Virus record (IMG/VR): IMGVR_UViG_3300030102_000773
Span: 1 to 47,471 of that record
Strand: one strand, 5' to 3'
DNA: 47,471 nucleotides
Source of the DNA: a virus
Part shown: in pieces, positions 1 through 47,471 of the stretch
Position numbering within the stretch: the stretch's first letter is position 1
Layout: the number at the start of each line of letters is the position of its first letter
Translations under genes and position numbers: made by a program
The notes under the pieces: generated by a model
The model's database searches: none
Told to the model about the DNA's origin: nothing
Seen by the model: only the letters and a program-made list of their open reading frames with translations

Positions 1-99
1 ACTGTTTGCGTTACTCAGTCAGACTCAGGAAATTCATTCGTCTGTTGATATAGGTTCTATATCTGAACTCAGAGGCAACGCACAAGTTCTAAGAGACAA
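1..99. repeat. Terminal direct repeat (left copy): circular contig overlap
   Basis: The first 99 bases are identical to bases 47373-47471. The sequence is therefore a circle (unique length 47,372 bp) cut at an arbitrary point, inside the FecR-domain gene. The exact 99-base length matches a common assembler k-mer, so it is more likely an assembly join than a biological terminal repeat. Confidence 0.95.
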
Positions 100-1081
100 A
101 ACTTATGGTGCTGAACTAGACTTTGGCATACTCAGTTATGACAAAGTAGAAACTGCAAATGGACGTATGGGTATCACGTTCATAGACGAAACAGAGATAC
201 GACTAACAGAAAATTCACAAGTTTTAATTGACGAGTTTATTTTTGACCCTGACCCAGATAAATCTAAAATGGCTCTGACTTTTGCCAAAGGCACTGCAAG
301 GTTTGTTACAGGTAAGCTAAATAAAATATCAAAAAAGAATATTAAGATCCGCACAAATTCAGCAGTAGTTGGAATTAGAGGCACAGATTTTACTATAACT
401 GTAGATGAGCTAGGAAGATCATTAGTCATATTACTACCTAGTATTGATGGTACGTCTAGTGGTGAGATAACAGTAGAAACTGCTATGGGATTAGTTGTAT
501 TGAACAAACCATATCAATCAACTGTAGCTAGTGTTTTTGAACAAGCACCAACAAAGCCTGTAATTTTAGATATAACATTAGATCAGATAGACAATATGTT
601 AATCGTAAATCCTCCAGAATCTAAGGAAATCTTGCAAGAAGATACACAACAAAGAGCTTCACAGGATTACTTAGACTTTAATGAACTTGAAATTGACTAT
701 TTGTCAGAAAATTTTTTAGATAATGAAGCAGAGTTAGAATTTACAGAGTTAGATTATGATGCTTTGAGTGTTAATTTTTTAGAGGACTTGTTGAATGTAT
801 TGGACGCATTGGCGATAGAAAAGGAGGAGGACGCACTAAAACAAGGTGGAGTTGGAATCAGAATAACTGGTACAGAGATTGGACAAGACAAAGAAACACA
901 AATAACGACTATAATTACTGGTCAAATTGTAAGTTTTAGAAGGTCGGTTGGTCATACAGTAAGATTAGATTTAGATGGTTCTGGTTCGTACACATTGTTA
1001 CTTGAACAGAATGGGGTTCAAAATTTAATAAAACTAAATGGCGGTTCAGACAGTACAATTAAGATAAAGCAAAGCGAGTGA
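2..1081 (+). CDS. FecR-domain secreted protein (3' part; gene crosses the contig join)
   Basis: This open frame enters from the left edge. After closing the circle it starts at the ATG at 47335 and encodes 372 aa. The first residues form a clear signal peptide (one Arg, then a Leu/Ala-rich core ending near residue 20), so the product is exported. Residues about 30-150 match the FecR fold (PF04773): GSISELRGNA, a YDKVETANGR segment, then RTNSAVVGIRGTDF. In sigma-regulating FecR proteins this domain is periplasmic; in other proteins it stands alone in secreted factors. The middle (about 185-270) is very acidic and Leu-rich. The C-terminus (about 275-372) looks like a small beta domain. The gene overlaps the end of the curlin gene by 86 nt and precedes the spanins, so it is probably co-expressed with the curli module. 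No sigma factor is present, so I infer a secreted partner rather than an anti-sigma role. Confidence 0.85.
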   Translation: MFALLSQTQEIHSSVDIGSISELRGNAQVLRDKTYGAELDFGILSYDKVETANGRMGITFIDETEIRLTENSQVLIDEFIFDPDPDKSKMALTFAKGTARFVTGKLNKISKKNIKIRTNSAVVGIRGTDFTITVDELGRSLVILLPSIDGTSSGEITVETAMGLVVLNKPYQSTVASVFEQAPTKPVILDITLDQIDNMLIVNPPESKEILQEDTQQRASQDYLDFNELEIDYLSENFLDNEAELEFTELDYDALSVNFLEDLLNVLDALAIEKEEDALKQGGVGIRITGTEIGQDKETQITTIITGQIVSFRRSVGHTVRLDLDGSGSYTLLLEQNGVQNLIKLNGGSDSTIKIKQSE

Positions 1082-1121
1082 TGTTTGTTTGCTCAAAAGT
1101 CTTTATACTGTTATTGTAATT

Positions 1122-1526
1122 ATGAGGATGAATCTATCATTAGTATTAGGAGGATTGTTAGCCTTAACAATCGCAAGCACAGCTTGGTACATTGACTATC
1201 AGGCAGATCAGATCAGCACTCTCAAAGGTAATCAGATAGTCTTAGAGACCCAGATAGAAGAACAGAACGCTTCTATAGAACGCTATCTAGAGCAACAAAA
1301 GGCACAAGAAGAACAGCTTAAATTATTGGAAGAAGAGAGAAGAAAGGCTATGCAAGATGTCAACAGACTTAGAAAGACATTTGCTAACTTAGACTTAGAT
1401 CAAGAGGCATTAGCAGATCCAGTAGATCTTCAGAATAGAATAAACAAAGGGTCGCTGAGGGTTTTAACAACACTAGAAAAAATTACAGATCCAGAACAAT
1501 TTAATGAAAAATCTAGCAATAATTAG
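1122..1526 (+). CDS. i-spanin (Rz-like inner-membrane spanin)
   Basis: The product has about 134 aa. An N-terminal membrane segment (roughly residues 4-22, LSLVLGGLLALTIAS core) is followed by a long charged coiled coil (about 25-100) rich in Glu, Gln and Lys. This is the Rz/i-spanin architecture: anchored in the inner membrane with a periplasmic helix that reaches the outer-membrane partner and fuses the membranes at lysis. The next gene is a lipoprotein overlapping its 3' end by 23 nt, the usual Rz/Rz1 arrangement. The start is uncertain: TTG at 1089 and ATGs at 1122 and 1128 are in frame, and none has a strong ribosome site. I chose 1122 because it leaves a short positively charged N-terminus before the membrane helix. 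Confidence 0.75.
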   Translation: MRMNLSLVLGGLLALTIASTAWYIDYQADQISTLKGNQIVLETQIEEQNASIERYLEQQKAQEEQLKLLEEERRKAMQDVNRLRKTFANLDLDQEALADPVDLQNRINKGSLRVLTTLEKITDPEQFNEKSSNN

Positions 1527-1872
1527 TTTGTGCCTCCTATTGGCTAACTGCTCAATGTTGCAGTCAGTCAAACCAGTTCAGGTCAAGACTATATCTGAAC
1601 GGACACCGATTTATCACCCTCCTCTGCCCTATCCCATGAGCCTCACAGAAGTAGACTGGCAGGTTATGACACCAATAACCATGCAGGAATATTTAGATAA
1701 TCTTGAATCTGGCAATGCCACAGAGAGAGCTTTCTACACTTTGTCTAGCCAAGAATATCAGAACTTATCTATGACTATGAGCGAAGTAACCAGATATACA
1801 AGGGATATTCTGTCAATTATTAAATATTATAGAGAGCTAGATAAGGCAGAAGAAGATGTGCAAAAGAGGTGA
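1504..1872 (+). CDS. o-spanin (Rz1-like outer-membrane lipoprotein)
   Basis: The product has 122 aa and begins with a lipoprotein signal: basic start, hydrophobic core, and lipobox LLANC with the lipidated Cys near residue 16. The mature part is Pro-rich early on (HPPLPYP) and then helical, ending in a charged coil. It starts inside the i-spanin gene in another frame. A lipoprotein overlapping a membrane-anchored coiled-coil protein next to an endolysin gene is the diagnostic setting of a two-component spanin. The tail beyond the Pro-rich part (about residues 50-115, TMQEYLDNL, YYREL) is longer than in coliphage Rz1, which suggests that it contributes to the periplasmic bridge. Confidence 0.75.
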   Translation: MKNLAIISLCLLLANCSMLQSVKPVQVKTISERTPIYHPPLPYPMSLTEVDWQVMTPITMQEYLDNLESGNATERAFYTLSSQEYQNLSMTMSEVTRYTRDILSIIKYYRELDKAEEDVQKR

Positions 1873-1917
1873 TTTAGGCTAGAATCAAGCGGATAATTTT
1901 CAGTAAGGGAGGTAACT

Positions 1918-2109
1918 ATGGAAATTATGGAAATCATTAACTGGATAACTTGGATAGTGACAGCAGCTTCTGCAATCGCAGCATCTACTCCAACTCCGAA
2001 GGACGATGCTTTGATAGGTAAGGCTTATAAGTTTATTGATGCTTTGGCTCTAAACATTCTAAAGGCTAAAGATAAAGCACCAAGCGCACCTAACTCAGAG
2101 TCTAAGTAA
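1918..2109 (+). CDS. Small membrane protein, holin candidate
   Basis: The product has 63 aa. An N-terminal hydrophobic stretch (about residues 5-23, INWITWIVTAASAIAAS) is followed by a hydrophilic, Lys-rich tail. An AGGGAGG-type ribosome site precedes the ATG. It lies between the o-spanin and the nuclease/endolysin genes, so a holin role is plausible because the endolysin has no export signal of its own. One membrane segment is few for a typical holin, and other membrane proteins (44723-45509) compete for the role. I do not recognise a named family. Confidence 0.6.
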   Translation: MEIMEIINWITWIVTAASAIAASTPTPKDDALIGKAYKFIDALALNILKAKDKAPSAPNSESK

Positions 2110-2519
2110 TGAGTAAAATGCCAGAGCTTTATACCTATAAGGTTAAGGTTCTCAAGACAATAGATGGAGATTCTGTTCGGCTAGATGTAGACGCAGGCTT
2201 TGGCATTACTTTAAAAAATCAGTCTTGTAGAATTGCAAAAATTGACACACCAGAATCTAGGTTGAATGTTAAAAGATACCCAGAAAGAGCTAAAGAAAAA
2301 GAATTAGGCTTAAAAGCTAAAGCAAGATTGAAAGAATTGTTAGAGGGTGAAGTAATATTACATTGTTTGAAAAGAGACAAATATGGAAGATTACTAGGTG
2401 TTTTATATGCAAAAGGTAAAAATATTGGAGAAACATTGGTTAAAGAAGGTTTGGCTTGCACTTATGATGGTGGCACAAAAAAAGCCAGAGTACGAGAAGA
2501 TGGTACATGGGGAGAATAA
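2109..2519 (+). CDS. Staphylococcal nuclease-like (thermonuclease) protein
   Basis: The product has 136 aa and matches the SNase fold (PF00565). Near the start it has IDGDSVRLDVD (about residues 18-28, calcium-binding Asp pair D19/D21). Next comes RIAKIDTPES (41-50), holding the equivalents of the catalytic Arg and Glu, and later KYGRLLG supplies the second Arg. There is no signal peptide, so it should act in the cytoplasm, for example on host or concatemeric DNA, or be released at lysis. It starts at a TAATG overlap with the upstream gene and is followed after one base by the endolysin, so it is expressed late with the lysis genes. Phage SNase-like proteins are common, but their role is rarely tested. 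Confidence 0.85.
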   Translation: MSKMPELYTYKVKVLKTIDGDSVRLDVDAGFGITLKNQSCRIAKIDTPESRLNVKRYPERAKEKELGLKAKARLKELLEGEVILHCLKRDKYGRLLGVLYAKGKNIGETLVKEGLACTYDGGTKKARVREDGTWGE

Positions 2520-2520
2520 A

Positions 2521-2982
2521 ATGCAAATATCAGCAGAAGGATTATCACTTATTAAGAAGTTTGAAGGCTGTCCTGTAGATCAGGACGGTAATTGTTATGC
2601 CTATCAGGATGTTGTAGGAGTTTGGACAATAGCGTATGGATTCACAAAAGACGTGAAAGAAGGTGACAAGATGACTAAGGAAGAAGCAGAGTATGTCTTG
2701 CAAGAAGAGATGATAGAGTATGAAGGCTACATAAATGATCTAGTAGAAGTACCCTTAGAGCAAAATCAGTTTGACGCTTTAGTTTCTTGGGTCTACAACC
2801 TCGGCTCTGGTAACTTAGAATCCTCAACCATGCTTAAAGTTCTCAATGAAGGCAAATACGAAGAAGTGCCTGCTCAGATCAGAAGGTGGAACAAAGCAGG
2901 TGGTAAAGTATTTGATGGATTAGTTAGAAGAAGAGAAGCAGAAGCAATAATGTTTATGGGAGGGGATTGGTTCGCAGTCTAA
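2521..2982 (+). CDS. Endolysin, T4-type lysozyme (GH24)
   Basis: The product has 153 aa, a normal length for a phage lysozyme. The N-terminus reads LIKKFEG (catalytic Glu15), followed by AYQDVVGVWTIAYGF, which supplies the Asp30 and Thr36 of the GH24 E-D-T set. FDALVSWVYNLG and the Arg-rich RRREAEAIMF C-terminus are also typical. It hydrolyses the MurNAc-GlcNAc bond in peptidoglycan. I chose the ATG at 2521 because GGAGA lies just upstream and the lysozyme fold starts there; a longer frame upstream has no homology. No signal or SAR helix is visible, so release needs a holin. Confidence 0.93.
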   Translation: MQISAEGLSLIKKFEGCPVDQDGNCYAYQDVVGVWTIAYGFTKDVKEGDKMTKEEAEYVLQEEMIEYEGYINDLVEVPLEQNQFDALVSWVYNLGSGNLESSTMLKVLNEGKYEEVPAQIRRWNKAGGKVFDGLVRRREAEAIMFMGGDWFAV

Positions 2983-3212
2983 TGGCACTTTCTAAAAAAC
3001 AAAGCAAACGTCTAGGATCTATACTAAGTGTTATCTTCAATGAAGATTGCGGTAAAGAGAATCTGCAAGAAGTTATAAAAGATGGTTTTGTAGAAAAAAC
3101 AGACAACGAAAGCTACAGACTTACAGATGCAGGACAATCAGAAAGGCGAAGATTGAGCACCCTAGCAGGACTAAACCTGCAATATAGTTCTGAAAGAAAA
3201 GAAGAAAATTAA
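2982..3212 (+). CDS. Small protein with winged-helix-like features
   Basis: The product has 76 aa and starts at a TAATG overlap with the endolysin stop. The sequence is basic at the N-terminus (SKKQSKRL). The segment about residues 24-50 (LQEVIKDGFVEKTDNESYRLTDAG) has the helix-plus-wing pattern of small winged-helix proteins. I do not recognise a family. It is the last rightward late gene before the convergent leftward cluster. It may be a regulator or a minor lysis-region protein; confidence is in the gene, not the role. Confidence 0.6.
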   Translation: MALSKKQSKRLGSILSVIFNEDCGKENLQEVIKDGFVEKTDNESYRLTDAGQSERRRLSTLAGLNLQYSSERKEEN

Positions 3213-3245
3213 AGTAAACCGAGCTAAACTAGAGTTACTTTTCAT
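3211..3245. terminator. Possible bidirectional terminator between convergent operons
   Basis: A 7-bp inverted repeat (AAAGTAA at 3211-3217, TTACTTT at 3235-3241) with a 17-nt loop is flanked by T-rich DNA on both strands. It sits in the 88-bp gap between the rightward late genes and the leftward cluster. The stem is AT-rich and weak, so this call is tentative. Confidence 0.3.
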
Positions 3246-3300
3246 TATATTTTTGTGCATTTTCAAACCTCTCTTTTATTGCAGCTACTTATCAACATTT

Positions 3301-3855
3301 TTATCTCCAATTATTTCCTTCGTACCATCCAACTAAGGAAAATCTTTTACCCCTGCTAACAGGCATTACTCTATGATAGATGAAAGAAGGAAAGACTATT
3401 ACTGTGCCAATTTTTTTTATTATATCCTGATCTGGTGTTATAAGGTCATCTGAAAACATAAACTCTCCACCATCGTATTCTGTTGGTTCAGAAAGTTGTA
3501 CTGTTATGCCTAACTTTCTCGTTGAAGATCTATTATCTAATCGCATATCAAAATGGTTATCGTAATGACCACCTTCACTGTACTCTGCTATCTGAAACTC
3601 TTTTAGTCCATTTAGATCAAAACCAAAAGATTCACTATTTGCCATGATGATATATGGCTCAACAATATCATTTATTTTTTTGTTAGCTTCTGTCCCATAA
3701 GGAAATCCAACAACTGTAGAAGTCCTTATCTTGCCATCAATGTTATCGTCACCTATCTTCGCAACTTGTTTAGCTTCTGCTTCAAAAAAAGATTTGATCT
3801 TTAAACAATCATCTTTAGGTATTTCTTCATCCCAAGCATACCACCAACTATTCAT
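3301..3855 (-). CDS. 2-oxoglutarate/Fe(II)-dependent oxygenase (prolyl-4-hydroxylase-like)
   Basis: The product has 184 aa. Its core has the double-stranded beta-helix signature: GGHYDNHFDM supplies Fe ligands His101 and Asp103, and IYHRVMPVSRGKRFSLVGW supplies the distal His161 and the 2-oxoglutarate-binding Arg171. This resembles P4Hc/PKHD-type hydroxylases, which hydroxylate proteins or small molecules using O2, Fe(II) and 2-oxoglutarate. The substrate cannot be inferred. It is the last gene of the four-gene leftward cluster and overlaps its upstream neighbour by ATGA. Such oxygenases are frequent in marine phages. Confidence 0.88.
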   Translation of the reverse strand: MNSWWYAWDEEIPKDDCLKIKSFFEAEAKQVAKIGDDNIDGKIRTSTVVGFPYGTEANKKINDIVEPYIIMANSESFGFDLNGLKEFQIAEYSEGGHYDNHFDMRLDNRSSTRKLGITVQLSEPTEYDGGEFMFSDDLITPDQDIIKKIGTVIVFPSFIYHRVMPVSRGKRFSLVGWYEGNNWR

Positions 3856-4034
3856 GCCCAGACTGTTTCAGTAGTTTTTTTTGGGTCAGCATATTCTGTT
3901 ACTGTTCTACCACTGTAGTAACGAATCCTCCTGAACTTACCACACTCTATATATAAAGACTCAACCATTCGGTCTAACTCTTCTTTTTTTAATCTTTCTC
4001 TAGCAAGATCAACCTTGTAATCATATTCAGTCAT
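3852..4034 (-). CDS. Hypothetical charged protein
   Basis: The product has 60 aa from the ATG at 4034, which is preceded by a strong GGGAGG ribosome site with good spacing. The frame stays open upstream to a TTG at 4115 (87 aa), but that start has no ribosome site. The N-terminal half is a charged helix (ARERLKKEELDRM). The C-terminal half holds a single Cys and KFRRIRYYSGRTVTEY. No family is recognised. Its stop overlaps the oxygenase start (ATGA), so the two are translated together. Confidence 0.6.
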   Translation of the reverse strand: MTEYDYKVDLARERLKKEELDRMVESLYIECGKFRRIRYYSGRTVTEYADPKKTTETVWA

Positions 4035-4126
4035 TTTTCCTCCCTGCATATAATTACGAATGGATTTTACTAAATCTCCAAACATATCAAATACCCCCCC
4101 TATCATATTGATCAAAAATTGAACAG

Positions 4127-4360
4127 CTATTTATTGAGTCTTTTTATGTAAGCATCTTCTGCTTTTTCCCAAACAGACTTACCAAAAAAGTAAGGTAAGC
4201 AAATCAATAGAAGCCATCCAAATATAACAATTACTACTAAACCCAAGACCGAATAAAAAATATAGTCTCTTATTTTTTCCAAGAAGTGTGTTTGCTTTAC
4301 AGGTTTGGTTTTTAATAAAGGTCTGCCCCATTCGTCGTGTGGTTCGTTTGGTTCATACAT
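4127..4360 (-). CDS. Small single-pass membrane protein
   Basis: The product has 77 aa. A hydrophilic N-terminus (about 1-32) leads into one long hydrophobic segment (about 35-58, YSVLGLVVIVIFGWLLLICL) and a basic tail (AYIKRLNK). Its GGAG ribosome site overlaps the 3' end of the upstream gene, indicating coupling. No family is recognised. As an early leftward gene it might act at the host membrane, for example in superinfection exclusion; that is a guess from position only. Confidence 0.6.
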   Translation of the reverse strand: MYEPNEPHDEWGRPLLKTKPVKQTHFLEKIRDYIFYSVLGLVVIVIFGWLLLICLPYFFGKSVWEKAEDAYIKRLNK

Positions 4361-4361
4361 T

Positions 4362-4751
4362 TTATTTCTCCATTAAATCTCTAACAAACTTTCTCCAACC
4401 ATCACAGTAAGTGGCTACATAAATATCATCATTACCTTTAAAGTCGTAGTCTGTTTCCCATACTTCTTCTATTTGTCCGAGTTCATTTTTATATTCTTCA
4501 ATTAAGATTTCTCTTGTAAACCGAGCATCAAGAGTGAAGTCTTGTTTAGCTCCTGTTGAAATTTGCATTTCTATTGGAGTTCCAAAACAATCCACAGTGA
4601 TATTTTTAAAATTCTGTGGTTTTTTACCTTTTTTGTATCTAAGTATTTCGTGACACACTGCTTCTAAAGACTTGGTTTTGCATATAAGCATTTCTCTAAA
4701 TCCTCCGTCTTTATGTGGTCGCATTGATGTCAAATTATATTGATATTTCAT
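4362..4751 (-). CDS. Hypothetical protein, first gene of the leftward cluster
   Basis: The product has 129 aa from the ATG at 4751, preceded by GAGGAAAA. A longer frame to 4778 lacks a ribosome site. The sequence is soluble and mixed alpha/beta, with no motif I recognise. It is the gene next to the divergent control region and would be transcribed from the leftward promoter at 4777-4805. Confidence 0.6.
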   Translation of the reverse strand: MKYQYNLTSMRPHKDGGFREMLICKTKSLEAVCHEILRYKKGKKPQNFKNITVDCFGTPIEMQISTGAKQDFTLDARFTREILIEEYKNELGQIEEVWETDYDFKGNDDIYVATYCDGWRKFVRDLMEK

Positions 4752-4776
4752 GTTATTTTCCTCAATTAAAGAAACC

Positions 4777-4805
4777 ACAATGGACTATTACATTTGATGT
4801 GTCAA
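4777..4805 (-). promoter_or_regulatory. Putative leftward promoter
   Basis: Read on the minus strand, a perfect TTGACA (4805-4800) is followed after 17 bases by CATTGT (4782-4777), a poor -10. It would drive the leftward cluster starting at 4751. The -35 match is strong and the -10 is weak. Confidence 0.45.
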
Positions 4806-4820
4806 TACCTAAAACAAAAA

Positions 4821-4838
4821 ATGTTTCATGTGAAACAT
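4821..4838. promoter_or_regulatory. parS-like palindrome / operator in the divergent control region
   Basis: ATGTTTCA and TGAAACAT are perfect 8-bp inverted arms around a central TG. The inner 16 bases, TGTTTCATGTGAAACA, differ by one base (central CG to TG) from the canonical bacterial chromosomal parS form TGTTTCACGTGAAACA. It lies between the leftward promoter and 5 bases upstream of the rightward -35, an ideal operator position. It could bind host ParB, or be the site of a phage repressor that resembles parS by chance. Confidence 0.6.
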
Positions 4839-4843
4839 AACGC

Positions 4844-4872
4844 TTGATGTAAAACCAAAATGGATTTAGTAT
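4844..4872 (+). promoter_or_regulatory. Putative rightward early promoter
   Basis: TTGATG (4844-4849), a 17-base spacer and TAGTAT (4867-4872) precede the replication initiator gene by 27 bases. Each box matches 4 of 6 consensus bases. The parS-like palindrome lies directly upstream. Confidence 0.5.
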
Positions 4873-4899
4873 CATTCACCCACAAAAAGAGGAGGACAG

Positions 4900-5712
4900 A
4901 TGTCTATAAAGTGTATATCCACAACAATCCATGAAGTTCACGGTTTAACACCAACACAAAAGCTAGTGCTTATATTGTTATCAAACTACTGTGATGAAAA
5001 AAATAGTTGCTTCCCATCCCACTCACATATAGCACGACTAGCAGGAATAAAATCAAGTAAACATATAAGCAAAATAATTAGAGAATTATCTAAACGAGGC
5101 TATCTAACAATACAATATAGATACAAAGAGGATGGAGGTAACAAAAGCAATCTTTATACACTAACATTAGAGGGGGGTATCCTACAAGATACCCGCCCAC
5201 TAGAAGAACCAAAGGGGGTACTTCCTAGTGAACCCAATACTAAAGAGGACACTAAAGATATTATTAATATAGAGTTTGAAAGGTTTTGGAAAATATACCC
5301 AAGAAAGGTCAGCAAGTTTTCTGCACGACTTAAATACCAACAGATAGTAAAAACTTACGATAAGGATAAGCTTTATCATCAGCTAGAAAAGTTTGTTGCA
5401 CATTGCGAAGCAGAAGAGACTGACACTCAATTCATTTGCCATTGCACTACATTTTTAAATCAACGTAGATTCCTAGACTATGAGGATATCAAGTTAGAGG
5501 ACATTAAGAAGCCAACTTGGACGACAAAAAATAAACCGAAGTGGATGCAAGAAAAAGAGATCCTGAGAAAGCAAAACGAACTTAGGGTGTCTAGCTCATG
5601 GTCTACGGATAAAGATCCGCAAAAACAAATTAGGACTAATCCTAAAGCCAGTCAAAAATTGGCTGAGATTGCAGCCAAGCATAACATCAAAGGTAAAAGT
5701 CGTTCGGAGTGA
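4900..5712 (+). CDS. Winged-helix replication initiator (phage O-like)
   Basis: The product has 270 aa. The N-terminal region (about residues 15-90) is a helix-turn-helix/winged-helix domain of the HTH_36 type: LTPTQKLVLILLSNYCDE, then FPSHSHIARLAGI, then IIRELSKRGYL. The middle has IEFERFWKIYPRKVSK (about 124-140), a motif typical of phage replication proteins with that N-terminus. The C-terminus is basic and low in complexity. The family binds the phage origin and recruits host replication proteins. It is the first rightward early gene, with GAGGAGG before the ATG. No helicase loader or helicase follows, so host factors must be recruited directly. The origin may lie inside this gene, as in lambda O; I could not see clear iterons. 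Confidence 0.75.
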   Translation: MSIKCISTTIHEVHGLTPTQKLVLILLSNYCDEKNSCFPSHSHIARLAGIKSSKHISKIIRELSKRGYLTIQYRYKEDGGNKSNLYTLTLEGGILQDTRPLEEPKGVLPSEPNTKEDTKDIINIEFERFWKIYPRKVSKFSARLKYQQIVKTYDKDKLYHQLEKFVAHCEAEETDTQFICHCTTFLNQRRFLDYEDIKLEDIKKPTWTTKNKPKWMQEKEILRKQNELRVSSSWSTDKDPQKQIRTNPKASQKLAEIAAKHNIKGKSRSE

Positions 5713-5890
5713 CCATGCCTTCTGTGGAATCATATATAGCTTTGCACTCCACTGCTCTTGGTCTACGCTTTTCTAAGACCCACTTGCTTACGCAAGCTTG
5801 TGTAAAAGAAACACCAGTCTTTTCTTTGCATACATTTATGAATTGGTTTTGTGTTAAGTTCTTATCGTCAAGATATGCCTGTAATTTCAT
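5687..5890 (-). CDS. Cro/YdaS-like helix-turn-helix regulator
   Basis: The product has 67 aa and reads as a compact Cro-type HTH: KNLTQNQFINV (helix 2 region), SFTQACVSKWVLEKRRPRA (recognition helix and turn), then AIYDSTEGMVTPNDFYL, the conserved end of Cro/YdaS-like regulators. It is encoded opposite to the early genes. Its 3' end overlaps the initiator gene by 26 nt, tail to tail, and its start faces the exonuclease gene across a 92-bp control region. Transcription from the early promoter would run antisense through it, so it could be part of a small genetic switch. It probably binds the palindromic sites at 5912, 9014 and 12118. No integrase accompanies it. Confidence 0.75.
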   Translation of the reverse strand: MKLQAYLDDKNLTQNQFINVCKEKTGVSFTQACVSKWVLEKRRPRAVECKAIYDSTEGMVTPNDFYL

Positions 5891-5911
5891 CGTAATAAAT
5901 ATTCCATTTCG

Positions 5912-5942
5912 TTATTGCAATAATCCAAATAGGAATTATACT
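5912..5942 (+). promoter_or_regulatory. Promoter with overlapping palindromic operator
   Basis: A perfect 12-bp palindrome (TTATTGCAATAA, 5912-5923) overlaps a TTGCAA -35 box (5915-5920). A 16-base spacer and TATACT (5937-5942) follow, aimed at the exonuclease gene. A near inverted repeat (AATCC...GGAATT) fills the spacer. TTGCAA is self-complementary, so a leftward promoter for the Cro-like gene may share it. The same TTGCAA -35 recurs at 9006 and 12110. Confidence 0.55.
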
Positions 5943-5982
5943 GCAATCTTGAATCAAATGAAAATAGTAACAAGGAGTAAAA

Positions 5983-6771
5983 ATGAAAAACAATCCATTT
6001 GACACTTTTGGGATAGATCATCTATCCAACTCAAGCATCAGCTTGTTTATATCCAACACCCCTAAGTGGGTTCTTAATTATCTGCATAAAATAAAATCAC
6101 ATACAAACCCTGCAATGTTAAGAGGCACAGTGGTAGACCATGAAATAGGCAGACAAGAAAAAGAACCTTTGCCCATTGCAGAGTCCATACAAAGAGCAGT
6201 CCTTGAGTTTGATACAACTGCTAAACAACTCAAGAAGGAAAAAGCATTTGAAATAGACGATGCAAAAGAACTCAAGGAAAAACAGAACCTAGCAAAATAT
6301 CTTGAGCTTGCCATACCTCACTATAAGAATTTAGGTAAGGCAAACCATCAGCAAAAAATAGAATTACAACTAGAGGAAATCCCAGTTCCCATCATCGGCT
6401 TCTGTGATTTCACTTTTTCAGAGTTAGGCATAGTGAGAGATCTAAAGACTACTGCCAAGAAACCCTCGGAGATACCAGATTCAGTCAATAGGCAACTGTC
6501 CATTTACAGTACAGCCTTAGACGGATATGTGCCACTTGTAGACTATGTATTAGTGAATCAGTCCAGACAGGAAGTGATCACTATGGAAATCAACGATGTG
6601 GATAAATGGATGTCACAAGTAAAAGGTGCGGTTATAGCAATGCAGAACCTTTTGTCTTTGGGCGACTTAAATGAAATAACTTCAATGATGTACCCAGACC
6701 TATCTGATTGGATGTGGTCTGACTATGAAAAAGAACAAATCATTGAACAAAAAATATGGAGTATAAAATGA
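5983..6771 (+). CDS. PD-(D/E)XK recombination exonuclease
   Basis: The product has 262 aa. The nuclease core is visible: LRGTVVDHEIG (His53), then IIGFCDFTF with Asp142, and GIVRDLKTTAKKPS with Asp153 and Lys155, the D...DxK catalytic set of RecB/Cas4/lambda-exo-like nucleases. NRQLSIYSTAL is the usual QxxxY helix. Such proteins resect double-stranded DNA ends to produce single strands for annealing. The next gene, overlapping by ATGA, is an ERF annealing protein, so together they form a recombination pair. An AAGGAG site precedes the start. Confidence 0.87.
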   Translation: MKNNPFDTFGIDHLSNSSISLFISNTPKWVLNYLHKIKSHTNPAMLRGTVVDHEIGRQEKEPLPIAESIQRAVLEFDTTAKQLKKEKAFEIDDAKELKEKQNLAKYLELAIPHYKNLGKANHQQKIELQLEEIPVPIIGFCDFTFSELGIVRDLKTTAKKPSEIPDSVNRQLSIYSTALDGYVPLVDYVLVNQSRQEVITMEINDVDKWMSQVKGAVIAMQNLLSLGDLNEITSMMYPDLSDWMWSDYEKEQIIEQKIWSIK

Positions 6772-7436
6772 ATAATATTAATCATAATAATGAACTTAGA
6801 CAGCTTGCCGATGCTTTGCTAAGAGTACAAACTAAAATCGGTGCTGTAAAACAAAATACAGATAACCCTTACTTCAATAGCACATTTGCTAATCTTGAAA
6901 CTTGTTGGGAATATGTAAGACCTTTTTTTAATGATGAAGGTATATTGATACAACAAATAGTACATGAAACTGATAGCGGTGTTTCCATAGAAACATTATT
7001 TATAGGTTATGGTACTCAGTTGTCAGGTGGCAAGTTACCTGTTCCTGCAATAAAGACTGATCCACAAGCCTACGGTAGTGCAGTCACTTACGCTAAGAGG
7101 TACTCTTTACTACAAGCCTGCGGAATAGCATCTGCAAAAGAAGATGACGATGGTGAAAAAGCAAGAGTGGCTTTTGAAAAAGAACAGTCTACTAAAAAGC
7201 CAAAAGAAGGATATTCAGTAAAAAACCTTCAAGGTGAAATGGTAATCAACTGTAAAACTGAGGAAGATTTTCTTAAAGAAATGAGAAACCAATACGATGA
7301 ATGTAAGAAGAATGGCACACCATTCAAAGGAACGTATCTTATGAACAAGAAAGAAATACAAAAGGCTTGTGAATCTGCCAATGATAAAGATAAGGAGGGC
7401 TACAAGGCTCTTATAGAACTAGGAGAGTCAGCATGA
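6768..7436 (+). CDS. erf: ERF-family single-strand annealing protein
   Basis: The product has 222 aa. The N-terminal half matches the ERF family (PF04404): an ADALLRVQTKIGAVKQNTDN region followed by DPQAYGSAVTYAKRYSLLQA and GIASAKEDDDGE, the most conserved block. ERF proteins form rings and anneal complementary single strands in phage recombination or genome circularisation. The ATG at 6768 was chosen because it overlaps the exonuclease stop (ATGA). The C-terminal half (about 130-222) is Lys-rich and variable, as in other members. Confidence 0.9.
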   Translation: MNNINHNNELRQLADALLRVQTKIGAVKQNTDNPYFNSTFANLETCWEYVRPFFNDEGILIQQIVHETDSGVSIETLFIGYGTQLSGGKLPVPAIKTDPQAYGSAVTYAKRYSLLQACGIASAKEDDDGEKARVAFEKEQSTKKPKEGYSVKNLQGEMVINCKTEEDFLKEMRNQYDECKKNGTPFKGTYLMNKKEIQKACESANDKDKEGYKALIELGESA

Positions 7437-7735
7437 ATATTAGAAAATTATTAGAACTGCAAGCAGTGGTCGGTGACAAACTTCCAAAAGACATACTATC
7501 TAACAGTGATATCTTCAACGGTTATGCACCAGATTGTTATGAGAATCATTGGTACTACTCAGAATCAAAAGATATGTTAATAAACTTACTTGATATGGAT
7601 TTGTATGAACTCATATCTGCTTTTTTGTATCTGCAAGAAAACAGAAACAAAATTAGTGAGAAAGAGATCCTAGCTAGAAAAACTGCACTTAAAGAAGTCA
7701 AAGATTTGTTAGAGCAATGGGAGAAAGTCAAATGA
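7433..7735 (+). CDS. Hypothetical acidic helical protein
   Basis: The product has 100 aa and starts at an ATGA overlap with erf. It is helix-rich: a Tyr/Trp-containing middle (YENHWYYSESKDML) and a charged coiled C-terminus (EKEILARKTALKEVKDLL). No family is recognised. It lies in the recombination cluster, and each neighbour is translationally coupled to it. Confidence 0.6.
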   Translation: MNIRKLLELQAVVGDKLPKDILSNSDIFNGYAPDCYENHWYYSESKDMLINLLDMDLYELISAFLYLQENRNKISEKEILARKTALKEVKDLLEQWEKVK

Positions 7736-7980
7736 ATAAGTATCCTAGCAGGTCAATCTACAAACGTAATACTAGGCAAAATATTTGTGTTGATAACGAG
7801 ACTTATAGTGACGTTTTACAAGTCAAAGGTTATCTTGAGACCATCAATTCTATTTTTCCATTTACAAGCAAAGTGATTAGTCAACATGACACAATTAAAT
7901 ATTTGTGCAAATTTTTTAAAAACGAATATCTAGACAAAACAACGAAAGAAATAACAGATATATTGAAGGAGAAAAAATGA
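7732..7980 (+). CDS. Hypothetical small protein
   Basis: The product has 82 aa from the ATG at 7732, whose ATGA overlaps the preceding stop. The N-terminus is basic (RSIYKRNTRQN) and may touch nucleic acid. The rest is mixed helix/strand without a recognised motif. It also overlaps the next gene by 4 bases. Confidence 0.58.
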   Translation: MNKYPSRSIYKRNTRQNICVDNETYSDVLQVKGYLETINSIFPFTSKVISQHDTIKYLCKFFKNEYLDKTTKEITDILKEKK

Positions 7981-8252
7981 AAAAGATGACACTAACAGAT
8001 TGCCTCTATGAGATTATGAAAGATGGAGGGTGGTTTACGTTCTGGCAACTGCAAGAAAAGATACAGGCTTTCGGTAAGTTTTATGGAGAGGCAACAATCT
8101 CAGCAGGTCTAAGAAAACTTAGAAACTATGAGGAAAGAAAAAAGTATAACCTTAAACTGTATGGAGAGGTCGTAGAGAAACGATCTAGGCTTGCAGGAAA
8201 AGGTTATGAATATAAACTGAACGTCCAGATAGGACAGCAAGACTTATTTTAG
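7977..8252 (+). CDS. Winged-helix-like small protein
   Basis: The product has 91 aa. The pattern LYEIMKDGGWFTFWQLQEKI, then TISAGLRKLR and a basic beta hairpin (EKRSRLAGKGYEYKL), is what one expects of a winged helix: two helices, a recognition helix and a wing. It overlaps the upstream gene by ATGA and ends 8 bases before the ssDNA-binding-like gene. It may regulate or act in DNA replication; this is inference from fold pattern only. Confidence 0.6.
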   Translation: MKKMTLTDCLYEIMKDGGWFTFWQLQEKIQAFGKFYGEATISAGLRKLRNYEERKKYNLKLYGEVVEKRSRLAGKGYEYKLNVQIGQQDLF

Positions 8253-8260
8253 GAGGATAT

Positions 8261-8650
8261 ATGGATAAGCAATACGATAACGAAAAGACAGGGTTCTTGT
8301 GGCATGAGAATGGTAACTCCAGTGTTATGAGGAAAGGAACGCTGACTCTTGATGGCAAGAAGCATTATGTGGCAATCATTGAATCACACAACTCAGATGG
8401 ACAGCCTAAGTATGAGTTTATGGTTTCAGCAGGACTACTACACATCAACAAAGAGCATGAGAAGGTCTCTCAGAACAGTCCAGATATAGGTGGAGCAATC
8501 AGCTTAGGAGAATCTTTCAAAACATTTAAGCTTGGTGGTTGGAAAAAGATGTCTAAGAACAACCAAGAGTACACTAGCATCAGCATCAAGGAGAAAGAAG
8601 AAGAGCAACAGGTTAGGAAAGAACCTGATATGTCTCACGTTCCCTTCTAA
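8261..8650 (+). CDS. Probable single-stranded DNA-binding-like protein
   Basis: The product has 129 aa. The body looks like a beta-rich OB-type fold: KTGFLWHENGNSSVMRKGTL, HYVAIIESHN, and a GWKKMSKNNQEYTSISI strand pair near 92-108 that recalls DUF736-type proteins. The tail is acidic and ends in MSHVPF, like the C-terminal tip of bacterial SSB (acidic residues then -PF) that recruits repair enzymes. It sits after recombination genes, where phages often carry an SSB. An AGGAGG site precedes the ATG. The call rests on context and the tip, not on a clear homology match. Confidence 0.5.
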   Translation: MDKQYDNEKTGFLWHENGNSSVMRKGTLTLDGKKHYVAIIESHNSDGQPKYEFMVSAGLLHINKEHEKVSQNSPDIGGAISLGESFKTFKLGGWKKMSKNNQEYTSISIKEKEEEQQVRKEPDMSHVPF

Positions 8651-8985
8651 TGGCTAAACGCTTTGTAGACAAAGAACACTTAGCGTGGGTAAGGCAACAA
8701 CCCTGTTTGATGAAACAACTAGGGTTTTACAGTTGTGAGGGTTCAGTGGAAGCACATCATCTATTGCAACCCTCTACTGGCTTTAGAGGAGGTGTAAAAT
8801 CTGGAGATGATCAATGTCTACCTCTTTGCCTTAAGCACCATGCTTTGATACATACAAAGTTCGGAACGGAGAAAGCCTTTTTCAAAAGTTTTGGTTTACC
8901 TGCAAACTATGGAAAAGAGATGGCAAGAAAGCTCTATGAAAGTAGCAAGTCATATAGGGAGCTAGACGATGATTTGCCCTTCTAA
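8650..8985 (+). CDS. HNH-like recombination nuclease (DUF968/Ref-like)
   Basis: The product has 111 aa. Cysteines and histidines are arranged as in HNH-type zinc nucleases of the DUF968/NinG group: Cys19 and Cys29, EAHHLL (His36/37), then DDQCLPLCLKHHALIH with Cys60, His63/64 and His68. These enzymes cleave recombination intermediates or D-loops. It starts at a TAATG overlap with the preceding gene. Its last residues, DDDLPF, closely match the SSB C-terminal tip, as does the end of its neighbour. Confidence 0.72.
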   Translation: MAKRFVDKEHLAWVRQQPCLMKQLGFYSCEGSVEAHHLLQPSTGFRGGVKSGDDQCLPLCLKHHALIHTKFGTEKAFFKSFGLPANYGKEMARKLYESSKSYRELDDDLPF

Positions 8986-9005
8986 AATAATTGAAAAAAT
9001 AGTGC

Positions 9006-9033
9006 TTGCAATCCTAATTGATTAGTCCATAAT
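9006..9033 (+). promoter_or_regulatory. Internal early promoter with operator-like palindrome
   Basis: TTGCAA (9006-9011), a 16-base spacer and CATAAT (9028-9033) lie upstream of the gene at 9067. The spacer holds CTAAT-TG-ATTAG (9014-9025). The 12 bases AGTGCTTGCAAT at 9001-9012 recur exactly at 12105-12116 in the other internal promoter. Confidence 0.55.
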
Positions 9034-9066
9034 GTACTTTATAGTTAATAAATTGAAGGAGATAAA

Positions 9067-9279
9067 ATGAAAAATACAACCTTAAAAACTGGGTGGGCAG
9101 AGAATAGAGGACTAAAAATGCTCAAACCAAATATATCAAAAAACCTATACATTCAATGGGAAACAAAAGACTTAATCAGTCATCTCAAATTTTTATCAAC
9201 AAGGATTCCGAACAGACCGACAATACTTGCCACACATTACATTGAGGAAATCCTTATAGAAAGGGGAGTCATAAATTGA
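9067..9279 (+). CDS. Hypothetical small protein
   Basis: The product has 70 aa and is preceded by TTGAAGGAGATAAA, a very strong ribosome site repeated before the genes at 12170 and 12559. The C-terminal half (ILATHYIEEILIERGVIN) is an amphipathic helix. No family is recognised. It is the first gene after an internal promoter, so it may be expressed strongly and independently of the recombination genes. Confidence 0.6.
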   Translation: MKNTTLKTGWAENRGLKMLKPNISKNLYIQWETKDLISHLKFLSTRIPNRPTILATHYIEEILIERGVIN

Positions 9280-9291
9280 GGAGGTAATCAA

Positions 9292-9639
9292 ATGAAACAG
9301 CAATTAGTTATCACACCACAGGATCTTAATCTACAAAACTTGTCACCTCGCTATCCACACAAAGTAAAAACATATAAGCATTATTACATCAATCAATGTA
9401 ACCTTTTATTCAGTCAAAACAAGCTAATAGCATTTGTTAAGCATATAGTTGTAAATGGTGTTATTGTTGATTTACATAGTAGCTTTTATTATTTTACTGA
9501 TGAAAATGTTTGTAAGAGACATTTAGCTTGGGCAAAAAAAGATTTAGAAAAATACTGCGAACCAGATAAAGATAAATTCAATAAAAAAATAAAAAAAGTT
9601 TTATTTGACAATTTCAATTACAAACATAACAAAAAGTAA
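9292..9639 (+). CDS. Hypothetical basic protein
   Basis: The product has 115 aa, rich in Lys, Tyr and Asn, with a strongly basic C-terminus. The ribosome site is GAGGAGG. A central beta-like stretch (NKLIAFVKHIVVNGVIVDLHS) suggests a small mixed fold. No motif is recognised. The AT bias of its codons matches its neighbours. Confidence 0.58.
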   Translation: MKQQLVITPQDLNLQNLSPRYPHKVKTYKHYYINQCNLLFSQNKLIAFVKHIVVNGVIVDLHSSFYYFTDENVCKRHLAWAKKDLEKYCEPDKDKFNKKIKKVLFDNFNYKHNKK

Positions 9640-9641
9640 CT

Positions 9642-9752
9642 ATGAGAAAATCACCTAGTCAAATCAGGGAAACCAAAAATATAGCAATAGCTTACACAGT
9701 GCTTGGTCTTATGATCATTGGTTGTGTGTTCTTAGCAGCATTCGGATTTTAG
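9642..9752 (+). CDS. Tiny single-pass membrane protein (36 aa)
   Basis: This short frame encodes a basic N-terminus (MRKSPSQIRETKN) and one hydrophobic helix (about residues 14-36, ending VFLAAFGF). It begins two bases after the preceding stop and ends two bases before the next ATG. It therefore fills an otherwise empty 115-bp gap between coupled genes. No homologue is recognised. Confidence 0.5.
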   Translation: MRKSPSQIRETKNIAIAYTVLGLMIIGCVFLAAFGF

Positions 9753-9754
9753 AT

Positions 9755-11125
9755 ATGAGCGAAAAAAATACACTAAACCCTGCCTTCTATAAAATGATGG
9801 ATAATTTTTTAGACTCATTCAAAAGTTGGATTGCTATATCAGATTCAAAAATGACAGGTTTTGATCTAGCAACCACTCAAGATTTCATGCAAGAACAATA
9901 TAAATTACAGAGTAAGTACGGTGTCAATTATGAGCAATTAATTAAAAGTGGAAATGTACCAGTAGAAGATTTTCCTGTATTGCAACAACAAACACATTAC
10001 GAAAACGAATTTTTAAAAACTGAATATGATTTATGGCTAGATTGTTTGAAAATGCAATTTGACGTTAAAACTTTACACAAGTATCTACCAAAGAAAACTG
10101 AACTGATAGAGTTTTTCTCAAATGTTCATTTACGAATGCCGCATGAAAAAACTTTACTAATACAAGAGTACGATAAAAATTGTTGTGCTTTTGTAAGCAT
10201 AAGGGAAACTAAAGCTAAAGATTTTAAAAAAAATATAAATCCAATCGGTATAGATAAAAGAAACCCACTGAATCCAAATCGTATTTTTGACTCTTGGAAT
10301 CTTGAAAGGAACGATACTGTTTATGAAGCTACATTAAGCGTTTACACAAACTTAAAACACGAAGATATTCTTAACAAAGAAAAACACGAATTAGCAGACG
10401 TTTCATTTCTTACTAGACCTATATGCTTTTGTGTACCAGTATCTTTTGCTTTCCCTGCAGGATTGACACTAGAAAAGTATCAGTATTTTCACCCAACTAA
10501 AGATGATGGCATTAAGGCTATTCCTACATCTAACACTCCTAACAAAAAAGGAGGTGCTTTAGGTAAGATGTCAGAACCTTATTTTGCATCTATTTTTTTT
10601 CCAAAAGCATATAGGTTAAAAAATAAAATACTTCAATTAAATAAGAAGCAATATTTTATGGCAAACACAGAACCTTATAGGATCCAAACAAGTTATATGG
10701 ACATGAGCGATTCCACTTATATGCTCATTATCAATGCTATGACTCACATGAGTATTTATGGACACCCAGACTTTAAAGAATTTTGCGTTCGTAAATTAAA
10801 AAAAGAAGGGCATGACGTTAAAAAGATTACATTGAACAGAGGTAAACCATTCAAAAAACAGTTTAATAAACCCAAGTTTGAACACTACTTACTAGATTTA
10901 ACAATACCTGCTGAAAGCGAAGATAATACGGACGGTGTAGCAGGTAAGAAAAGACATCATTTAGTAAGAGGACATTTGATGAAAACAAAGAATGGCAAGT
11001 ACGTTTGGAGACGTTCACATTGGAGAGGTAATCACAAACTTGGAACTATTACCAAAGATTACAATATTGACGTTGATAAAAGAGTAAAAAATAAAGACGA
11101 ACAAAGTTTTAGACCAACAATATAG
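9755..11125 (+). CDS. Large early protein of unknown function with C-terminal RGH...HWRG motif
   Basis: The product has 456 aa from the ATG at 9755, the first Met after the tiny upstream gene; the longer frame to 9722 would overlap it. The N-terminal 150 residues are helical and soluble. The middle contains ICFCVPVSFAFPAGL. The most distinctive block is near the C-terminus: KKRHHLVRGHLMKTKNGKYV and RRSHWRGNHKLGTITKDY. I have the impression this His/Arg/Trp pattern recurs in phage and plasmid proteins of unknown role, some annotated as regulators, and it could be a nucleic-acid-binding or metal site. It is the largest early gene, with no polymerase or helicase nearby. Confidence 0.7.
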   Translation: MSEKNTLNPAFYKMMDNFLDSFKSWIAISDSKMTGFDLATTQDFMQEQYKLQSKYGVNYEQLIKSGNVPVEDFPVLQQQTHYENEFLKTEYDLWLDCLKMQFDVKTLHKYLPKKTELIEFFSNVHLRMPHEKTLLIQEYDKNCCAFVSIRETKAKDFKKNINPIGIDKRNPLNPNRIFDSWNLERNDTVYEATLSVYTNLKHEDILNKEKHELADVSFLTRPICFCVPVSFAFPAGLTLEKYQYFHPTKDDGIKAIPTSNTPNKKGGALGKMSEPYFASIFFPKAYRLKNKILQLNKKQYFMANTEPYRIQTSYMDMSDSTYMLIINAMTHMSIYGHPDFKEFCVRKLKKEGHDVKKITLNRGKPFKKQFNKPKFEHYLLDLTIPAESEDNTDGVAGKKRHHLVRGHLMKTKNGKYVWRRSHWRGNHKLGTITKDYNIDVDKRVKNKDEQSFRPTI

Positions 11126-11134
11126 GAGAAATAT

Positions 11135-11410
11135 ATGTTTAGTAATGAAGAGATTGAATTTTACAGAGATAAATGCTGTGTTGTGTATAACGACAAGACG
11201 GGAGAAAAACCTTTAACTTATATCCATGTCTTTGAAGATTATGATGAGGCACAAGCCTACAAAAAAAAGCTAGATAAAACAAAAGACTTTGCCTGTTTAG
11301 CTTTTTGTAACACAAAATATTTTTATAATGTAGAAGCCATAGAATTATTTTTAGAGACATATAAGGACGCTATAAAAAAATTTAGCGTTTCTGCAAACAA
11401 ACTACACTAA
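11135..11410 (+). CDS. Hypothetical protein
   Basis: The product has 91 aa with GGAG upstream. Cys pairs (DKCCVVY, FACLAFC) are not arranged as a standard zinc site. The segment VFEDYDEAQAYKKKL is a helix following a strand, typical of small alpha/beta proteins. It overlaps the next start by one base (TAATG). No family is recognised. Confidence 0.58.
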   Translation: MFSNEEIEFYRDKCCVVYNDKTGEKPLTYIHVFEDYDEAQAYKKKLDKTKDFACLAFCNTKYFYNVEAIELFLETYKDAIKKFSVSANKLH

Positions 11411-11619
11411 TGAAAGAAGAAGATATAACACCATGTGACGAATGTGGAACGCTATCAGGCTTAGATGGGTACTGGCTTGCTAGAGATGGTAAGAACTATT
11501 GTAATTATTGTTACAGCCATGTTTTCTATCCTAGATATTATGGATTTAGTAAGGATGACTTAGAGAATGGAAAGGCAGGTTTTGACATAGATGGAAACCC
11601 CTTACATAAAATACACTGA
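11410..11619 (+). CDS. Small zinc-ribbon protein
   Basis: The product has 69 aa. CDECG (Cys9 and Cys12) and CNYC (Cys31 and Cys34) form a four-Cys zinc knuckle, with WLARDGKNY between. The C-terminal half has no recognised motif. Translation is coupled to both neighbours by one-base overlaps. Such ribbons often bind nucleic acid or RNA polymerase, so a regulatory role is possible. Confidence 0.65.
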   Translation: MKEEDITPCDECGTLSGLDGYWLARDGKNYCNYCYSHVFYPRYYGFSKDDLENGKAGFDIDGNPLHKIH

Positions 11620-11807
11620 TGGCATTTTTCTACGACAATACCCAGAGCTACGAGGACAACTTCCAGAGATGGTGGAAAGCTAAGACCTTAGAAGCTGAGG
11701 CGCATAATATCAGCGCAGGCGATGAGACAAATGCCAGGAAGAAGTTTGACTCCTACTTTGGTAAAAAAAAGGTCAAGATAACAAGGATTAAAAATGACTC
11801 TACCTAA
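11619..11807 (+). CDS. Hypothetical small protein
   Basis: The product has 62 aa. Aromatic and acidic residues dominate the N-terminus (FFYDNTQSYEDNFQRWW), and the C-terminus is basic (GKKKVKITRIKND). No family is recognised. It overlaps the next gene by 14 bases. Confidence 0.55.
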   Translation: MAFFYDNTQSYEDNFQRWWKAKTLEAEAHNISAGDETNARKKFDSYFGKKKVKITRIKNDST

Positions 11808-12090
11808 AGAATACCAAGATTATTTTGATAACATGATGCACAGAATGGACAACGCAAAGGTTCAAGAATGCCCAGAGTGCAGTGAATCTAACTGGGGTAT
11901 GACTATAGAACCTGACGTGTCTTTAGTCTGTAACAACTGTGAGTATTCTTATATAGATGATCTTTTGAATCGTATGATTTCACCTTACTTACCCAAGACA
12001 CAAAAAGAATATGAGGAACAGCAAAAGAATAATCCTTTTATTCATTTAAGTATTTTGTGCAAAGTGTTTAGGTGCTTAGGAAAAAAATAA
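11794..12090 (+). CDS. Zinc-ribbon protein
   Basis: The product has 98 aa. CPECSES (first knuckle, Cys26/29) and CNNC (Cys46/49) form a zinc ribbon over about residues 26-50; the C-terminal part is helical with two further Cys. It is the second small zinc-ribbon gene in this cluster (see 11410). The function is unknown. The gene ends just before the internal promoter at 12110. Confidence 0.62.
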   Translation: MTLPKEYQDYFDNMMHRMDNAKVQECPECSESNWGMTIEPDVSLVCNNCEYSYIDDLLNRMISPYLPKTQKEYEEQQKNNPFIHLSILCKVFRCLGKK

Positions 12091-12109
12091 AATAATATAA
12101 AGAAAGTGC

Positions 12110-12138
12110 TTGCAATATAGTCCTTCTTGGACTAATAT
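12110..12138 (+). promoter_or_regulatory. Internal early promoter with inverted-repeat operator
   Basis: TTGCAA (12110-12115), 17 bases and TAATAT (12133-12138) precede the gene at 12170. The spacer carries a perfect inverted repeat, TAGTCC-N5-GGACTA (12118-12134). The shared AGTGCTTGCAAT box and the same strong ribosome site link it to the promoter at 9006. Confidence 0.58.
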
Positions 12139-12169
12139 AGGTAGGGTTAATTAATTGAAAGGAGATAAA

Positions 12170-12529
12170 ATGAAAAATTACTTAAGCAAAGAAACAAAAA
12201 AGCAGATTGAAAGACTCTGCACTATAGAATACGCAATAGAAAAAAACTACACCCCTCTAAAAACTGTAGATATAAACTACGATGAAAAAAAAGGTTGGGT
12301 AAAAACTTTTGAAAAGGTTGATCCAAAACTTTTTGACCGATCTAAAGTTGAGCATTTTACTGAAATATTAGATACGGTAGATACTAGTAATATCAAATAT
12401 TGTGTACATAACGTAACGGGCAAGAGATACAGAATAAATCAAAAATCAAAAATCTTCAGGCACAACTTTGATGTAGAACTTGAGCAAGACCCAGAGTACA
12501 AAAAATTACAGGAGATGGAGCAGGCATAA
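12170..12529 (+). CDS. Hypothetical basic protein
   Basis: The product has 119 aa. The start at 12170 is set by TTGAAAGGAGATAAA. The sequence is charged and Lys-rich, with a middle HNVTGKRYRINQKSK and an acidic C-terminus. No family is recognised. Its stop codon lies in the loop of a strong hairpin (12517-12539). The gene has its own promoter and one of the best ribosome sites in the genome, so it is probably abundant. Confidence 0.6.
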   Translation: MKNYLSKETKKQIERLCTIEYAIEKNYTPLKTVDINYDEKKGWVKTFEKVDPKLFDRSKVEHFTEILDTVDTSNIKYCVHNVTGKRYRINQKSKIFRHNFDVELEQDPEYKKLQEMEQA

Positions 12530-12539
12530 AGCCTGTTCC
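12517..12539 (+). terminator. Hairpin with the stop codon in its loop (attenuator or processing site)
   Basis: GGAGCAGGC (12517-12525) pairs with GCCTGTTCC (12531-12539), nine pairs with one G-U, around a five-base loop that contains the TAA stop of the upstream gene. No U-run follows, so it is not a classical terminator. It may stabilise the 3' end, halt ribosomes or partly attenuate read-through to the next gene. Confidence 0.5.
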
Positions 12540-12558
12540 TTAACTTGAAGGAGATAAA

Positions 12559-12987
12559 ATGAGAAAGAGCAGAAAGGAAAGGAATATGGACGAAAGAATA
12601 TTTAACCGAGAAAAATATTTAGCAAAAATTGCATGGAGATATCCTTATTTAGATGATACCTGTGAAGAGTGGACAAAAGGTACTTATTGGGGAGAAGATG
12701 GAACATACCAAGATTTATCTGAACAGCTACATGATTTAGTACCTAGTAGCGGTTCAGTAGATTGTCCTGAACAAAATCCTAAACTTGAGAAGTTCCGTAA
12801 AATGAGCAATGCTTACTATGATCTGTATAATAATGGTGGAACAAATACTGGTCGTAAAACTGCTTACTATTTTCCTAGAACAGTGACCTATGCTAAACAA
12901 ATGAGATGGAACAGGTGTTATGAAATCACAGAACCTAAAATGGATAGAGCAATTTTACAAGCGGGTAAAGAACAGGGGTTAGTGTAA
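12559..12987 (+). CDS. Hypothetical protein
   Basis: The product has 142 aa, preceded by the same TTGAAGGAGATAAA leader as the gene at 9067. The N-terminus is basic (RKSRKERNMDERIFNREKY). The rest is rich in Tyr and Trp (AWRYPYLDDT, KGTYWGEDGTY, AYYFPRTVTY). No motif is recognised. An internal ATG at 12586 without its own ribosome site is less likely to be the start. Confidence 0.58.
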   Translation: MRKSRKERNMDERIFNREKYLAKIAWRYPYLDDTCEEWTKGTYWGEDGTYQDLSEQLHDLVPSSGSVDCPEQNPKLEKFRKMSNAYYDLYNNGGTNTGRKTAYYFPRTVTYAKQMRWNRCYEITEPKMDRAILQAGKEQGLV

Positions 12988-13133
12988 TGTCAGGATTCAC
13001 AAAAATACAGCCAAACGGTTATGGAATACACATCAGTATGATGCACAATCAGAGGTTTGGTCTTACTGATCAAGACAGAGCCAAAAGAAAAGCTCGTCAA
13101 AGACGTAAAGAAGCAAAAAAAGCTAGGTCTTAA
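12987..13133 (+). CDS. Small basic protein (48 aa)
   Basis: The frame starts at a TAATG overlap with the preceding gene and ends 16 bases before the terminator. It encodes a Gly/His/Met-containing N-terminal half and a very basic C-terminal helix (DRAKRKARQRRKEAKKARS). This suggests nucleic-acid binding. It is the last early gene. Confidence 0.5.
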   Translation: MSGFTKIQPNGYGIHISMMHNQRFGLTDQDRAKRKARQRRKEAKKARS

Positions 13134-13149
13134 TTGATCTATAGAAAAG

Positions 13150-13176
13150 AGGAGGTTATAAAGCCTCCTTTTTTTT
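13150..13176 (+). terminator. Strong rho-independent terminator of the early region
   Basis: AGGAGG (13150-13155) pairs with CCTCCT (13164-13169). Inner T-G and T-A pairs close a four-base loop, and a run of eight T follows. It cleanly separates early from late transcription. The late promoter must lie in 13177-13224, where I see TAATAT but no convincing -35. Confidence 0.92.
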
Positions 13177-13224
13177 GTGTTTAAGAACAATCTGTAATAT
13201 AGTTGGCAAAACACCAGTCAAACG

Positions 13225-14421
13225 ATGAATATACAAGAAATAGAAATTTCACAAATATCTCCCTATAAGAACAATCCAAGAATAAATGAAGATGCTGTAG
13301 AGGTAGTTAGTAAGTCCTTAAAAGAGTTCGGTTTTCAACAACCTTTGGTATTAGATAAAGATATGTCTGTGGTTGTAGGACATACAAGATTGTTAGCAGC
13401 TAAAAAAATAGGGTTAAGCGCAGTACCATGTTTGGTCGCAGACAAACTTAGCGACGAACAGATCAAAGCGTATAGAATTATGGATAACAAGTCCGCTGAA
13501 TTTGCACAGTGGAACTACGGATTACTTAGTAAAGAAATAGCAGATTTATTAGAATCTGATTACGACCTAGAACTAACTGGATTCAGTGAAGAAGAACTAG
13601 CAGAACTAGATCTAAACCTTGATACTGAGTTTGTAGAGGAGGGAAACATAGATGAAGACGAAGTACCTGAATTACCTAGTGAACCAGTAACAAAATTGGG
13701 TGACTTGTGGCAACTAGGAAACCATAGGTTATTATGCGGTGATAGCACTGATATACTAAATGTAGAAAGTTTGCTTGATGGTAATAAAGCTGACCTATTA
13801 TTTACTGACCCACCTTATAATGTAGCTTTTAATGGAAGAAGCGGAAAGTTTGACGTTATAAAGAACGACAATTTAACAGACCAAGAGTTTTCTAACTTTA
13901 TTGACTCTTTTTTATCTATTTTAAAGTTGTTACAAATTAATACTTATTATATTTGTTGTAATTGGGCATTTTATGGAATTTTGCAAACTAAATTAAAACC
14001 TAAAGCGTGCATAGTTTGGGCAAAAAATGTGTTTGGACTGGGTAAAGGTTATAGGCACCAACATGAATTTATACTTTTTGACGGCTTTATTGACGCATCC
14101 ATAACCAATGAATCAGATTTATGGAAAATATCTAGAGACGTAGCTTACAAACACCCTACACAAAAACCAGTTGAGCTTTCCGAAAGAGCAATAAAAAACT
14201 CTACGAGAAAAAACAATATAGTCTTAGACTTGTTTGGAGGCTCAGGTTCTACATTACTTGCGTGTGAAAAAACAGAGAGAAAGTCTAGATTATTAGAATT
14301 AGACCCTAAATACTGCGATGTGATTATACAAAGGTGGCAGGATTATACTGGTAAAGATGCAGTTCATTTAGAAACAAATATGAACTACAATGAGTTACAG
14401 AAAAGTACAGAAAATGGCTAA
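13225..14421 (+). CDS. ParB-like domain fused to DNA methyltransferase
   Basis: The product has 398 aa. Residues about 1-90 are a ParB/Srx-type domain (ISPYKNNPRINEDAV, then VVGHTRLLAAKKIG). Residues about 155-385 are an amino-methyltransferase of the N6-adenine/N4-cytosine type. TDPPYNVAF (DPPY at 195-198) comes first and LDLFGGSGSTLLACE, the SAM-binding motif, comes near the C-terminus. This order is the beta class. The fusion is common in phages. No restriction enzyme accompanies it, so it likely protects phage DNA or marks packaging DNA. It lacks the DNA-binding HTH of true ParB. It is the first late gene, just upstream of terminase, which it overlaps by 8 bases. Confidence 0.9.
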   Translation: MNIQEIEISQISPYKNNPRINEDAVEVVSKSLKEFGFQQPLVLDKDMSVVVGHTRLLAAKKIGLSAVPCLVADKLSDEQIKAYRIMDNKSAEFAQWNYGLLSKEIADLLESDYDLELTGFSEEELAELDLNLDTEFVEEGNIDEDEVPELPSEPVTKLGDLWQLGNHRLLCGDSTDILNVESLLDGNKADLLFTDPPYNVAFNGRSGKFDVIKNDNLTDQEFSNFIDSFLSILKLLQINTYYICCNWAFYGILQTKLKPKACIVWAKNVFGLGKGYRHQHEFILFDGFIDASITNESDLWKISRDVAYKHPTQKPVELSERAIKNSTRKNNIVLDLFGGSGSTLLACEKTERKSRLLELDPKYCDVIIQRWQDYTGKDAVHLETNMNYNELQKSTENG

Positions 14422-14977
14422 TACACCTACTAAATATAAAAAAATTACAACAGAGTTGAAAGAACAACTTAGACTATCTTATGTGCAAGGAGAGGTTGAT
14501 GCACAAGGGTTTCGTAAGACAGCTACGATAGAAGAATTAGCTGATGAGCATATATTATCCGTCAACACACTGTATAAACTAGCACAAAGAGAAAATTGGA
14601 AACAACAACAAGAACAATTTCAAAAAGAATATCAGGAAACATTAGATAAACAAAGGATCAAAGAGTTTGCATTAGAATCTAAAAAGTTTGATTCAGCCTG
14701 CTTAAATATTGCTAAAGCTCTTATGGCTAGAGTGGGTGCTAATATTAGAAATGCACAGAACGAAAATATTAAAGATTTTTCTCCACAACAATTAGATCAA
14801 CTCTCAAGTGCAGCAATCAAAATACAAAAGTTTGCTAAATTAGCATTAGGTGAGTCTACTGATTCAATAGATATAAATGCAAACATCCAAGAAACAGATG
14901 CCTTCAGAGAAGCTATGGAACTGCTTGACACAGTTGCAGAGTCACGCAGAGAAGGAAACGATAAAGCTGTACACTGA
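14414..14977 (+). CDS. terS: Terminase small subunit
   Basis: The product has 187 aa from the ATG at 14414, inside the methyltransferase tail. An HTH region near 38-65 (TIEELADEHILSVNTLYKLA, then RENWKQQ) is typical of terminase small subunits that recognise the packaging site. A long helical oligomerisation region follows, and the C-terminal end overlaps terL. It is paired with the large subunit immediately downstream. Confidence 0.8.
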   Translation: MANTPTKYKKITTELKEQLRLSYVQGEVDAQGFRKTATIEELADEHILSVNTLYKLAQRENWKQQQEQFQKEYQETLDKQRIKEFALESKKFDSACLNIAKALMARVGANIRNAQNENIKDFSPQQLDQLSSAAIKIQKFAKLALGESTDSIDINANIQETDAFREAMELLDTVAESRREGNDKAVH

Positions 14978-16184
14978 CTGGCTTAAAACAGCTAGATCTA
15001 AACAGTTACAACCTAAAGAAGAGCATTACATTTGGCTGATATTAGCAGGCAGGGGATGGGGAAAGACAAGAACAGGCGCACAAGACATAGCACTTTACGC
15101 TCTGAGAAATCCTAACAGTTTATGTGCTGTAGTAGCACCTACACATGGTGATCTTAGAAGAGTATGTTTTGGTGGCAATAGTGGATTATTGTCTATAATT
15201 CCAGAACAATGTTATCTTCAGTCATCCGACGCTAAAGGGTATTCATCTAGTGTTGCTGAGATAAGATTAGACAACGGTTCTAAAATAATAGGCTATGCAG
15301 CTATAGAACCAGATAGACTTAGGGGTAGTCAGTTTCATAGGGCTTGGGCAGACGAATTAGCTGCGTGGAGATATCCAGAAGCCTTTGACCAGTTAATGTT
15401 TGGACTTAGGTTAGGAAAGAATCCTCAATGCGTAATAACTACTACACCGAAACCAAGCAAAGTAATCAAAGATCTTTTAGCCAGAAAAGATGTTTATGTC
15501 ACGACTGGTAATACATTTGAGAACCAAGAAAACCTAGCTGATACAGCTTTAGCTATGTTAAAAGAAAGATACGAAGGCACAACATTGGGAAGGCAAGAGT
15601 TGTATGCAGAAATTATAGAGGACTTTGATGGTGCTTTGTGGAGCAACAGAATGATTGAAGAAACTCGTTTGCCAGAAGATACTGACAGAGAACTAAGAAG
15701 AATAGTCGTAGCCATTGACCCTGCTGTTACAGCAAACGCAAATTCAGATGAAACTGGAATCATAGTTGTAGGAACTGACTTTGCAGGCAGATATTATGTG
15801 ATAGATGATTTTAGTGGAGTTTATACACCCGATAAGTGGGCTAGGTTATCAGTTGACGCTTACTACGATTATCAAGCTGATCTCTGTGTAGCCGAAACAA
15901 ACAATGGAGGTGACTTAGTAGAGAGGCTAATTAGATCAGTTGACCCATCTATAGCTTACAGGTCTGTAAGGGCAACTAGAGGTAAAATGACTAGAGCAGA
16001 ACCTATATCTGCTCTTTACGAGCAAAAAAGAGTTCACCACATAGGCTATTTTGCTGAACTAGAGCAACAAATGATTAGTTACACTGGAGAAACAAACGCT
16101 TCCCCTGACAGACTAGATGCTTTAGTATGGGGTCTAACCGAACTAAGTAAGTCTAGGGGTGAAGTGAATTGGAGGATTAGCTGA
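14877..16184 (+). CDS. terL: Terminase large subunit
   Basis: The product is up to 435 aa. Walker A is AGRGWGKTRTG (57-67), and Walker B ends in WADEL (Asp159/Glu160). The coupling motif region ITTTPKPSK follows. The nuclease domain starts with VVAIDPAVT (Asp281), then GGDLVERLI and SPDRLDALVWGL near the end. The enzyme pumps DNA into the prohead and cuts concatemers. The start is uncertain: the ATGs at 14877 and 14898 lie about 80-100 bases inside terS, without a ribosome site. GAGAAGGAAA at 14949 points to a shorter start with a non-ATG codon near 14958-14965. Confidence 0.95.
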   Translation: MQTSKKQMPSEKLWNCLTQLQSHAEKETIKLYTDWLKTARSKQLQPKEEHYIWLILAGRGWGKTRTGAQDIALYALRNPNSLCAVVAPTHGDLRRVCFGGNSGLLSIIPEQCYLQSSDAKGYSSSVAEIRLDNGSKIIGYAAIEPDRLRGSQFHRAWADELAAWRYPEAFDQLMFGLRLGKNPQCVITTTPKPSKVIKDLLARKDVYVTTGNTFENQENLADTALAMLKERYEGTTLGRQELYAEIIEDFDGALWSNRMIEETRLPEDTDRELRRIVVAIDPAVTANANSDETGIIVVGTDFAGRYYVIDDFSGVYTPDKWARLSVDAYYDYQADLCVAETNNGGDLVERLIRSVDPSIAYRSVRATRGKMTRAEPISALYEQKRVHHIGYFAELEQQMISYTGETNASPDRLDALVWGLTELSKSRGEVNWRIS

Positions 16185-18313
16185 TGGCATCAATACTGGA
16201 CAATCTAAAAAATGTTTTTGCTTCTGAGCCTGTTGAAGAAAAGGACTACGGAAGCATGGTAGGGTATTTTGGTGTAGGTTCTTCCAGATCAAAAAAATAT
16301 TCGTATCAACAATTATCTGAGGAAGGTTTCCAAAAGAATGCGATTGTGTATCGCTGTATCTCGGAAATAAGCAAAGGAGCAAGCGCAGTTCCATATATGC
16401 TGAAAGCAGGGGATCAGGTCTTTGAAAGTCACCCACTATTGAGCCTAATAGATAGACCTAATCCTCTGCAATCACATTCAGAGTTCTTTGAAGCTATATT
16501 TAGTTACCTTTTATTATCTGGGAATAGCTACATATTGAAGGTAGGAGCAGACATTGGTTCACCTAAAGAATTGCATCTTTTAAGACCAGACAGAATCAGA
16601 ATCAAGGGTAGCGGTAAACCCATCCCAGAATCTTACGAATACCAGATCAACGGTAAAACACAGGCAATCTATCCAATAGATGAGGCTACTGGTAAAAGTG
16701 ATCTAAAACAAATCAAACTATTTAATCCTCTTGATGACTATTATGGGATGTCACCTATGTCACCTGCTGCCATTGAAATTGATCAGCACAATATGTCAGG
16801 CAATCACAATATAAACCTGCTCAGTAACGGGGCAAGACCTAGCGGTGCGGTGGTATTTAAACCACAGGATGATCAAGGTTTTTCTGTGAATCTTACGGAA
16901 TCTCAAAGACAACAGATGCTTTCAGATATAAATACAAGATTCTCAGGGACACAGAATAGCGGTAGGATTGCATTACTTGAAGGAGACTTTAACTTCATAG
17001 AAATGGGATTGTCTCCTAAAGACATGGATTTTTTAAACCTTAAGCACATGGCAGCTACAGATATAGCTATGTGTTTTGGTGTGCCAAGTCAGTTGGTTGG
17101 AGTGCCTGATGCTCAAACATACTCAAACGTAGCAGAGGCAAGATTAGCTTTATACGAGGAAACAATCATTCCGCATTTGAGAAAGATTGAATCCGACCTC
17201 AACGAATGGCTTGTGCCTATGTTTGGCGAGAATCTGATGTTTTGCTTTGATATAGACAAAATACCTGCCCTAGCAGAACGCACCAGAAGGGTTTATGAAA
17301 ACGTAAACTCTGCTGTAGCACAGGGCATAATGACTAGGAACGAAGCTAGAGAAGCTATAGGTCTTTCCCCACTTGAAGGTGCTGACGATCTTTACATATC
17401 AGCAGCCTTATTTCCTCTTGGCACAGAATCACCAGAACAACCTGAGAACCCTACAGACGAAGAAGAAATGAATGCTTATGACGATTATGATGATTTTGAC
17501 TCCAAGCAGACCAACTTCCCAAGTAGAGGGAATGACAAGAAGATATCACTTAGGAACTCCGAACACGTACAGTTTGACTACGACTTTGCCAAAAATGTAA
17601 AGGAGGTGGGCGTGGGAAAGCAGATATGGAAAGCAGGGGGCAACATTAGGGGCAATGAAGCCTTTATGTTATGGGGCAGAGCCAGACAAGGCTCAGAGTC
17701 TCCTGCGGTGCTTTCTTGGATAAAGGAGAGGGAATCTTGGGGAGCAAGACATTTTAGAGATGGACAGGCTTTCAAAAGCGGCAATAAGAGTCCAAACCTT
17801 TCTAACGTAGCAGGTGTAGTAGCCCAAATGAAATGGGGAGTAGTAGGCACTCTGGGTATGCAAGGTATGAAAGATGTCATACTTGAACTAACTAAAAAGC
17901 TAGAAGATAAAAAAGAGTTGGACGATGAGTTTGTGGAAAAATATTGGTTTCACTATGCTGATGGACACATTGACATAGGTTATGGCAACGCACCAATTTT
18001 CTTAGATGAAAAACAAGTATCAGCAAAAGTTAAAGAAGCACTTCAAAATAAAGTTGACGAACATAATGAAAAGCATGGATCTACTGCATCCAAAAGAGCA
18101 ACATTGCGGATGTTAGAAGCAGTTTTTAGGAGAGGAGTGGGTGCTTATAATAACAACCCTGCTAGTGTCAGAGCTAGAGTTAGATCAAGTGACCAGTGGG
18201 CATACGCTAGAGTCAACGCTTTCCTTTTTGCACTAAGAACAGGTAGATTTCAAGGCGGAAAGTTTGATAGAGACCTTCTACCAAAAGGACATCCACAAAG
18301 CACTAAAGAATGA
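16184..18313 (+). CDS. HK97-type portal protein with a C-terminal extension
   Basis: The product has 709 aa, far longer than the usual 400-450 of HK97-family portals. Residues about 1-415 are a normal portal (GFQKNAIVYRCISEISKGAS, LLLSGNSYI, YGMSPMSPAA, FGVPSQLVGVPDAQTYSN). An acidic linker follows (about 420-445). The last 260 residues carry blocks such as NIRGNEAFMLWGRARQG, SWIKERESWGARHFRD and SSDQWAYARVNAFLFALRTG. From memory these blocks occur in structural proteins of other marine phages, sometimes in separate genes; their role is unknown. The portal forms the dodecameric DNA gate at the capsid vertex. Confidence 0.9.
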   Translation: MASILDNLKNVFASEPVEEKDYGSMVGYFGVGSSRSKKYSYQQLSEEGFQKNAIVYRCISEISKGASAVPYMLKAGDQVFESHPLLSLIDRPNPLQSHSEFFEAIFSYLLLSGNSYILKVGADIGSPKELHLLRPDRIRIKGSGKPIPESYEYQINGKTQAIYPIDEATGKSDLKQIKLFNPLDDYYGMSPMSPAAIEIDQHNMSGNHNINLLSNGARPSGAVVFKPQDDQGFSVNLTESQRQQMLSDINTRFSGTQNSGRIALLEGDFNFIEMGLSPKDMDFLNLKHMAATDIAMCFGVPSQLVGVPDAQTYSNVAEARLALYEETIIPHLRKIESDLNEWLVPMFGENLMFCFDIDKIPALAERTRRVYENVNSAVAQGIMTRNEAREAIGLSPLEGADDLYISAALFPLGTESPEQPENPTDEEEMNAYDDYDDFDSKQTNFPSRGNDKKISLRNSEHVQFDYDFAKNVKEVGVGKQIWKAGGNIRGNEAFMLWGRARQGSESPAVLSWIKERESWGARHFRDGQAFKSGNKSPNLSNVAGVVAQMKWGVVGTLGMQGMKDVILELTKKLEDKKELDDEFVEKYWFHYADGHIDIGYGNAPIFLDEKQVSAKVKEALQNKVDEHNEKHGSTASKRATLRMLEAVFRRGVGAYNNNPASVRARVRSSDQWAYARVNAFLFALRTGRFQGGKFDRDLLPKGHPQSTKE

Positions 18314-19131
18314 AACCAAGCCGAAAGCAAATCAGTAGATTTCGCAGAGGTAGAGTCAGTGCTGCAAAAGAGGTAAGAAAGCAACTAAGAATTAGAAATA
18401 ATTTAGAAAAAAGCTTTTTTAGAAAACTTACTTCCTTATTTGGAAGATTTGTAAACACCAGAGCCTTTTTATATAAAGAGTTTGGACAATACGATTTAGC
18501 TACATCCACAAGAGACTTACAATCAGAGTTATTTCCTGTAATGATCAGTCACTATCGGAGGGTTTACAAAACTATCTTTGACGAAAACACTAAGAGTAAT
18601 AAATTAGAAGAACAAAAAGAAGATGCTTTAGTTTTCGGAAGAAACGTAGATCTTGAACCTTTGATTGAAAACTACTTTAGAACTAGAGAGTTCATAATAG
18701 CAGGCATATCAGCTAACATAGCAAGAAGGGTAGAGAATATAATTATTAGCGGAAGAGAGGAGGGTCTGACCCTAGTTCAGATAGCACGAAACATTGAGCA
18801 AAGAGTCAGACCGATTACAAGATCAAGAGCAGCCACTATAGCAAGGACAGAAACCCACAATGCTGCAGGATTTGCACATCATAACTACTATCAACAAGTA
18901 GCTAAAGACTTAGGCTCTAATTTAGTAAAAAGATGGGCAGCTACAAACGACCCAAGAACTAGAAGCGATCATAGTGTTGCTAATGGACAGATAAGACAAA
19001 TGGATGAGGACTTTGAGGTTGGTGGATTACCCATGTCTCATACTGGAGATCCGAGAGGCGGAGCAAAGAACAATATTAATTGCAGATGTGTAATAATTTA
19101 CGTTGATGAGCTAGATGTTGTGCAAGATTAA
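18310..19131 (+). CDS. Mu-F-like minor head (morphogenesis) protein
   Basis: The product has 273 aa. The C-terminal third matches the phage Mu F domain (PF04233): RAATIARTETHNAAGFAHHN, then KRWAATNDPRTRSDHSVANG and a terminal GGAKNNINCRCVI with the conserved Cys pair. The N-terminus is very basic (RFRRGRVSAAKEVRKQ). The family is a minor capsid component linked to the portal, needed for head assembly. It overlaps the portal gene by ATGA. Confidence 0.88.
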   Translation: MKPSRKQISRFRRGRVSAAKEVRKQLRIRNNLEKSFFRKLTSLFGRFVNTRAFLYKEFGQYDLATSTRDLQSELFPVMISHYRRVYKTIFDENTKSNKLEEQKEDALVFGRNVDLEPLIENYFRTREFIIAGISANIARRVENIIISGREEGLTLVQIARNIEQRVRPITRSRAATIARTETHNAAGFAHHNYYQQVAKDLGSNLVKRWAATNDPRTRSDHSVANGQIRQMDEDFEVGGLPMSHTGDPRGGAKNNINCRCVIIYVDELDVVQD

Positions 19132-19157
19132 ACAATCAGATACTATATATTGACATA

Positions 19158-20228
19158 ATGCCAATACCAAAGCCAAAAGCAGGAGAAAGTAGAAGCAAAT
19201 TTATGAGTCGTTGTATGGGAGATAAGACTATGACGGATGAATACGATAATAACCAGAGACTAGCTGTCTGTAGTTCAAGCTACAATTCCAAAGGGAACGA
19301 TGAAAAGAGGGAAGTGCGTAAGGATGTCTTTACCACTGAGGAAGAAGCCGAAGCAAGAGCAGAGGAGATAGGGTGTTCAGGTACTCATACTCACGATGAA
19401 GATGGTAATACTGTCTATATGCCTTGCAGTTCACACGCCGATTACACAAGACTGACTGGTGATGAGTTAAGCTCAGAAGAGTCTGGATATGGATATGGTG
19501 GTCGCATGAAGCCCAAAAAGAAAAAGCCAAAGAAAAAAGACACAGATTGTTCTTGTGAGACAGAGGCAGATAATGTTGAAGATTTCAAATCATACATAGA
19601 CATTAAAACAGAACTGATTTCCACAGAAGAAGATGGAACTTTTGAAGGTTATGGTTCTGTATTTAACAATACCGATCTAGGTAATGATGTCGTAAAAGAC
19701 GGTGCTTTTACTAAAACTCTTAGGAAACGAGGAGTAAAAGGTGTCAAGCTTTTATATCAACACAAAACAGATATGCCTATAGGTGTTTTTACAGAAATTA
19801 GAGAAGATGATCATGGGTTATATGTAAAAGGTCAGCTTGCTTTAGGCACAACATCAGGAAGAGATGCTTATGAACTTATGAAGATGGGTGCTTTAGATGG
19901 TCTTTCTATAGGATTCAAAGTAAACCCAAAAGAAGTTGAATATGACAGAGGCACGGGCAAAAGAATTATTAAAGAATTAGATTTGATGGAAGTAAGCCTT
20001 GTTACTTTCCCTATGAACCCTAGAGCGACTATTCGTTCGGTAAAGGGCGAGGAAATTTCCATCAGAGAATGGGAGAACGGAATGCGTGATGCTTTTGGTC
20101 TCTCTCGTTCTGAATCTAAGCTTGCAGCAAAAGCTGTAAAGCAAGCATTTACTCAGCGAGAGGTTGATGATAATGCTGAATTGGTAGAAGCCATAAACAC
20201 ATTAACATTAACCATTAACAAACTGTAA
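19158..20228 (+). CDS. HK97-type prohead protease with Cys-rich N-terminal modules
   Basis: The product has 356 aa. The protease domain covers about residues 145-300: FEGYGSVFNNTD, then LLYQHKTDMPIG (catalytic His202) and GALDGLSIGFKV (catalytic Ser250), the S78 family. It cuts the capsid delta domain during maturation. The first 140 residues are unusual. One module runs from SKFMSRCMGD to RLAVCSS (Cys19 and Cys38). A second (about 54-100) reads EEIGCSGTHTHDEDGNTVYM and PCSSH. A Lys stretch and CSCE follow. These may be small zinc-binding modules released by self-cleavage; that is inference. Confidence 0.88.
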   Translation: MPIPKPKAGESRSKFMSRCMGDKTMTDEYDNNQRLAVCSSSYNSKGNDEKREVRKDVFTTEEEAEARAEEIGCSGTHTHDEDGNTVYMPCSSHADYTRLTGDELSSEESGYGYGGRMKPKKKKPKKKDTDCSCETEADNVEDFKSYIDIKTELISTEEDGTFEGYGSVFNNTDLGNDVVKDGAFTKTLRKRGVKGVKLLYQHKTDMPIGVFTEIREDDHGLYVKGQLALGTTSGRDAYELMKMGALDGLSIGFKVNPKEVEYDRGTGKRIIKELDLMEVSLVTFPMNPRATIRSVKGEEISIREWENGMRDAFGLSRSESKLAAKAVKQAFTQREVDDNAELVEAINTLTLTINKL

Positions 20229-20238
20229 GGAGTTGATT

Positions 20239-21459
20239 ATGTCTGAAATAGATATAAAAGGTGCAGTACAGGAACTCGGTGAGGCTTTTGAAGAATTTAA
20301 AAAAGCTAATGATGAGAAACTGGACGCATTAGAATCAGGCGCAGGTCATGATACCCTTTTAGATGACAAGATTGCTAATATTGAAAGCAAACTTGATAGT
20401 CTTGAAGAGATCAATCAGAAAGTGACTAAAGCCGAACTCTCACAGGACAGCATCAAAGAGCAAGTAGAACAGCTTGAGACGGTCATGAAAAGACCAAACT
20501 CAGGCTTTGATACAAAGCAAATTGATGAGACCAGTGAGGCTTTTGATAAATTTGTGAGAAAAGGAATAGAAAACCTAGATCCAGATGAAAAGAAAGCATT
20601 GACTGTCAGTAATGACAGCACAGGTGGATATCTTGCACCACCAGAATACGTTAGAGAGTTACTTAAAACAGTAACTGAAATCTCACCTATTCGTACAATC
20701 GCAAGGGTTAGAACCACAGGTCAAAGATCTGTGCAAATACCAAAAAGGTCAGGGCAGTTCTCCGCTAATTGGGTAGCAGAACAAGGCAGTAGATCAGAGA
20801 CCGAAGGCTACAATGTAGCTTTAGAGGAAATCCCTGCTCATGAGCTTTATGCCTTAGTAGACATATCTGAACAGAACCTAGAAGATACTGTCTTTGACCT
20901 AGAAGCTGAAATGCAATCAGAGTTTGCGGAGCAGTTCGCAAAAGCTGAGGGAACTGCATTTGTCAGTGGTAACTCAGTTGGTAAGCCCGAAGGTTTATTA
21001 ACTAACAGCAGTGTGAGTGAAGTAAACTCTGGTAATGGCACAGCTTTATTAGCTGATGGTCTTATCACATTAGTTCACAGCATAAAGTCTGAATACAGCA
21101 ACAATGGTTCTTTTGTTTTCAATAGAACTACTTTAGCTGCAATCAGAAAGCTAAAAGATACCGCAGGACAATATGTGTTCCAAGCAGGTATGTCTCTACA
21201 AGGTGGAGTACCAAATACAATTTTGGGCTTCCCATACGTACAGGCTACAGATATGCCAGACGTTGCAGCGAATGCTTTTCCTGTATTGTTTGGTGATTTC
21301 AGCAGAGCCTACATGATTGTAGATAGGGTTGCTTTAGCAGTACAACGTGATCCATTCACTCAAGCTACATCTGGAAACGTAAGATACGTTGCTAGAAGAA
21401 GAGTTGGTGGTCAGGTTGTTCAAGCCGAAGCTATTGTTAAACAAAAAGTATCAGCGTAA
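20239..21459 (+). CDS. HK97-fold major capsid protein
   Basis: The product has 406 aa. The start at 20239 is set by AAGGAG seven bases upstream. Residues about 8-85 are a charged coiled coil, the scaffolding delta domain that the protease removes. The mature fold starts near 100-115 and shows family motifs: NDSTGGYLAPPEYVREL, RTIARVRTTGQRSVQIPK, EIPAHELYALVDISEQNLED and a C-terminal FGDFSRAYMIVDRVALAVQRD. It builds the icosahedral shell. Confidence 0.95.
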   Translation: MSEIDIKGAVQELGEAFEEFKKANDEKLDALESGAGHDTLLDDKIANIESKLDSLEEINQKVTKAELSQDSIKEQVEQLETVMKRPNSGFDTKQIDETSEAFDKFVRKGIENLDPDEKKALTVSNDSTGGYLAPPEYVRELLKTVTEISPIRTIARVRTTGQRSVQIPKRSGQFSANWVAEQGSRSETEGYNVALEEIPAHELYALVDISEQNLEDTVFDLEAEMQSEFAEQFAKAEGTAFVSGNSVGKPEGLLTNSSVSEVNSGNGTALLADGLITLVHSIKSEYSNNGSFVFNRTTLAAIRKLKDTAGQYVFQAGMSLQGGVPNTILGFPYVQATDMPDVAANAFPVLFGDFSRAYMIVDRVALAVQRDPFTQATSGNVRYVARRRVGGQVVQAEAIVKQKVSA

Positions 21460-21473
21460 GCAAGGAGTAAACA

Positions 21474-21938
21474 ATGCAAGACTTATCAAATAACGTAAGC
21501 CCAGCAGTTAGTCTAGCGGCGGCGGTGAGAACTGCGGCAGCCAACGGAACTGGCGTAGACCTTCAAGGTTATGAAGGAGCAATGGTTCTAGTTGACGTAG
21601 GTGCAGAAGGCGACACTTTATCAAGCTCAGTGCATTTTGAAATCTCATTAGAGGAATCTGATGACGATTCAACTTATACTGACGTTGCACAAGCAGGCAT
21701 AGTTGACGGAACTATCTCAGCCGATGGTATCTTCTTGAAATTAGACGGTACAGCAGGCGGTAATCCTGATACTGCAGGTGGCATATTTAGAGTAGAGTAT
21801 GTCGGCAACAAACGCTATATAAGAGTTGTCATAGCAAAAACTGGCACACATTCTAACGGTACACCAATAGGTGCAATGGTTGTTAGACACAAGGCTAGAC
21901 ATAGCACAGATAACGCTTTCACAGCACATAACGCTTAA
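21474..21938 (+). CDS. Head decoration / capsid-stabilising-like protein
   Basis: The product has 154 aa and is beta-rich, following directly after the capsid gene with its own AAGGAG. The pattern of an N-terminal QDLSNNVSPAV arm, a GTGVDLQGYEGAMVLVDVG strand and a C-terminal RYIRVVIAKTG strand is typical of small proteins that sit on the capsid surface in other siphoviruses. The call depends on position and pattern, so the role is probable rather than proven. Confidence 0.65.
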   Translation: MQDLSNNVSPAVSLAAAVRTAAANGTGVDLQGYEGAMVLVDVGAEGDTLSSSVHFEISLEESDDDSTYTDVAQAGIVDGTISADGIFLKLDGTAGGNPDTAGGIFRVEYVGNKRYIRVVIAKTGTHSNGTPIGAMVVRHKARHSTDNAFTAHNA

Positions 21939-21949
21939 TTGCATAGGAT

Positions 21950-21969
21950 GTGGGGGAGAAATCCCCCAC
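21950..21969 (+). terminator. Perfect GC-rich hairpin with GAAA tetraloop
   Basis: GTGGGGGA (21950-21957) and TCCCCCAC (21962-21969) form a perfect 8-bp stem closed by a GAAA tetraloop. It stands out in this AT-rich genome. No U-run follows, so it more likely stabilises or caps the abundant capsid/decoration mRNA, or partly terminates, than ends transcription fully. Confidence 0.6.
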
Positions 21970-21988
21970 TACCTTAAGGGAGAAAGAA

Positions 21989-22324
21989 ATGTCCAAAAGT
22001 TATAAAATTTTAGTTCCAAAGCCTGCATCGTCTAATAAAGACGGTACAGACGTAAAGCTTTACCAAGCAGACGAGATAGTAGATGCCAAAGAATCATGGC
22101 AGGACGATGTAATGCAAACATTCGTAGAAAATGGTTGGGCAATGGAGGTTAAGGTAGAAGCTAGTGCAGAAGAATCATCAGAGCCTATCAAAAGAGCAAG
22201 AAACGAAGATGGAACTCTTAAAGGTGATGACCCAAGCACACCTGACGTAAACGAAGCATGGGAAGGTGGAGAAGCTCCTAAAAAGACAACTAGAAAGAAA
22301 AGGACAACTAAGAAGAAATCTTAG
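21989..22324 (+). CDS. Hypothetical head-region protein
   Basis: The product has 111 aa. The start at 21989 follows AAGGGAGA. The N-terminal half is a small alpha/beta unit (SYKILVPKPAS, DVKLYQADEIVDA). The C-terminal half reads RARNEDGTLKGDDPSTPDVN and NEAWEGG, a short motif I associate with marine phage head-region proteins. It ends in a very basic tail (KKTTRKKRTTKKKS), which could contact DNA inside the capsid. Confidence 0.62.
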   Translation: MSKSYKILVPKPASSNKDGTDVKLYQADEIVDAKESWQDDVMQTFVENGWAMEVKVEASAEESSEPIKRARNEDGTLKGDDPSTPDVNEAWEGGEAPKKTTRKKRTTKKKS

Positions 22325-22349
22325 TGACTTGTACCCACACTTGATGTCA

Positions 22350-22378
22350 TTGACATAAACAAGTGATATTATTTAAAC
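22350..22378 (+). promoter_or_regulatory. Possible promoter upstream of the tail-fibre block
   Basis: A perfect TTGACA (22350-22355) lies in the 102-bp gap before the gene at 22427. The AT-rich stretch after it (TATTTA, TTTAAA) offers only poorly spaced -10 candidates. A small inverted repeat, ATGGT-AGAC-ACCAT, follows near 22394. Tentative. Confidence 0.3.
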
Positions 22379-22426
22379 AGCAGATGCTAACGATGGTAGA
22401 CACCATGAAATTAAAAGGGACAAAAC

Positions 22427-22780
22427 ATGAGTGCAGGTTATCATCATTTCATCATAGAACAGGGAGCGACCTTTGGTCAGACCCTTACATTAAAGGATTC
22501 TAGCGATACCTTAATAAATCTTACTGGTTATACATCAGCAGAAATGGACTTGAGGGAGACACCTGAGAGTTCATCAGAAGTAATCACACTAACTACAGCA
22601 AATAACAGAATCGCACTAGGTGGTTCTGCAGGTACTGTTACACTCAGCATATCAGCAGCCGATACAGCTAATTTAACAGCAGGAGACGGGGTTTTTGACT
22701 TAGAGATAGTAGATGGTAGCAGTAGAGTGTTTCGTATCTTAGAAGGCACTTATACAATCAGAAGGAATATAAGCAGATAA
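22427..22780 (+). CDS. BppU-like small tail/baseplate protein
   Basis: The product has 117 aa. The sequence follows the pattern of the BppU N-terminal/DUF2479-type Ig-like domain: IEQGATFGQTLTLKDSSD, LINLTGYTSAEMDLRE, AGTVTLSISAADTANL and VFDLEIVDGSSRVFRILEGT. These domains attach receptor-binding structures to the tail. It overlaps the giant fibre gene by one base (TAATG), so it is probably its adaptor. Confidence 0.65.
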   Translation: MSAGYHHFIIEQGATFGQTLTLKDSSDTLINLTGYTSAEMDLRETPESSSEVITLTTANNRIALGGSAGTVTLSISAADTANLTAGDGVFDLEIVDGSSRVFRILEGTYTIRRNISR

Positions 22781-25700
22781 TGGCTATATCTAAAGTCACA
22801 ACCTCAAATACAAACACTATAAACAAAGTCGTTGTAACAGACAGCGATGCAATAAGTATCATAACGGTAGGAACACAAGGATTATCAGGTGCTGCAACAC
22901 TATTGGGTAAAACAGTAGAGGCAGAAACTGTAGGATCTAGTGATGCAGGTTCTACCGTTATTTATGATCATGCAAACTCAAGGTGGTTGGCAACAACATC
23001 AAGCAACGCAACTTCACTTACAACAAAGCTACGAGCATTAGTTTTTTCTGCAGGTGGTGCATCAGTTACGCAAGTTTTAGACGAAGATAACTTAGGAAGT
23101 AACAGCAACACATCTCTAGCTACTCAACAATCTATAAAAGCTTATGTAGACGCACAGATAACAGCGCAAGATTTTGATTTTCAAGGAGACTCAGGAGGCG
23201 CACTGAGCATTGATCTGGATTCAGAAACTATGACCTTCACTGGAGGAACGGGCATAGATACTTCTGGAAGTGGCAACACTGTTACTTTCTCAATAGATAG
23301 CACGGTTGCTACACTCACAGGGTCGCAGACTCTCACTAACAAAACTCTCACATCTCCTGTACTCAATACCGTTGATATAAACGGTGGTGACATATCGTCT
23401 GGAACTACGATCAATAAGTCACCTGAGATCACCCTAGCAGGGGATTTGTCGGGGTCTGTGACTCTCACCAATTTAGCTGATGGTACACTTACAGCCACGA
23501 TTGCAGCTAATAGTGTCGCTCTCGGAACTGACACAACGGGAAACTATGTCGCAACTGTAGCAGCAAGTAATGGCGGTATTGATGTGGCAAATAGTGGTAG
23601 TGAATCTGCGGCTGTTACTGTTGGATTAAATAGTGAGTTTGTACAAGACATAGTAGGCGCTATGTTTACTGGCAACACGGAAACCAATATAACAGCCACA
23701 TACCAAGATAGTGATGGAACTATAGATCTTGTAATCGGAACACTTAATCAAGATACAACTGGCAATGCTGCAACAGCTACAGCTCTAGCAACTGCTCGCA
23801 CGATTCATGGTGTTAGCTTTGATGGGACTGCAAACATTGATCTTACGGAGGTCGTTCAAGATACAGTGGGTGCTATGTTTAGCTCTAACACAGAGACTAA
23901 CATCACTGTAACTTATGAGGACTCAGACGGTACTATTGATTTAGTTATAGGAACGCTCAATCAAGACACCACAGGAAATGCAGCTACTGCAACAGCACTA
24001 CAGACCGCAAGAACCATACACGGAGTGTCTTTTGACGGTTCAGCCAACATTGACCTTAGTGAAGTTATACAGGACACGGTGGGCGCAATGTTCAGTAGCA
24101 ATACTGAAACTAATATAACTGCAACTTATGAAGATAGCGATGGCACAATAGATTTGGTTGTTGATACTTCTAGTGTCACAGAAACGCTTACCAATAAGAC
24201 AATTACGAATCCTACGATAAGCGACCCTGAGTTTTCAGGAACTTTACTAACAGCACCTAGCGAAGCAACAACACAGACTCTGACAGTCACAGTGGCAAGT
24301 AAAACTAGCGAGCATCCTTATGACAGTGGTAGCGGAAATGCTTATGTGATTGATGGAGTAGAAGCACCATATATAACCCTCACACCAGATACAACATATA
24401 GATTTGATCAATCAGACGGAACAAACTCTGGTCATCCTCTTAGGTTCTACTTTGATGCCGACAGAACGACCATATTCTCTACAGGAGTCACAACAAATGG
24501 CACAGCAGGAAGTGCAGGTGCTTATACTGAAATAAAAGCCACAGCTTCTACACCTACCGTTCTGTTCTATCAATGTACTAATCATGCCCTTATGGGCAAC
24601 AGGGTGAACTTTGATACTAGAAATCTAACAGGATTTGACACTGATGACTTATCAGAAGGCTCTACAAACCTTTATGTGACAAACGAAAGAATACAAGACA
24701 TAGTTGGAGGAATGGTATCTGGCAACACAGAAACAGGCATTACAGTGTCTTACGAGGATTCTGATGGTACTTTAGATTTTGCAGTAGGCAACGCAACTAC
24801 AGCCACAGCCTTAGAGACAGGTCGTACAATAGCTCTTAGCGGTGATGTAACAGCCACAGGCGTAAGTTTTGATGGTAGTGCTAACATAACCCTATCTACA
24901 ACTATTGCGGCTAACAGCGTAGCTCTAGGCACTGATACGACAGGAAACTATGTTGCAACAGTTGCAGGCACTTCTAATGAAATAGAGGTATCAGGATCTG
25001 GATCTGAAAGTGCAGCAGTCACCATAGGTTTGCCTGATGATGTAATTATTGGCAACGACCTTACTGTTACAGGAGATCTAACAGTCAATGGTGACACAGT
25101 AACACTAAATACAGCTACGTTAGATGTAGAAGATGCAACCATCAGAGTAGCCAAAGGTGCTACGAGCCTTGCCAATACAAACGGAGCAGGCATTGAGTTT
25201 GGTGCTTCATCAAGTAAACCTACGATTCTTTGGGACAATGGCAACTCAAGACTATCTGCCAATAAACCTTTTGCGGCATCTTCTTTTATAGGTGCTTTGA
25301 CAGGAAACGCATCAACTGCCACTGCTTTAGAAACAGCAAGAACTATAAGCGGAGTTAGCTTTGATGGAAGTGCAAATATTACTCTTGATACGGATGATAT
25401 TGGAGAAGGTTCTAGCAATCTTTATCACACTACAGAAAGAGTACAGGACATAGTAGGTGCAATGTTCTCATCCAATACAGAGACAGGCATAGCGGTTACT
25501 TATGAGGACAGTGACGGAACTATAGACCTAGTAATAGGTTCAGGAGTTATAACCAATGATATGCTTGCAGGTTCAATAGCAAACGCAAAACTTGCGAATA
25601 GTGCTATTACAGTGAGCGATGGTTCTAACTCTACAGCTACAGCTTTAGGCGGAACTATAACCTTTAGCGCAGGTGAAGGCATAGATGTCACAGAATCAAG

Positions 25701-28700
25701 CGGTACGATAACTATAGCAGCAGAGGAAGCTACTGCCTCCAACAAAGGTGTAGCATCCTTTACAAACAATTTCTCAGTAAGCAGTGGTGCTGTATCTTTA
25801 GCAGACTCAGGTGTGAGTGCAGCTAGTTATGGAAGTGCTACTGCAGTACCAGTTATTACAGTAGATGCCAAAGGTAGAATTACAGCCGCAAGCACAGCAG
25901 GCATCTCAACAAGCTTCACACTATCAGACGGTTCAAATACACAAACAGTTTCAGGTGGCGATACTCTAACAGTATCAGGCACTAGCAATGAGGTAGATGT
26001 AGCGGTAAGTGCAACTGACACACTAACGATAGGATTACCGAATGATGTAACGGTCAGCAACAATCTAACAGTAAGCGGTAACTTGACTGTAACAGGTACT
26101 ACGACTCAAACAGGTTCTGTTGTTACTGATAATAATTTTACAGGTCTTGCGAATGCCAATACAGGAAACTCAACAGACTTTGGTTTCTATGGTAAATATG
26201 TAGAGTCAAGCACGACAAAGTATGCAGGTATTTATTATGATGCCTCTGTAGATAATACATTTAGATTATTTGTTGATACACAAACTGTTCCAAGCACCAC
26301 AGTAAACACAAGTGCGACTGGATATGCCGCAGGTAATCTGATTATAGGTGCGCTTACAGCATCTGGCATCACTATCGGCTCTACTGCAGTTACAGCTACA
26401 GCAGAAGAACTAAACATACTGGATGGGGTTACAGCAACAGCCTCTGAAATAAACGTACTGGACGGTATAACAGCAGTCGTTGGAGAACTAAATGCACTTG
26501 ATCTTGGAAGCACTGCCATAGGTACAGCCATAGCATCAAAAGCTGTGATTCTGGATGCAAACAAAGATTATACAGGCATAAGAAATCTAACAGTAACAGG
26601 TGAGTTAGATGGTGCGTCTTTAGACATAAGCGGTAATGCTGACATTGACGGAACATTGGAAGCTGACGCTATAACAGTAAATGGAACAGCACTTGATGAA
26701 TTTATTTCAGATACAGTTGGTGCAATGGTCAGTTCTAATACTGAAAGCGGAATAACAGTAACTTATGACGATTCTGATAACACACTAGATTTCACAGTAG
26801 GCACTTTAAACCAAGACACAACTGGAACTGCGGCACTAGCTACATCAGTAACGATATCAGCCAATAACAGCACAGATGAGACAATATTCCCTGTATTCGT
26901 AGATGGCGCAACAGGAACACAAGGCTTGGAGACAGATACAGGCTTTACCTACAATCCATCCACAGGTCTGCTTACAGCTACAGGTTTTGCAGGAACACTA
27001 CAAACTGCGGCGCAAACCAACATAACAAGTGTAGGAACGCTCTCTGCTTTGTCAGTATCTGGCGATTTGACTGTTGATACTAACGTATTAAAAGTTGATA
27101 CAAGTAACAACAGGGTAGGTATAAAACAAGCATCACCAACAGTCAGTCTTGATATAGGTCAAGCAACAGATGCAATACTATTACCGAAAGGAACTACAGC
27201 ACAAAGACCATCGGCAGAGGCAGGGCAATTTAGGTACAACACAACCCTCAACAGGTTTGAAGGATATACAGATGCTTGGGGTGAGGTAGGTGGTGGAGCA
27301 GGTACATCTACGCTTTCTGTAAACACTTTTACTGCCAACGGTTCAACAACTGCATTTACACTAAGCCAAGCACCAGATAGCGAGGACAACATACTCGTAT
27401 TTGTAGAGGGTGTGTTTATGAACGCAAATGACTTTGTGTTGAATGGTACAACCCTCACATTGGATGAAGCACCGCCAAATGGAAGAAAAATAACCGTTTA
27501 CCATGTAACTGCGGCAGTTGCAGGGACAGGAGTGCATCAAAACAGCTTTACAGGAGATGGCAGTACAACCGCATTTACGTTAGGTGTAAACGCTGTTTCT
27601 GAAAACAATACTCAGGTATATATTGACGGTGTTTATCAAAATAAGGCGACTTATAGCACTTCTGGCACTACTCTCACGTTTGATACTGCTCCTGCCAATA
27701 GTGCGGCTATAGAAGCCATGACATTTACGCAGACGGACATAAATACGTTCCCTGCAAGCGGTATATCTGGTCTAACAGAAGTAACACCAGTAGCAGGCGA
27801 TCATGTGATGATACTGGATGCCACTGATAACGCATTGAAAAAAGCGGATGTAAAAGATCTTATGGAAACTGCGGTTGGTATAACATCAAGCGCTGATGCT
27901 GTTGTGATGACTTTTGATGTCAATGAAAACGTGACATTTACAGGCGATATAAAGACTACAGGAACTAAGAAGATAGAGTTCGGTGATTCTGGCACATTTA
28001 TTCATCAATCTGCAGATGGAGTTCTTGATCTCGTATCTGATAATGAAATAGAGATCAATGCCACAACAGTAGACGTTAATGGTGCTTTAGATGTATCAGG
28101 AAACATTACAGGAACACTTGCCACAGCAACACAAACGAACATCACAAGTGTAGGTACTTTAACAGGCTTCACATCTACAGGTATAGACGATAATGCAGAT
28201 GCAACCGCTATAACGATTGATAGTTCTGAACGAGTCCAAATAGGAAAAACTGCAGCAGTGACAGGACATCCAGTTGAGATACAGGCTAATTCAGCAGGAC
28301 AAGGATTAGGAATATATGGTCGTTCATCTGATGATTTTTCTTTTTTAGGATTTTATGCCAATGGTGCAAACACAGAACGTGCAAGTATTCGTTCAGATAG
28401 CACTGCTAATTTAAATATTAAAACTGGCGGTGTTGAGGCTTTACGTATAGATTCGTCTCAAAGGGTGGGAATAGGAACTACAAGCCCTTCAGCACTTTTA
28501 CACTTGTCAGGAACTGACCCAATAATAAAGTTTACTGATACAGCAGGGGGAGATGACTTCGGAATATTTGCATCTGCTAGTGATTTTTTAGGATTTTTTA
28601 ATTTTTCTGACACTAGGACAGATATGGTTATTGATGGGTCTGGAAACGTAGGCATAGGAACTACGAGTCCACAAGCACATCTTGATATAAATACAGAAAC

Positions 28701-29658
28701 CGCAGAGGCAACTACTGTTATTTTAAATGGTGAAGCTAATCAAGATAAAATTCTTAAATTTAGACACTATGAGAATAGTGAAGCAGCAGGTGACGGATAT
28801 GCAGGATTTATTGGTTCTGTTGTAAGTGGGGGTATTCTTACACTAGGACATTACACTTCTGCTAATTCAGAAGTTCAGGCTTTACATATTAATGAGTCTG
28901 GAAACGTAGGCATAGGAGTTACTAATCCTGATGGTGAACTTCATGTAGAAAGCTCAGGTAACGCAGACGTTTATGTAGAAAGAACTTCTGGAGCAAAGAT
29001 ACATTTACAGGCGCAATCAGCTTTAGGGAATATAGGCACTAGCTCAAACCATGATTTAGGTCTTTTGACGAATGGTTCTGTTAGAGCAAGAGTACATAAT
29101 GACGGAGGTATGTCTATAGGAACTGCCGATAAATTGGACGCAACTTGTTTATTAGCTTTTGGAACACATACTAACGATAACGTAGGAATAGTAAGTATAA
29201 GATCACAAGGTAGTGATGAATCGGCTTGTGCTTTATCAATAGTTAAAGCAGCAAGTGGTACATCAACCTCGCAAATTTATATTAAGTTTGGTGTAGACGG
29301 TTACAACTCTGGTGGTGGTATGATAACGGCATCTGGTTCTACTGGTGCTTTCGGTAGTTTCTCAGATTCAAGGTTGAAAGAAAATATATCTGACCTATCT
29401 TCACAACTACCTAATATTTTGGCACTAAGACCTGTTAATTTTGACTTTAAAGATGCTTTTAATGGAGGTAAAGATCAAATAGGTTTCATAGCGCAAGAAG
29501 TAGAAAAGGTTTATCCAGATTTAGTTGGAGAAAATGATGGTTACAAAATAACTTCTGGTCTAAACAAAATGGAAGCTAGATTGATAAAAGCAATCCAAGA
29601 ACAACAAGAACAAATAGAAACTCTTAAAAAAGAAGTGGAGGAACTAAAAGGTGGCTAA
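22780..29658 (+). CDS. Giant tail fibre with cupredoxin-like insert and S74 chaperone domain
   Basis: The product has 2292 aa and is the largest gene here. It is built of repeats: about six copies of a VGAMFSSNTETNITVTYEDS-type unit (near residues 290, 365, 430, 640, 890 and 1310), a LNILDGV/INVLDGI repeat set near 1208-1250, and VGIGTTSP repeats after about 1880. Residues about 500-612 form a separate cupredoxin-like domain: YVIDGVEAPYITLTP, GHPLRF (His552) and FYQCTNHALMG (Cys599, His602, Met605). The C-terminus (about 2190-2292) is a Peptidase_S74 intramolecular chaperone, with SDSRLKENI, GFIAQEVE and a final coiled coil. It trimerises the fibre and is usually cleaved off after folding. 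The fibre should recognise the host surface. Confidence 0.9.
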   Translation: MAISKVTTSNTNTINKVVVTDSDAISIITVGTQGLSGAATLLGKTVEAETVGSSDAGSTVIYDHANSRWLATTSSNATSLTTKLRALVFSAGGASVTQVLDEDNLGSNSNTSLATQQSIKAYVDAQITAQDFDFQGDSGGALSIDLDSETMTFTGGTGIDTSGSGNTVTFSIDSTVATLTGSQTLTNKTLTSPVLNTVDINGGDISSGTTINKSPEITLAGDLSGSVTLTNLADGTLTATIAANSVALGTDTTGNYVATVAASNGGIDVANSGSESAAVTVGLNSEFVQDIVGAMFTGNTETNITATYQDSDGTIDLVIGTLNQDTTGNAATATALATARTIHGVSFDGTANIDLTEVVQDTVGAMFSSNTETNITVTYEDSDGTIDLVIGTLNQDTTGNAATATALQTARTIHGVSFDGSANIDLSEVIQDTVGAMFSSNTETNITATYEDSDGTIDLVVDTSSVTETLTNKTITNPTISDPEFSGTLLTAPSEATTQTLTVTVASKTSEHPYDSGSGNAYVIDGVEAPYITLTPDTTYRFDQSDGTNSGHPLRFYFDADRTTIFSTGVTTNGTAGSAGAYTEIKATASTPTVLFYQCTNHALMGNRVNFDTRNLTGFDTDDLSEGSTNLYVTNERIQDIVGGMVSGNTETGITVSYEDSDGTLDFAVGNATTATALETGRTIALSGDVTATGVSFDGSANITLSTTIAANSVALGTDTTGNYVATVAGTSNEIEVSGSGSESAAVTIGLPDDVIIGNDLTVTGDLTVNGDTVTLNTATLDVEDATIRVAKGATSLANTNGAGIEFGASSSKPTILWDNGNSRLSANKPFAASSFIGALTGNASTATALETARTISGVSFDGSANITLDTDDIGEGSSNLYHTTERVQDIVGAMFSSNTETGIAVTYEDSDGTIDLVIGSGVITNDMLAGSIANAKLANSAITVSDGSNSTATALGGTITFSAGEGIDVTESSGTITIAAEEATASNKGVASFTNNFSVSSGAVSLADSGVSAASYGSATAVPVITVDAKGRITAASTAGISTSFTLSDGSNTQTVSGGDTLTVSGTSNEVDVAVSATDTLTIGLPNDVTVSNNLTVSGNLTVTGTTTQTGSVVTDNNFTGLANANTGNSTDFGFYGKYVESSTTKYAGIYYDASVDNTFRLFVDTQTVPSTTVNTSATGYAAGNLIIGALTASGITIGSTAVTATAEELNILDGVTATASEINVLDGITAVVGELNALDLGSTAIGTAIASKAVILDANKDYTGIRNLTVTGELDGASLDISGNADIDGTLEADAITVNGTALDEFISDTVGAMVSSNTESGITVTYDDSDNTLDFTVGTLNQDTTGTAALATSVTISANNSTDETIFPVFVDGATGTQGLETDTGFTYNPSTGLLTATGFAGTLQTAAQTNITSVGTLSALSVSGDLTVDTNVLKVDTSNNRVGIKQASPTVSLDIGQATDAILLPKGTTAQRPSAEAGQFRYNTTLNRFEGYTDAWGEVGGGAGTSTLSVNTFTANGSTTAFTLSQAPDSEDNILVFVEGVFMNANDFVLNGTTLTLDEAPPNGRKITVYHVTAAVAGTGVHQNSFTGDGSTTAFTLGVNAVSENNTQVYIDGVYQNKATYSTSGTTLTFDTAPANSAAIEAMTFTQTDINTFPASGISGLTEVTPVAGDHVMILDATDNALKKADVKDLMETAVGITSSADAVVMTFDVNENVTFTGDIKTTGTKKIEFGDSGTFIHQSADGVLDLVSDNEIEINATTVDVNGALDVSGNITGTLATATQTNITSVGTLTGFTSTGIDDNADATAITIDSSERVQIGKTAAVTGHPVEIQANSAGQGLGIYGRSSDDFSFLGFYANGANTERASIRSDSTANLNIKTGGVEALRIDSSQRVGIGTTSPSALLHLSGTDPIIKFTDTAGGDDFGIFASASDFLGFFNFSDTRTDMVIDGSGNVGIGTTSPQAHLDINTETAEATTVILNGEANQDKILKFRHYENSEAAGDGYAGFIGSVVSGGILTLGHYTSANSEVQALHINESGNVGIGVTNPDGELHVESSGNADVYVERTSGAKIHLQAQSALGNIGTSSNHDLGLLTNGSVRARVHNDGGMSIGTADKLDATCLLAFGTHTNDNVGIVSIRSQGSDESACALSIVKAASGTSTSQIYIKFGVDGYNSGGGMITASGSTGAFGSFSDSRLKENISDLSSQLPNILALRPVNFDFKDAFNGGKDQIGFIAQEVEKVYPDLVGENDGYKITSGLNKMEARLIKAIQEQQEQIETLKKEVEELKGG
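28648..28670 (+). repeat. 23-bp repeat shared between fibre genes (copy 1)
   Basis: The bases here (GTAGGCATAGG, then AACTACGAGTCC) are identical to 32355-32377 in the third fibre gene. Both encode VGIGTTSP-type repeats. The DNA identity exceeds what the protein requires given codon freedom, so it may mark exchange between fibre genes. Confidence 0.7.
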
Positions 29659-31231
29659 CACAAAGGTAACATCAAGGGTATTAGCGGACAACGCAGTTCT
29701 TACAGCAAACATAAATGATGATGCTGTAACCACAGCCAAGATAGCGGACGATGTGGCTCTAGGTGGCAACCCTACCACAACTACGCAGAGCGCAGGCAAT
29801 AACACCACTAGAATCGCCACCACTGCATTTGTTACCACTGCGGTAGCTAATATAGTAGATTCTGCTCCAAGTGCCTTAGACACACTTAATGAACTTGCGG
29901 CGGCATTGGGTGACGATGCTAACTTCTCAACTACGGTTACTAATTCTATTGCTACTAAAGCACCATTGTCAGCACCAACATTTACAGGTGATGTTGATAT
30001 AGATGCTACTGATGACTTGAGGCTTAGATTTTTAAGGGGAAGTACTTTTAAAGGTGGCATACAAGTTCCGACATCCACAGGAGACATGATTTCTGGATCG
30101 GCAGTAGATGACCTAGCAATAAGATCACAAGGCAATATTCTTTTCTCAAGTGGCGGCAATACTGAGCATATGCGTATTGCGTCAGGAAAAGTGGGTATAG
30201 GAACTGACAATCCTGCAACTACTTTAGACATAAGAACTTCTAATGGCTCAGATGCAAAATTAAGACTAGGCTCGTCAAGTTCTATTGGCTTAGATGTTTT
30301 AGGAACTATTGAATTTTTCTCTGCCGATCCAGATGACTCTGGTATTAAGTCATCAATACATAATTTATCAACAGGAAATCAAGGTCCGGGAGGGTCTTTG
30401 AGTGGAAACCTTATATTTAGTACCACTGCTTCCGATGGTGGTGGTAATGATAGCCCAACAGAAGCTATGCGAATTGATTCGTCTCAAAACGTAACCACAA
30501 CAGGACACCTCAAAGCAAAAGGACAACTAATAACACAAGGAACGAGATCTTCAGGTAGAGGCGAAATACATATAAACGGGTCAGGTGTAGATGATGTTGC
30601 AGAAATATTCTTTGGATATGGTGATGGTTATACATCTGGCGATGGCAACATACGATGGGGAATATCTGATAGAGGATATTCAAACGGACACTTAATATTT
30701 TATGAGGGTCCAAAAAATTCGGGAGCAGGTTTTACAGAAGTTGCCTCATTTACGCAAACAGATGGAGCATTTAAAGTAGTAAATGGTATCAGGTTCGGTT
30801 CAGACACAGCAGCAGCTAACACACTAGATGACTATGAAGAGGGTACTTGGAGTGCTTCTTTAAGAGGTACTAGTGGTCAAGCAGGTGCTCATGCACAATC
30901 AACTGTTTCTGCTCATTACAGAAAAGTAGGTGGACTGTGTTTTATAAACGCACACTTTTATTTAACAAATAAAGGTAGTTATGGTGGGAGTACAACTTTA
31001 GTAGGTTTACCTTTTACAAACACAGGAAGTACAGGACAAATATCATTGGGCTCATTTCCTGATTCAGGATATGGAACAACGTCAGGTAATGTACTGATTG
31101 CAGCATCAATTCTGTCAGGAGGAGCAGAAGTAAGATTTTACGAAGGTGCAAGATTAGATGGCAGTCACTCATATTCTGATGTGGGTACTGGTTACTATGT
31201 AAACATTGGTGGATGTTATCCAGTAGATTAA
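29651..31231 (+). CDS. Second tail fibre protein
   Basis: The product has 526 aa. It starts at GTG 29651, eight bases inside the end of the giant fibre gene, with GGAGG upstream. The N-terminus (TSRVLADNAVLTANIN, VTTAKIADDVALGG) is the same attachment module found in the third fibre. The centre carries VGIGTDNP repeats. The C-terminus (DDYEEGTWSASLRG, HYRKVGGLCFINAHFYLTN) is a common fibre tip. There is no S74 domain, so it may trimerise by itself or use a neighbour. Confidence 0.82.
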   Translation: MANTKVTSRVLADNAVLTANINDDAVTTAKIADDVALGGNPTTTTQSAGNNTTRIATTAFVTTAVANIVDSAPSALDTLNELAAALGDDANFSTTVTNSIATKAPLSAPTFTGDVDIDATDDLRLRFLRGSTFKGGIQVPTSTGDMISGSAVDDLAIRSQGNILFSSGGNTEHMRIASGKVGIGTDNPATTLDIRTSNGSDAKLRLGSSSSIGLDVLGTIEFFSADPDDSGIKSSIHNLSTGNQGPGGSLSGNLIFSTTASDGGGNDSPTEAMRIDSSQNVTTTGHLKAKGQLITQGTRSSGRGEIHINGSGVDDVAEIFFGYGDGYTSGDGNIRWGISDRGYSNGHLIFYEGPKNSGAGFTEVASFTQTDGAFKVVNGIRFGSDTAAANTLDDYEEGTWSASLRGTSGQAGAHAQSTVSAHYRKVGGLCFINAHFYLTNKGSYGGSTTLVGLPFTNTGSTGQISLGSFPDSGYGTTSGNVLIAASILSGGAEVRFYEGARLDGSHSYSDVGTGYYVNIGGCYPVD

Positions 31232-31238
31232 TAATTAT

Positions 31239-31256
31239 GTCTAGTGGACTCTAGAC
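31239..31256 (+). promoter_or_regulatory. Small hairpin upstream of the gene at 31269
   Basis: GTCTAG and CTAGAC form a 6-bp stem with a six-base loop, ending just before an AAGGAG ribosome site. It may modulate translation of the next gene or mark the 3' end of the fibre mRNA. No U-run follows. Confidence 0.4.
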
Positions 31257-31268
31257 AAGGAGAAAAAA

Positions 31269-31562
31269 ATGGCAATAACAAAAGAAGTAATACAAGATAA
31301 AATAGAGATATTAGGAGATGGAAAAGATTTACAAGTACGTACTGCTACTGTAATTAAAGAAGATGGTCTAGAAATTTCTAGGTCTTTTCATAGACACGTT
31401 GTCCAATGTGTAAGTACAGTAAAAAATTCTGATGATTCATTTACACATACAGATACAGACATATCTGGTGAATCAGCAGAAGTACAGGCAATAGCAAACG
31501 CAGTTTGGACTGATGCAGTAAAGACCGCAAAGAAAACAGCAAACGAAGCATCAATGGCTTAA
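31269..31562 (+). CDS. Hypothetical protein between fibre genes
   Basis: The product has 97 aa with AAGGAG upstream. A beta segment (DKIEILGDGKDLQVRTATVI, SFHRHVVQCVSTVKN) is followed by a helical, Ala-rich C-terminus (AIANAVWTDAVKTAKKTAN). I recognise no named family. Similar small genes sit next to fibres in other phages and may be fibre chaperones or adaptors. Confidence 0.6.
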   Translation: MAITKEVIQDKIEILGDGKDLQVRTATVIKEDGLEISRSFHRHVVQCVSTVKNSDDSFTHTDTDISGESAEVQAIANAVWTDAVKTAKKTANEASMA

Positions 31563-31565
31563 GAA

Positions 31566-33371
31566 ATGGCTAACACAAAAGTACAAAGCGAACAGATACA
31601 AGACGGTTCTATAACAGCAGATAAGATAGCTGACGGAGCGATAGTAGCCACAGAACTCGCCGATAATGCAGTGACTACCGCCAAGATAAATGCAGATGCG
31701 GTCACAGGTGCAAAGATTGCCGATGATGCGATAGACTCAGAACACTACACAGACGGAAGCATAGACACAGCCCACATAGCCGATTCCCAGATCACAGTTG
31801 CTAAGATGGCGGCAAACTCCGTAGATTCAGATCAGTACGTTGATGGTTCTATAGATACAGTACACATAGGCGATTCACAGGTCACAACAGCAAAGATAGC
31901 CAATGGAAATATATCCACAGCCAAGTTAGCTGACAACTCAGTCACCAGTGCCAAGCTAGACACCAACATAGACATAGCAGGTACGCTTGATGTAACAGGT
32001 GCTACTACTTTGGATGCAGGTCTAACCGTAGATACAACAACGCTAGTGGTAGATGCTTCCAATAATAGAGTTGGTATAGGAACTGCAACTCCAAGTCAAA
32101 TACTTAACGTTGAGGCTACAAGCACACCAGTTATTGAAATATCCACTTTAGATGATAATAACCCTGCAAGTGCTTCTGCTCTTGATCTGATAGAAAAACA
32201 GCCTACTCATGCAGCCGATACAGCAACCTTTGGGCAAACAGGTGTATATGGTTACAGAATACAACTAAATGGCTCTGACAACTCACTAAGAATAAAATCA
32301 GGTGTACAGACAACTGTAAATGACAGAATTACTCTTGATAGAGATACAGGAAAAGTAGGCATAGGAACTACGAGTCCTACAAATACTCTTGATTTAGGTG
32401 CTGCTACTTCAGGTAGAGCGTTAACTTTTGCCAACTATACAAACCTTTTTTCTGAATACAGTAATGCTTCTGGATGGCTTTCTAGTAACTTTTATGGAAA
32501 TGCAGGAGCAGCAGGATATAAAACGGGCGCAACAGGTAATTTTGGTGCAGCAGGAATTCGTGTGCATGGAACTGGAGGTGGTGGTAACAGTGGAATAATA
32601 CAATTCTTTACTGATACAAATTCCAATAAAACAGCAGGTGATGCTTTTACTCCTACAGAAAAGATGCGCCTCACTGAAAATTCCCATTTAGGAGTGGGTG
32701 GTACACTTGCTAGCTTTAGTACTGGAGGATATAGCACACACCCTTTATATGTTCAAACAGGAGTCAGTAACGGAACTGCGGCTACAGATGCTTTTGTGCA
32801 TATCGGTCAACCAGTAGGATTGTCTAATGCAAATACTGATGGTTATATCTCAGGAATTTCTTTGGGTTATCACGAAAACAATACTAACTATAAGCATACT
32901 GCAATAGGTGTTAGAGCGCACGGTGACGGTGCGGCAAGAAGGGATATGGTTTTTCTTGTTAATAGCACTTATGAATCAGCATCTGCTTCTTTAGGAGATT
33001 CAAAGCTAACTATATCAAGCGGTAACGGTGTTGTATCAGGTGACCTCAATGACACTTCAGACAAAGGTTTCAAGAAAAATATAAAAAATCTTGGAAACAC
33101 TTTAGACCTTGTAAAACAACTTAAACCTAGAACTTTCACATGGAAAGGCAGAAAAGCAGCTAGAGGCGATTCAGTTGGTTTTATAGCACAGGAAGTCAAA
33201 GAAGTTATAAAAGATGAGACAATCGTACAAGGCTCTGCATACGAAAAAGATGGAGATACAGGATTGAGTATAAACACAGTGGGTCTTGTTTCTTATTTGA
33301 CAAAAGCAATCCAAGAACAACAAACAATAATAGACGACTTAAAAGCAAGAATTGAGGCACTAGAGTCTTAG
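31566..33371 (+). CDS. Third tail fibre with S74 chaperone domain
   Basis: The product has 601 aa. The N-terminus is a long run of degenerate repeats of the type ITADKIADGAI/VTTAKINADAV (about residues 10-145), followed by VGIGTATP and VGIGTTSP repeats. The C-terminal 110 residues are a Peptidase_S74 domain: TSDKGFKKNI (Ser498), GFIAQEVKEV and a terminal coiled coil. Fibres with the same N-terminal module but different tips suggest alternative or combined receptor recognition. Confidence 0.87.
   Translation: MANTKVQSEQIQDGSITADKIADGAIVATELADNAVTTAKINADAVTGAKIADDAIDSEHYTDGSIDTAHIADSQITVAKMAANSVDSDQYVDGSIDTVHIGDSQVTTAKIANGNISTAKLADNSVTSAKLDTNIDIAGTLDVTGATTLDAGLTVDTTTLVVDASNNRVGIGTATPSQILNVEATSTPVIEISTLDDNNPASASALDLIEKQPTHAADTATFGQTGVYGYRIQLNGSDNSLRIKSGVQTTVNDRITLDRDTGKVGIGTTSPTNTLDLGAATSGRALTFANYTNLFSEYSNASGWLSSNFYGNAGAAGYKTGATGNFGAAGIRVHGTGGGGNSGIIQFFTDTNSNKTAGDAFTPTEKMRLTENSHLGVGGTLASFSTGGYSTHPLYVQTGVSNGTAATDAFVHIGQPVGLSNANTDGYISGISLGYHENNTNYKHTAIGVRAHGDGAARRDMVFLVNSTYESASASLGDSKLTISSGNGVVSGDLNDTSDKGFKKNIKNLGNTLDLVKQLKPRTFTWKGRKAARGDSVGFIAQEVKEVIKDETIVQGSAYEKDGDTGLSINTVGLVSYLTKAIQEQQTIIDDLKARIEALES
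32355..32377 (+). repeat. 23-bp repeat shared between fibre genes (copy 2)
   Basis: Identical to 28648-28670 in the giant fibre gene. It lies at a module boundary between the repetitive shaft and the downstream unique part. Confidence 0.7.
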
Positions 33372-33405
33372 TGCTATGATTATATTTTTAACTTAGGAGA
33401 AAGAC

Positions 33406-33723
33406 ATGGTAGACACCAAAGACAATTCAAAAGAAGAACCTAAACCAATTTTTATTTATGAGAAAGACGGAGAAAAGATAGAGGTTGATGTAAATACGTT
33501 TTCAAATCAAGGCAAAATAATATTTGCCAGATTGCTTGACTATCAAAAGCAAAGAGAAGATTTGCAAGGTGCGTTGATAAGAGTTCAGCTAGATATAGAT
33601 GATAATGCTAACAACTATGAACGCAGGAAAGCATGGATTATGGAAAACGAGATCAACAAAAAGAATGATAAGGTTGAGGAGGCAGAGGTAGTTGACGAGT
33701 CAGGAGAAGAAACCAAGCAGTGA
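33406..33723 (+). CDS. Hypothetical coiled-coil protein
   Basis: The product has 105 aa with TAGGAG upstream. Residues about 20-30 form a strand pair (KIEVDVNTFSNQG). Residues about 40-85 are a charged coiled coil (LLDYQKQREDLQGALIRVQL). The C-terminus is acidic. It overlaps the following membrane gene by 32 bases. No family is recognised; it may be a fibre accessory or a chaperone. Confidence 0.6.
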   Translation: MVDTKDNSKEEPKPIFIYEKDGEKIEVDVNTFSNQGKIIFARLLDYQKQREDLQGALIRVQLDIDDNANNYERRKAWIMENEINKKNDKVEEAEVVDESGEETKQ

Positions 33724-33886
33724 TGTTAGTGCTTTAGAACTGCACGAACAGATTTGCGCTTTAAGGTACGAAAACCTTGAGAAGAGGTTGGAGTCAGGTT
33801 CGGCTCGTTTCGTGCGTATGGAATACCTTATATGGGGTTTATATGGTGTTGCTATAACATCAGGTATATTTGGAGCGATAAACTAA
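33692..33886 (+). CDS. XhlA-like small membrane protein
   Basis: The product has 64 aa and starts at TTG 33692, the only good start; GAGGAGG lies about 12 bases upstream. An amphipathic helix (ALELHEQICALRYENLEKRL) is followed by one membrane segment (about 45-62, YLIWGLYGVAITSGIFGA). This is the pattern of XhlA/hemolysin-type proteins associated with holins. Its place between fibre and connector genes is unusual for a lysis gene. It overlaps the next start by one base. Confidence 0.55.
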   Translation: MTSQEKKPSSDVSALELHEQICALRYENLEKRLESGSARFVRMEYLIWGLYGVAITSGIFGAIN

Positions 33887-34539
33887 TGGCAGGATTAATA
33901 GTATCAACAGAACCGACAGCAGAGCCATTGTCTTTGCAAGAGGTAAAAGAATATCTAAGGGTAGAGGACGCAACAGATGAGAGGGTAGTGCAACCCTTAA
34001 TAACAGCCGCTAGACAGTTCGCAGAATCGCACATGAATAGAGCCTTGATGCAACAAACCTTCACACTCACGCTAGATGCGGTTGTAGATCAAAATGAACC
34101 GCTTTATGAGGGCATGAGAACCGCACCCGATATTAATTACTATAAGAACTATATCGTTCTTCCAAAATCACCAGTTCAAAGTGTGACTTCTGTAAAAACG
34201 TATGATGATAATGACACTGCTACAACGATGGCAGCCACTAAATACTATGTTGATACAGCTAGAGAACCTGCAAGAATAGTTTTAAGAACAGGTGAGACTT
34301 TTCCTACAGCTTTGAGAGTTGCCAACGCTATTGAGGTTACATACGTTGCAGGATATACGAGTGCTTTTGCTATACCAGAACCAATTAGATTGGGGATGTT
34401 GCAACACATAGCCTATATGTACGAGCATAGGGGTGATATGTACGAAGCACAGGGCGCACCACATCTCATGAAAAGCCTTTACGCACCTTACGTTATACAC
34501 AGTGGACTCGGTTCAAGTTCACTTATGGCATTAGGCTAA
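33886..34539 (+). CDS. Head-tail connector (gp6-like adaptor)
   Basis: The product has 217 aa from the TAATG at 33886. The N-terminus has the helical connector signature (PLSLQEVKEYLRVEDATDE, LITAARQFAESHMNRAL), and the end has PEPIRLGMLQHIAYMYEHRGD. This is the HK97 gp6-like/PF05135 family, which forms a ring below the portal. It is the first of four consecutive connector genes. Confidence 0.85.
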   Translation: MAGLIVSTEPTAEPLSLQEVKEYLRVEDATDERVVQPLITAARQFAESHMNRALMQQTFTLTLDAVVDQNEPLYEGMRTAPDINYYKNYIVLPKSPVQSVTSVKTYDDNDTATTMAATKYYVDTAREPARIVLRTGETFPTALRVANAIEVTYVAGYTSAFAIPEPIRLGMLQHIAYMYEHRGDMYEAQGAPHLMKSLYAPYVIHSGLGSSSLMALG

Positions 34540-34862
34540 TGAGCATAGGTAAAATGCGGTTTGAGGTGGCACTACAAAAGCCTACCAATACAACAGATGC
34601 AGGTGGTGGTATCACAGAAGAATACACGACCTTATCTAATCTATATGCAAACATAGAGCAGACAAGAGGTTCAGAAAGTCTCAGGCAAGGGCAAGTTAAA
34701 GAGAAAACTACACATATATTCACTATTAGATACAGAAGAGATATAGGAACAAACTTCAGGATCTTGTATGACAGTGATGCCTATAATATTAAAACCATAA
34801 AGAATGTAGACAATAGAAACCGATATCTTGAGCTAGAGTGTGAGTTGGGGGTGGCTCTATAA
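34539..34862 (+). CDS. Head-tail joining (head closure) protein
   Basis: The product has 107 aa and matches the SPP1 gp16-like family (PF05521): MSIGKMRFEVALQKPT, DAGGGITEEYTTLSNLYANI, RGSESLRQGQVKEKTTHIF and a terminal YDSDAYNIKTIKNVDNRNRY. It seals the connector after packaging and accepts the tail. TAATG overlaps link it to both neighbours. Confidence 0.87.
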   Translation: MSIGKMRFEVALQKPTNTTDAGGGITEEYTTLSNLYANIEQTRGSESLRQGQVKEKTTHIFTIRYRRDIGTNFRILYDSDAYNIKTIKNVDNRNRYLELECELGVAL

Positions 34863-35299
34863 TGGCTAAAGGTGGGATAAAAAACCTCAAAGGTTTCCAG
34901 AACAAACTCAAAAAACGTATTGTGGATAACCCAGAAAAACATCTTCATTCTCTTGTGCAAAGATCAACCACGTTGGTAGAAGGCACAGCTAAACAAAGCA
35001 TATTGAAAGGTGGGACAGGTATTACTTACCAGAAATACAACCCTAGAAGGCAACATATAGCATCTGCAGAAGGTGAGCCACCTGCATCTGATACTGGATT
35101 TCTTGTGAATAGTATCAGTAGTAATGTAAAAAGAACAAAAAACGCAGTGATAGGACAAATTATTGCATCAGCACCTTACGCTCCACACCTTGAGTTTGGC
35201 ACAAGAGATATTAGACCAAGACCTTTCATGCAACCTGCTTTAGAAAAGAACAGACCTAAGATCAAAAGAATATTCAAAGAAGGGGGTTATGTAGACTAA
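34862..35299 (+). CDS. HK97 gp10-like tail completion protein
   Basis: The product has 145 aa. The family pattern is clear: an N-terminal KNLKGFQNKLKKRI, a middle EGEPPASDTGFLVNSISS, and YAPHLEFGTRDIRPRPFMQP near the C-terminus. It belongs to PF04883 and acts at the tail end that joins the head. It is coupled to neighbours by TAATG. Confidence 0.87.
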   Translation: MAKGGIKNLKGFQNKLKKRIVDNPEKHLHSLVQRSTTLVEGTAKQSILKGGTGITYQKYNPRRQHIASAEGEPPASDTGFLVNSISSNVKRTKNAVIGQIIASAPYAPHLEFGTRDIRPRPFMQPALEKNRPKIKRIFKEGGYVD

Positions 35300-35706
35300 T
35301 GGCACTAGGACAATTCGCATTACAGTCAGCAATATATTCAAGGCTAAATAGTGATTCAAACTTGACCTCAACACTTGGTGCAGGAATACATGATGAAGTA
35401 CAAGAAGGTAACTCTTATCCCTTTGTATCTATTGGCAGAGATAGTTCAATAGATTTTTCAACCAAAGATGTTGATGGTAGTGAATACACAATAAATCTTG
35501 ACATTTGGTCACAGTACAAAGGTAGCAAGGAAACTAAACAAATCATGGACAGAATACATGACTTGTTGCATGATAGTAGTTTGAGCGTAACTGGATTCAA
35601 TCTAGTTAATTTTAGATTTGAGTTTGGTGATGTTCTTGTAGACCCAGATGGGATAACAAGGCACGGTGTCATGAGATTCCGAGCCATAATATTAGGTACT
35701 TCTTAA
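35299..35706 (+). CDS. Tail terminator-like protein (DUF3168)
   Basis: The product has 135 aa: LQSAIYSRLNSDSNL, then YPFVSIGRD, YTINLDIWSQYKGSKETKQI and a last strand RHGVMRFRAII. These match DUF3168 proteins, which cap the tail tube and fix its length. Its position between tail completion and tail tube genes agrees. Confidence 0.83.
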   Translation: MALGQFALQSAIYSRLNSDSNLTSTLGAGIHDEVQEGNSYPFVSIGRDSSIDFSTKDVDGSEYTINLDIWSQYKGSKETKQIMDRIHDLLHDSSLSVTGFNLVNFRFEFGDVLVDPDGITRHGVMRFRAIILGTS

Positions 35707-35752
35707 CTAGCTGTAGCTAATAAATTTTGGATGCCAGAAGGCTTGTTTAATT

Positions 35753-35777
35753 AGTGAGCAATTAACTACTGCTCGCT
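35753..35777 (+). promoter_or_regulatory. Hairpin upstream of the tail tube gene
   Basis: AGTGAGCA (35753-35760) pairs with TGCTCGCT (35770-35777), eight pairs with one G-T, around a nine-base loop. It ends five bases before the GGAGAG ribosome site of the tail tube gene. A further small inverted repeat (TAGCT-GT-AGCTA) lies at 35708-35719. It may protect the 5' end of the highly expressed tube mRNA or mark a processing site. Confidence 0.45.
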
Positions 35778-35793
35778 GAATTGGAGAGAAAAT

Positions 35794-36207
35794 ATGGCAG
35801 CACAAAAAGGTAGTGCGATGCTTATGAAAGTCGGTAACGGTGGATCGCCTGAGACTTTCACAACAATCGGTGGCTTAAGATCAACAAGCCTAACAATCAA
35901 TAACGAGTCAGTTGATGTAACTAACAAAGATAGTTCTAACAATAGAACCATGTTAGCGGCAGCAGGTGTTCAGTCTATCAGTGTTTCAGGTAGTGGCGTT
36001 TTTACAGATGCGGCAAGTGAAGCAACAATAAAGACTAATGTATTAGCTGACACAATAGATAATTATCAGTTCTTAGTTCCTGACTTCGGTACATTTACTG
36101 GTGGCTTTCAAGTCACATCTGTGGAATACGCAGGTGAATTTAATGGAGAAGTCACATACAGTTTTTCTTTTGAAAGTTCAGGTGCGATTACTTTTGCTAC
36201 GGTCTAA
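35794..36207 (+). CDS. Major tail tube protein (TP901-1 type)
   Basis: The product has 137 aa, beta-rich, of the TP901-1/PF06199 family: GSAMLMKVGNGGSPETFTT, LRSTSLTINNESVDVTNKDS, SVSGSGVF and YAGEFNGEVTYSFSFESSG. It polymerises into the tail tube. It is the only late structural gene outside the capsid block with an 87-bp leader, hinting at separate control. Confidence 0.87.
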   Translation: MAAQKGSAMLMKVGNGGSPETFTTIGGLRSTSLTINNESVDVTNKDSSNNRTMLAAAGVQSISVSGSGVFTDAASEATIKTNVLADTIDNYQFLVPDFGTFTGGFQVTSVEYAGEFNGEVTYSFSFESSGAITFATV

Positions 36208-36210
36208 TAA

Positions 36211-36456
36211 ATGGGTTGGCGATCAGTAAAAGTCAAAGGTACTAAGGGCGACATCCCTGCTATGATTAATGGGGATGTCCTTGAAGTAGCCAATCAGTTA
36301 GGAAAAGACCCATCTGATGTAAAAATAGATGGTAAGTCCTATAAAGTATCGTCTTGCTCACTAGATGAAAGAGATGATGTATTAACAATCAAACTTGCAA
36401 TGGCAAGTACAAAACAGGAGAAGTCAGATGACAAACCCATTAAAGGGCGAGATTGA
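36211..36456 (+). CDS. Hypothetical small tail-region protein
   Basis: The product has 81 aa with a beta pattern (MGWRSVKVKGTKGDIPAMIN, KIDGKSYKVSSCSLDERDDV). It starts three bases after the tail tube stop and overlaps the start of the tail chaperone gene by 29 bases. No family is recognised. Confidence 0.6.
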   Translation: MGWRSVKVKGTKGDIPAMINGDVLEVANQLGKDPSDVKIDGKSYKVSSCSLDERDDVLTIKLAMASTKQEKSDDKPIKGRD

Positions 36457-36784
36457 GATAGAGTTAGGCGGTGAAACTTACAAATGTAGGCTCACTATAG
36501 ATTCACTGGTTAAAATAGAAGATGAACTGGATGCAGGCATATTAGAGCTAGCATCTGATATATCTCAGGCAAAGGTTAGACTGCGTACCTTATTAGTGGT
36601 ACTAAGATATGCTATGAGAGGTGGAGGTAATGACTTTGATGATCGCAAAATTAAAGAGATACTTACATCAACTGGCATAATTCCTGCATCAGCAGTAGTT
36701 GCACAATTACTAGCCGATTCTTTAACTGACCCTGATGAAGCACAAGAAGGTGGTTCTGCAAAAAAGCAGGAGATGACAGAATAG
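36428..36784 (+). CDS. Tail assembly chaperone (short form)
   Basis: The product has 118 aa from the ATG at 36428. The first part (TNPLKGEIEIELGGETYKC, LTIDSLVKIEDELDAGILEL) matches the TAC_11/GTA gp10-like family. Such proteins coat the tape measure before tube assembly. Near the C-terminus lies A-AAA-AAG in the right phase for -1 slippage. Slippage would fuse the first 113 residues to the downstream frame and make a G/GT-like pair, the usual strategy of long-tailed phages. Confidence 0.85.
   Translation: MTNPLKGEIEIELGGETYKCRLTIDSLVKIEDELDAGILELASDISQAKVRLRTLLVVLRYAMRGGGNDFDDRKIKEILTSTGIIPASAVVAQLLADSLTDPDEAQEGGSAKKQEMTE
36760..36766 (+). promoter_or_regulatory. Programmed -1 ribosomal frameshift site (dnaX-type heptamer)
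   Basis: The heptamer A AAA AAG is in the zero frame of the chaperone gene. An AAGGTGG Shine-Dalgarno-like sequence lies six bases upstream (36747-36753), as in E. coli dnaX. The -1 frame after it is open without a stop to 36969. This arrangement is expected for tail chaperones in long-tailed phages. Confidence 0.8.
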
Positions 36785-36969
36785 AATGGACATCATACAT
36801 GCAAATATGTATTGGAATGATGGGCATGAGACCAAAAGACTTTTGGGATTTAGCACCTAGAGAGATGTGGGAAGCAATAAAAGGTTTTCAACAATTTCAT
36901 GGTTCAAAACAAGACCGACCTATGACAAATGATGAGTTAGAAAATTTAATGGAGTTATACCCTGACTAA
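36766..36969 (+). CDS. Tail assembly chaperone, frameshifted extension
   Basis: This is the second half of the fused chaperone, read as join(36428..36766, 36766..36969), giving 180 aa in total. The 67-residue extension contains GMRPKDFWDLAPREMWEAIK and a final NDELENLMELYPD, which match the TAC_6/GTA-type chaperone family (PF09550) that recruits the tape measure. Independent initiation (ATGs at 36802 or later) has no good ribosome site. It ends at a TAATG overlap with the tape measure gene. Confidence 0.8.
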   Translation, partial: AGDDRIEWTSYMQICIGMMGMRPKDFWDLAPREMWEAIKGFQQFHGSKQDRPMTNDELENLMELYPD

Positions 36970-38888
36970 TGGCAACAGTAGATGAACTTATAGTAAAGAT
37001 ACAGGCTGATACTAAAGACCTGCGAAAAAAACTTGATGAAACAAATAGACATCTAAATAAGATAGATAAAAATTCTAAGCAGGCAGGTTCATCAATGTCT
37101 GCTGCATTCACAAAAGGTAAAATAGCCTTAGTGGCTGCAACAGCAGCCGCCCTTAAATCTGCTACATCTATTGCTAGTGTTGGTATGCAGTTTGAAGATT
37201 TAAAAGATTCTTTAGACCAAGTTTTTGGTAGCATGGCAGCAGGCGATCAAGCAATGCAAAGTGTATTTAAGTTTGCACAAACCACGCCATTTCAAATAGA
37301 AGATGCTACTAAAGCATTTATTGCCCTCAAATCAGCAGGCATAGAACCTAATATGGACATGCTACAAACATTTGCTGATACAGCATCTGTATCAGTAGAT
37401 CAATTAGGCACTTTTGAAGCCTTAATTAGAATGGTACAAAGATCAGCCTCAGGCGGCATGGGTTTAGAAGAGTTAAACATGATATCTGATAGAGGTATTG
37501 ATGTATTAGGTATATTAGGAGAAAAGTTAAATTTAACCAAAGATGACATAGCTAAGTTTGGTAAAACTGCTGACGGCGCAGCCAAAATGGTAAAGGCATT
37601 AACAGAAGGGTTGAAAGAGAAATTTGGCGGTGCGATGGAAGCCAAAATGGATAACTTATCTGTCAAAACATCAAATATGACAATAGCTTTTAAACAACTA
37701 GCTGATGATGTATTTCAAAGCGGATTGGGTGATTTTCTAAAGGAAATGGCAGATTCACTGACAGAATTTGCTGATGGAATACTTAGGGCAAGACAAGCAT
37801 CAAGAGGTGAGATTTTCCCAAATATGGAAAATATATTATCTTTGAGTGATCCAAATCAAAGACTTGCCGCACTAAACAGACAAATAGAATTACAAACACG
37901 AGCGCAAGAAGCAAATGAAGATTTGCTTGGTAATATATCTGCTAATGCTAGAGATAGTGAAATTCTATTTATTTTACAAGAAAGAGTAAGGTTTGAAAAA
38001 ATGTTAGCCAACATGCTGCAAATGAGAACAAGCCTTGAAAAAGAAGTAGGTAAAGCACAAAAAGACAGCACAGATAAAACACTCACTGAAGATCAAATAT
38101 CATTACAAAATGAATTTAATAAACTTTTCCAAGATACAATTCCTGAATATGACAAATTACAAGTAAAGATTGACACTTTAAGAGAGGCACTTGCTGCAGG
38201 CACATTAGACGCAAAAGGAAATCCATTATTTGATCCAGAGCAAGGAGAGGCTGTTTTAGAACACTTACAGAAGCTGCAAGACGAGTTAGGAGAAGTTGAT
38301 GAATTTACACAAGCTATGACAGATGTAATTATATCTTCTTCACATGCTTTCACTAAAGATTTTGTTGATGCTTTGCTTAACGGTGAAAATGCTCTTGAAT
38401 CTTTCAAAAACTTTGCAAAAAATATTGTCTCAGAGATTATCACAATATTTTTGCAAATGGCTGTAGTAAATAAAATACTCAATCAAGTATTCAATGCAGG
38501 ATTGCCTGAAATTAATATTGGTGGCTCAAAACCCACATTGAAAGGTGGAGGCATACAAGGTAGCTCTGCATTTAGCAATCCAATGAATACACTTGCAGGT
38601 GGAGGTTCAGTACAGAGAGGTACACCTACACTGGTTGGAGAACGAGGAGCAGAGATATTTGTTCCAAACACAGGAGGCACTATATTAAATAACATGAATA
38701 GTAGAAACGCTATGGGTGGTAGTCCTATTGTTGTGAATCAATCAATAAACTTTGCTACAGGTGTTGTTCCAACAGTAAGAGCAGAAGTCACTAAGATGCT
38801 TCCACAAATATCAGAGGTGGCTAAGGCAGGAGTATTAGAAGCAGGCATAAGAGGTGGTAATTTCAGAAAGGGGTTATTAGGTGGCTAG
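36969..38888 (+). CDS. Tape measure protein
   Basis: The product has 639 aa, short for a siphovirus. At about 0.15 nm per residue this would imply a tail near 95 nm. The N-terminus is a coiled coil (DTKDLRKKLDETNRHLNK), followed by a typical FAQTTPFQIEDATKAFIALK block and KTSNMTIAFKQLADDVF. Hydrophobic parts appear near 45-62 and 495-520. The C-terminal TLVGERGAEIFVPNTGG motif is common to tape measures. It fixes tail length and is threaded out on infection. Confidence 0.92.
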   Translation: MATVDELIVKIQADTKDLRKKLDETNRHLNKIDKNSKQAGSSMSAAFTKGKIALVAATAAALKSATSIASVGMQFEDLKDSLDQVFGSMAAGDQAMQSVFKFAQTTPFQIEDATKAFIALKSAGIEPNMDMLQTFADTASVSVDQLGTFEALIRMVQRSASGGMGLEELNMISDRGIDVLGILGEKLNLTKDDIAKFGKTADGAAKMVKALTEGLKEKFGGAMEAKMDNLSVKTSNMTIAFKQLADDVFQSGLGDFLKEMADSLTEFADGILRARQASRGEIFPNMENILSLSDPNQRLAALNRQIELQTRAQEANEDLLGNISANARDSEILFILQERVRFEKMLANMLQMRTSLEKEVGKAQKDSTDKTLTEDQISLQNEFNKLFQDTIPEYDKLQVKIDTLREALAAGTLDAKGNPLFDPEQGEAVLEHLQKLQDELGEVDEFTQAMTDVIISSSHAFTKDFVDALLNGENALESFKNFAKNIVSEIITIFLQMAVVNKILNQVFNAGLPEINIGGSKPTLKGGGIQGSSAFSNPMNTLAGGGSVQRGTPTLVGERGAEIFVPNTGGTILNNMNSRNAMGGSPIVVNQSINFATGVVPTVRAEVTKMLPQISEVAKAGVLEAGIRGGNFRKGLLGG

Positions 38889-39747
38889 AATTATTACAAT
38901 GCCAACAACTCCTAACTTTACTAGGAGTTCATTTAGGTTATTTAGAGCTATAGGACAGACCGCATCACCCTTCACAGGAAAACAACTATCACAAGAGTTT
39001 GATGCTGTATTCTGGGAGGCAGAGGTCACTTTACCGCCTCTGAACAGGACACAAGCCTCTGAATGGCAATCGTTTTTGATGCAATTAAAGGGCAGTGTTA
39101 ATCATTTTAAGTTTGCTGACCCTGATGCCTTAACTAATCAAGGAACGTTCAATACAACGCATTTATTGGGCGATAAACGCATAAATAACACAAGTGTAGC
39201 TTTGACTGTTACTAATACAAATACCTTTACAGCAGGGGCAAGCACTTTTAGTAATGCGGTAGCAGGAGATTTTATTCACGTCACAGGAATGGCAAATGAA
39301 GAAAATAACGGTACTCACAAAATAACTACTGTAACAAGTGCAACGGTAGTTGTGGTTGATTCAGTCTTAACCAATGTGAGTTCCACGTCTGGTTGTAAGG
39401 TTCAACAGAATGTAAAAGGAGCAACAGCCCTTTCATTGGACACTACTGGAAGTTTTACAGGAACAATTAAAAAAGGTGATTATTTAGGAATTACTGCAGG
39501 AACTTCTACGACAGCTAATCCAGTGCAACTTGTTCAAGTTGTTGAGGATGCTACAAAAACAGATGGTAGTCCAAATAGATACAGCGTACAGATAGAGCCA
39601 AAACTGCGATCTGATTTAGCTGATAATAAATTTGTCATATTTGATAGCCCAAAAGGATTATTCAGGCTTGTGGATAACACTGTCAGTTGGGATGGCGACC
39701 ATAGATCATTGTATGGTATATCTTTTGCTTGTATTGAGGTGGTCTAA
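38881..39747 (+). CDS. Distal tail-like protein
   Basis: The product has 288 aa. It starts at GTG 38881, overlapping the tape measure end by 8 bases; an ATG six codons later is possible. The N-terminal part (SPFTGKQLSQEFDAVFWEAE, TLPPLNRTQASEWQSFLMQL) matches a tail protein family found after the tape measure in GTA-like phages. The remainder is beta-rich. It probably forms the first ring of the tail tip. Confidence 0.7.
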   Translation: MARIITMPTTPNFTRSSFRLFRAIGQTASPFTGKQLSQEFDAVFWEAEVTLPPLNRTQASEWQSFLMQLKGSVNHFKFADPDALTNQGTFNTTHLLGDKRINNTSVALTVTNTNTFTAGASTFSNAVAGDFIHVTGMANEENNGTHKITTVTSATVVVVDSVLTNVSSTSGCKVQQNVKGATALSLDTTGSFTGTIKKGDYLGITAGTSTTANPVQLVQVVEDATKTDGSPNRYSVQIEPKLRSDLADNKFVIFDSPKGLFRLVDNTVSWDGDHRSLYGISFACIEVV

Positions 39748-40379
39748 TGGCTACAAGGACAGGTATTACCACACCAGTAGCTAATAGATTAGTTGACTCA
39801 CACCAATCTCTTTTTATAGCTGCAAAAGCCGAGTTTGACACTGACGATATCAGAGTCTGGACAGGCAATGACGACCTTACAATAGACTCTGAAACATATC
39901 TTGGTGCAGGGTCTCTTTTAACAATAAGCGAAGTCACAGAAGGAAGAGAGGTAAAATCAGAGGGTATATCAATAGCATTATCAGGTATGGATAAAACAGT
40001 TTTATCTTACGCTCTCACAGAAAATTATCAAAATAGACCAATAACATTATTCTTAGGATTCCTCATGGGTGGTTCTAATGAAGTAGCAGGTACTATCACT
40101 TTGTTTAAAGGGCGAATGGTAAACCTGACAGTAAATGACAGCCCACAAGGTTCAATAATAAATGTTGATGCTGAAAATAGATTAGTTGACTTAGAAAGAC
40201 CTTCTAACCTTAGATATACAGCAGAAAGCCAAGAATTTCTGTTTTCAGGTGATACAGGATTCAATCGTATGCAACAACTGATAGATAAGCAAGTAACGTG
40301 GGGTCAAGAGACAGACAACACAACCAACAGGACTACATCAGAGGACACTAACACAGGCGAGTTCAATATAAGGATATGA
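39747..40379 (+). CDS. DUF2163-type tail hub protein
   Basis: The product has 210 aa. IRVWTGNDDLTIDSETYLGA, LTISEVTEGREVKSEGISIALSG-type pattern (about 50-75) and SIINVDAENRLVDLERP fit the DUF2163/gp13-like hub of gene transfer agents and related siphoviruses. It joins the distal tail protein to the central tip. The C-terminus is Thr/Asn-rich and ends four bases inside the next gene. Confidence 0.75.
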   Translation: MATRTGITTPVANRLVDSHQSLFIAAKAEFDTDDIRVWTGNDDLTIDSETYLGAGSLLTISEVTEGREVKSEGISIALSGMDKTVLSYALTENYQNRPITLFLGFLMGGSNEVAGTITLFKGRMVNLTVNDSPQGSIINVDAENRLVDLERPSNLRYTAESQEFLFSGDTGFNRMQQLIDKQVTWGQETDNTTNRTTSEDTNTGEFNIRI

Positions 40380-40801
40380 AGAAAAAGCCTGATTGGGAGA
40401 TTATTTTTGATGCCTACTTAAATAGAAATCTAAAAAGACCTTTTGAGTGGGGTAAATGGGATTGTGTCATGTTTGCTAACGAGTTTGTCAAACAAATGAC
40501 AGGTGAGAGTGTGTTACCTAAACAGTGGAAATGGAATAATGAAGCTGAGGCAATGCAAAGCATAATTAAGTACGGTAAAGGCAAAGGATTAGCGGCAGGT
40601 ATAGATCACGCTTTGGAAGAACAAACTGGCATTAAAGAGCTTGATCCAAAATACATAACAAAAGGTGATTTTGGAGTTTATAAAGAAGAAAGCGAACTTT
40701 GTTGCATATTTGATAACTATTATGCTCTAGGTGTAAACGATCAAGGTATTGTATTGAAAAAAGACGTTGATATTGTAAAAGCATGGAGAATAGATGGGTA
40801 A
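40376..40801 (+). CDS. NlpC/P60-like tail peptidase (DUF6950)
   Basis: The product has 141 aa. FEWGKWDCVMFANEFVKQMT contains the catalytic Cys (near residue 29) in the motif of tail-associated NlpC/P60-like proteins. A GDFGVYKEESE stretch and a later DNYYALGV segment complete the small fold. In related tails it cleaves peptidoglycan during DNA entry. ATGA overlaps connect it to both neighbours. Confidence 0.78.
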   Translation: MKKKPDWEIIFDAYLNRNLKRPFEWGKWDCVMFANEFVKQMTGESVLPKQWKWNNEAEAMQSIIKYGKGKGLAAGIDHALEEQTGIKELDPKYITKGDFGVYKEESELCCIFDNYYALGVNDQGIVLKKDVDIVKAWRIDG

Positions 40802-43478
40802 AGCAGTTGAAAACGCATTCAAGGCTGTTGCTACATTTATTGTTGTAGCAACTATTGCTTCAGTTTTTGCCGCCCCCTTTACTGCTGGATTTTCTGCTAC
40901 ATTCAGTACGTTAGTCACTGCTACTACAGCATCTGTGGTGTTCGCCTCAACTTTAGTAGGCGGTTTGATGTCCAAATCAATACAGGCTACACAAGGCAAC
41001 TTTGGAAGTAAGTTTGCGAACAGAGCCCCTACAGCACCAAGACAAATAGTCTACGGAGAATGTAGAGTAGGTGGCACTATTGCGCACATGGAAACTGCAG
41101 GCACAGACAATCATATGCTGCACATGATAGTAGTCCTTGCAGGACATGAGATACAGTCTGTTGAAAAAGTAAGATTGAATGATATAGATTTGACTTCTAC
41201 AACAAGCACAATAAATAGCAAAGAGGTTCATACTGTAACTAATTCAGATTTTACAAACACAGATAACCCTAACGCATTTCCAAGCGGAAGATTAATTAGG
41301 TTTTCTGTAAATCTAGGCGCAGACGATCAGGTAGCGGACAATTTTGCAGTGCAGTCATTGGCAGGCACGACACAAGGCATTTTAAGCACAGACAGGTTTA
41401 GGGGTTGCGCTTATGTTTATATGCAAATGATTTATGATCAACAAAAGTTTGGGGGAGGTATGCCTGCCATATCTTTTCAAGTTAAAGGAAAAAAAGTATT
41501 TGATCCAAGAGATAGTAGCACAGCATTTAGTTCAAACCCTGCACTTATCATTAGAGATTTTATTACAGATACAACCTATGGACTAAAAGCTCTGAGTTCA
41601 GAAATAAACGACACAACTAATGCAGGGGGTTTCGCTGCAGCAGCTAATATTTGTGATCAAAATGTTACCTTATCGGACGGAAGCTCCACTGAAAAAAGAT
41701 ACACAGCCAACGGGTTCACTAATATGTCGGCAACAGGCACAGGTATTATTGAAGGACTGCTTACTTCTATGGCAGGTCAAGTCACATATACAAATGGAAA
41801 ATTTAATATATTTGCAGGAGCGGCACAGACACCATCTTTAACAATTACTGACGATAATTTACTTGAGCCAATATCTTTATCAACAAAGCCCTCTACAGGT
41901 GAACTGTATAATACCGTCAAACCAATTTTCGTAGATGCTTCTAGAAACTTTGTTTCCACAGATGCTCCAATCTATCAGGACAGTACATTTCTAACAGAAG
42001 ATACACCTAACGGAACTACAAGCGACAAGCCGAATTTTGTCAAACAGATGGAGGCTAGATTGCCTTTTACTACTACTAATACTATGGCGCAAAGGTTAGG
42101 CAGAATATCTTTATTGTCGCAAAGAAACACAATGACTCTTTCTTGCTTAGTTGATCTTAAATTTATGCAACTACAGCCCTGTGACTGGGTATATGTGGAC
42201 AATGACAGACTCAGTTTTGATCAAAAGGTATTTGAAGTCGTAAACTGGTCACTGGAACTTACAGGAGAAACCGATGCACAGATAGTAGCTTGCAGATTAC
42301 AGTTAAAAGAGGCATCTTCTTCTGTATTTACTTTTGGATCAAGTGATTATCAAGCAGCAGTAGCATCAGGTAGTGATGTCCCTGTTGGTGGCTTTGATCT
42401 TTCACCCCCAACTAATTTAAGCGTTGCGACAGATAGCAGTGACGTGGACGTTCTCACTAATACATCCGTGACTGCATCTTGGACAAATGCTTCATCTCCT
42501 CACATTTTAGGCACTGAGGTACAATTCAAAAAAACATCTGTATCAAATTATGCCACTGCATTTGCAGGAAGAGGGGAAACTAAACAACAAATTCCCGGAC
42601 TTGAGGTAGGAGTGGCTTATAACTTTAGAGTGCGACATATAAGCCTGACAGGATCATCAAATTTTGACACTGCTAATCATACTGTAGGAGGAACAGCAAC
42701 AGCAAAGTCAGCCCTTACAAACTCAACTGTAAACTATGGCTCTGATGGTACAGGTACTTTGCCCTCTGGAAAAGGCGGCACAGGTATCACAGACTTTGCC
42801 AATTCAACTCACAAAAACTCAAACACAACTAAAGATGATGTTGGATTAGGTAATGTAGATAATGAAAGTTCAGCAACAATACGAGGTCAAGAAACATCAG
42901 GCAACCATACAGGCACTATAGGCGGTACTGCAAACTCAACAATAGTTACAGGGGCAACTAGGGCAAATGCTACTATTGATTCAAACAACAGATTTACTGG
43001 TGATCTAACTGGTAATGTGAGAAGCAATGGAACTACAAAAAGCATGAGTGAGATCATAGATGCACACGATAGGTCAATAGCAGGTTTGGACTCAAGCGGT
43101 AACGTGCAGAGGGCTGTACCACAATCACAACTTACAAATGTGATTACCTTTTCAGTCAATCAACAAGCCTTCATTTGGTCAGAGATAAGTAATGCAGGTT
43201 ACGTTCCAACAGCAACTTCTTTTACATTTAATATTACATGGAAAGATGGTAATGGAACGACTGTGGCTACCTCAAGATGGGTAGCTACAAGAGATACGAC
43301 AAATGACCATGTTGATAATTCAGGCATCACAAATAACGTAACAGGATCGGGTGTTACTAGTTCTGTAACAGGAGGAGACTCTACATTTATGACTGTAACA
43401 TTCACAAAAGGAGGCACAAGTTGCACAGTGTCTGCTAGTCTTGTGACATTTACTGGATTCACCTTTAAGAGTGGGTAA
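40794..43478 (+). CDS. Tail tip attachment protein (J-like)
   Basis: The product has 894 aa. An Ala/Thr/Val-rich hydrophobic N-terminus (about 8-62) is followed by a J-like hub core (PTAPRQIVYGECRVGGTIAH, FRGCAYVYMQMIYDQQKFGG, LIIRDFITDTTYGLKA). Residues about 535-625 have a fibronectin III pattern (PPTNLSVATDSSD ... VGVAYNFRVRHISLTG). The C-terminal 250 residues are Thr/Ser/Asn-rich and beta-helical in appearance. It closes the tail and probably contacts the host receptor. Confidence 0.82.
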   Translation: MGKAVENAFKAVATFIVVATIASVFAAPFTAGFSATFSTLVTATTASVVFASTLVGGLMSKSIQATQGNFGSKFANRAPTAPRQIVYGECRVGGTIAHMETAGTDNHMLHMIVVLAGHEIQSVEKVRLNDIDLTSTTSTINSKEVHTVTNSDFTNTDNPNAFPSGRLIRFSVNLGADDQVADNFAVQSLAGTTQGILSTDRFRGCAYVYMQMIYDQQKFGGGMPAISFQVKGKKVFDPRDSSTAFSSNPALIIRDFITDTTYGLKALSSEINDTTNAGGFAAAANICDQNVTLSDGSSTEKRYTANGFTNMSATGTGIIEGLLTSMAGQVTYTNGKFNIFAGAAQTPSLTITDDNLLEPISLSTKPSTGELYNTVKPIFVDASRNFVSTDAPIYQDSTFLTEDTPNGTTSDKPNFVKQMEARLPFTTTNTMAQRLGRISLLSQRNTMTLSCLVDLKFMQLQPCDWVYVDNDRLSFDQKVFEVVNWSLELTGETDAQIVACRLQLKEASSSVFTFGSSDYQAAVASGSDVPVGGFDLSPPTNLSVATDSSDVDVLTNTSVTASWTNASSPHILGTEVQFKKTSVSNYATAFAGRGETKQQIPGLEVGVAYNFRVRHISLTGSSNFDTANHTVGGTATAKSALTNSTVNYGSDGTGTLPSGKGGTGITDFANSTHKNSNTTKDDVGLGNVDNESSATIRGQETSGNHTGTIGGTANSTIVTGATRANATIDSNNRFTGDLTGNVRSNGTTKSMSEIIDAHDRSIAGLDSSGNVQRAVPQSQLTNVITFSVNQQAFIWSEISNAGYVPTATSFTFNITWKDGNGTTVATSRWVATRDTTNDHVDNSGITNNVTGSGVTSSVTGGDSTFMTVTFTKGGTSCTVSASLVTFTGFTFKSG

Positions 43479-44074
43479 TGCTAAAGATAGAGACAGACAA
43501 TATCTATCTCAGGCTTTTGGCAGAATCAGATATGCCTGTGATAGCTACCGCAATGACAGGAGTTCATGCTTTTGATGCCTTACCTACCGAGACAGATCAA
43601 AAGTATTTTTACTATAAAGCAAACGTCCAAAACAATACTTTCCCCACAACAGAAACAGTTTTAGGTGATACTAAGATTGGACACTTCAACATGACAATAT
43701 GCCTTAGATCAGATGATTCTCCGATTGGTTTCTGTGTGACTAGATATGTCGGAAAATCCATAGAACAAAAAGTGACAGCCATCATACCTGCACAAAGAAA
43801 TAAGAAATACTACACAGAAAGCACTATAGCAAGACACAGATTCTACTATGATACTTTGCAAGCAGAGGACTCAACAATAATAATACCTACCACAAACACA
43901 GGCACTAACACATCAGTTAGGCAGACTTTAGATAGCCTTTATAAAACAGACGAGAAGGTTTACACAATAGAGCAGGGAGAATACAGAGTGTCTAAGATCA
44001 CTAAGGATGAATGGACTACATGGCTAAACAGTTCAAGCAAGAAAGACCTGACCTATAATCTTACTTGGAGTTAG
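43478..44074 (+). CDS. GNAT-like protein 1
   Basis: The product has 198 aa. The N-terminus (IETDNIYLRLLAESDMPVI) is the opening of a GNAT acetyltransferase fold. The core DDSPIGFCVTRYVGKS is followed by VTAIIPAQRNKKYYTESTIA, where the acetyl-CoA loop (normally RxxGxG/A) reads QRNKKYY, so catalysis may be lost. It overlaps the tip gene by one base and is followed by a second similar gene. The target could be a tail protein or a host factor; unknown. Confidence 0.6.
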   Translation: MLKIETDNIYLRLLAESDMPVIATAMTGVHAFDALPTETDQKYFYYKANVQNNTFPTTETVLGDTKIGHFNMTICLRSDDSPIGFCVTRYVGKSIEQKVTAIIPAQRNKKYYTESTIARHRFYYDTLQAEDSTIIIPTTNTGTNTSVRQTLDSLYKTDEKVYTIEQGEYRVSKITKDEWTTWLNSSSKKDLTYNLTWS

Positions 44075-44075
44075 T

Positions 44076-44723
44076 ATGGGATATGCGAAACCTACAAGCG
44101 AAAGACTATATTTTAAGTTTATAGAGATAGAGGATAAAGATGCCTTGAAGGATGCGCTATCAGATTGGAGAGCAGATGGAGTTACAGAATCAGATTATGA
44201 GTTTGATCTACGAATTAAAAAATGGCTAGAGCAAAACAAGCTTATGAGAAGCGAAGGAGTTGCAGAAGAAGATGATCTAAAGGTGGAGAATGTAATGAGA
44301 AGAGATTGTTGGTGGACTGAGGGAATATACCTTAGATCAGACGATACTTGCATAGGCTTCACTAGGGGCAAGTTTTCAGATAATTGCTACTATCACTATG
44401 TGACAGCAATTAGACCTAGTTACAGAGGCAACGGGTACTTTGGAGAGTGTAATCTCATGGGCAATAAGATTTTATTCACAACTTATACGCATATAGAAAA
44501 ACAAATTTCTATGATACCAGTAGATGAACTTAACAAAGAAAACTCTTACGCTTCATTAGATGCTTTAGGTACAGATGATGTAAGGGAGACAAGGACAGAT
44601 AGAATTGCACCGACCACATATCAAAAGAAAATAATAACGAGAGATCAGTTCATGGAATGGTACAACAAAGACGAGCAGAAGCCACTTAGGGATGCTTACT
44701 ATAACTATGAGATAATAAACTAA
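44076..44723 (+). CDS. GNAT-like protein 2 (N-acetyltransferase-like)
   Basis: The product has 215 aa and is laid out like the preceding gene: ERLYFKFIEIEDKDAL at the start, CIGFTRGKF in the core, then YVTAIRPSYRGNGYFGECNL, which retains the RGNGYFG acetyl-CoA-binding loop. Both proteins end with a similar ITRDQFMEWYN / ITKDEWTTWLN segment, so they are tandem paralogues with one likely active. Neighbours are tail tip genes on the left and a holin-like gene on the right. Confidence 0.65.
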   Translation: MGYAKPTSERLYFKFIEIEDKDALKDALSDWRADGVTESDYEFDLRIKKWLEQNKLMRSEGVAEEDDLKVENVMRRDCWWTEGIYLRSDDTCIGFTRGKFSDNCYYHYVTAIRPSYRGNGYFGECNLMGNKILFTTYTHIEKQISMIPVDELNKENSYASLDALGTDDVRETRTDRIAPTTYQKKIITRDQFMEWYNKDEQKPLRDAYYNYEIIN

Positions 44724-45073
44724 TGCAAGAAGCTGTAACATTAATTAATGAGGTTGGATTTCCTATAGCTGCTGCAGGCGGTCTGGGTTTTTTTATATGG
44801 AAACTTATAAACAGAATTATTGATGGTATGGAAACCAAACTTGATACGCTAGATGATAAACAAGCCGAACTGATATCTAATATGGAAGAAAGGCTTGGCA
44901 CTAAACTAGACTCACAGCATGGAATACTGGTAGCATTAATTGACCGAGTTCGCAGCCTTGATAATGAGATCATTCGTTTGGATGTTATGCTCAAGACAGC
45001 AACGGGATTAGGTCATTTAGTTGACACAGACAAAGTAGCAAAAGCAGATAGAGATGATCAAAGAAAAGATTGA
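44723..45073 (+). CDS. BhlA/UviB-like holin-type membrane protein
   Basis: The product has 116 aa. One membrane segment near the N-terminus (GFPIAAAGGLGFFIWKLIN, about residues 12-30) is followed by a long coiled coil (about 35-90). This is the layout of BhlA/UviB-like holins, in which a short hydrophobic helix carries a cytoplasmic coil. It starts the membrane-protein cluster leading into the curli and lysis genes, and is my leading holin candidate. Confidence 0.65.
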   Translation: MQEAVTLINEVGFPIAAAGGLGFFIWKLINRIIDGMETKLDTLDDKQAELISNMEERLGTKLDSQHGILVALIDRVRSLDNEIIRLDVMLKTATGLGHLVDTDKVAKADRDDQRKD

Positions 45074-45302
45074 ACAAATAGAAAGAGAACAGTTAGTCTC
45101 AATAGACAACGTAATATTTGAACCCATTCCTAAAAGGTCTTATCCGCGAGACAAGTATATCTACGAGGACGAAAATTATAGAGCAAAACAAGATATGATT
45201 TACCTTGAAAAACTAGGTAGGACTATTGAAAGAACCTCCATTGCGTTTATCTTATTGTCTTTGACTGGGTTATTCGCGGTTCTACTTTGGGCATCAAATT
45301 AA
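45054..45302 (+). CDS. Small tail-anchored membrane protein
   Basis: The product has 82 aa. A charged body with Pro/Arg/Tyr-rich middle (PIPKRSYPRDKYIYED) ends in a C-terminal membrane helix (about 61-79, SIAFILLSLTGLFAVLLW). It overlaps the holin-like gene by 20 bases. It could be an antiholin or partner; no family is recognised. Confidence 0.58.
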   Translation: MIKEKIEQIEREQLVSIDNVIFEPIPKRSYPRDKYIYEDENYRAKQDMIYLEKLGRTIERTSIAFILLSLTGLFAVLLWASN

Positions 45303-45311
45303 GGAGTAAAC

Positions 45312-45509
45312 ATGGCTAAAAAAAAGAAAATATCTAAAAGACAAAAAGTTTTTGATTTCATTGATAATACAATAGATTTGTTACAAGAAAATTGGAAAAG
45401 ATACGCAGTAATGTCTTTCTTTTTAGTTGCATTTGGTTTTATAGGCTACCTTACCTTTTTTTGGATAGATACAATAGATAGCGTACGATTGGTAATCACA
45501 TATTTGTAA
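45312..45509 (+). CDS. Small basic membrane protein
   Basis: The product has 65 aa with an AAGGAG site. The N-terminus is very basic (AKKKKISKRQKVFD). A membrane segment covers about 32-52 (AVMSFFLVAFGFIGYLTFFW) and a short C-terminal part follows. It is the third small membrane protein in a row before the curli genes. Holin, antiholin or secretion accessory are all possible. Confidence 0.58.
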   Translation: MAKKKKISKRQKVFDFIDNTIDLLQENWKRYAVMSFFLVAFGFIGYLTFFWIDTIDSVRLVITYL

Positions 45510-45531
45510 TTAGCGTATATGGGATAAAACA

Positions 45532-45966
45532 ATGCTGTTACTAATATTAGTTATTTTTATGGTTACGTCTGTAAACGCAGATGAAATGGTGCATAAATTC
45601 AAATCACCGTCATTTAGCGGACAAAGCACATCAAGCCATTATCTTACCATTGAGAACCAAGAATTCAGTCGTAAAGAAGCCATACGAGAAGAGATCAACG
45701 CCTTAATAGAAGAACTAGAGCGTGAAGAAGAAAACACCACACTAGCTCGTTTTGTACGTAATTTTGAATCTAGGGTGTTTGCTCAGATTTCACGAAATCT
45801 GGTAGAGAGTTTATTTGGTGAAACTCCCTCACAGTTCGGTACTTTAGAATTAGAAGGTAACACCATAGAATATAAAGTAGAGGACGATAAGGTAACACTT
45901 ACAATAACAGATGAAGAAGGCAATGTTACAGAAATTACTGTACCTCTCGGTTCTTTCACTTTCTAG
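45532..45966 (+). CDS. csgF: Curli assembly factor CsgF homologue
   Basis: The product has 144 aa. A signal peptide (LLLILVIFMVTSVNA, cleavage before Asp17) is followed by KFKSPSFSGQ, matching the CsgF N-terminus (F-R-N-P-N-F-G-G) that plugs into the CsgG channel. LARFVRNFESRVFAQISRNL matches its middle helix, and VTLTITDEEGNVTEITVPLG the C-terminal strands. In bacteria CsgF forms a ring on CsgG and directs curlin nucleation at the cell surface. An acidic insertion (about 50-70) is not in E. coli CsgF. The csgG start overlaps its 3' end by 56 bases, so both are translated together. Confidence 0.88.
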   Translation: MLLLILVIFMVTSVNADEMVHKFKSPSFSGQSTSSHYLTIENQEFSRKEAIREEINALIEELEREEENTTLARFVRNFESRVFAQISRNLVESLFGETPSQFGTLELEGNTIEYKVEDDKVTLTITDEEGNVTEITVPLGSFTF

Positions 45967-46765
45967 TTGCGCCTTAATAATACCGCCATTAGACAACGGA
46001 ATTCCACCTATAAGGACTATTGAGTCGGCAGAGGTTGGTTCTTTGTTAACCGAACTTGCAGAAGCCACTCCTCCCGAACGAAAACCTGTTGTGGCTGTAT
46101 ATCCCAATTCTTTCAAAGACGATACAGGACAACGCAGAAGCAACAGTCAATACGCTAGTTTTAGCACAGCCATAACACAATCACCAGATGCGTACCTTAT
46201 AAGAGCTTTAAAGCATTCTGGTGTTTTTGAAGTAGTAGAACGTACAGGTTTAGACAATTTAACAAAAGAAAGACAGATAATTCGTTCAACAAGGGAAAAT
46301 TTTGATGATGAACAACAGCTCAAACCTTTATTATTCGCAGGTTTGTTGATGGAGGGTGGGGTTGTTACCTATGAAACTAATATCAAATCAGGAGGAGCAG
46401 GCGCAAGATATTTGGGTATAGGTGCTTCTAAAGAATACAGACAAGACTCAGTAACCATATCTTTAAGAACTGTATCTGTTTTGACAGGTAAGATTTTGAT
46501 TGAGGTTTTAGTTACCAAAACAATATTGAGTGCTGCTGTTTCTTCTGATGTGTTCAGATTTTATGCTAACAATACCGAACTGGTTGAAATAGAAAGCGGT
46601 ATAGTAGAGAATGAGTCAATAAACTATGCTTTACAGATGGCGGTAGAGACAGGAGTTTTAGAAACAATAGAGGAGGGCTATGAACAAGGCTATTGGAAAC
46701 ATAAACAGACTGATATTATCAAGCCTGATTGCGATGATGAGTGCATCGCTAATTTACGGGAATGA
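45911..46765 (+). CDS. csgG: Curli secretion channel CsgG homologue
   Basis: The product has 284 aa, near the 277 of E. coli CsgG. It has a lipoprotein signal with lipobox LSSC (Cys20). Family blocks are clear: KPVVAVYPNSFKDDTGQ, YASFSTAITQSPD, FEVVERTGLDNLTKERQII, MEGGVV, KSGGAGARYLGIGASKEYRQ and TKTILS. CsgG forms a nonameric outer-membrane channel. In the constriction loop the Phe (Phe84) is kept, but the Asn of E. coli (Asn55) aligns with Ser83. The last 25 residues, with KPDCDDEC, extend beyond the family and overlap the curlin gene start by 86 bases. An in-frame ATG at 45923 is an alternative start. No CsgE is visible. Confidence 0.95.
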   Translation: MKKAMLQKLLYLSVLSLSSCALIIPPLDNGIPPIRTIESAEVGSLLTELAEATPPERKPVVAVYPNSFKDDTGQRRSNSQYASFSTAITQSPDAYLIRALKHSGVFEVVERTGLDNLTKERQIIRSTRENFDDEQQLKPLLFAGLLMEGGVVTYETNIKSGGAGARYLGIGASKEYRQDSVTISLRTVSVLTGKILIEVLVTKTILSAAVSSDVFRFYANNTELVEIESGIVENESINYALQMAVETGVLETIEEGYEQGYWKHKQTDIIKPDCDDECIANLRE

Positions 46766-47420
46766 TTCAGAAATTTTTATTGAACAGTCGGGTGCGACAG
46801 CTAATTTGGACATAGAACAAGTTGGCGGAGGCGGAAACATTATTGGAGGTGCTGACGCAGAAGCAGGTTCAATGACTGCGCTAGATTTAGATGGCGGCAA
46901 TATGACGCTAGACGTTTTGCAGAAAGGCTCAAATAATAAATTCTTAGGAGATATATGGGCTGATAATTATACGGGTTACTTCTCTTACATTGGGGACACA
47001 AATACCTTTAATATGTCAACCGACGAGACAAATGCAACTGGAGCAGATGGTTCAAACGTAAACGTACAAGTCACAGGCAACACAAACACCATGACCCTCA
47101 ATCATGCCATGACAGCACTAGCAGCGAACCTAGATTTAGATTGGATTATACAAGGTGGAGGCAACAGTATTACAGCAGCTATAGACGTAGATGGTGCAAC
47201 TAACTACATGGATATAGATGGTGATGATAACACTGTAACTTATGATGGGGATGGGTATGCAGGTGGCTACTTCTACTTAGATCATACTGGTAACGATAGG
47301 ACTTTTAATATAGATCAGGAATCAACATCCGATAATGACTGGCTTAAGATTACATCTTCTGGCTCTAATGGCACTGTTTGCGTTACTCAGTCAGACTCAG
47401 GAAATTCATTCGTCTGTTGA
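46680..47420 (+). CDS. Curlin-repeat secreted protein (CsgA/CsgB-like)
   Basis: The product has 246 aa. A GGAGG site precedes the ATG. A signal peptide covers about residues 1-27 (RLILSSLIAMMSASLIYG). The mature part repeats the curlin pattern of strand-Q-x-G-x-x-N-strand: IEQSGATANLDIEQVG (35-49), LDVLQKGSNNKF (77-88), VQVTGNTNTMTL (129-140), WIIQGGGNSI (155-164) and KITSSGSNGTVCVTQ (223-237). This suggests a beta-solenoid amyloid subunit exported through the neighbouring CsgG/CsgF. Repeats are less regular than in CsgA and richer in Asp. Two Cys (234 and 246) close the C-terminus, which is unusual for curlins. No separate nucleator gene is present. Confidence 0.85.
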   Translation: MNKAIGNINRLILSSLIAMMSASLIYGNDSEIFIEQSGATANLDIEQVGGGGNIIGGADAEAGSMTALDLDGGNMTLDVLQKGSNNKFLGDIWADNYTGYFSYIGDTNTFNMSTDETNATGADGSNVNVQVTGNTNTMTLNHAMTALAANLDLDWIIQGGGNSITAAIDVDGATNYMDIDGDDNTVTYDGDGYAGGYFYLDHTGNDRTFNIDQESTSDNDWLKITSSGSNGTVCVTQSDSGNSFVC

Positions 47421-47471
47421 TATAGGTTCTATATCTGAACTCAGAGGCAACGCACAAGTTCTAAGAGACAA
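47335..47471 (+). CDS. FecR-domain secreted protein (5' part; continues at position 2)
   Basis: This is the start of the gene whose body occupies 2-1081. The ATG at 47335 lies in another frame inside the curlin gene. The first 20 residues (MTGLRLHLLALMALFALLSQ) form a signal peptide, and the FecR fold follows from about residue 30. A second ATG at 47368 would remove the Arg and most of the hydrophobic core, so 47335 is preferred. Bases 47373-47471 duplicate 1-99. On a linear reading the gene looks headless; only the circle shows that the protein is exported. Confidence 0.75.
   Translation, partial: MTGLRLHLLALMALFALLSQTQEIHSSVDIGSISELRGNAQVLRD
47373..47471. repeat. Terminal direct repeat (right copy): circular contig overlap
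   Basis: Identical to bases 1-99. Closing the circle here restores the complete FecR gene and keeps the frame intact, which supports the join. Confidence 0.95.

Follow-up and report, generated by a model that had tools for sequence, protein, structure and literature searches.

How is the second of two overlapping open reading frames translated when it lacks an independent start ahead of its conserved domain? The question arises in a 47,471-bp virus record, which is taken over its whole length and referred to here as the window. The overlapping pair lies between the genes for the major tail protein and the tape measure protein, and the relevant features are the following:

35794..36207, + strand: major tail (tube) protein gene, upstream of the pair (Pfam PF06199, E 3.3e-38)
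36428..36784, + strand: head ORF, gpG-like tail assembly chaperone of 118 aa (ATG 36428, TAG 36782-36784)
36739..36969, + strand: -1 frame ORF with the T-like domain (usable stretch 36760-36969, TAA 36967-36969)
36747..36753, + strand: Shine-Dalgarno (SD)-like element AAGGTGG, separated from the heptamer by a 6-nt gap
36760..36766, + strand: slippery heptamer A AAA AAG (0-frame codons GCA AAA AAG by translation)
36428..36969, + strand: predicted G-T fusion of 180 aa (computed translation, base 36766 re-read)
36969..38888, + strand: tape measure protein gene (Pfam PF20155 TMP_3, E 1.9e-14), the ATG of which overlaps the final base of the -1 frame stop

A first-pass annotation had proposed that a -1 frameshift joins the two reading frames, and every element it described is confirmed. 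AAAAAAG is read at 36760-36766, and its phase fits the pattern X XXY YYZ, which allows simultaneous -1 slippage of both tRNAs. The -1 frame is open as far as 36969, the first codon after the slip is GCA 36766-36768, and recomputation by re-reading base 36766 returned the same fusion length of 180 aa. The statement that the second domain has no good start of its own also holds: the first ATG, GTG or TTG of the -1 frame is ATG 36799, and it falls inside the match to the tail domain, the first profile position of which maps near 36781.

With regard to the protein families, the head matches Pfam PF11836 (Phage_TAC_11; E 6.4e-16, 58.6 bits against a curated cut-off of 27.8) and the -1 frame matches PF09550 (Phage_TAC_6; E 2.1e-10, 41.3 bits against a cut-off of 23.4). 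The proposed union of a TAC_11-like head with a TAC_6-like tail is therefore borne out, since both scores exceed the curated cut-offs. The head also matches PHROG 8985, 'tail tube protein' (E 2.5e-7), and this domain carries the label 'tail tube' in both Pfam and PHROGs. The 81-aa ORF at 36211-36453, between the tail tube and chaperone genes, had no match in Pfam or PHROGs at E <0.01. Elsewhere, the window encodes an ERF recombinase, a PDDEXK nuclease, a DNA methylase and a terminase, and its J-like protein matches tail fibre families and had no match to GTA_TIM. As judged from this gene content, it is not a gene transfer agent (GTA) of the RcGTA type but a phage-like genome that encodes replication and packaging functions of its own. 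At 22780-33371, between the capsid and head-tail connector genes, lie three long ORFs of fibre-like type (2292, 526 and 601 aa); by eye, two of them end in a motif resembling the chaperone of endosialidase.

A programmed -1 ribosomal frameshift like that of phage lambda G/GT is, in our estimate, about 94% probable at 36760-36766, and the interpretation given in the first-pass annotation is supported by the sequence comparisons described below. In phage lambda, the tape measure protein is bound by gpG and by gpGT, the scarcer of the two, and it is through the T part that the tail tube protein is recruited (Atkins et al. 2016, PMC5009743; original work by Levin 1993 and Xu 2004, 2013, 2014, as reviewed there). 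We infer that slippage occurs, at some frequency, and, by analogy with lambda, that the two products share the work as follows. The majority of ribosomes translating 36428-36784 would terminate at the TAG and yield an abundant 118-aa TAC_11 chaperone in the G role. A minority would be paused by the SD-like element 6 nt upstream of the heptamer, both tRNAs would slip one base back on A AAA AAG, and reading would continue in the -1 frame to 36969, giving the 180-aa TAC_11-TAC_6 fusion in the GT role. The G part may then coat the tape measure protein, the gene for which follows directly, while the T part may recruit the tail tube protein encoded upstream.

Is the heptamer more than a coincidence? 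The + strand of the window contains 27 copies of AAAAAAG, from which a chance in-phase copy within the overlap of about 15 codons is expected in about 1% of cases. A chance origin is ruled out by conservation. IMG/VR was scanned with the head, with a divergent head and with alignments of the head and of the tail, which yielded 141 distinct head/tail pairs. The tail lies in the -1 frame in 138 of these, and in 137 of the 141 a known shifty heptamer (A AAA AAG, A AAA AAA or G GGA AAG) is present in phase as well. Conservation of the heptamer in relatives, which had been named as a check on the proposal, is thus observed. Dereplication at <85% tail identity left 59 representatives, 31 with A AAA AAG, 16 with A AAA AAA and 12 with G GGA AAG. 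In a maximum-likelihood tree of their fusions, built with the heptamer codons included, the heptamer type switches at least six times, each time to another shifty heptamer, despite the accompanying change of residues from KK to GK. The base preceding AAA AAG is A in 31/31 of the A AAA AAG representatives and completes the codons of six different amino acids (E, A, S, T, Q and G). Furthermore, a -1 frame stop lies directly 5' of the heptamer in 27/59 representatives, with the consequence that the -1 frame can be entered only at the heptamer. Together, the switches, the invariant A and the 5' stops point to selection on slipperiness itself. In one further relative (L081:3327-3351), GGTAAAG is found where its relatives have GGGAAAG, with both the -1 frame and the tail domain undamaged; this may reflect a real loss, a weak single-tRNA slip or a sequence error. 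Substitutions in the tail, counted pairwise by codon position, gave a picture blurred by indels and were left out of account.

In principle, the tail domain could also be made alone from an internal start, either ATG 36799 or the rare ATA 36781, coupled to termination of the head. An AGGAG at 36768-36772 does sit 8 nt ahead of ATA 36781, and ATGA or GTGA overlaps are common among the bacterial relatives. In addition, two viral relatives (L143:2127-2174 and L146:3295-3330) have lost the heptamer and carry the tail in the +1 frame behind an overlapping ATG. The fusion is accordingly not universal in the family, and independent initiation can, to judge from these two sequences, replace the slip within it. 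For the window, such initiation is very improbable. ATG 36799 would truncate the TAC_6 domain, and the ATA, which other clades lack, is TTA in both L025 and L026. Start codons are lacking before the conserved W region in 47/59 representatives, five of the 59 having none up to the core motif, and an internal start would leave the retention of the heptamer unexplained.

The first-pass annotation had pointed to an SD-like AAGGTGG just upstream of the heptamer. Across the clade, anti-SD duplex energy peaks 6-7 nt upstream (mean -5.9 kcal/mol at the 6-nt gap), and the SD-like element beats random synonymous coding in 45/59 representatives. The element in the window is placed at this peak. Taken alone, however, it is no stronger than chance (-7.9 against -8.3 for random synonyms), because the residues E-G-G already impose an SD-like sequence there; the claim of an SD-like stimulator consequently rests on the clade. 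Downstream of the heptamer, RNAalifold returned no consensus pair among 17 relatives, and the mean folding z-score of -0.89, compared with -0.26 in a control window, is a weak excess. With no conserved structure downstream, the usual 3' stimulator is unsupported. A hairpin that only the window can form, the loop of which contains the A run, was rejected as it is not kept in relatives.

These data also bear on slippage by RNA polymerase instead of the ribosome, which would create a mixed mRNA pool on the A run. Runs of about nine A, a sufficient length, do occur in the A AAA AAA clade, and in one of its members (L177) the run is one base off, which is likewise compatible with a homopolymer indel. 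The run in the window, however, comprises only six A, the G GGA AAG of 12/59 representatives is not a homopolymer, and the target of the conserved SD-like element is the ribosome, not the polymerase. We regard this explanation as even less probable than an internal start. Least probable of all is a single chaperone ORF split in two by gene decay or by a sequencing or assembly error, a reading already refuted by conservation: the record does stem from a largely metagenomic collection and has a short homopolymer at the junction, but the two-frame layout recurs in 138/141 distinct sequences from many samples, among them one group with non-homopolymer heptamers.

Relatives were also sought among named phages. 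Searches of a phage collection by DNA or with the head protein found none, while the tail protein matched a few; a plasmid search gave no match. Rhizobium phage RHph_Y3_1 (L335), Desulfofustis phage LS06-2018-MD02 (L336) and Siphoviridae isolate ctuI7215 (L337) carry G GGA AAC in phase within the overlap, and their records annotate the chaperone pair as two separate genes. The earlier assertion that simple gene calling misses the tail is half right: the records of these named relatives do include the tail, listed as an independent ORF that has a start to itself. A weak relative of the tail domain occurs in Cellulophaga phage phi18:1 (L339:1474-1514), where it lies in the +1/-2 frame behind a run of nine A with an in-phase A AAA AAA. 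This junction may represent a different kind of recoding.

It had further been stated that the two chaperones are separate genes in many GTA-like elements of alphaproteobacteria. Alphaproteobacterial genomes were searched for TAC_6, frames were compared at 82 junctions and 77 representatives were classified. The second frame is -1 at 77/82 junctions. This relation alone was rejected as evidence for frameshifting in bacterial clusters, since overlaps of the ATGA or TAATG type produce this frame as well; the bacterial case rests on the heptamer, codon choice, missing starts and the position of the SD-like element. An in-phase C CCT TTN is present at the TAC_11/TAC_6 junction in 41/77 representatives, the independence of which is overstated because the genomes are related. 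A start codon before the conserved W, without C CCT TTN, was found in 25/77, and neither feature in 11/77, three of which have another candidate (GGGAAAG, GGGAAAA or GGGAAAC). The earlier statement is thus correct for about one third of the representatives, in which the tail has a start upstream of its domain, and has to be revised for about half, which have the in-phase heptamer.

As a control, in-phase CCCTTT was counted in the head bodies, where it occurs in 0/7,700 codons. Wherever PFxW is encoded by the -1 frame within the overlap, its PF is coded CCC TTT, in 38/38 cases from related genomes, compared with background frequencies of 35% for CCC and 36% for TTT. No locus with the W placed has a start codon between the heptamer and the W, and in 7/41 C CCT TTN loci start codons are missing as far as the core FW motif. 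SD-like elements peak about 10 nt upstream of the bacterial C CCT TTN junctions and beat random synonymous coding in 36/42 loci (p 3e-6, sign test on related genomes). The heptamer is accompanied by such an upstream element in L253, L254, L256, L262, L266, L275-L278, L301-L306 and most of L307-L333. Two full clusters (L341, L342) show the RcGTA-type order with portal, capsid, tail tube, TAC_11, DUF2460, hub and GTA_TIM. The coincidence of an in-phase C CCT TTN with an SD-like element at the same junction suggests that frameshifting probably takes place in RcGTA-type GTAs, too. On this comparative evidence, we consider it likely that these elements produce both chaperones (g10/g10.5) by a -1 frameshift at an SD-preceded, in-phase C CCT TTN that also codes for the conserved PFxW motif, with some lineages using an ATGA or GTGA start instead. 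Programmed tail chaperone frameshifts are documented in alphaproteobacterial phages, among them several phages of Rhodobacter capsulatus (PMC4882933, PMC8601537). For the chaperones of GTAs, a search of the openly accessible literature gave no report of frameshifting.

The window itself presents a very probable case of ordinary lambda-type tail chaperone frameshifting in a marine, uncultured siphovirus-like phage. The mechanism is well known; the result corrects the annotation of one gene, offers no new principle, and adds an uncultured phage group to the tailed phages with lambda-type recoding. From phages to GTAs, the TAC_11/TAC_6 pair is linked by A AAA AAG, A AAA AAA, G GGA AAG, G GGA AAC or C CCT TTN, and the public records examined give the two parts as separate ORFs. 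The extension to GTAs matters more than the window case; the slip signal there is apparently undescribed. If frameshifting does occur in GTAs, these domesticated elements would have retained a viral recoding switch in some places and lost it in others, and the frameshifting would bear on how the length of their tails is set.

How does the locus compare with known systems? Like lambda G/GT, it is located between the tail tube and tape measure genes, and the first ORF has, close to its end, an in-phase heptamer for a -1 slip, with short and fused products predicted for the window; the families (TAC_11 and TAC_6) and the heptamer are different. In E. coli dnaX it is the shorter product that arises by frameshifting, whereas in the window it would be the longer one. 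The label 'dnaX-type' chosen in the first-pass annotation is apt for the slip signal, as dnaX (PMC3711429) has the same A AAA AAG heptamer with an upstream SD-like element; it does not extend to function, which corresponds to lambda G/GT, dnaX being an unrelated gene, or to the dnaX hairpin, no conserved counterpart of which was found downstream in the window clade. Caulobacter phage phiCbK makes its tape-measure chaperone pair gp93/gp94 by a -1 frameshift at AAAAAAC, for which phage Colossus has GGGAAAC (PMC3556154); the likeness to the window is one of mechanism, and phiCbK belongs to another phage group. Finally, a 2024 study on the origins of RcGTA (PMC11409702) describes g10 and g10.5 as two genes, for tail chaperones 1 and 2, and makes no mention of frameshifting. 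As in the window, g10 belongs to pfam11836 and is followed by a second chaperone, g10.5 being likened by its position. Across the GTA clusters, this second chaperone has its own start in some, whereas others carry the in-phase C CCT TTN.

Follow-up and report, generated by a model that had tools for sequence, protein, structure and literature searches.

A putative curli-type secretion module in the lysis region of a siphovirus

Why would a phage carry the genes of a curli secretion channel, together with a candidate substrate, among its lysis genes? This question is raised by a locus in IMG/VR record IMGVR_UViG_3300030102_000773, of which we analyzed the whole stretch of 47,471 nucleotides (the window). 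An earlier note, made from the sequence alone, had described a complete phage genome with csgF, csgG, a curlin-repeat gene and fecR in that order. The open reading frames lie where that note had placed them (Table 1), and the overlaps that it gave for csgF/csgG, csgG/curlin and curlin/fecR (56, 86 and 86 nt) are exact. We favor, with somewhat better than even confidence, the reading that these four co-inherited genes, set between holin-like genes and spanins, make up a type VIII (curli) secretion unit with which the phage exports a curli-like fiber late in infection.

Table 1. Module genes and neighboring features, in window positions
Feature	Position	Strand	Description
hol116 (phrog_18771)	44723..45073	+	116 aa; one N-terminal transmembrane stretch, coiled coil; lysis-linked
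tm82	45054..45302	+	82 aa; C-terminal transmembrane stretch (hydropathy); optional, in a minority of relatives
tm65	45312..45509	+	65 aa; one transmembrane stretch (hydropathy); optional
csgF	45532..45966	+	144 aa; signal peptide and CsgF; PF10614, 1.4e-18
csgG	45911..46765	+	284 aa; outer-membrane lipoprotein secretion channel; PF03783, 5e-52
curlin-type protein	46680..47420	+	246 aa; signal peptide and predicted beta-solenoid; presumed secreted substrate
fecR, first part	47335..47471	+	crosses the circular junction; last 99 bases repeat bases 1-99
fecR, remainder	1..1081	+	FecR domain, then an acidic disordered linker and a curlin-like beta module at the C-terminus
Rz-like inner-membrane spanin	1089..1526	+	phrog_739, 2.4e-8
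Rz1-like outer-membrane spanin lipoprotein	1504..1872	+	overlaps Rz; phrog_812 Rz-like spanin, 2.6e-16
lysozyme-type endolysin	2521..2982	+	same protein family as L183:5419-5955

The phage and its four-gene module

The first and last 99 bases of the window are identical, and the genome therefore closes into a circle of 47,372 bp. Across the closure fecR forms one intact frame of 372 aa. The window encodes a tail terminator, a major tail protein, a tape measure protein, and distal tail and J-like tip proteins, and by these tail genes the phage is classed as a siphovirus. Named relatives are only distant: all those of the terminase, and nearly all those of the portal protein, are below 60% identity. 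A siphovirus carrier is also backed by independent related contigs, which repeat, in whole or in part, the order tip protein, two unknown genes, hol116, csgF, csgG, curlin, fecR, Rz, Rz1, nuclease and lysozyme. A chimeric assembly of phage and bacterial DNA near 45.5 kb was ruled out, both because other contigs share the gene order on both sides and because the fecR frame is intact across the circle closure. The two adjoining genes between the tip protein and hol116 (43478-44074 and 44076-44723) are kept in sister siphoviruses and were without an NCBIfam match.

The placement of the four proteins in the CsgF, CsgG, curlin and FecR families, expected in the earlier note, held in Pfam for CsgF, CsgG and FecR but not for the curlin itself, of which only relatives match. 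In CsgF, the mature N-terminus bears the pore-inserting motif F-x-x-P-x-F-S-G, with F23, P26, F28, S29 and G30 invariant in nine phage CsgFs. The CsgG match is full-length, covering positions 6-208 of 210 in PF03783, and is accompanied by a lipoprotein signal (lipobox LSSC, invariant Cys20); a phage CsgG profile matched E. coli CsgG structures at 2.4e-65. The window curlin remained below threshold for the curlin repeat (PF07012), which gave weak matches in 17 of its 45 relatives (8.6e-6 for the homolog in phage Melnitz). Most invariant columns of the 45 homologs are Q, G or N, residues of the sort by which curlin repeats are defined, and are spaced as in curlins; they include Q36, Q47, G50, N53, G83, N86, G105 and N108. 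Furthermore, when a profile built from phage-module curlins only was run on 38 bacterial csgFG loci, it picked up neighboring curlins in most of them, with up to 93 bits. AlphaFold2 confidently predicts an all-beta solenoid after the signal peptide (pLDDT 84.2, pTM 0.80), while a Foldseek search of this model against the PDB gave nothing significant (E. coli CsgA fibril 8enq, E = 0.51).

The CsgG and CsgF families are shared with Escherichia coli csgBAC/csgDEFG. In contrast to that system, the window has no recognizable CsgB, FecR is added, and the curlin repeats have diverged. The CsgE gate of the canonical curli operon was likewise not found: as the earlier note had it, a PF10627 search of the genome was without match (an E. 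coli control matched). Gating and substrate loading would therefore differ from those in E. coli. A search for CsgH was also without match, with the positive control likewise silent.

To see how constant the module is, we surveyed 140 distinct CsgG loci, almost all from IMG/VR, which are not a random sample because they were recruited by CsgG peptide patterns. The four genes keep a fixed order across these loci: where there was room for the gene, csgF was present in 110/110, curlin in 99/99 and fecR in 99/99. In agreement with the earlier note, the window phage encodes both channel and presumed substrate. The csgF/csgG overlap measures 56 nt in 106 of 135 loci, and the curlin/fecR overlap 86 nt in 92 of 118, and from this arrangement we infer that the four genes may form one translational unit. 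Median dN/dS against relatives was lowest for curlin (0.074), followed by csgG (0.10), csgF (0.13), fecR (0.17) and hol116 (0.42); since dS is near saturation, the ranks count more than the values.

Known phage modules and exchange of the block

Modules of this kind have been described before in other marine phages. In nine HTVC023P-type podoviruses, Wittmers et al. (2022, PMC9599517) found CsgF, CsgG, CsgA/B and FecR in a constant order, to which an adenylate cyclase and another CsgA/B are often added. The same study reports this gene set in pelagimyophages, finds such modules abundant in the open ocean, proposes their transfer across phage families, and suggests roles in aggregation, superinfection defense and import. 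'Sibling capture' has also been proposed (Zaragoza-Solas et al. 2020, PMC7029224). With csgF, csgG, curlin and fecR in order on one strand, the window locus belongs to this phage T8SS (curli) module. It shares with the pelagiphage version (HTVC023P-type podoviruses and pelagimyophages; PMC9599517, PMC7029224) the gene order, the lack of CsgE, CsgC and CsgD, small gene(s) just upstream and a CsgG that stands apart from bacterial CsgG. It differs in its siphovirus carrier, in having holin-like genes before and spanins after the module, and in lacking both a second curlin and a cyclase. The curli regions of the Methylophilales phage Melnitz and the Pelagibacter phage HTVC008M resemble the window in having homologs of all four genes and two hol116 copies before csgF. 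However, these phages are myoviruses, their CsgG is only 39-48% identical, and they add a second curlin and a cyclase, both absent from the window. In HTVC008M, this second curlin-type protein (L082:9483-10808), annotated only as hypothetical, has a PA14 domain (2.7e-6) in addition to curlin repeats (5.2e-8); such an architecture suggests a glycan-binding fiber component.

The earlier interpretation therefore stands with regard to the channel, the substrate and the lysis setting, but not with regard to newness. It had held that the self-made substrate and the FecR partner may be new, whereas the same order was published in PMC9599517, and curlin-type proteins are already annotated in the records of Melnitz (with FecR as well) and HTVC008M. 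In the texts searched by word, neither a siphovirus carrier nor the lysis-gene neighborhood is described, and the words 'spanin', 'holin', 'endolysin' and 'lysozyme' are not present in the text of PMC9599517. The system is overall of a known kind. Four points are new and, to our knowledge, unreported: that a siphovirus carries the module, that precisely four genes are exchanged as a block, that an upstream 'kinase' can be re-read as hol116, and that the phage FecR has a conserved curlin-like beta module at its C-terminus.

We determined the position of the window CsgG in a quick tree, where it sits among phage contigs. All 38 bacterial CsgG fall on one branch (support 99), joined only by OR851715. 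This 1.5-kb 'Salmonella phage' record with csgG (OR851715.1, L084) was rejected as a phage carrier, as it groups inside bacterial CsgG, and is probably bacterial (host) DNA.

Nucleotide identity with the sister siphovirus L358 changes along the locus. Identity is 91-99% from the two unknown genes through tm65, 54-82% from csgF to fecR, and back to about 80% in Rz/Rz1. Conversely, three phage contigs whose flanks are unlike those of the window (L003, L004 and L006) are collinear with it, at 82-83% identity, over a 2.87-kb block that starts in csgF at the mature protein (45577) and reaches the end of fecR (about base 1072). The left edge of the exchanged block falls just after tm65. In L362, a sister siphovirus, the same site is occupied by a third and divergent version, which includes a cyclase and an additional curlin (PF07012, 5.9e-18). 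The moving unit is csgF-csgG-curlin-fecR, with hol116 staying with the recipient. This extends the cross-family transfer proposed in PMC9599517, and ties fecR to the channel and the fiber.

Such exchange bears on whether the genes have a function at all. Related phages infect hosts without curli genes (PMC9599517, PMC9004378), as might be expected of decaying or neutral acquisitions. Low dN/dS in all four genes, the fixed order with its overlaps, and the recurrent exchange of intact blocks argue against this reading, which we consider very improbable.

Six contigs from GTDB that carry the module (L158-L163) were rejected as bacterial curli loci on their gene content. They are labeled as MAGs of Maricaulis, Neomarinimicrobiota, Synechococcus, Flavobacteriaceae, Rhodobacteraceae and Pelagibacter; they are probably mis-binned phage contigs and could mislead bacterial curli surveys.

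Lysis genes around the module

Upstream of the module lies hol116 and downstream lie Rz/Rz1 and a lysozyme, in agreement with the lysis region described in the earlier note. The Rz-like frame opens with a TTG at 1089, although an ATG at 1128 is likelier by start context. The family of the endolysin is represented by L183:5419-5955, which matched Phage_lysozyme (PF00959) at 5.3e-47. In a related siphovirus without csg genes (L376:14494-17813), the place of the module before Rz is taken by two other proteins that are predicted to be secreted. One is a 371-aa protein with long N/T/S low-complexity runs, and the other an acidic protein of 744 aa without convincing Pfam match; this slot possibly holds a different export or fiber cassette.

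A protein of the hol116 type, of about 80-122 aa, was found upstream of csgF in all 110 loci examined, with one copy in 66 and two in 44. The window protein matched PHROG 18771 (6.7e-17) and, weakly, holin PHROGs (1e-3), and proteins of this type had no kinase match. Within the named phage collection, hol116 occurs only in the HTVC008M and Melnitz records, where it also lies before csgF. In IMG/VR, csg-less phages carry it as well, beside holin-type genes and an endolysin of the lysozyme or M15 kind. According to PMC9599517, the module is 'always' preceded by a gene, sometimes two, annotated as a histidine kinase. Equated via the paper's description rather than its sequences, this gene is probably hol116, which may be more aptly described as a membrane protein of the lysis region, perhaps a holin or antiholin. 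Six large virus contigs (L191, L197, L201, L215, L216 and L232; 37-349 kb) depart from the layout of the published pelagiphages, having two hol116 copies with cyclase, fecR and csgG on the opposite strand or with csg genes close by.

This neighborhood could mean that CsgG and CsgF are themselves a lysis device, a gated or cued pore that weakens the outer membrane or depolarizes the cell, with the curlin and FecR as its plug or trigger. A role in lysis timing has been proposed for Melnitz (Buchholz et al. 2022, PMC9004378), and the position between holin-like genes and spanins is not peculiar to the window: a spanin or endolysin follows fecR within 4.5 kb in 39 of 53 loci, and two more have a lysozyme upstream. 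However, HTVC008M has no spanin or endolysin of the modeled families within 4.5 kb after fecR. Where spanins and endolysin are intact beside the module, as in the window, the pore is not needed as their replacement. Considering that the substrate is both the most constrained gene and never missing where there was room for it, a role as a bare pore only is disfavored. We regard the lysis device as unlikely, and fiber export remains our preferred reading.

The FecR protein and the proposed fiber export

The FecR protein matched PF04773 (3.4e-12) and, as the earlier note proposed, is secreted and followed by the spanins. Its signal peptide directly precedes the FecR domain, in place of the cytoplasmic anti-sigma segment and membrane span of FecR anti-sigma regulators. 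The AlphaFold2 model shows three parts: the FecR domain, an acidic linker predicted to be disordered (about 201-284, numbered along the modeled chain) and, at the C-terminus, a beta module (about 290-357). Foldseek matches of the model included FecR-family domains of PupR and other anti-sigma proteins, over the FecR-fold part only, and the 'cell surface anchoring domain' of an adhesin (5ix9, E = 0.011). No homologs of FecR or hol116 were found near bacterial csgFG in 38 loci within about 8 kb. A 307-aa gene before csgF in L261, FecR-like by eye, gave no profile match and was rejected as FecR.

FecR could also regulate the fiber, in a circuit with the cyclase and 'histidine kinase' of other copies, or serve iron or cofactor import via an open CsgG, as proposed by Wittmers et al. 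(PMC9599517). A CHASE2-adenylate cyclase, a true member of its family, indeed follows fecR in 41 of 53 loci. Yet it went undetected in the other 12 and is absent from the window phage, and the 'kinase' position is taken by the small hol116-type membrane protein. Moreover, fecR moves with csgFG and curlin as a block. As a secreted protein that lacks a cytoplasmic anti-sigma segment, FecR is likelier a structural partner than an iron regulator. We therefore give the regulatory or import reading little credence; that FecR is a structural partner or nucleator of the fiber is our reasoned guess.

The tail of the protein is where such a role might reside. Its last 30-odd residues roughly follow the pattern YTxxxxQDGxSNxxKxNGG...IxIxQ in nearly all window-type copies. 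An hhalign comparison of the tail with the curlin gave E of 0.001-0.005 and probabilities of 3-7%, above 60 shuffles, which is weak and suggestive only. A profile search with the tail returned a mixed list of matches. Among the matches listed from 190 alphaproteobacterial genomes, FecR relatives end before the tail, except in phage contigs, and the bacterial ones cover profile positions only up to about 233 of 370.

In our reading of a fiber-exporting unit, CsgG would form a channel in the outer membrane late in infection and CsgF would cap it. The phage's own curlin would leave via Sec and then CsgG, and polymerize as a curli-like beta-solenoid fiber on the dying cell. The FecR-fold domain would stay in the periplasm, while its curlin-like tail would dock on or nucleate the fiber, perhaps replacing the missing CsgB. 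Our analysis establishes the genes with their families and constant order, the constraint on the substrate and the exchange of all four as a block; late expression, export, fiber formation and the role of FecR are inferred. A bolder version, which we put forward tentatively as a minority possibility, combines two proposals. FecR would be a new kind of nucleator-anchor, whose periplasmic FecR fold is joined through a long, flexible acidic linker to a curlin-like rung that caps and anchors the fiber in place of CsgB, and csgF-csgG-curlin-fecR would be a self-contained fiber cassette, swapped across phage families behind a lysis gene and with export timed with lysis.

Candidate benefits of the fiber are host aggregation, virion trapping, exclusion of rivals and help to lysis. 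Infected Melnitz cultures showed no clumping of cells (PMC9004378), which counts against aggregation as a general function. If the fiber-export reading is true, viruses that make their host export an amyloid-type fiber would change views of lysis, aggregation and superinfection in the open ocean. The exact four-gene exchange block offers the minimal unit for expression and testing, and the lysis-gene setting leads to a checkable prediction on timing.
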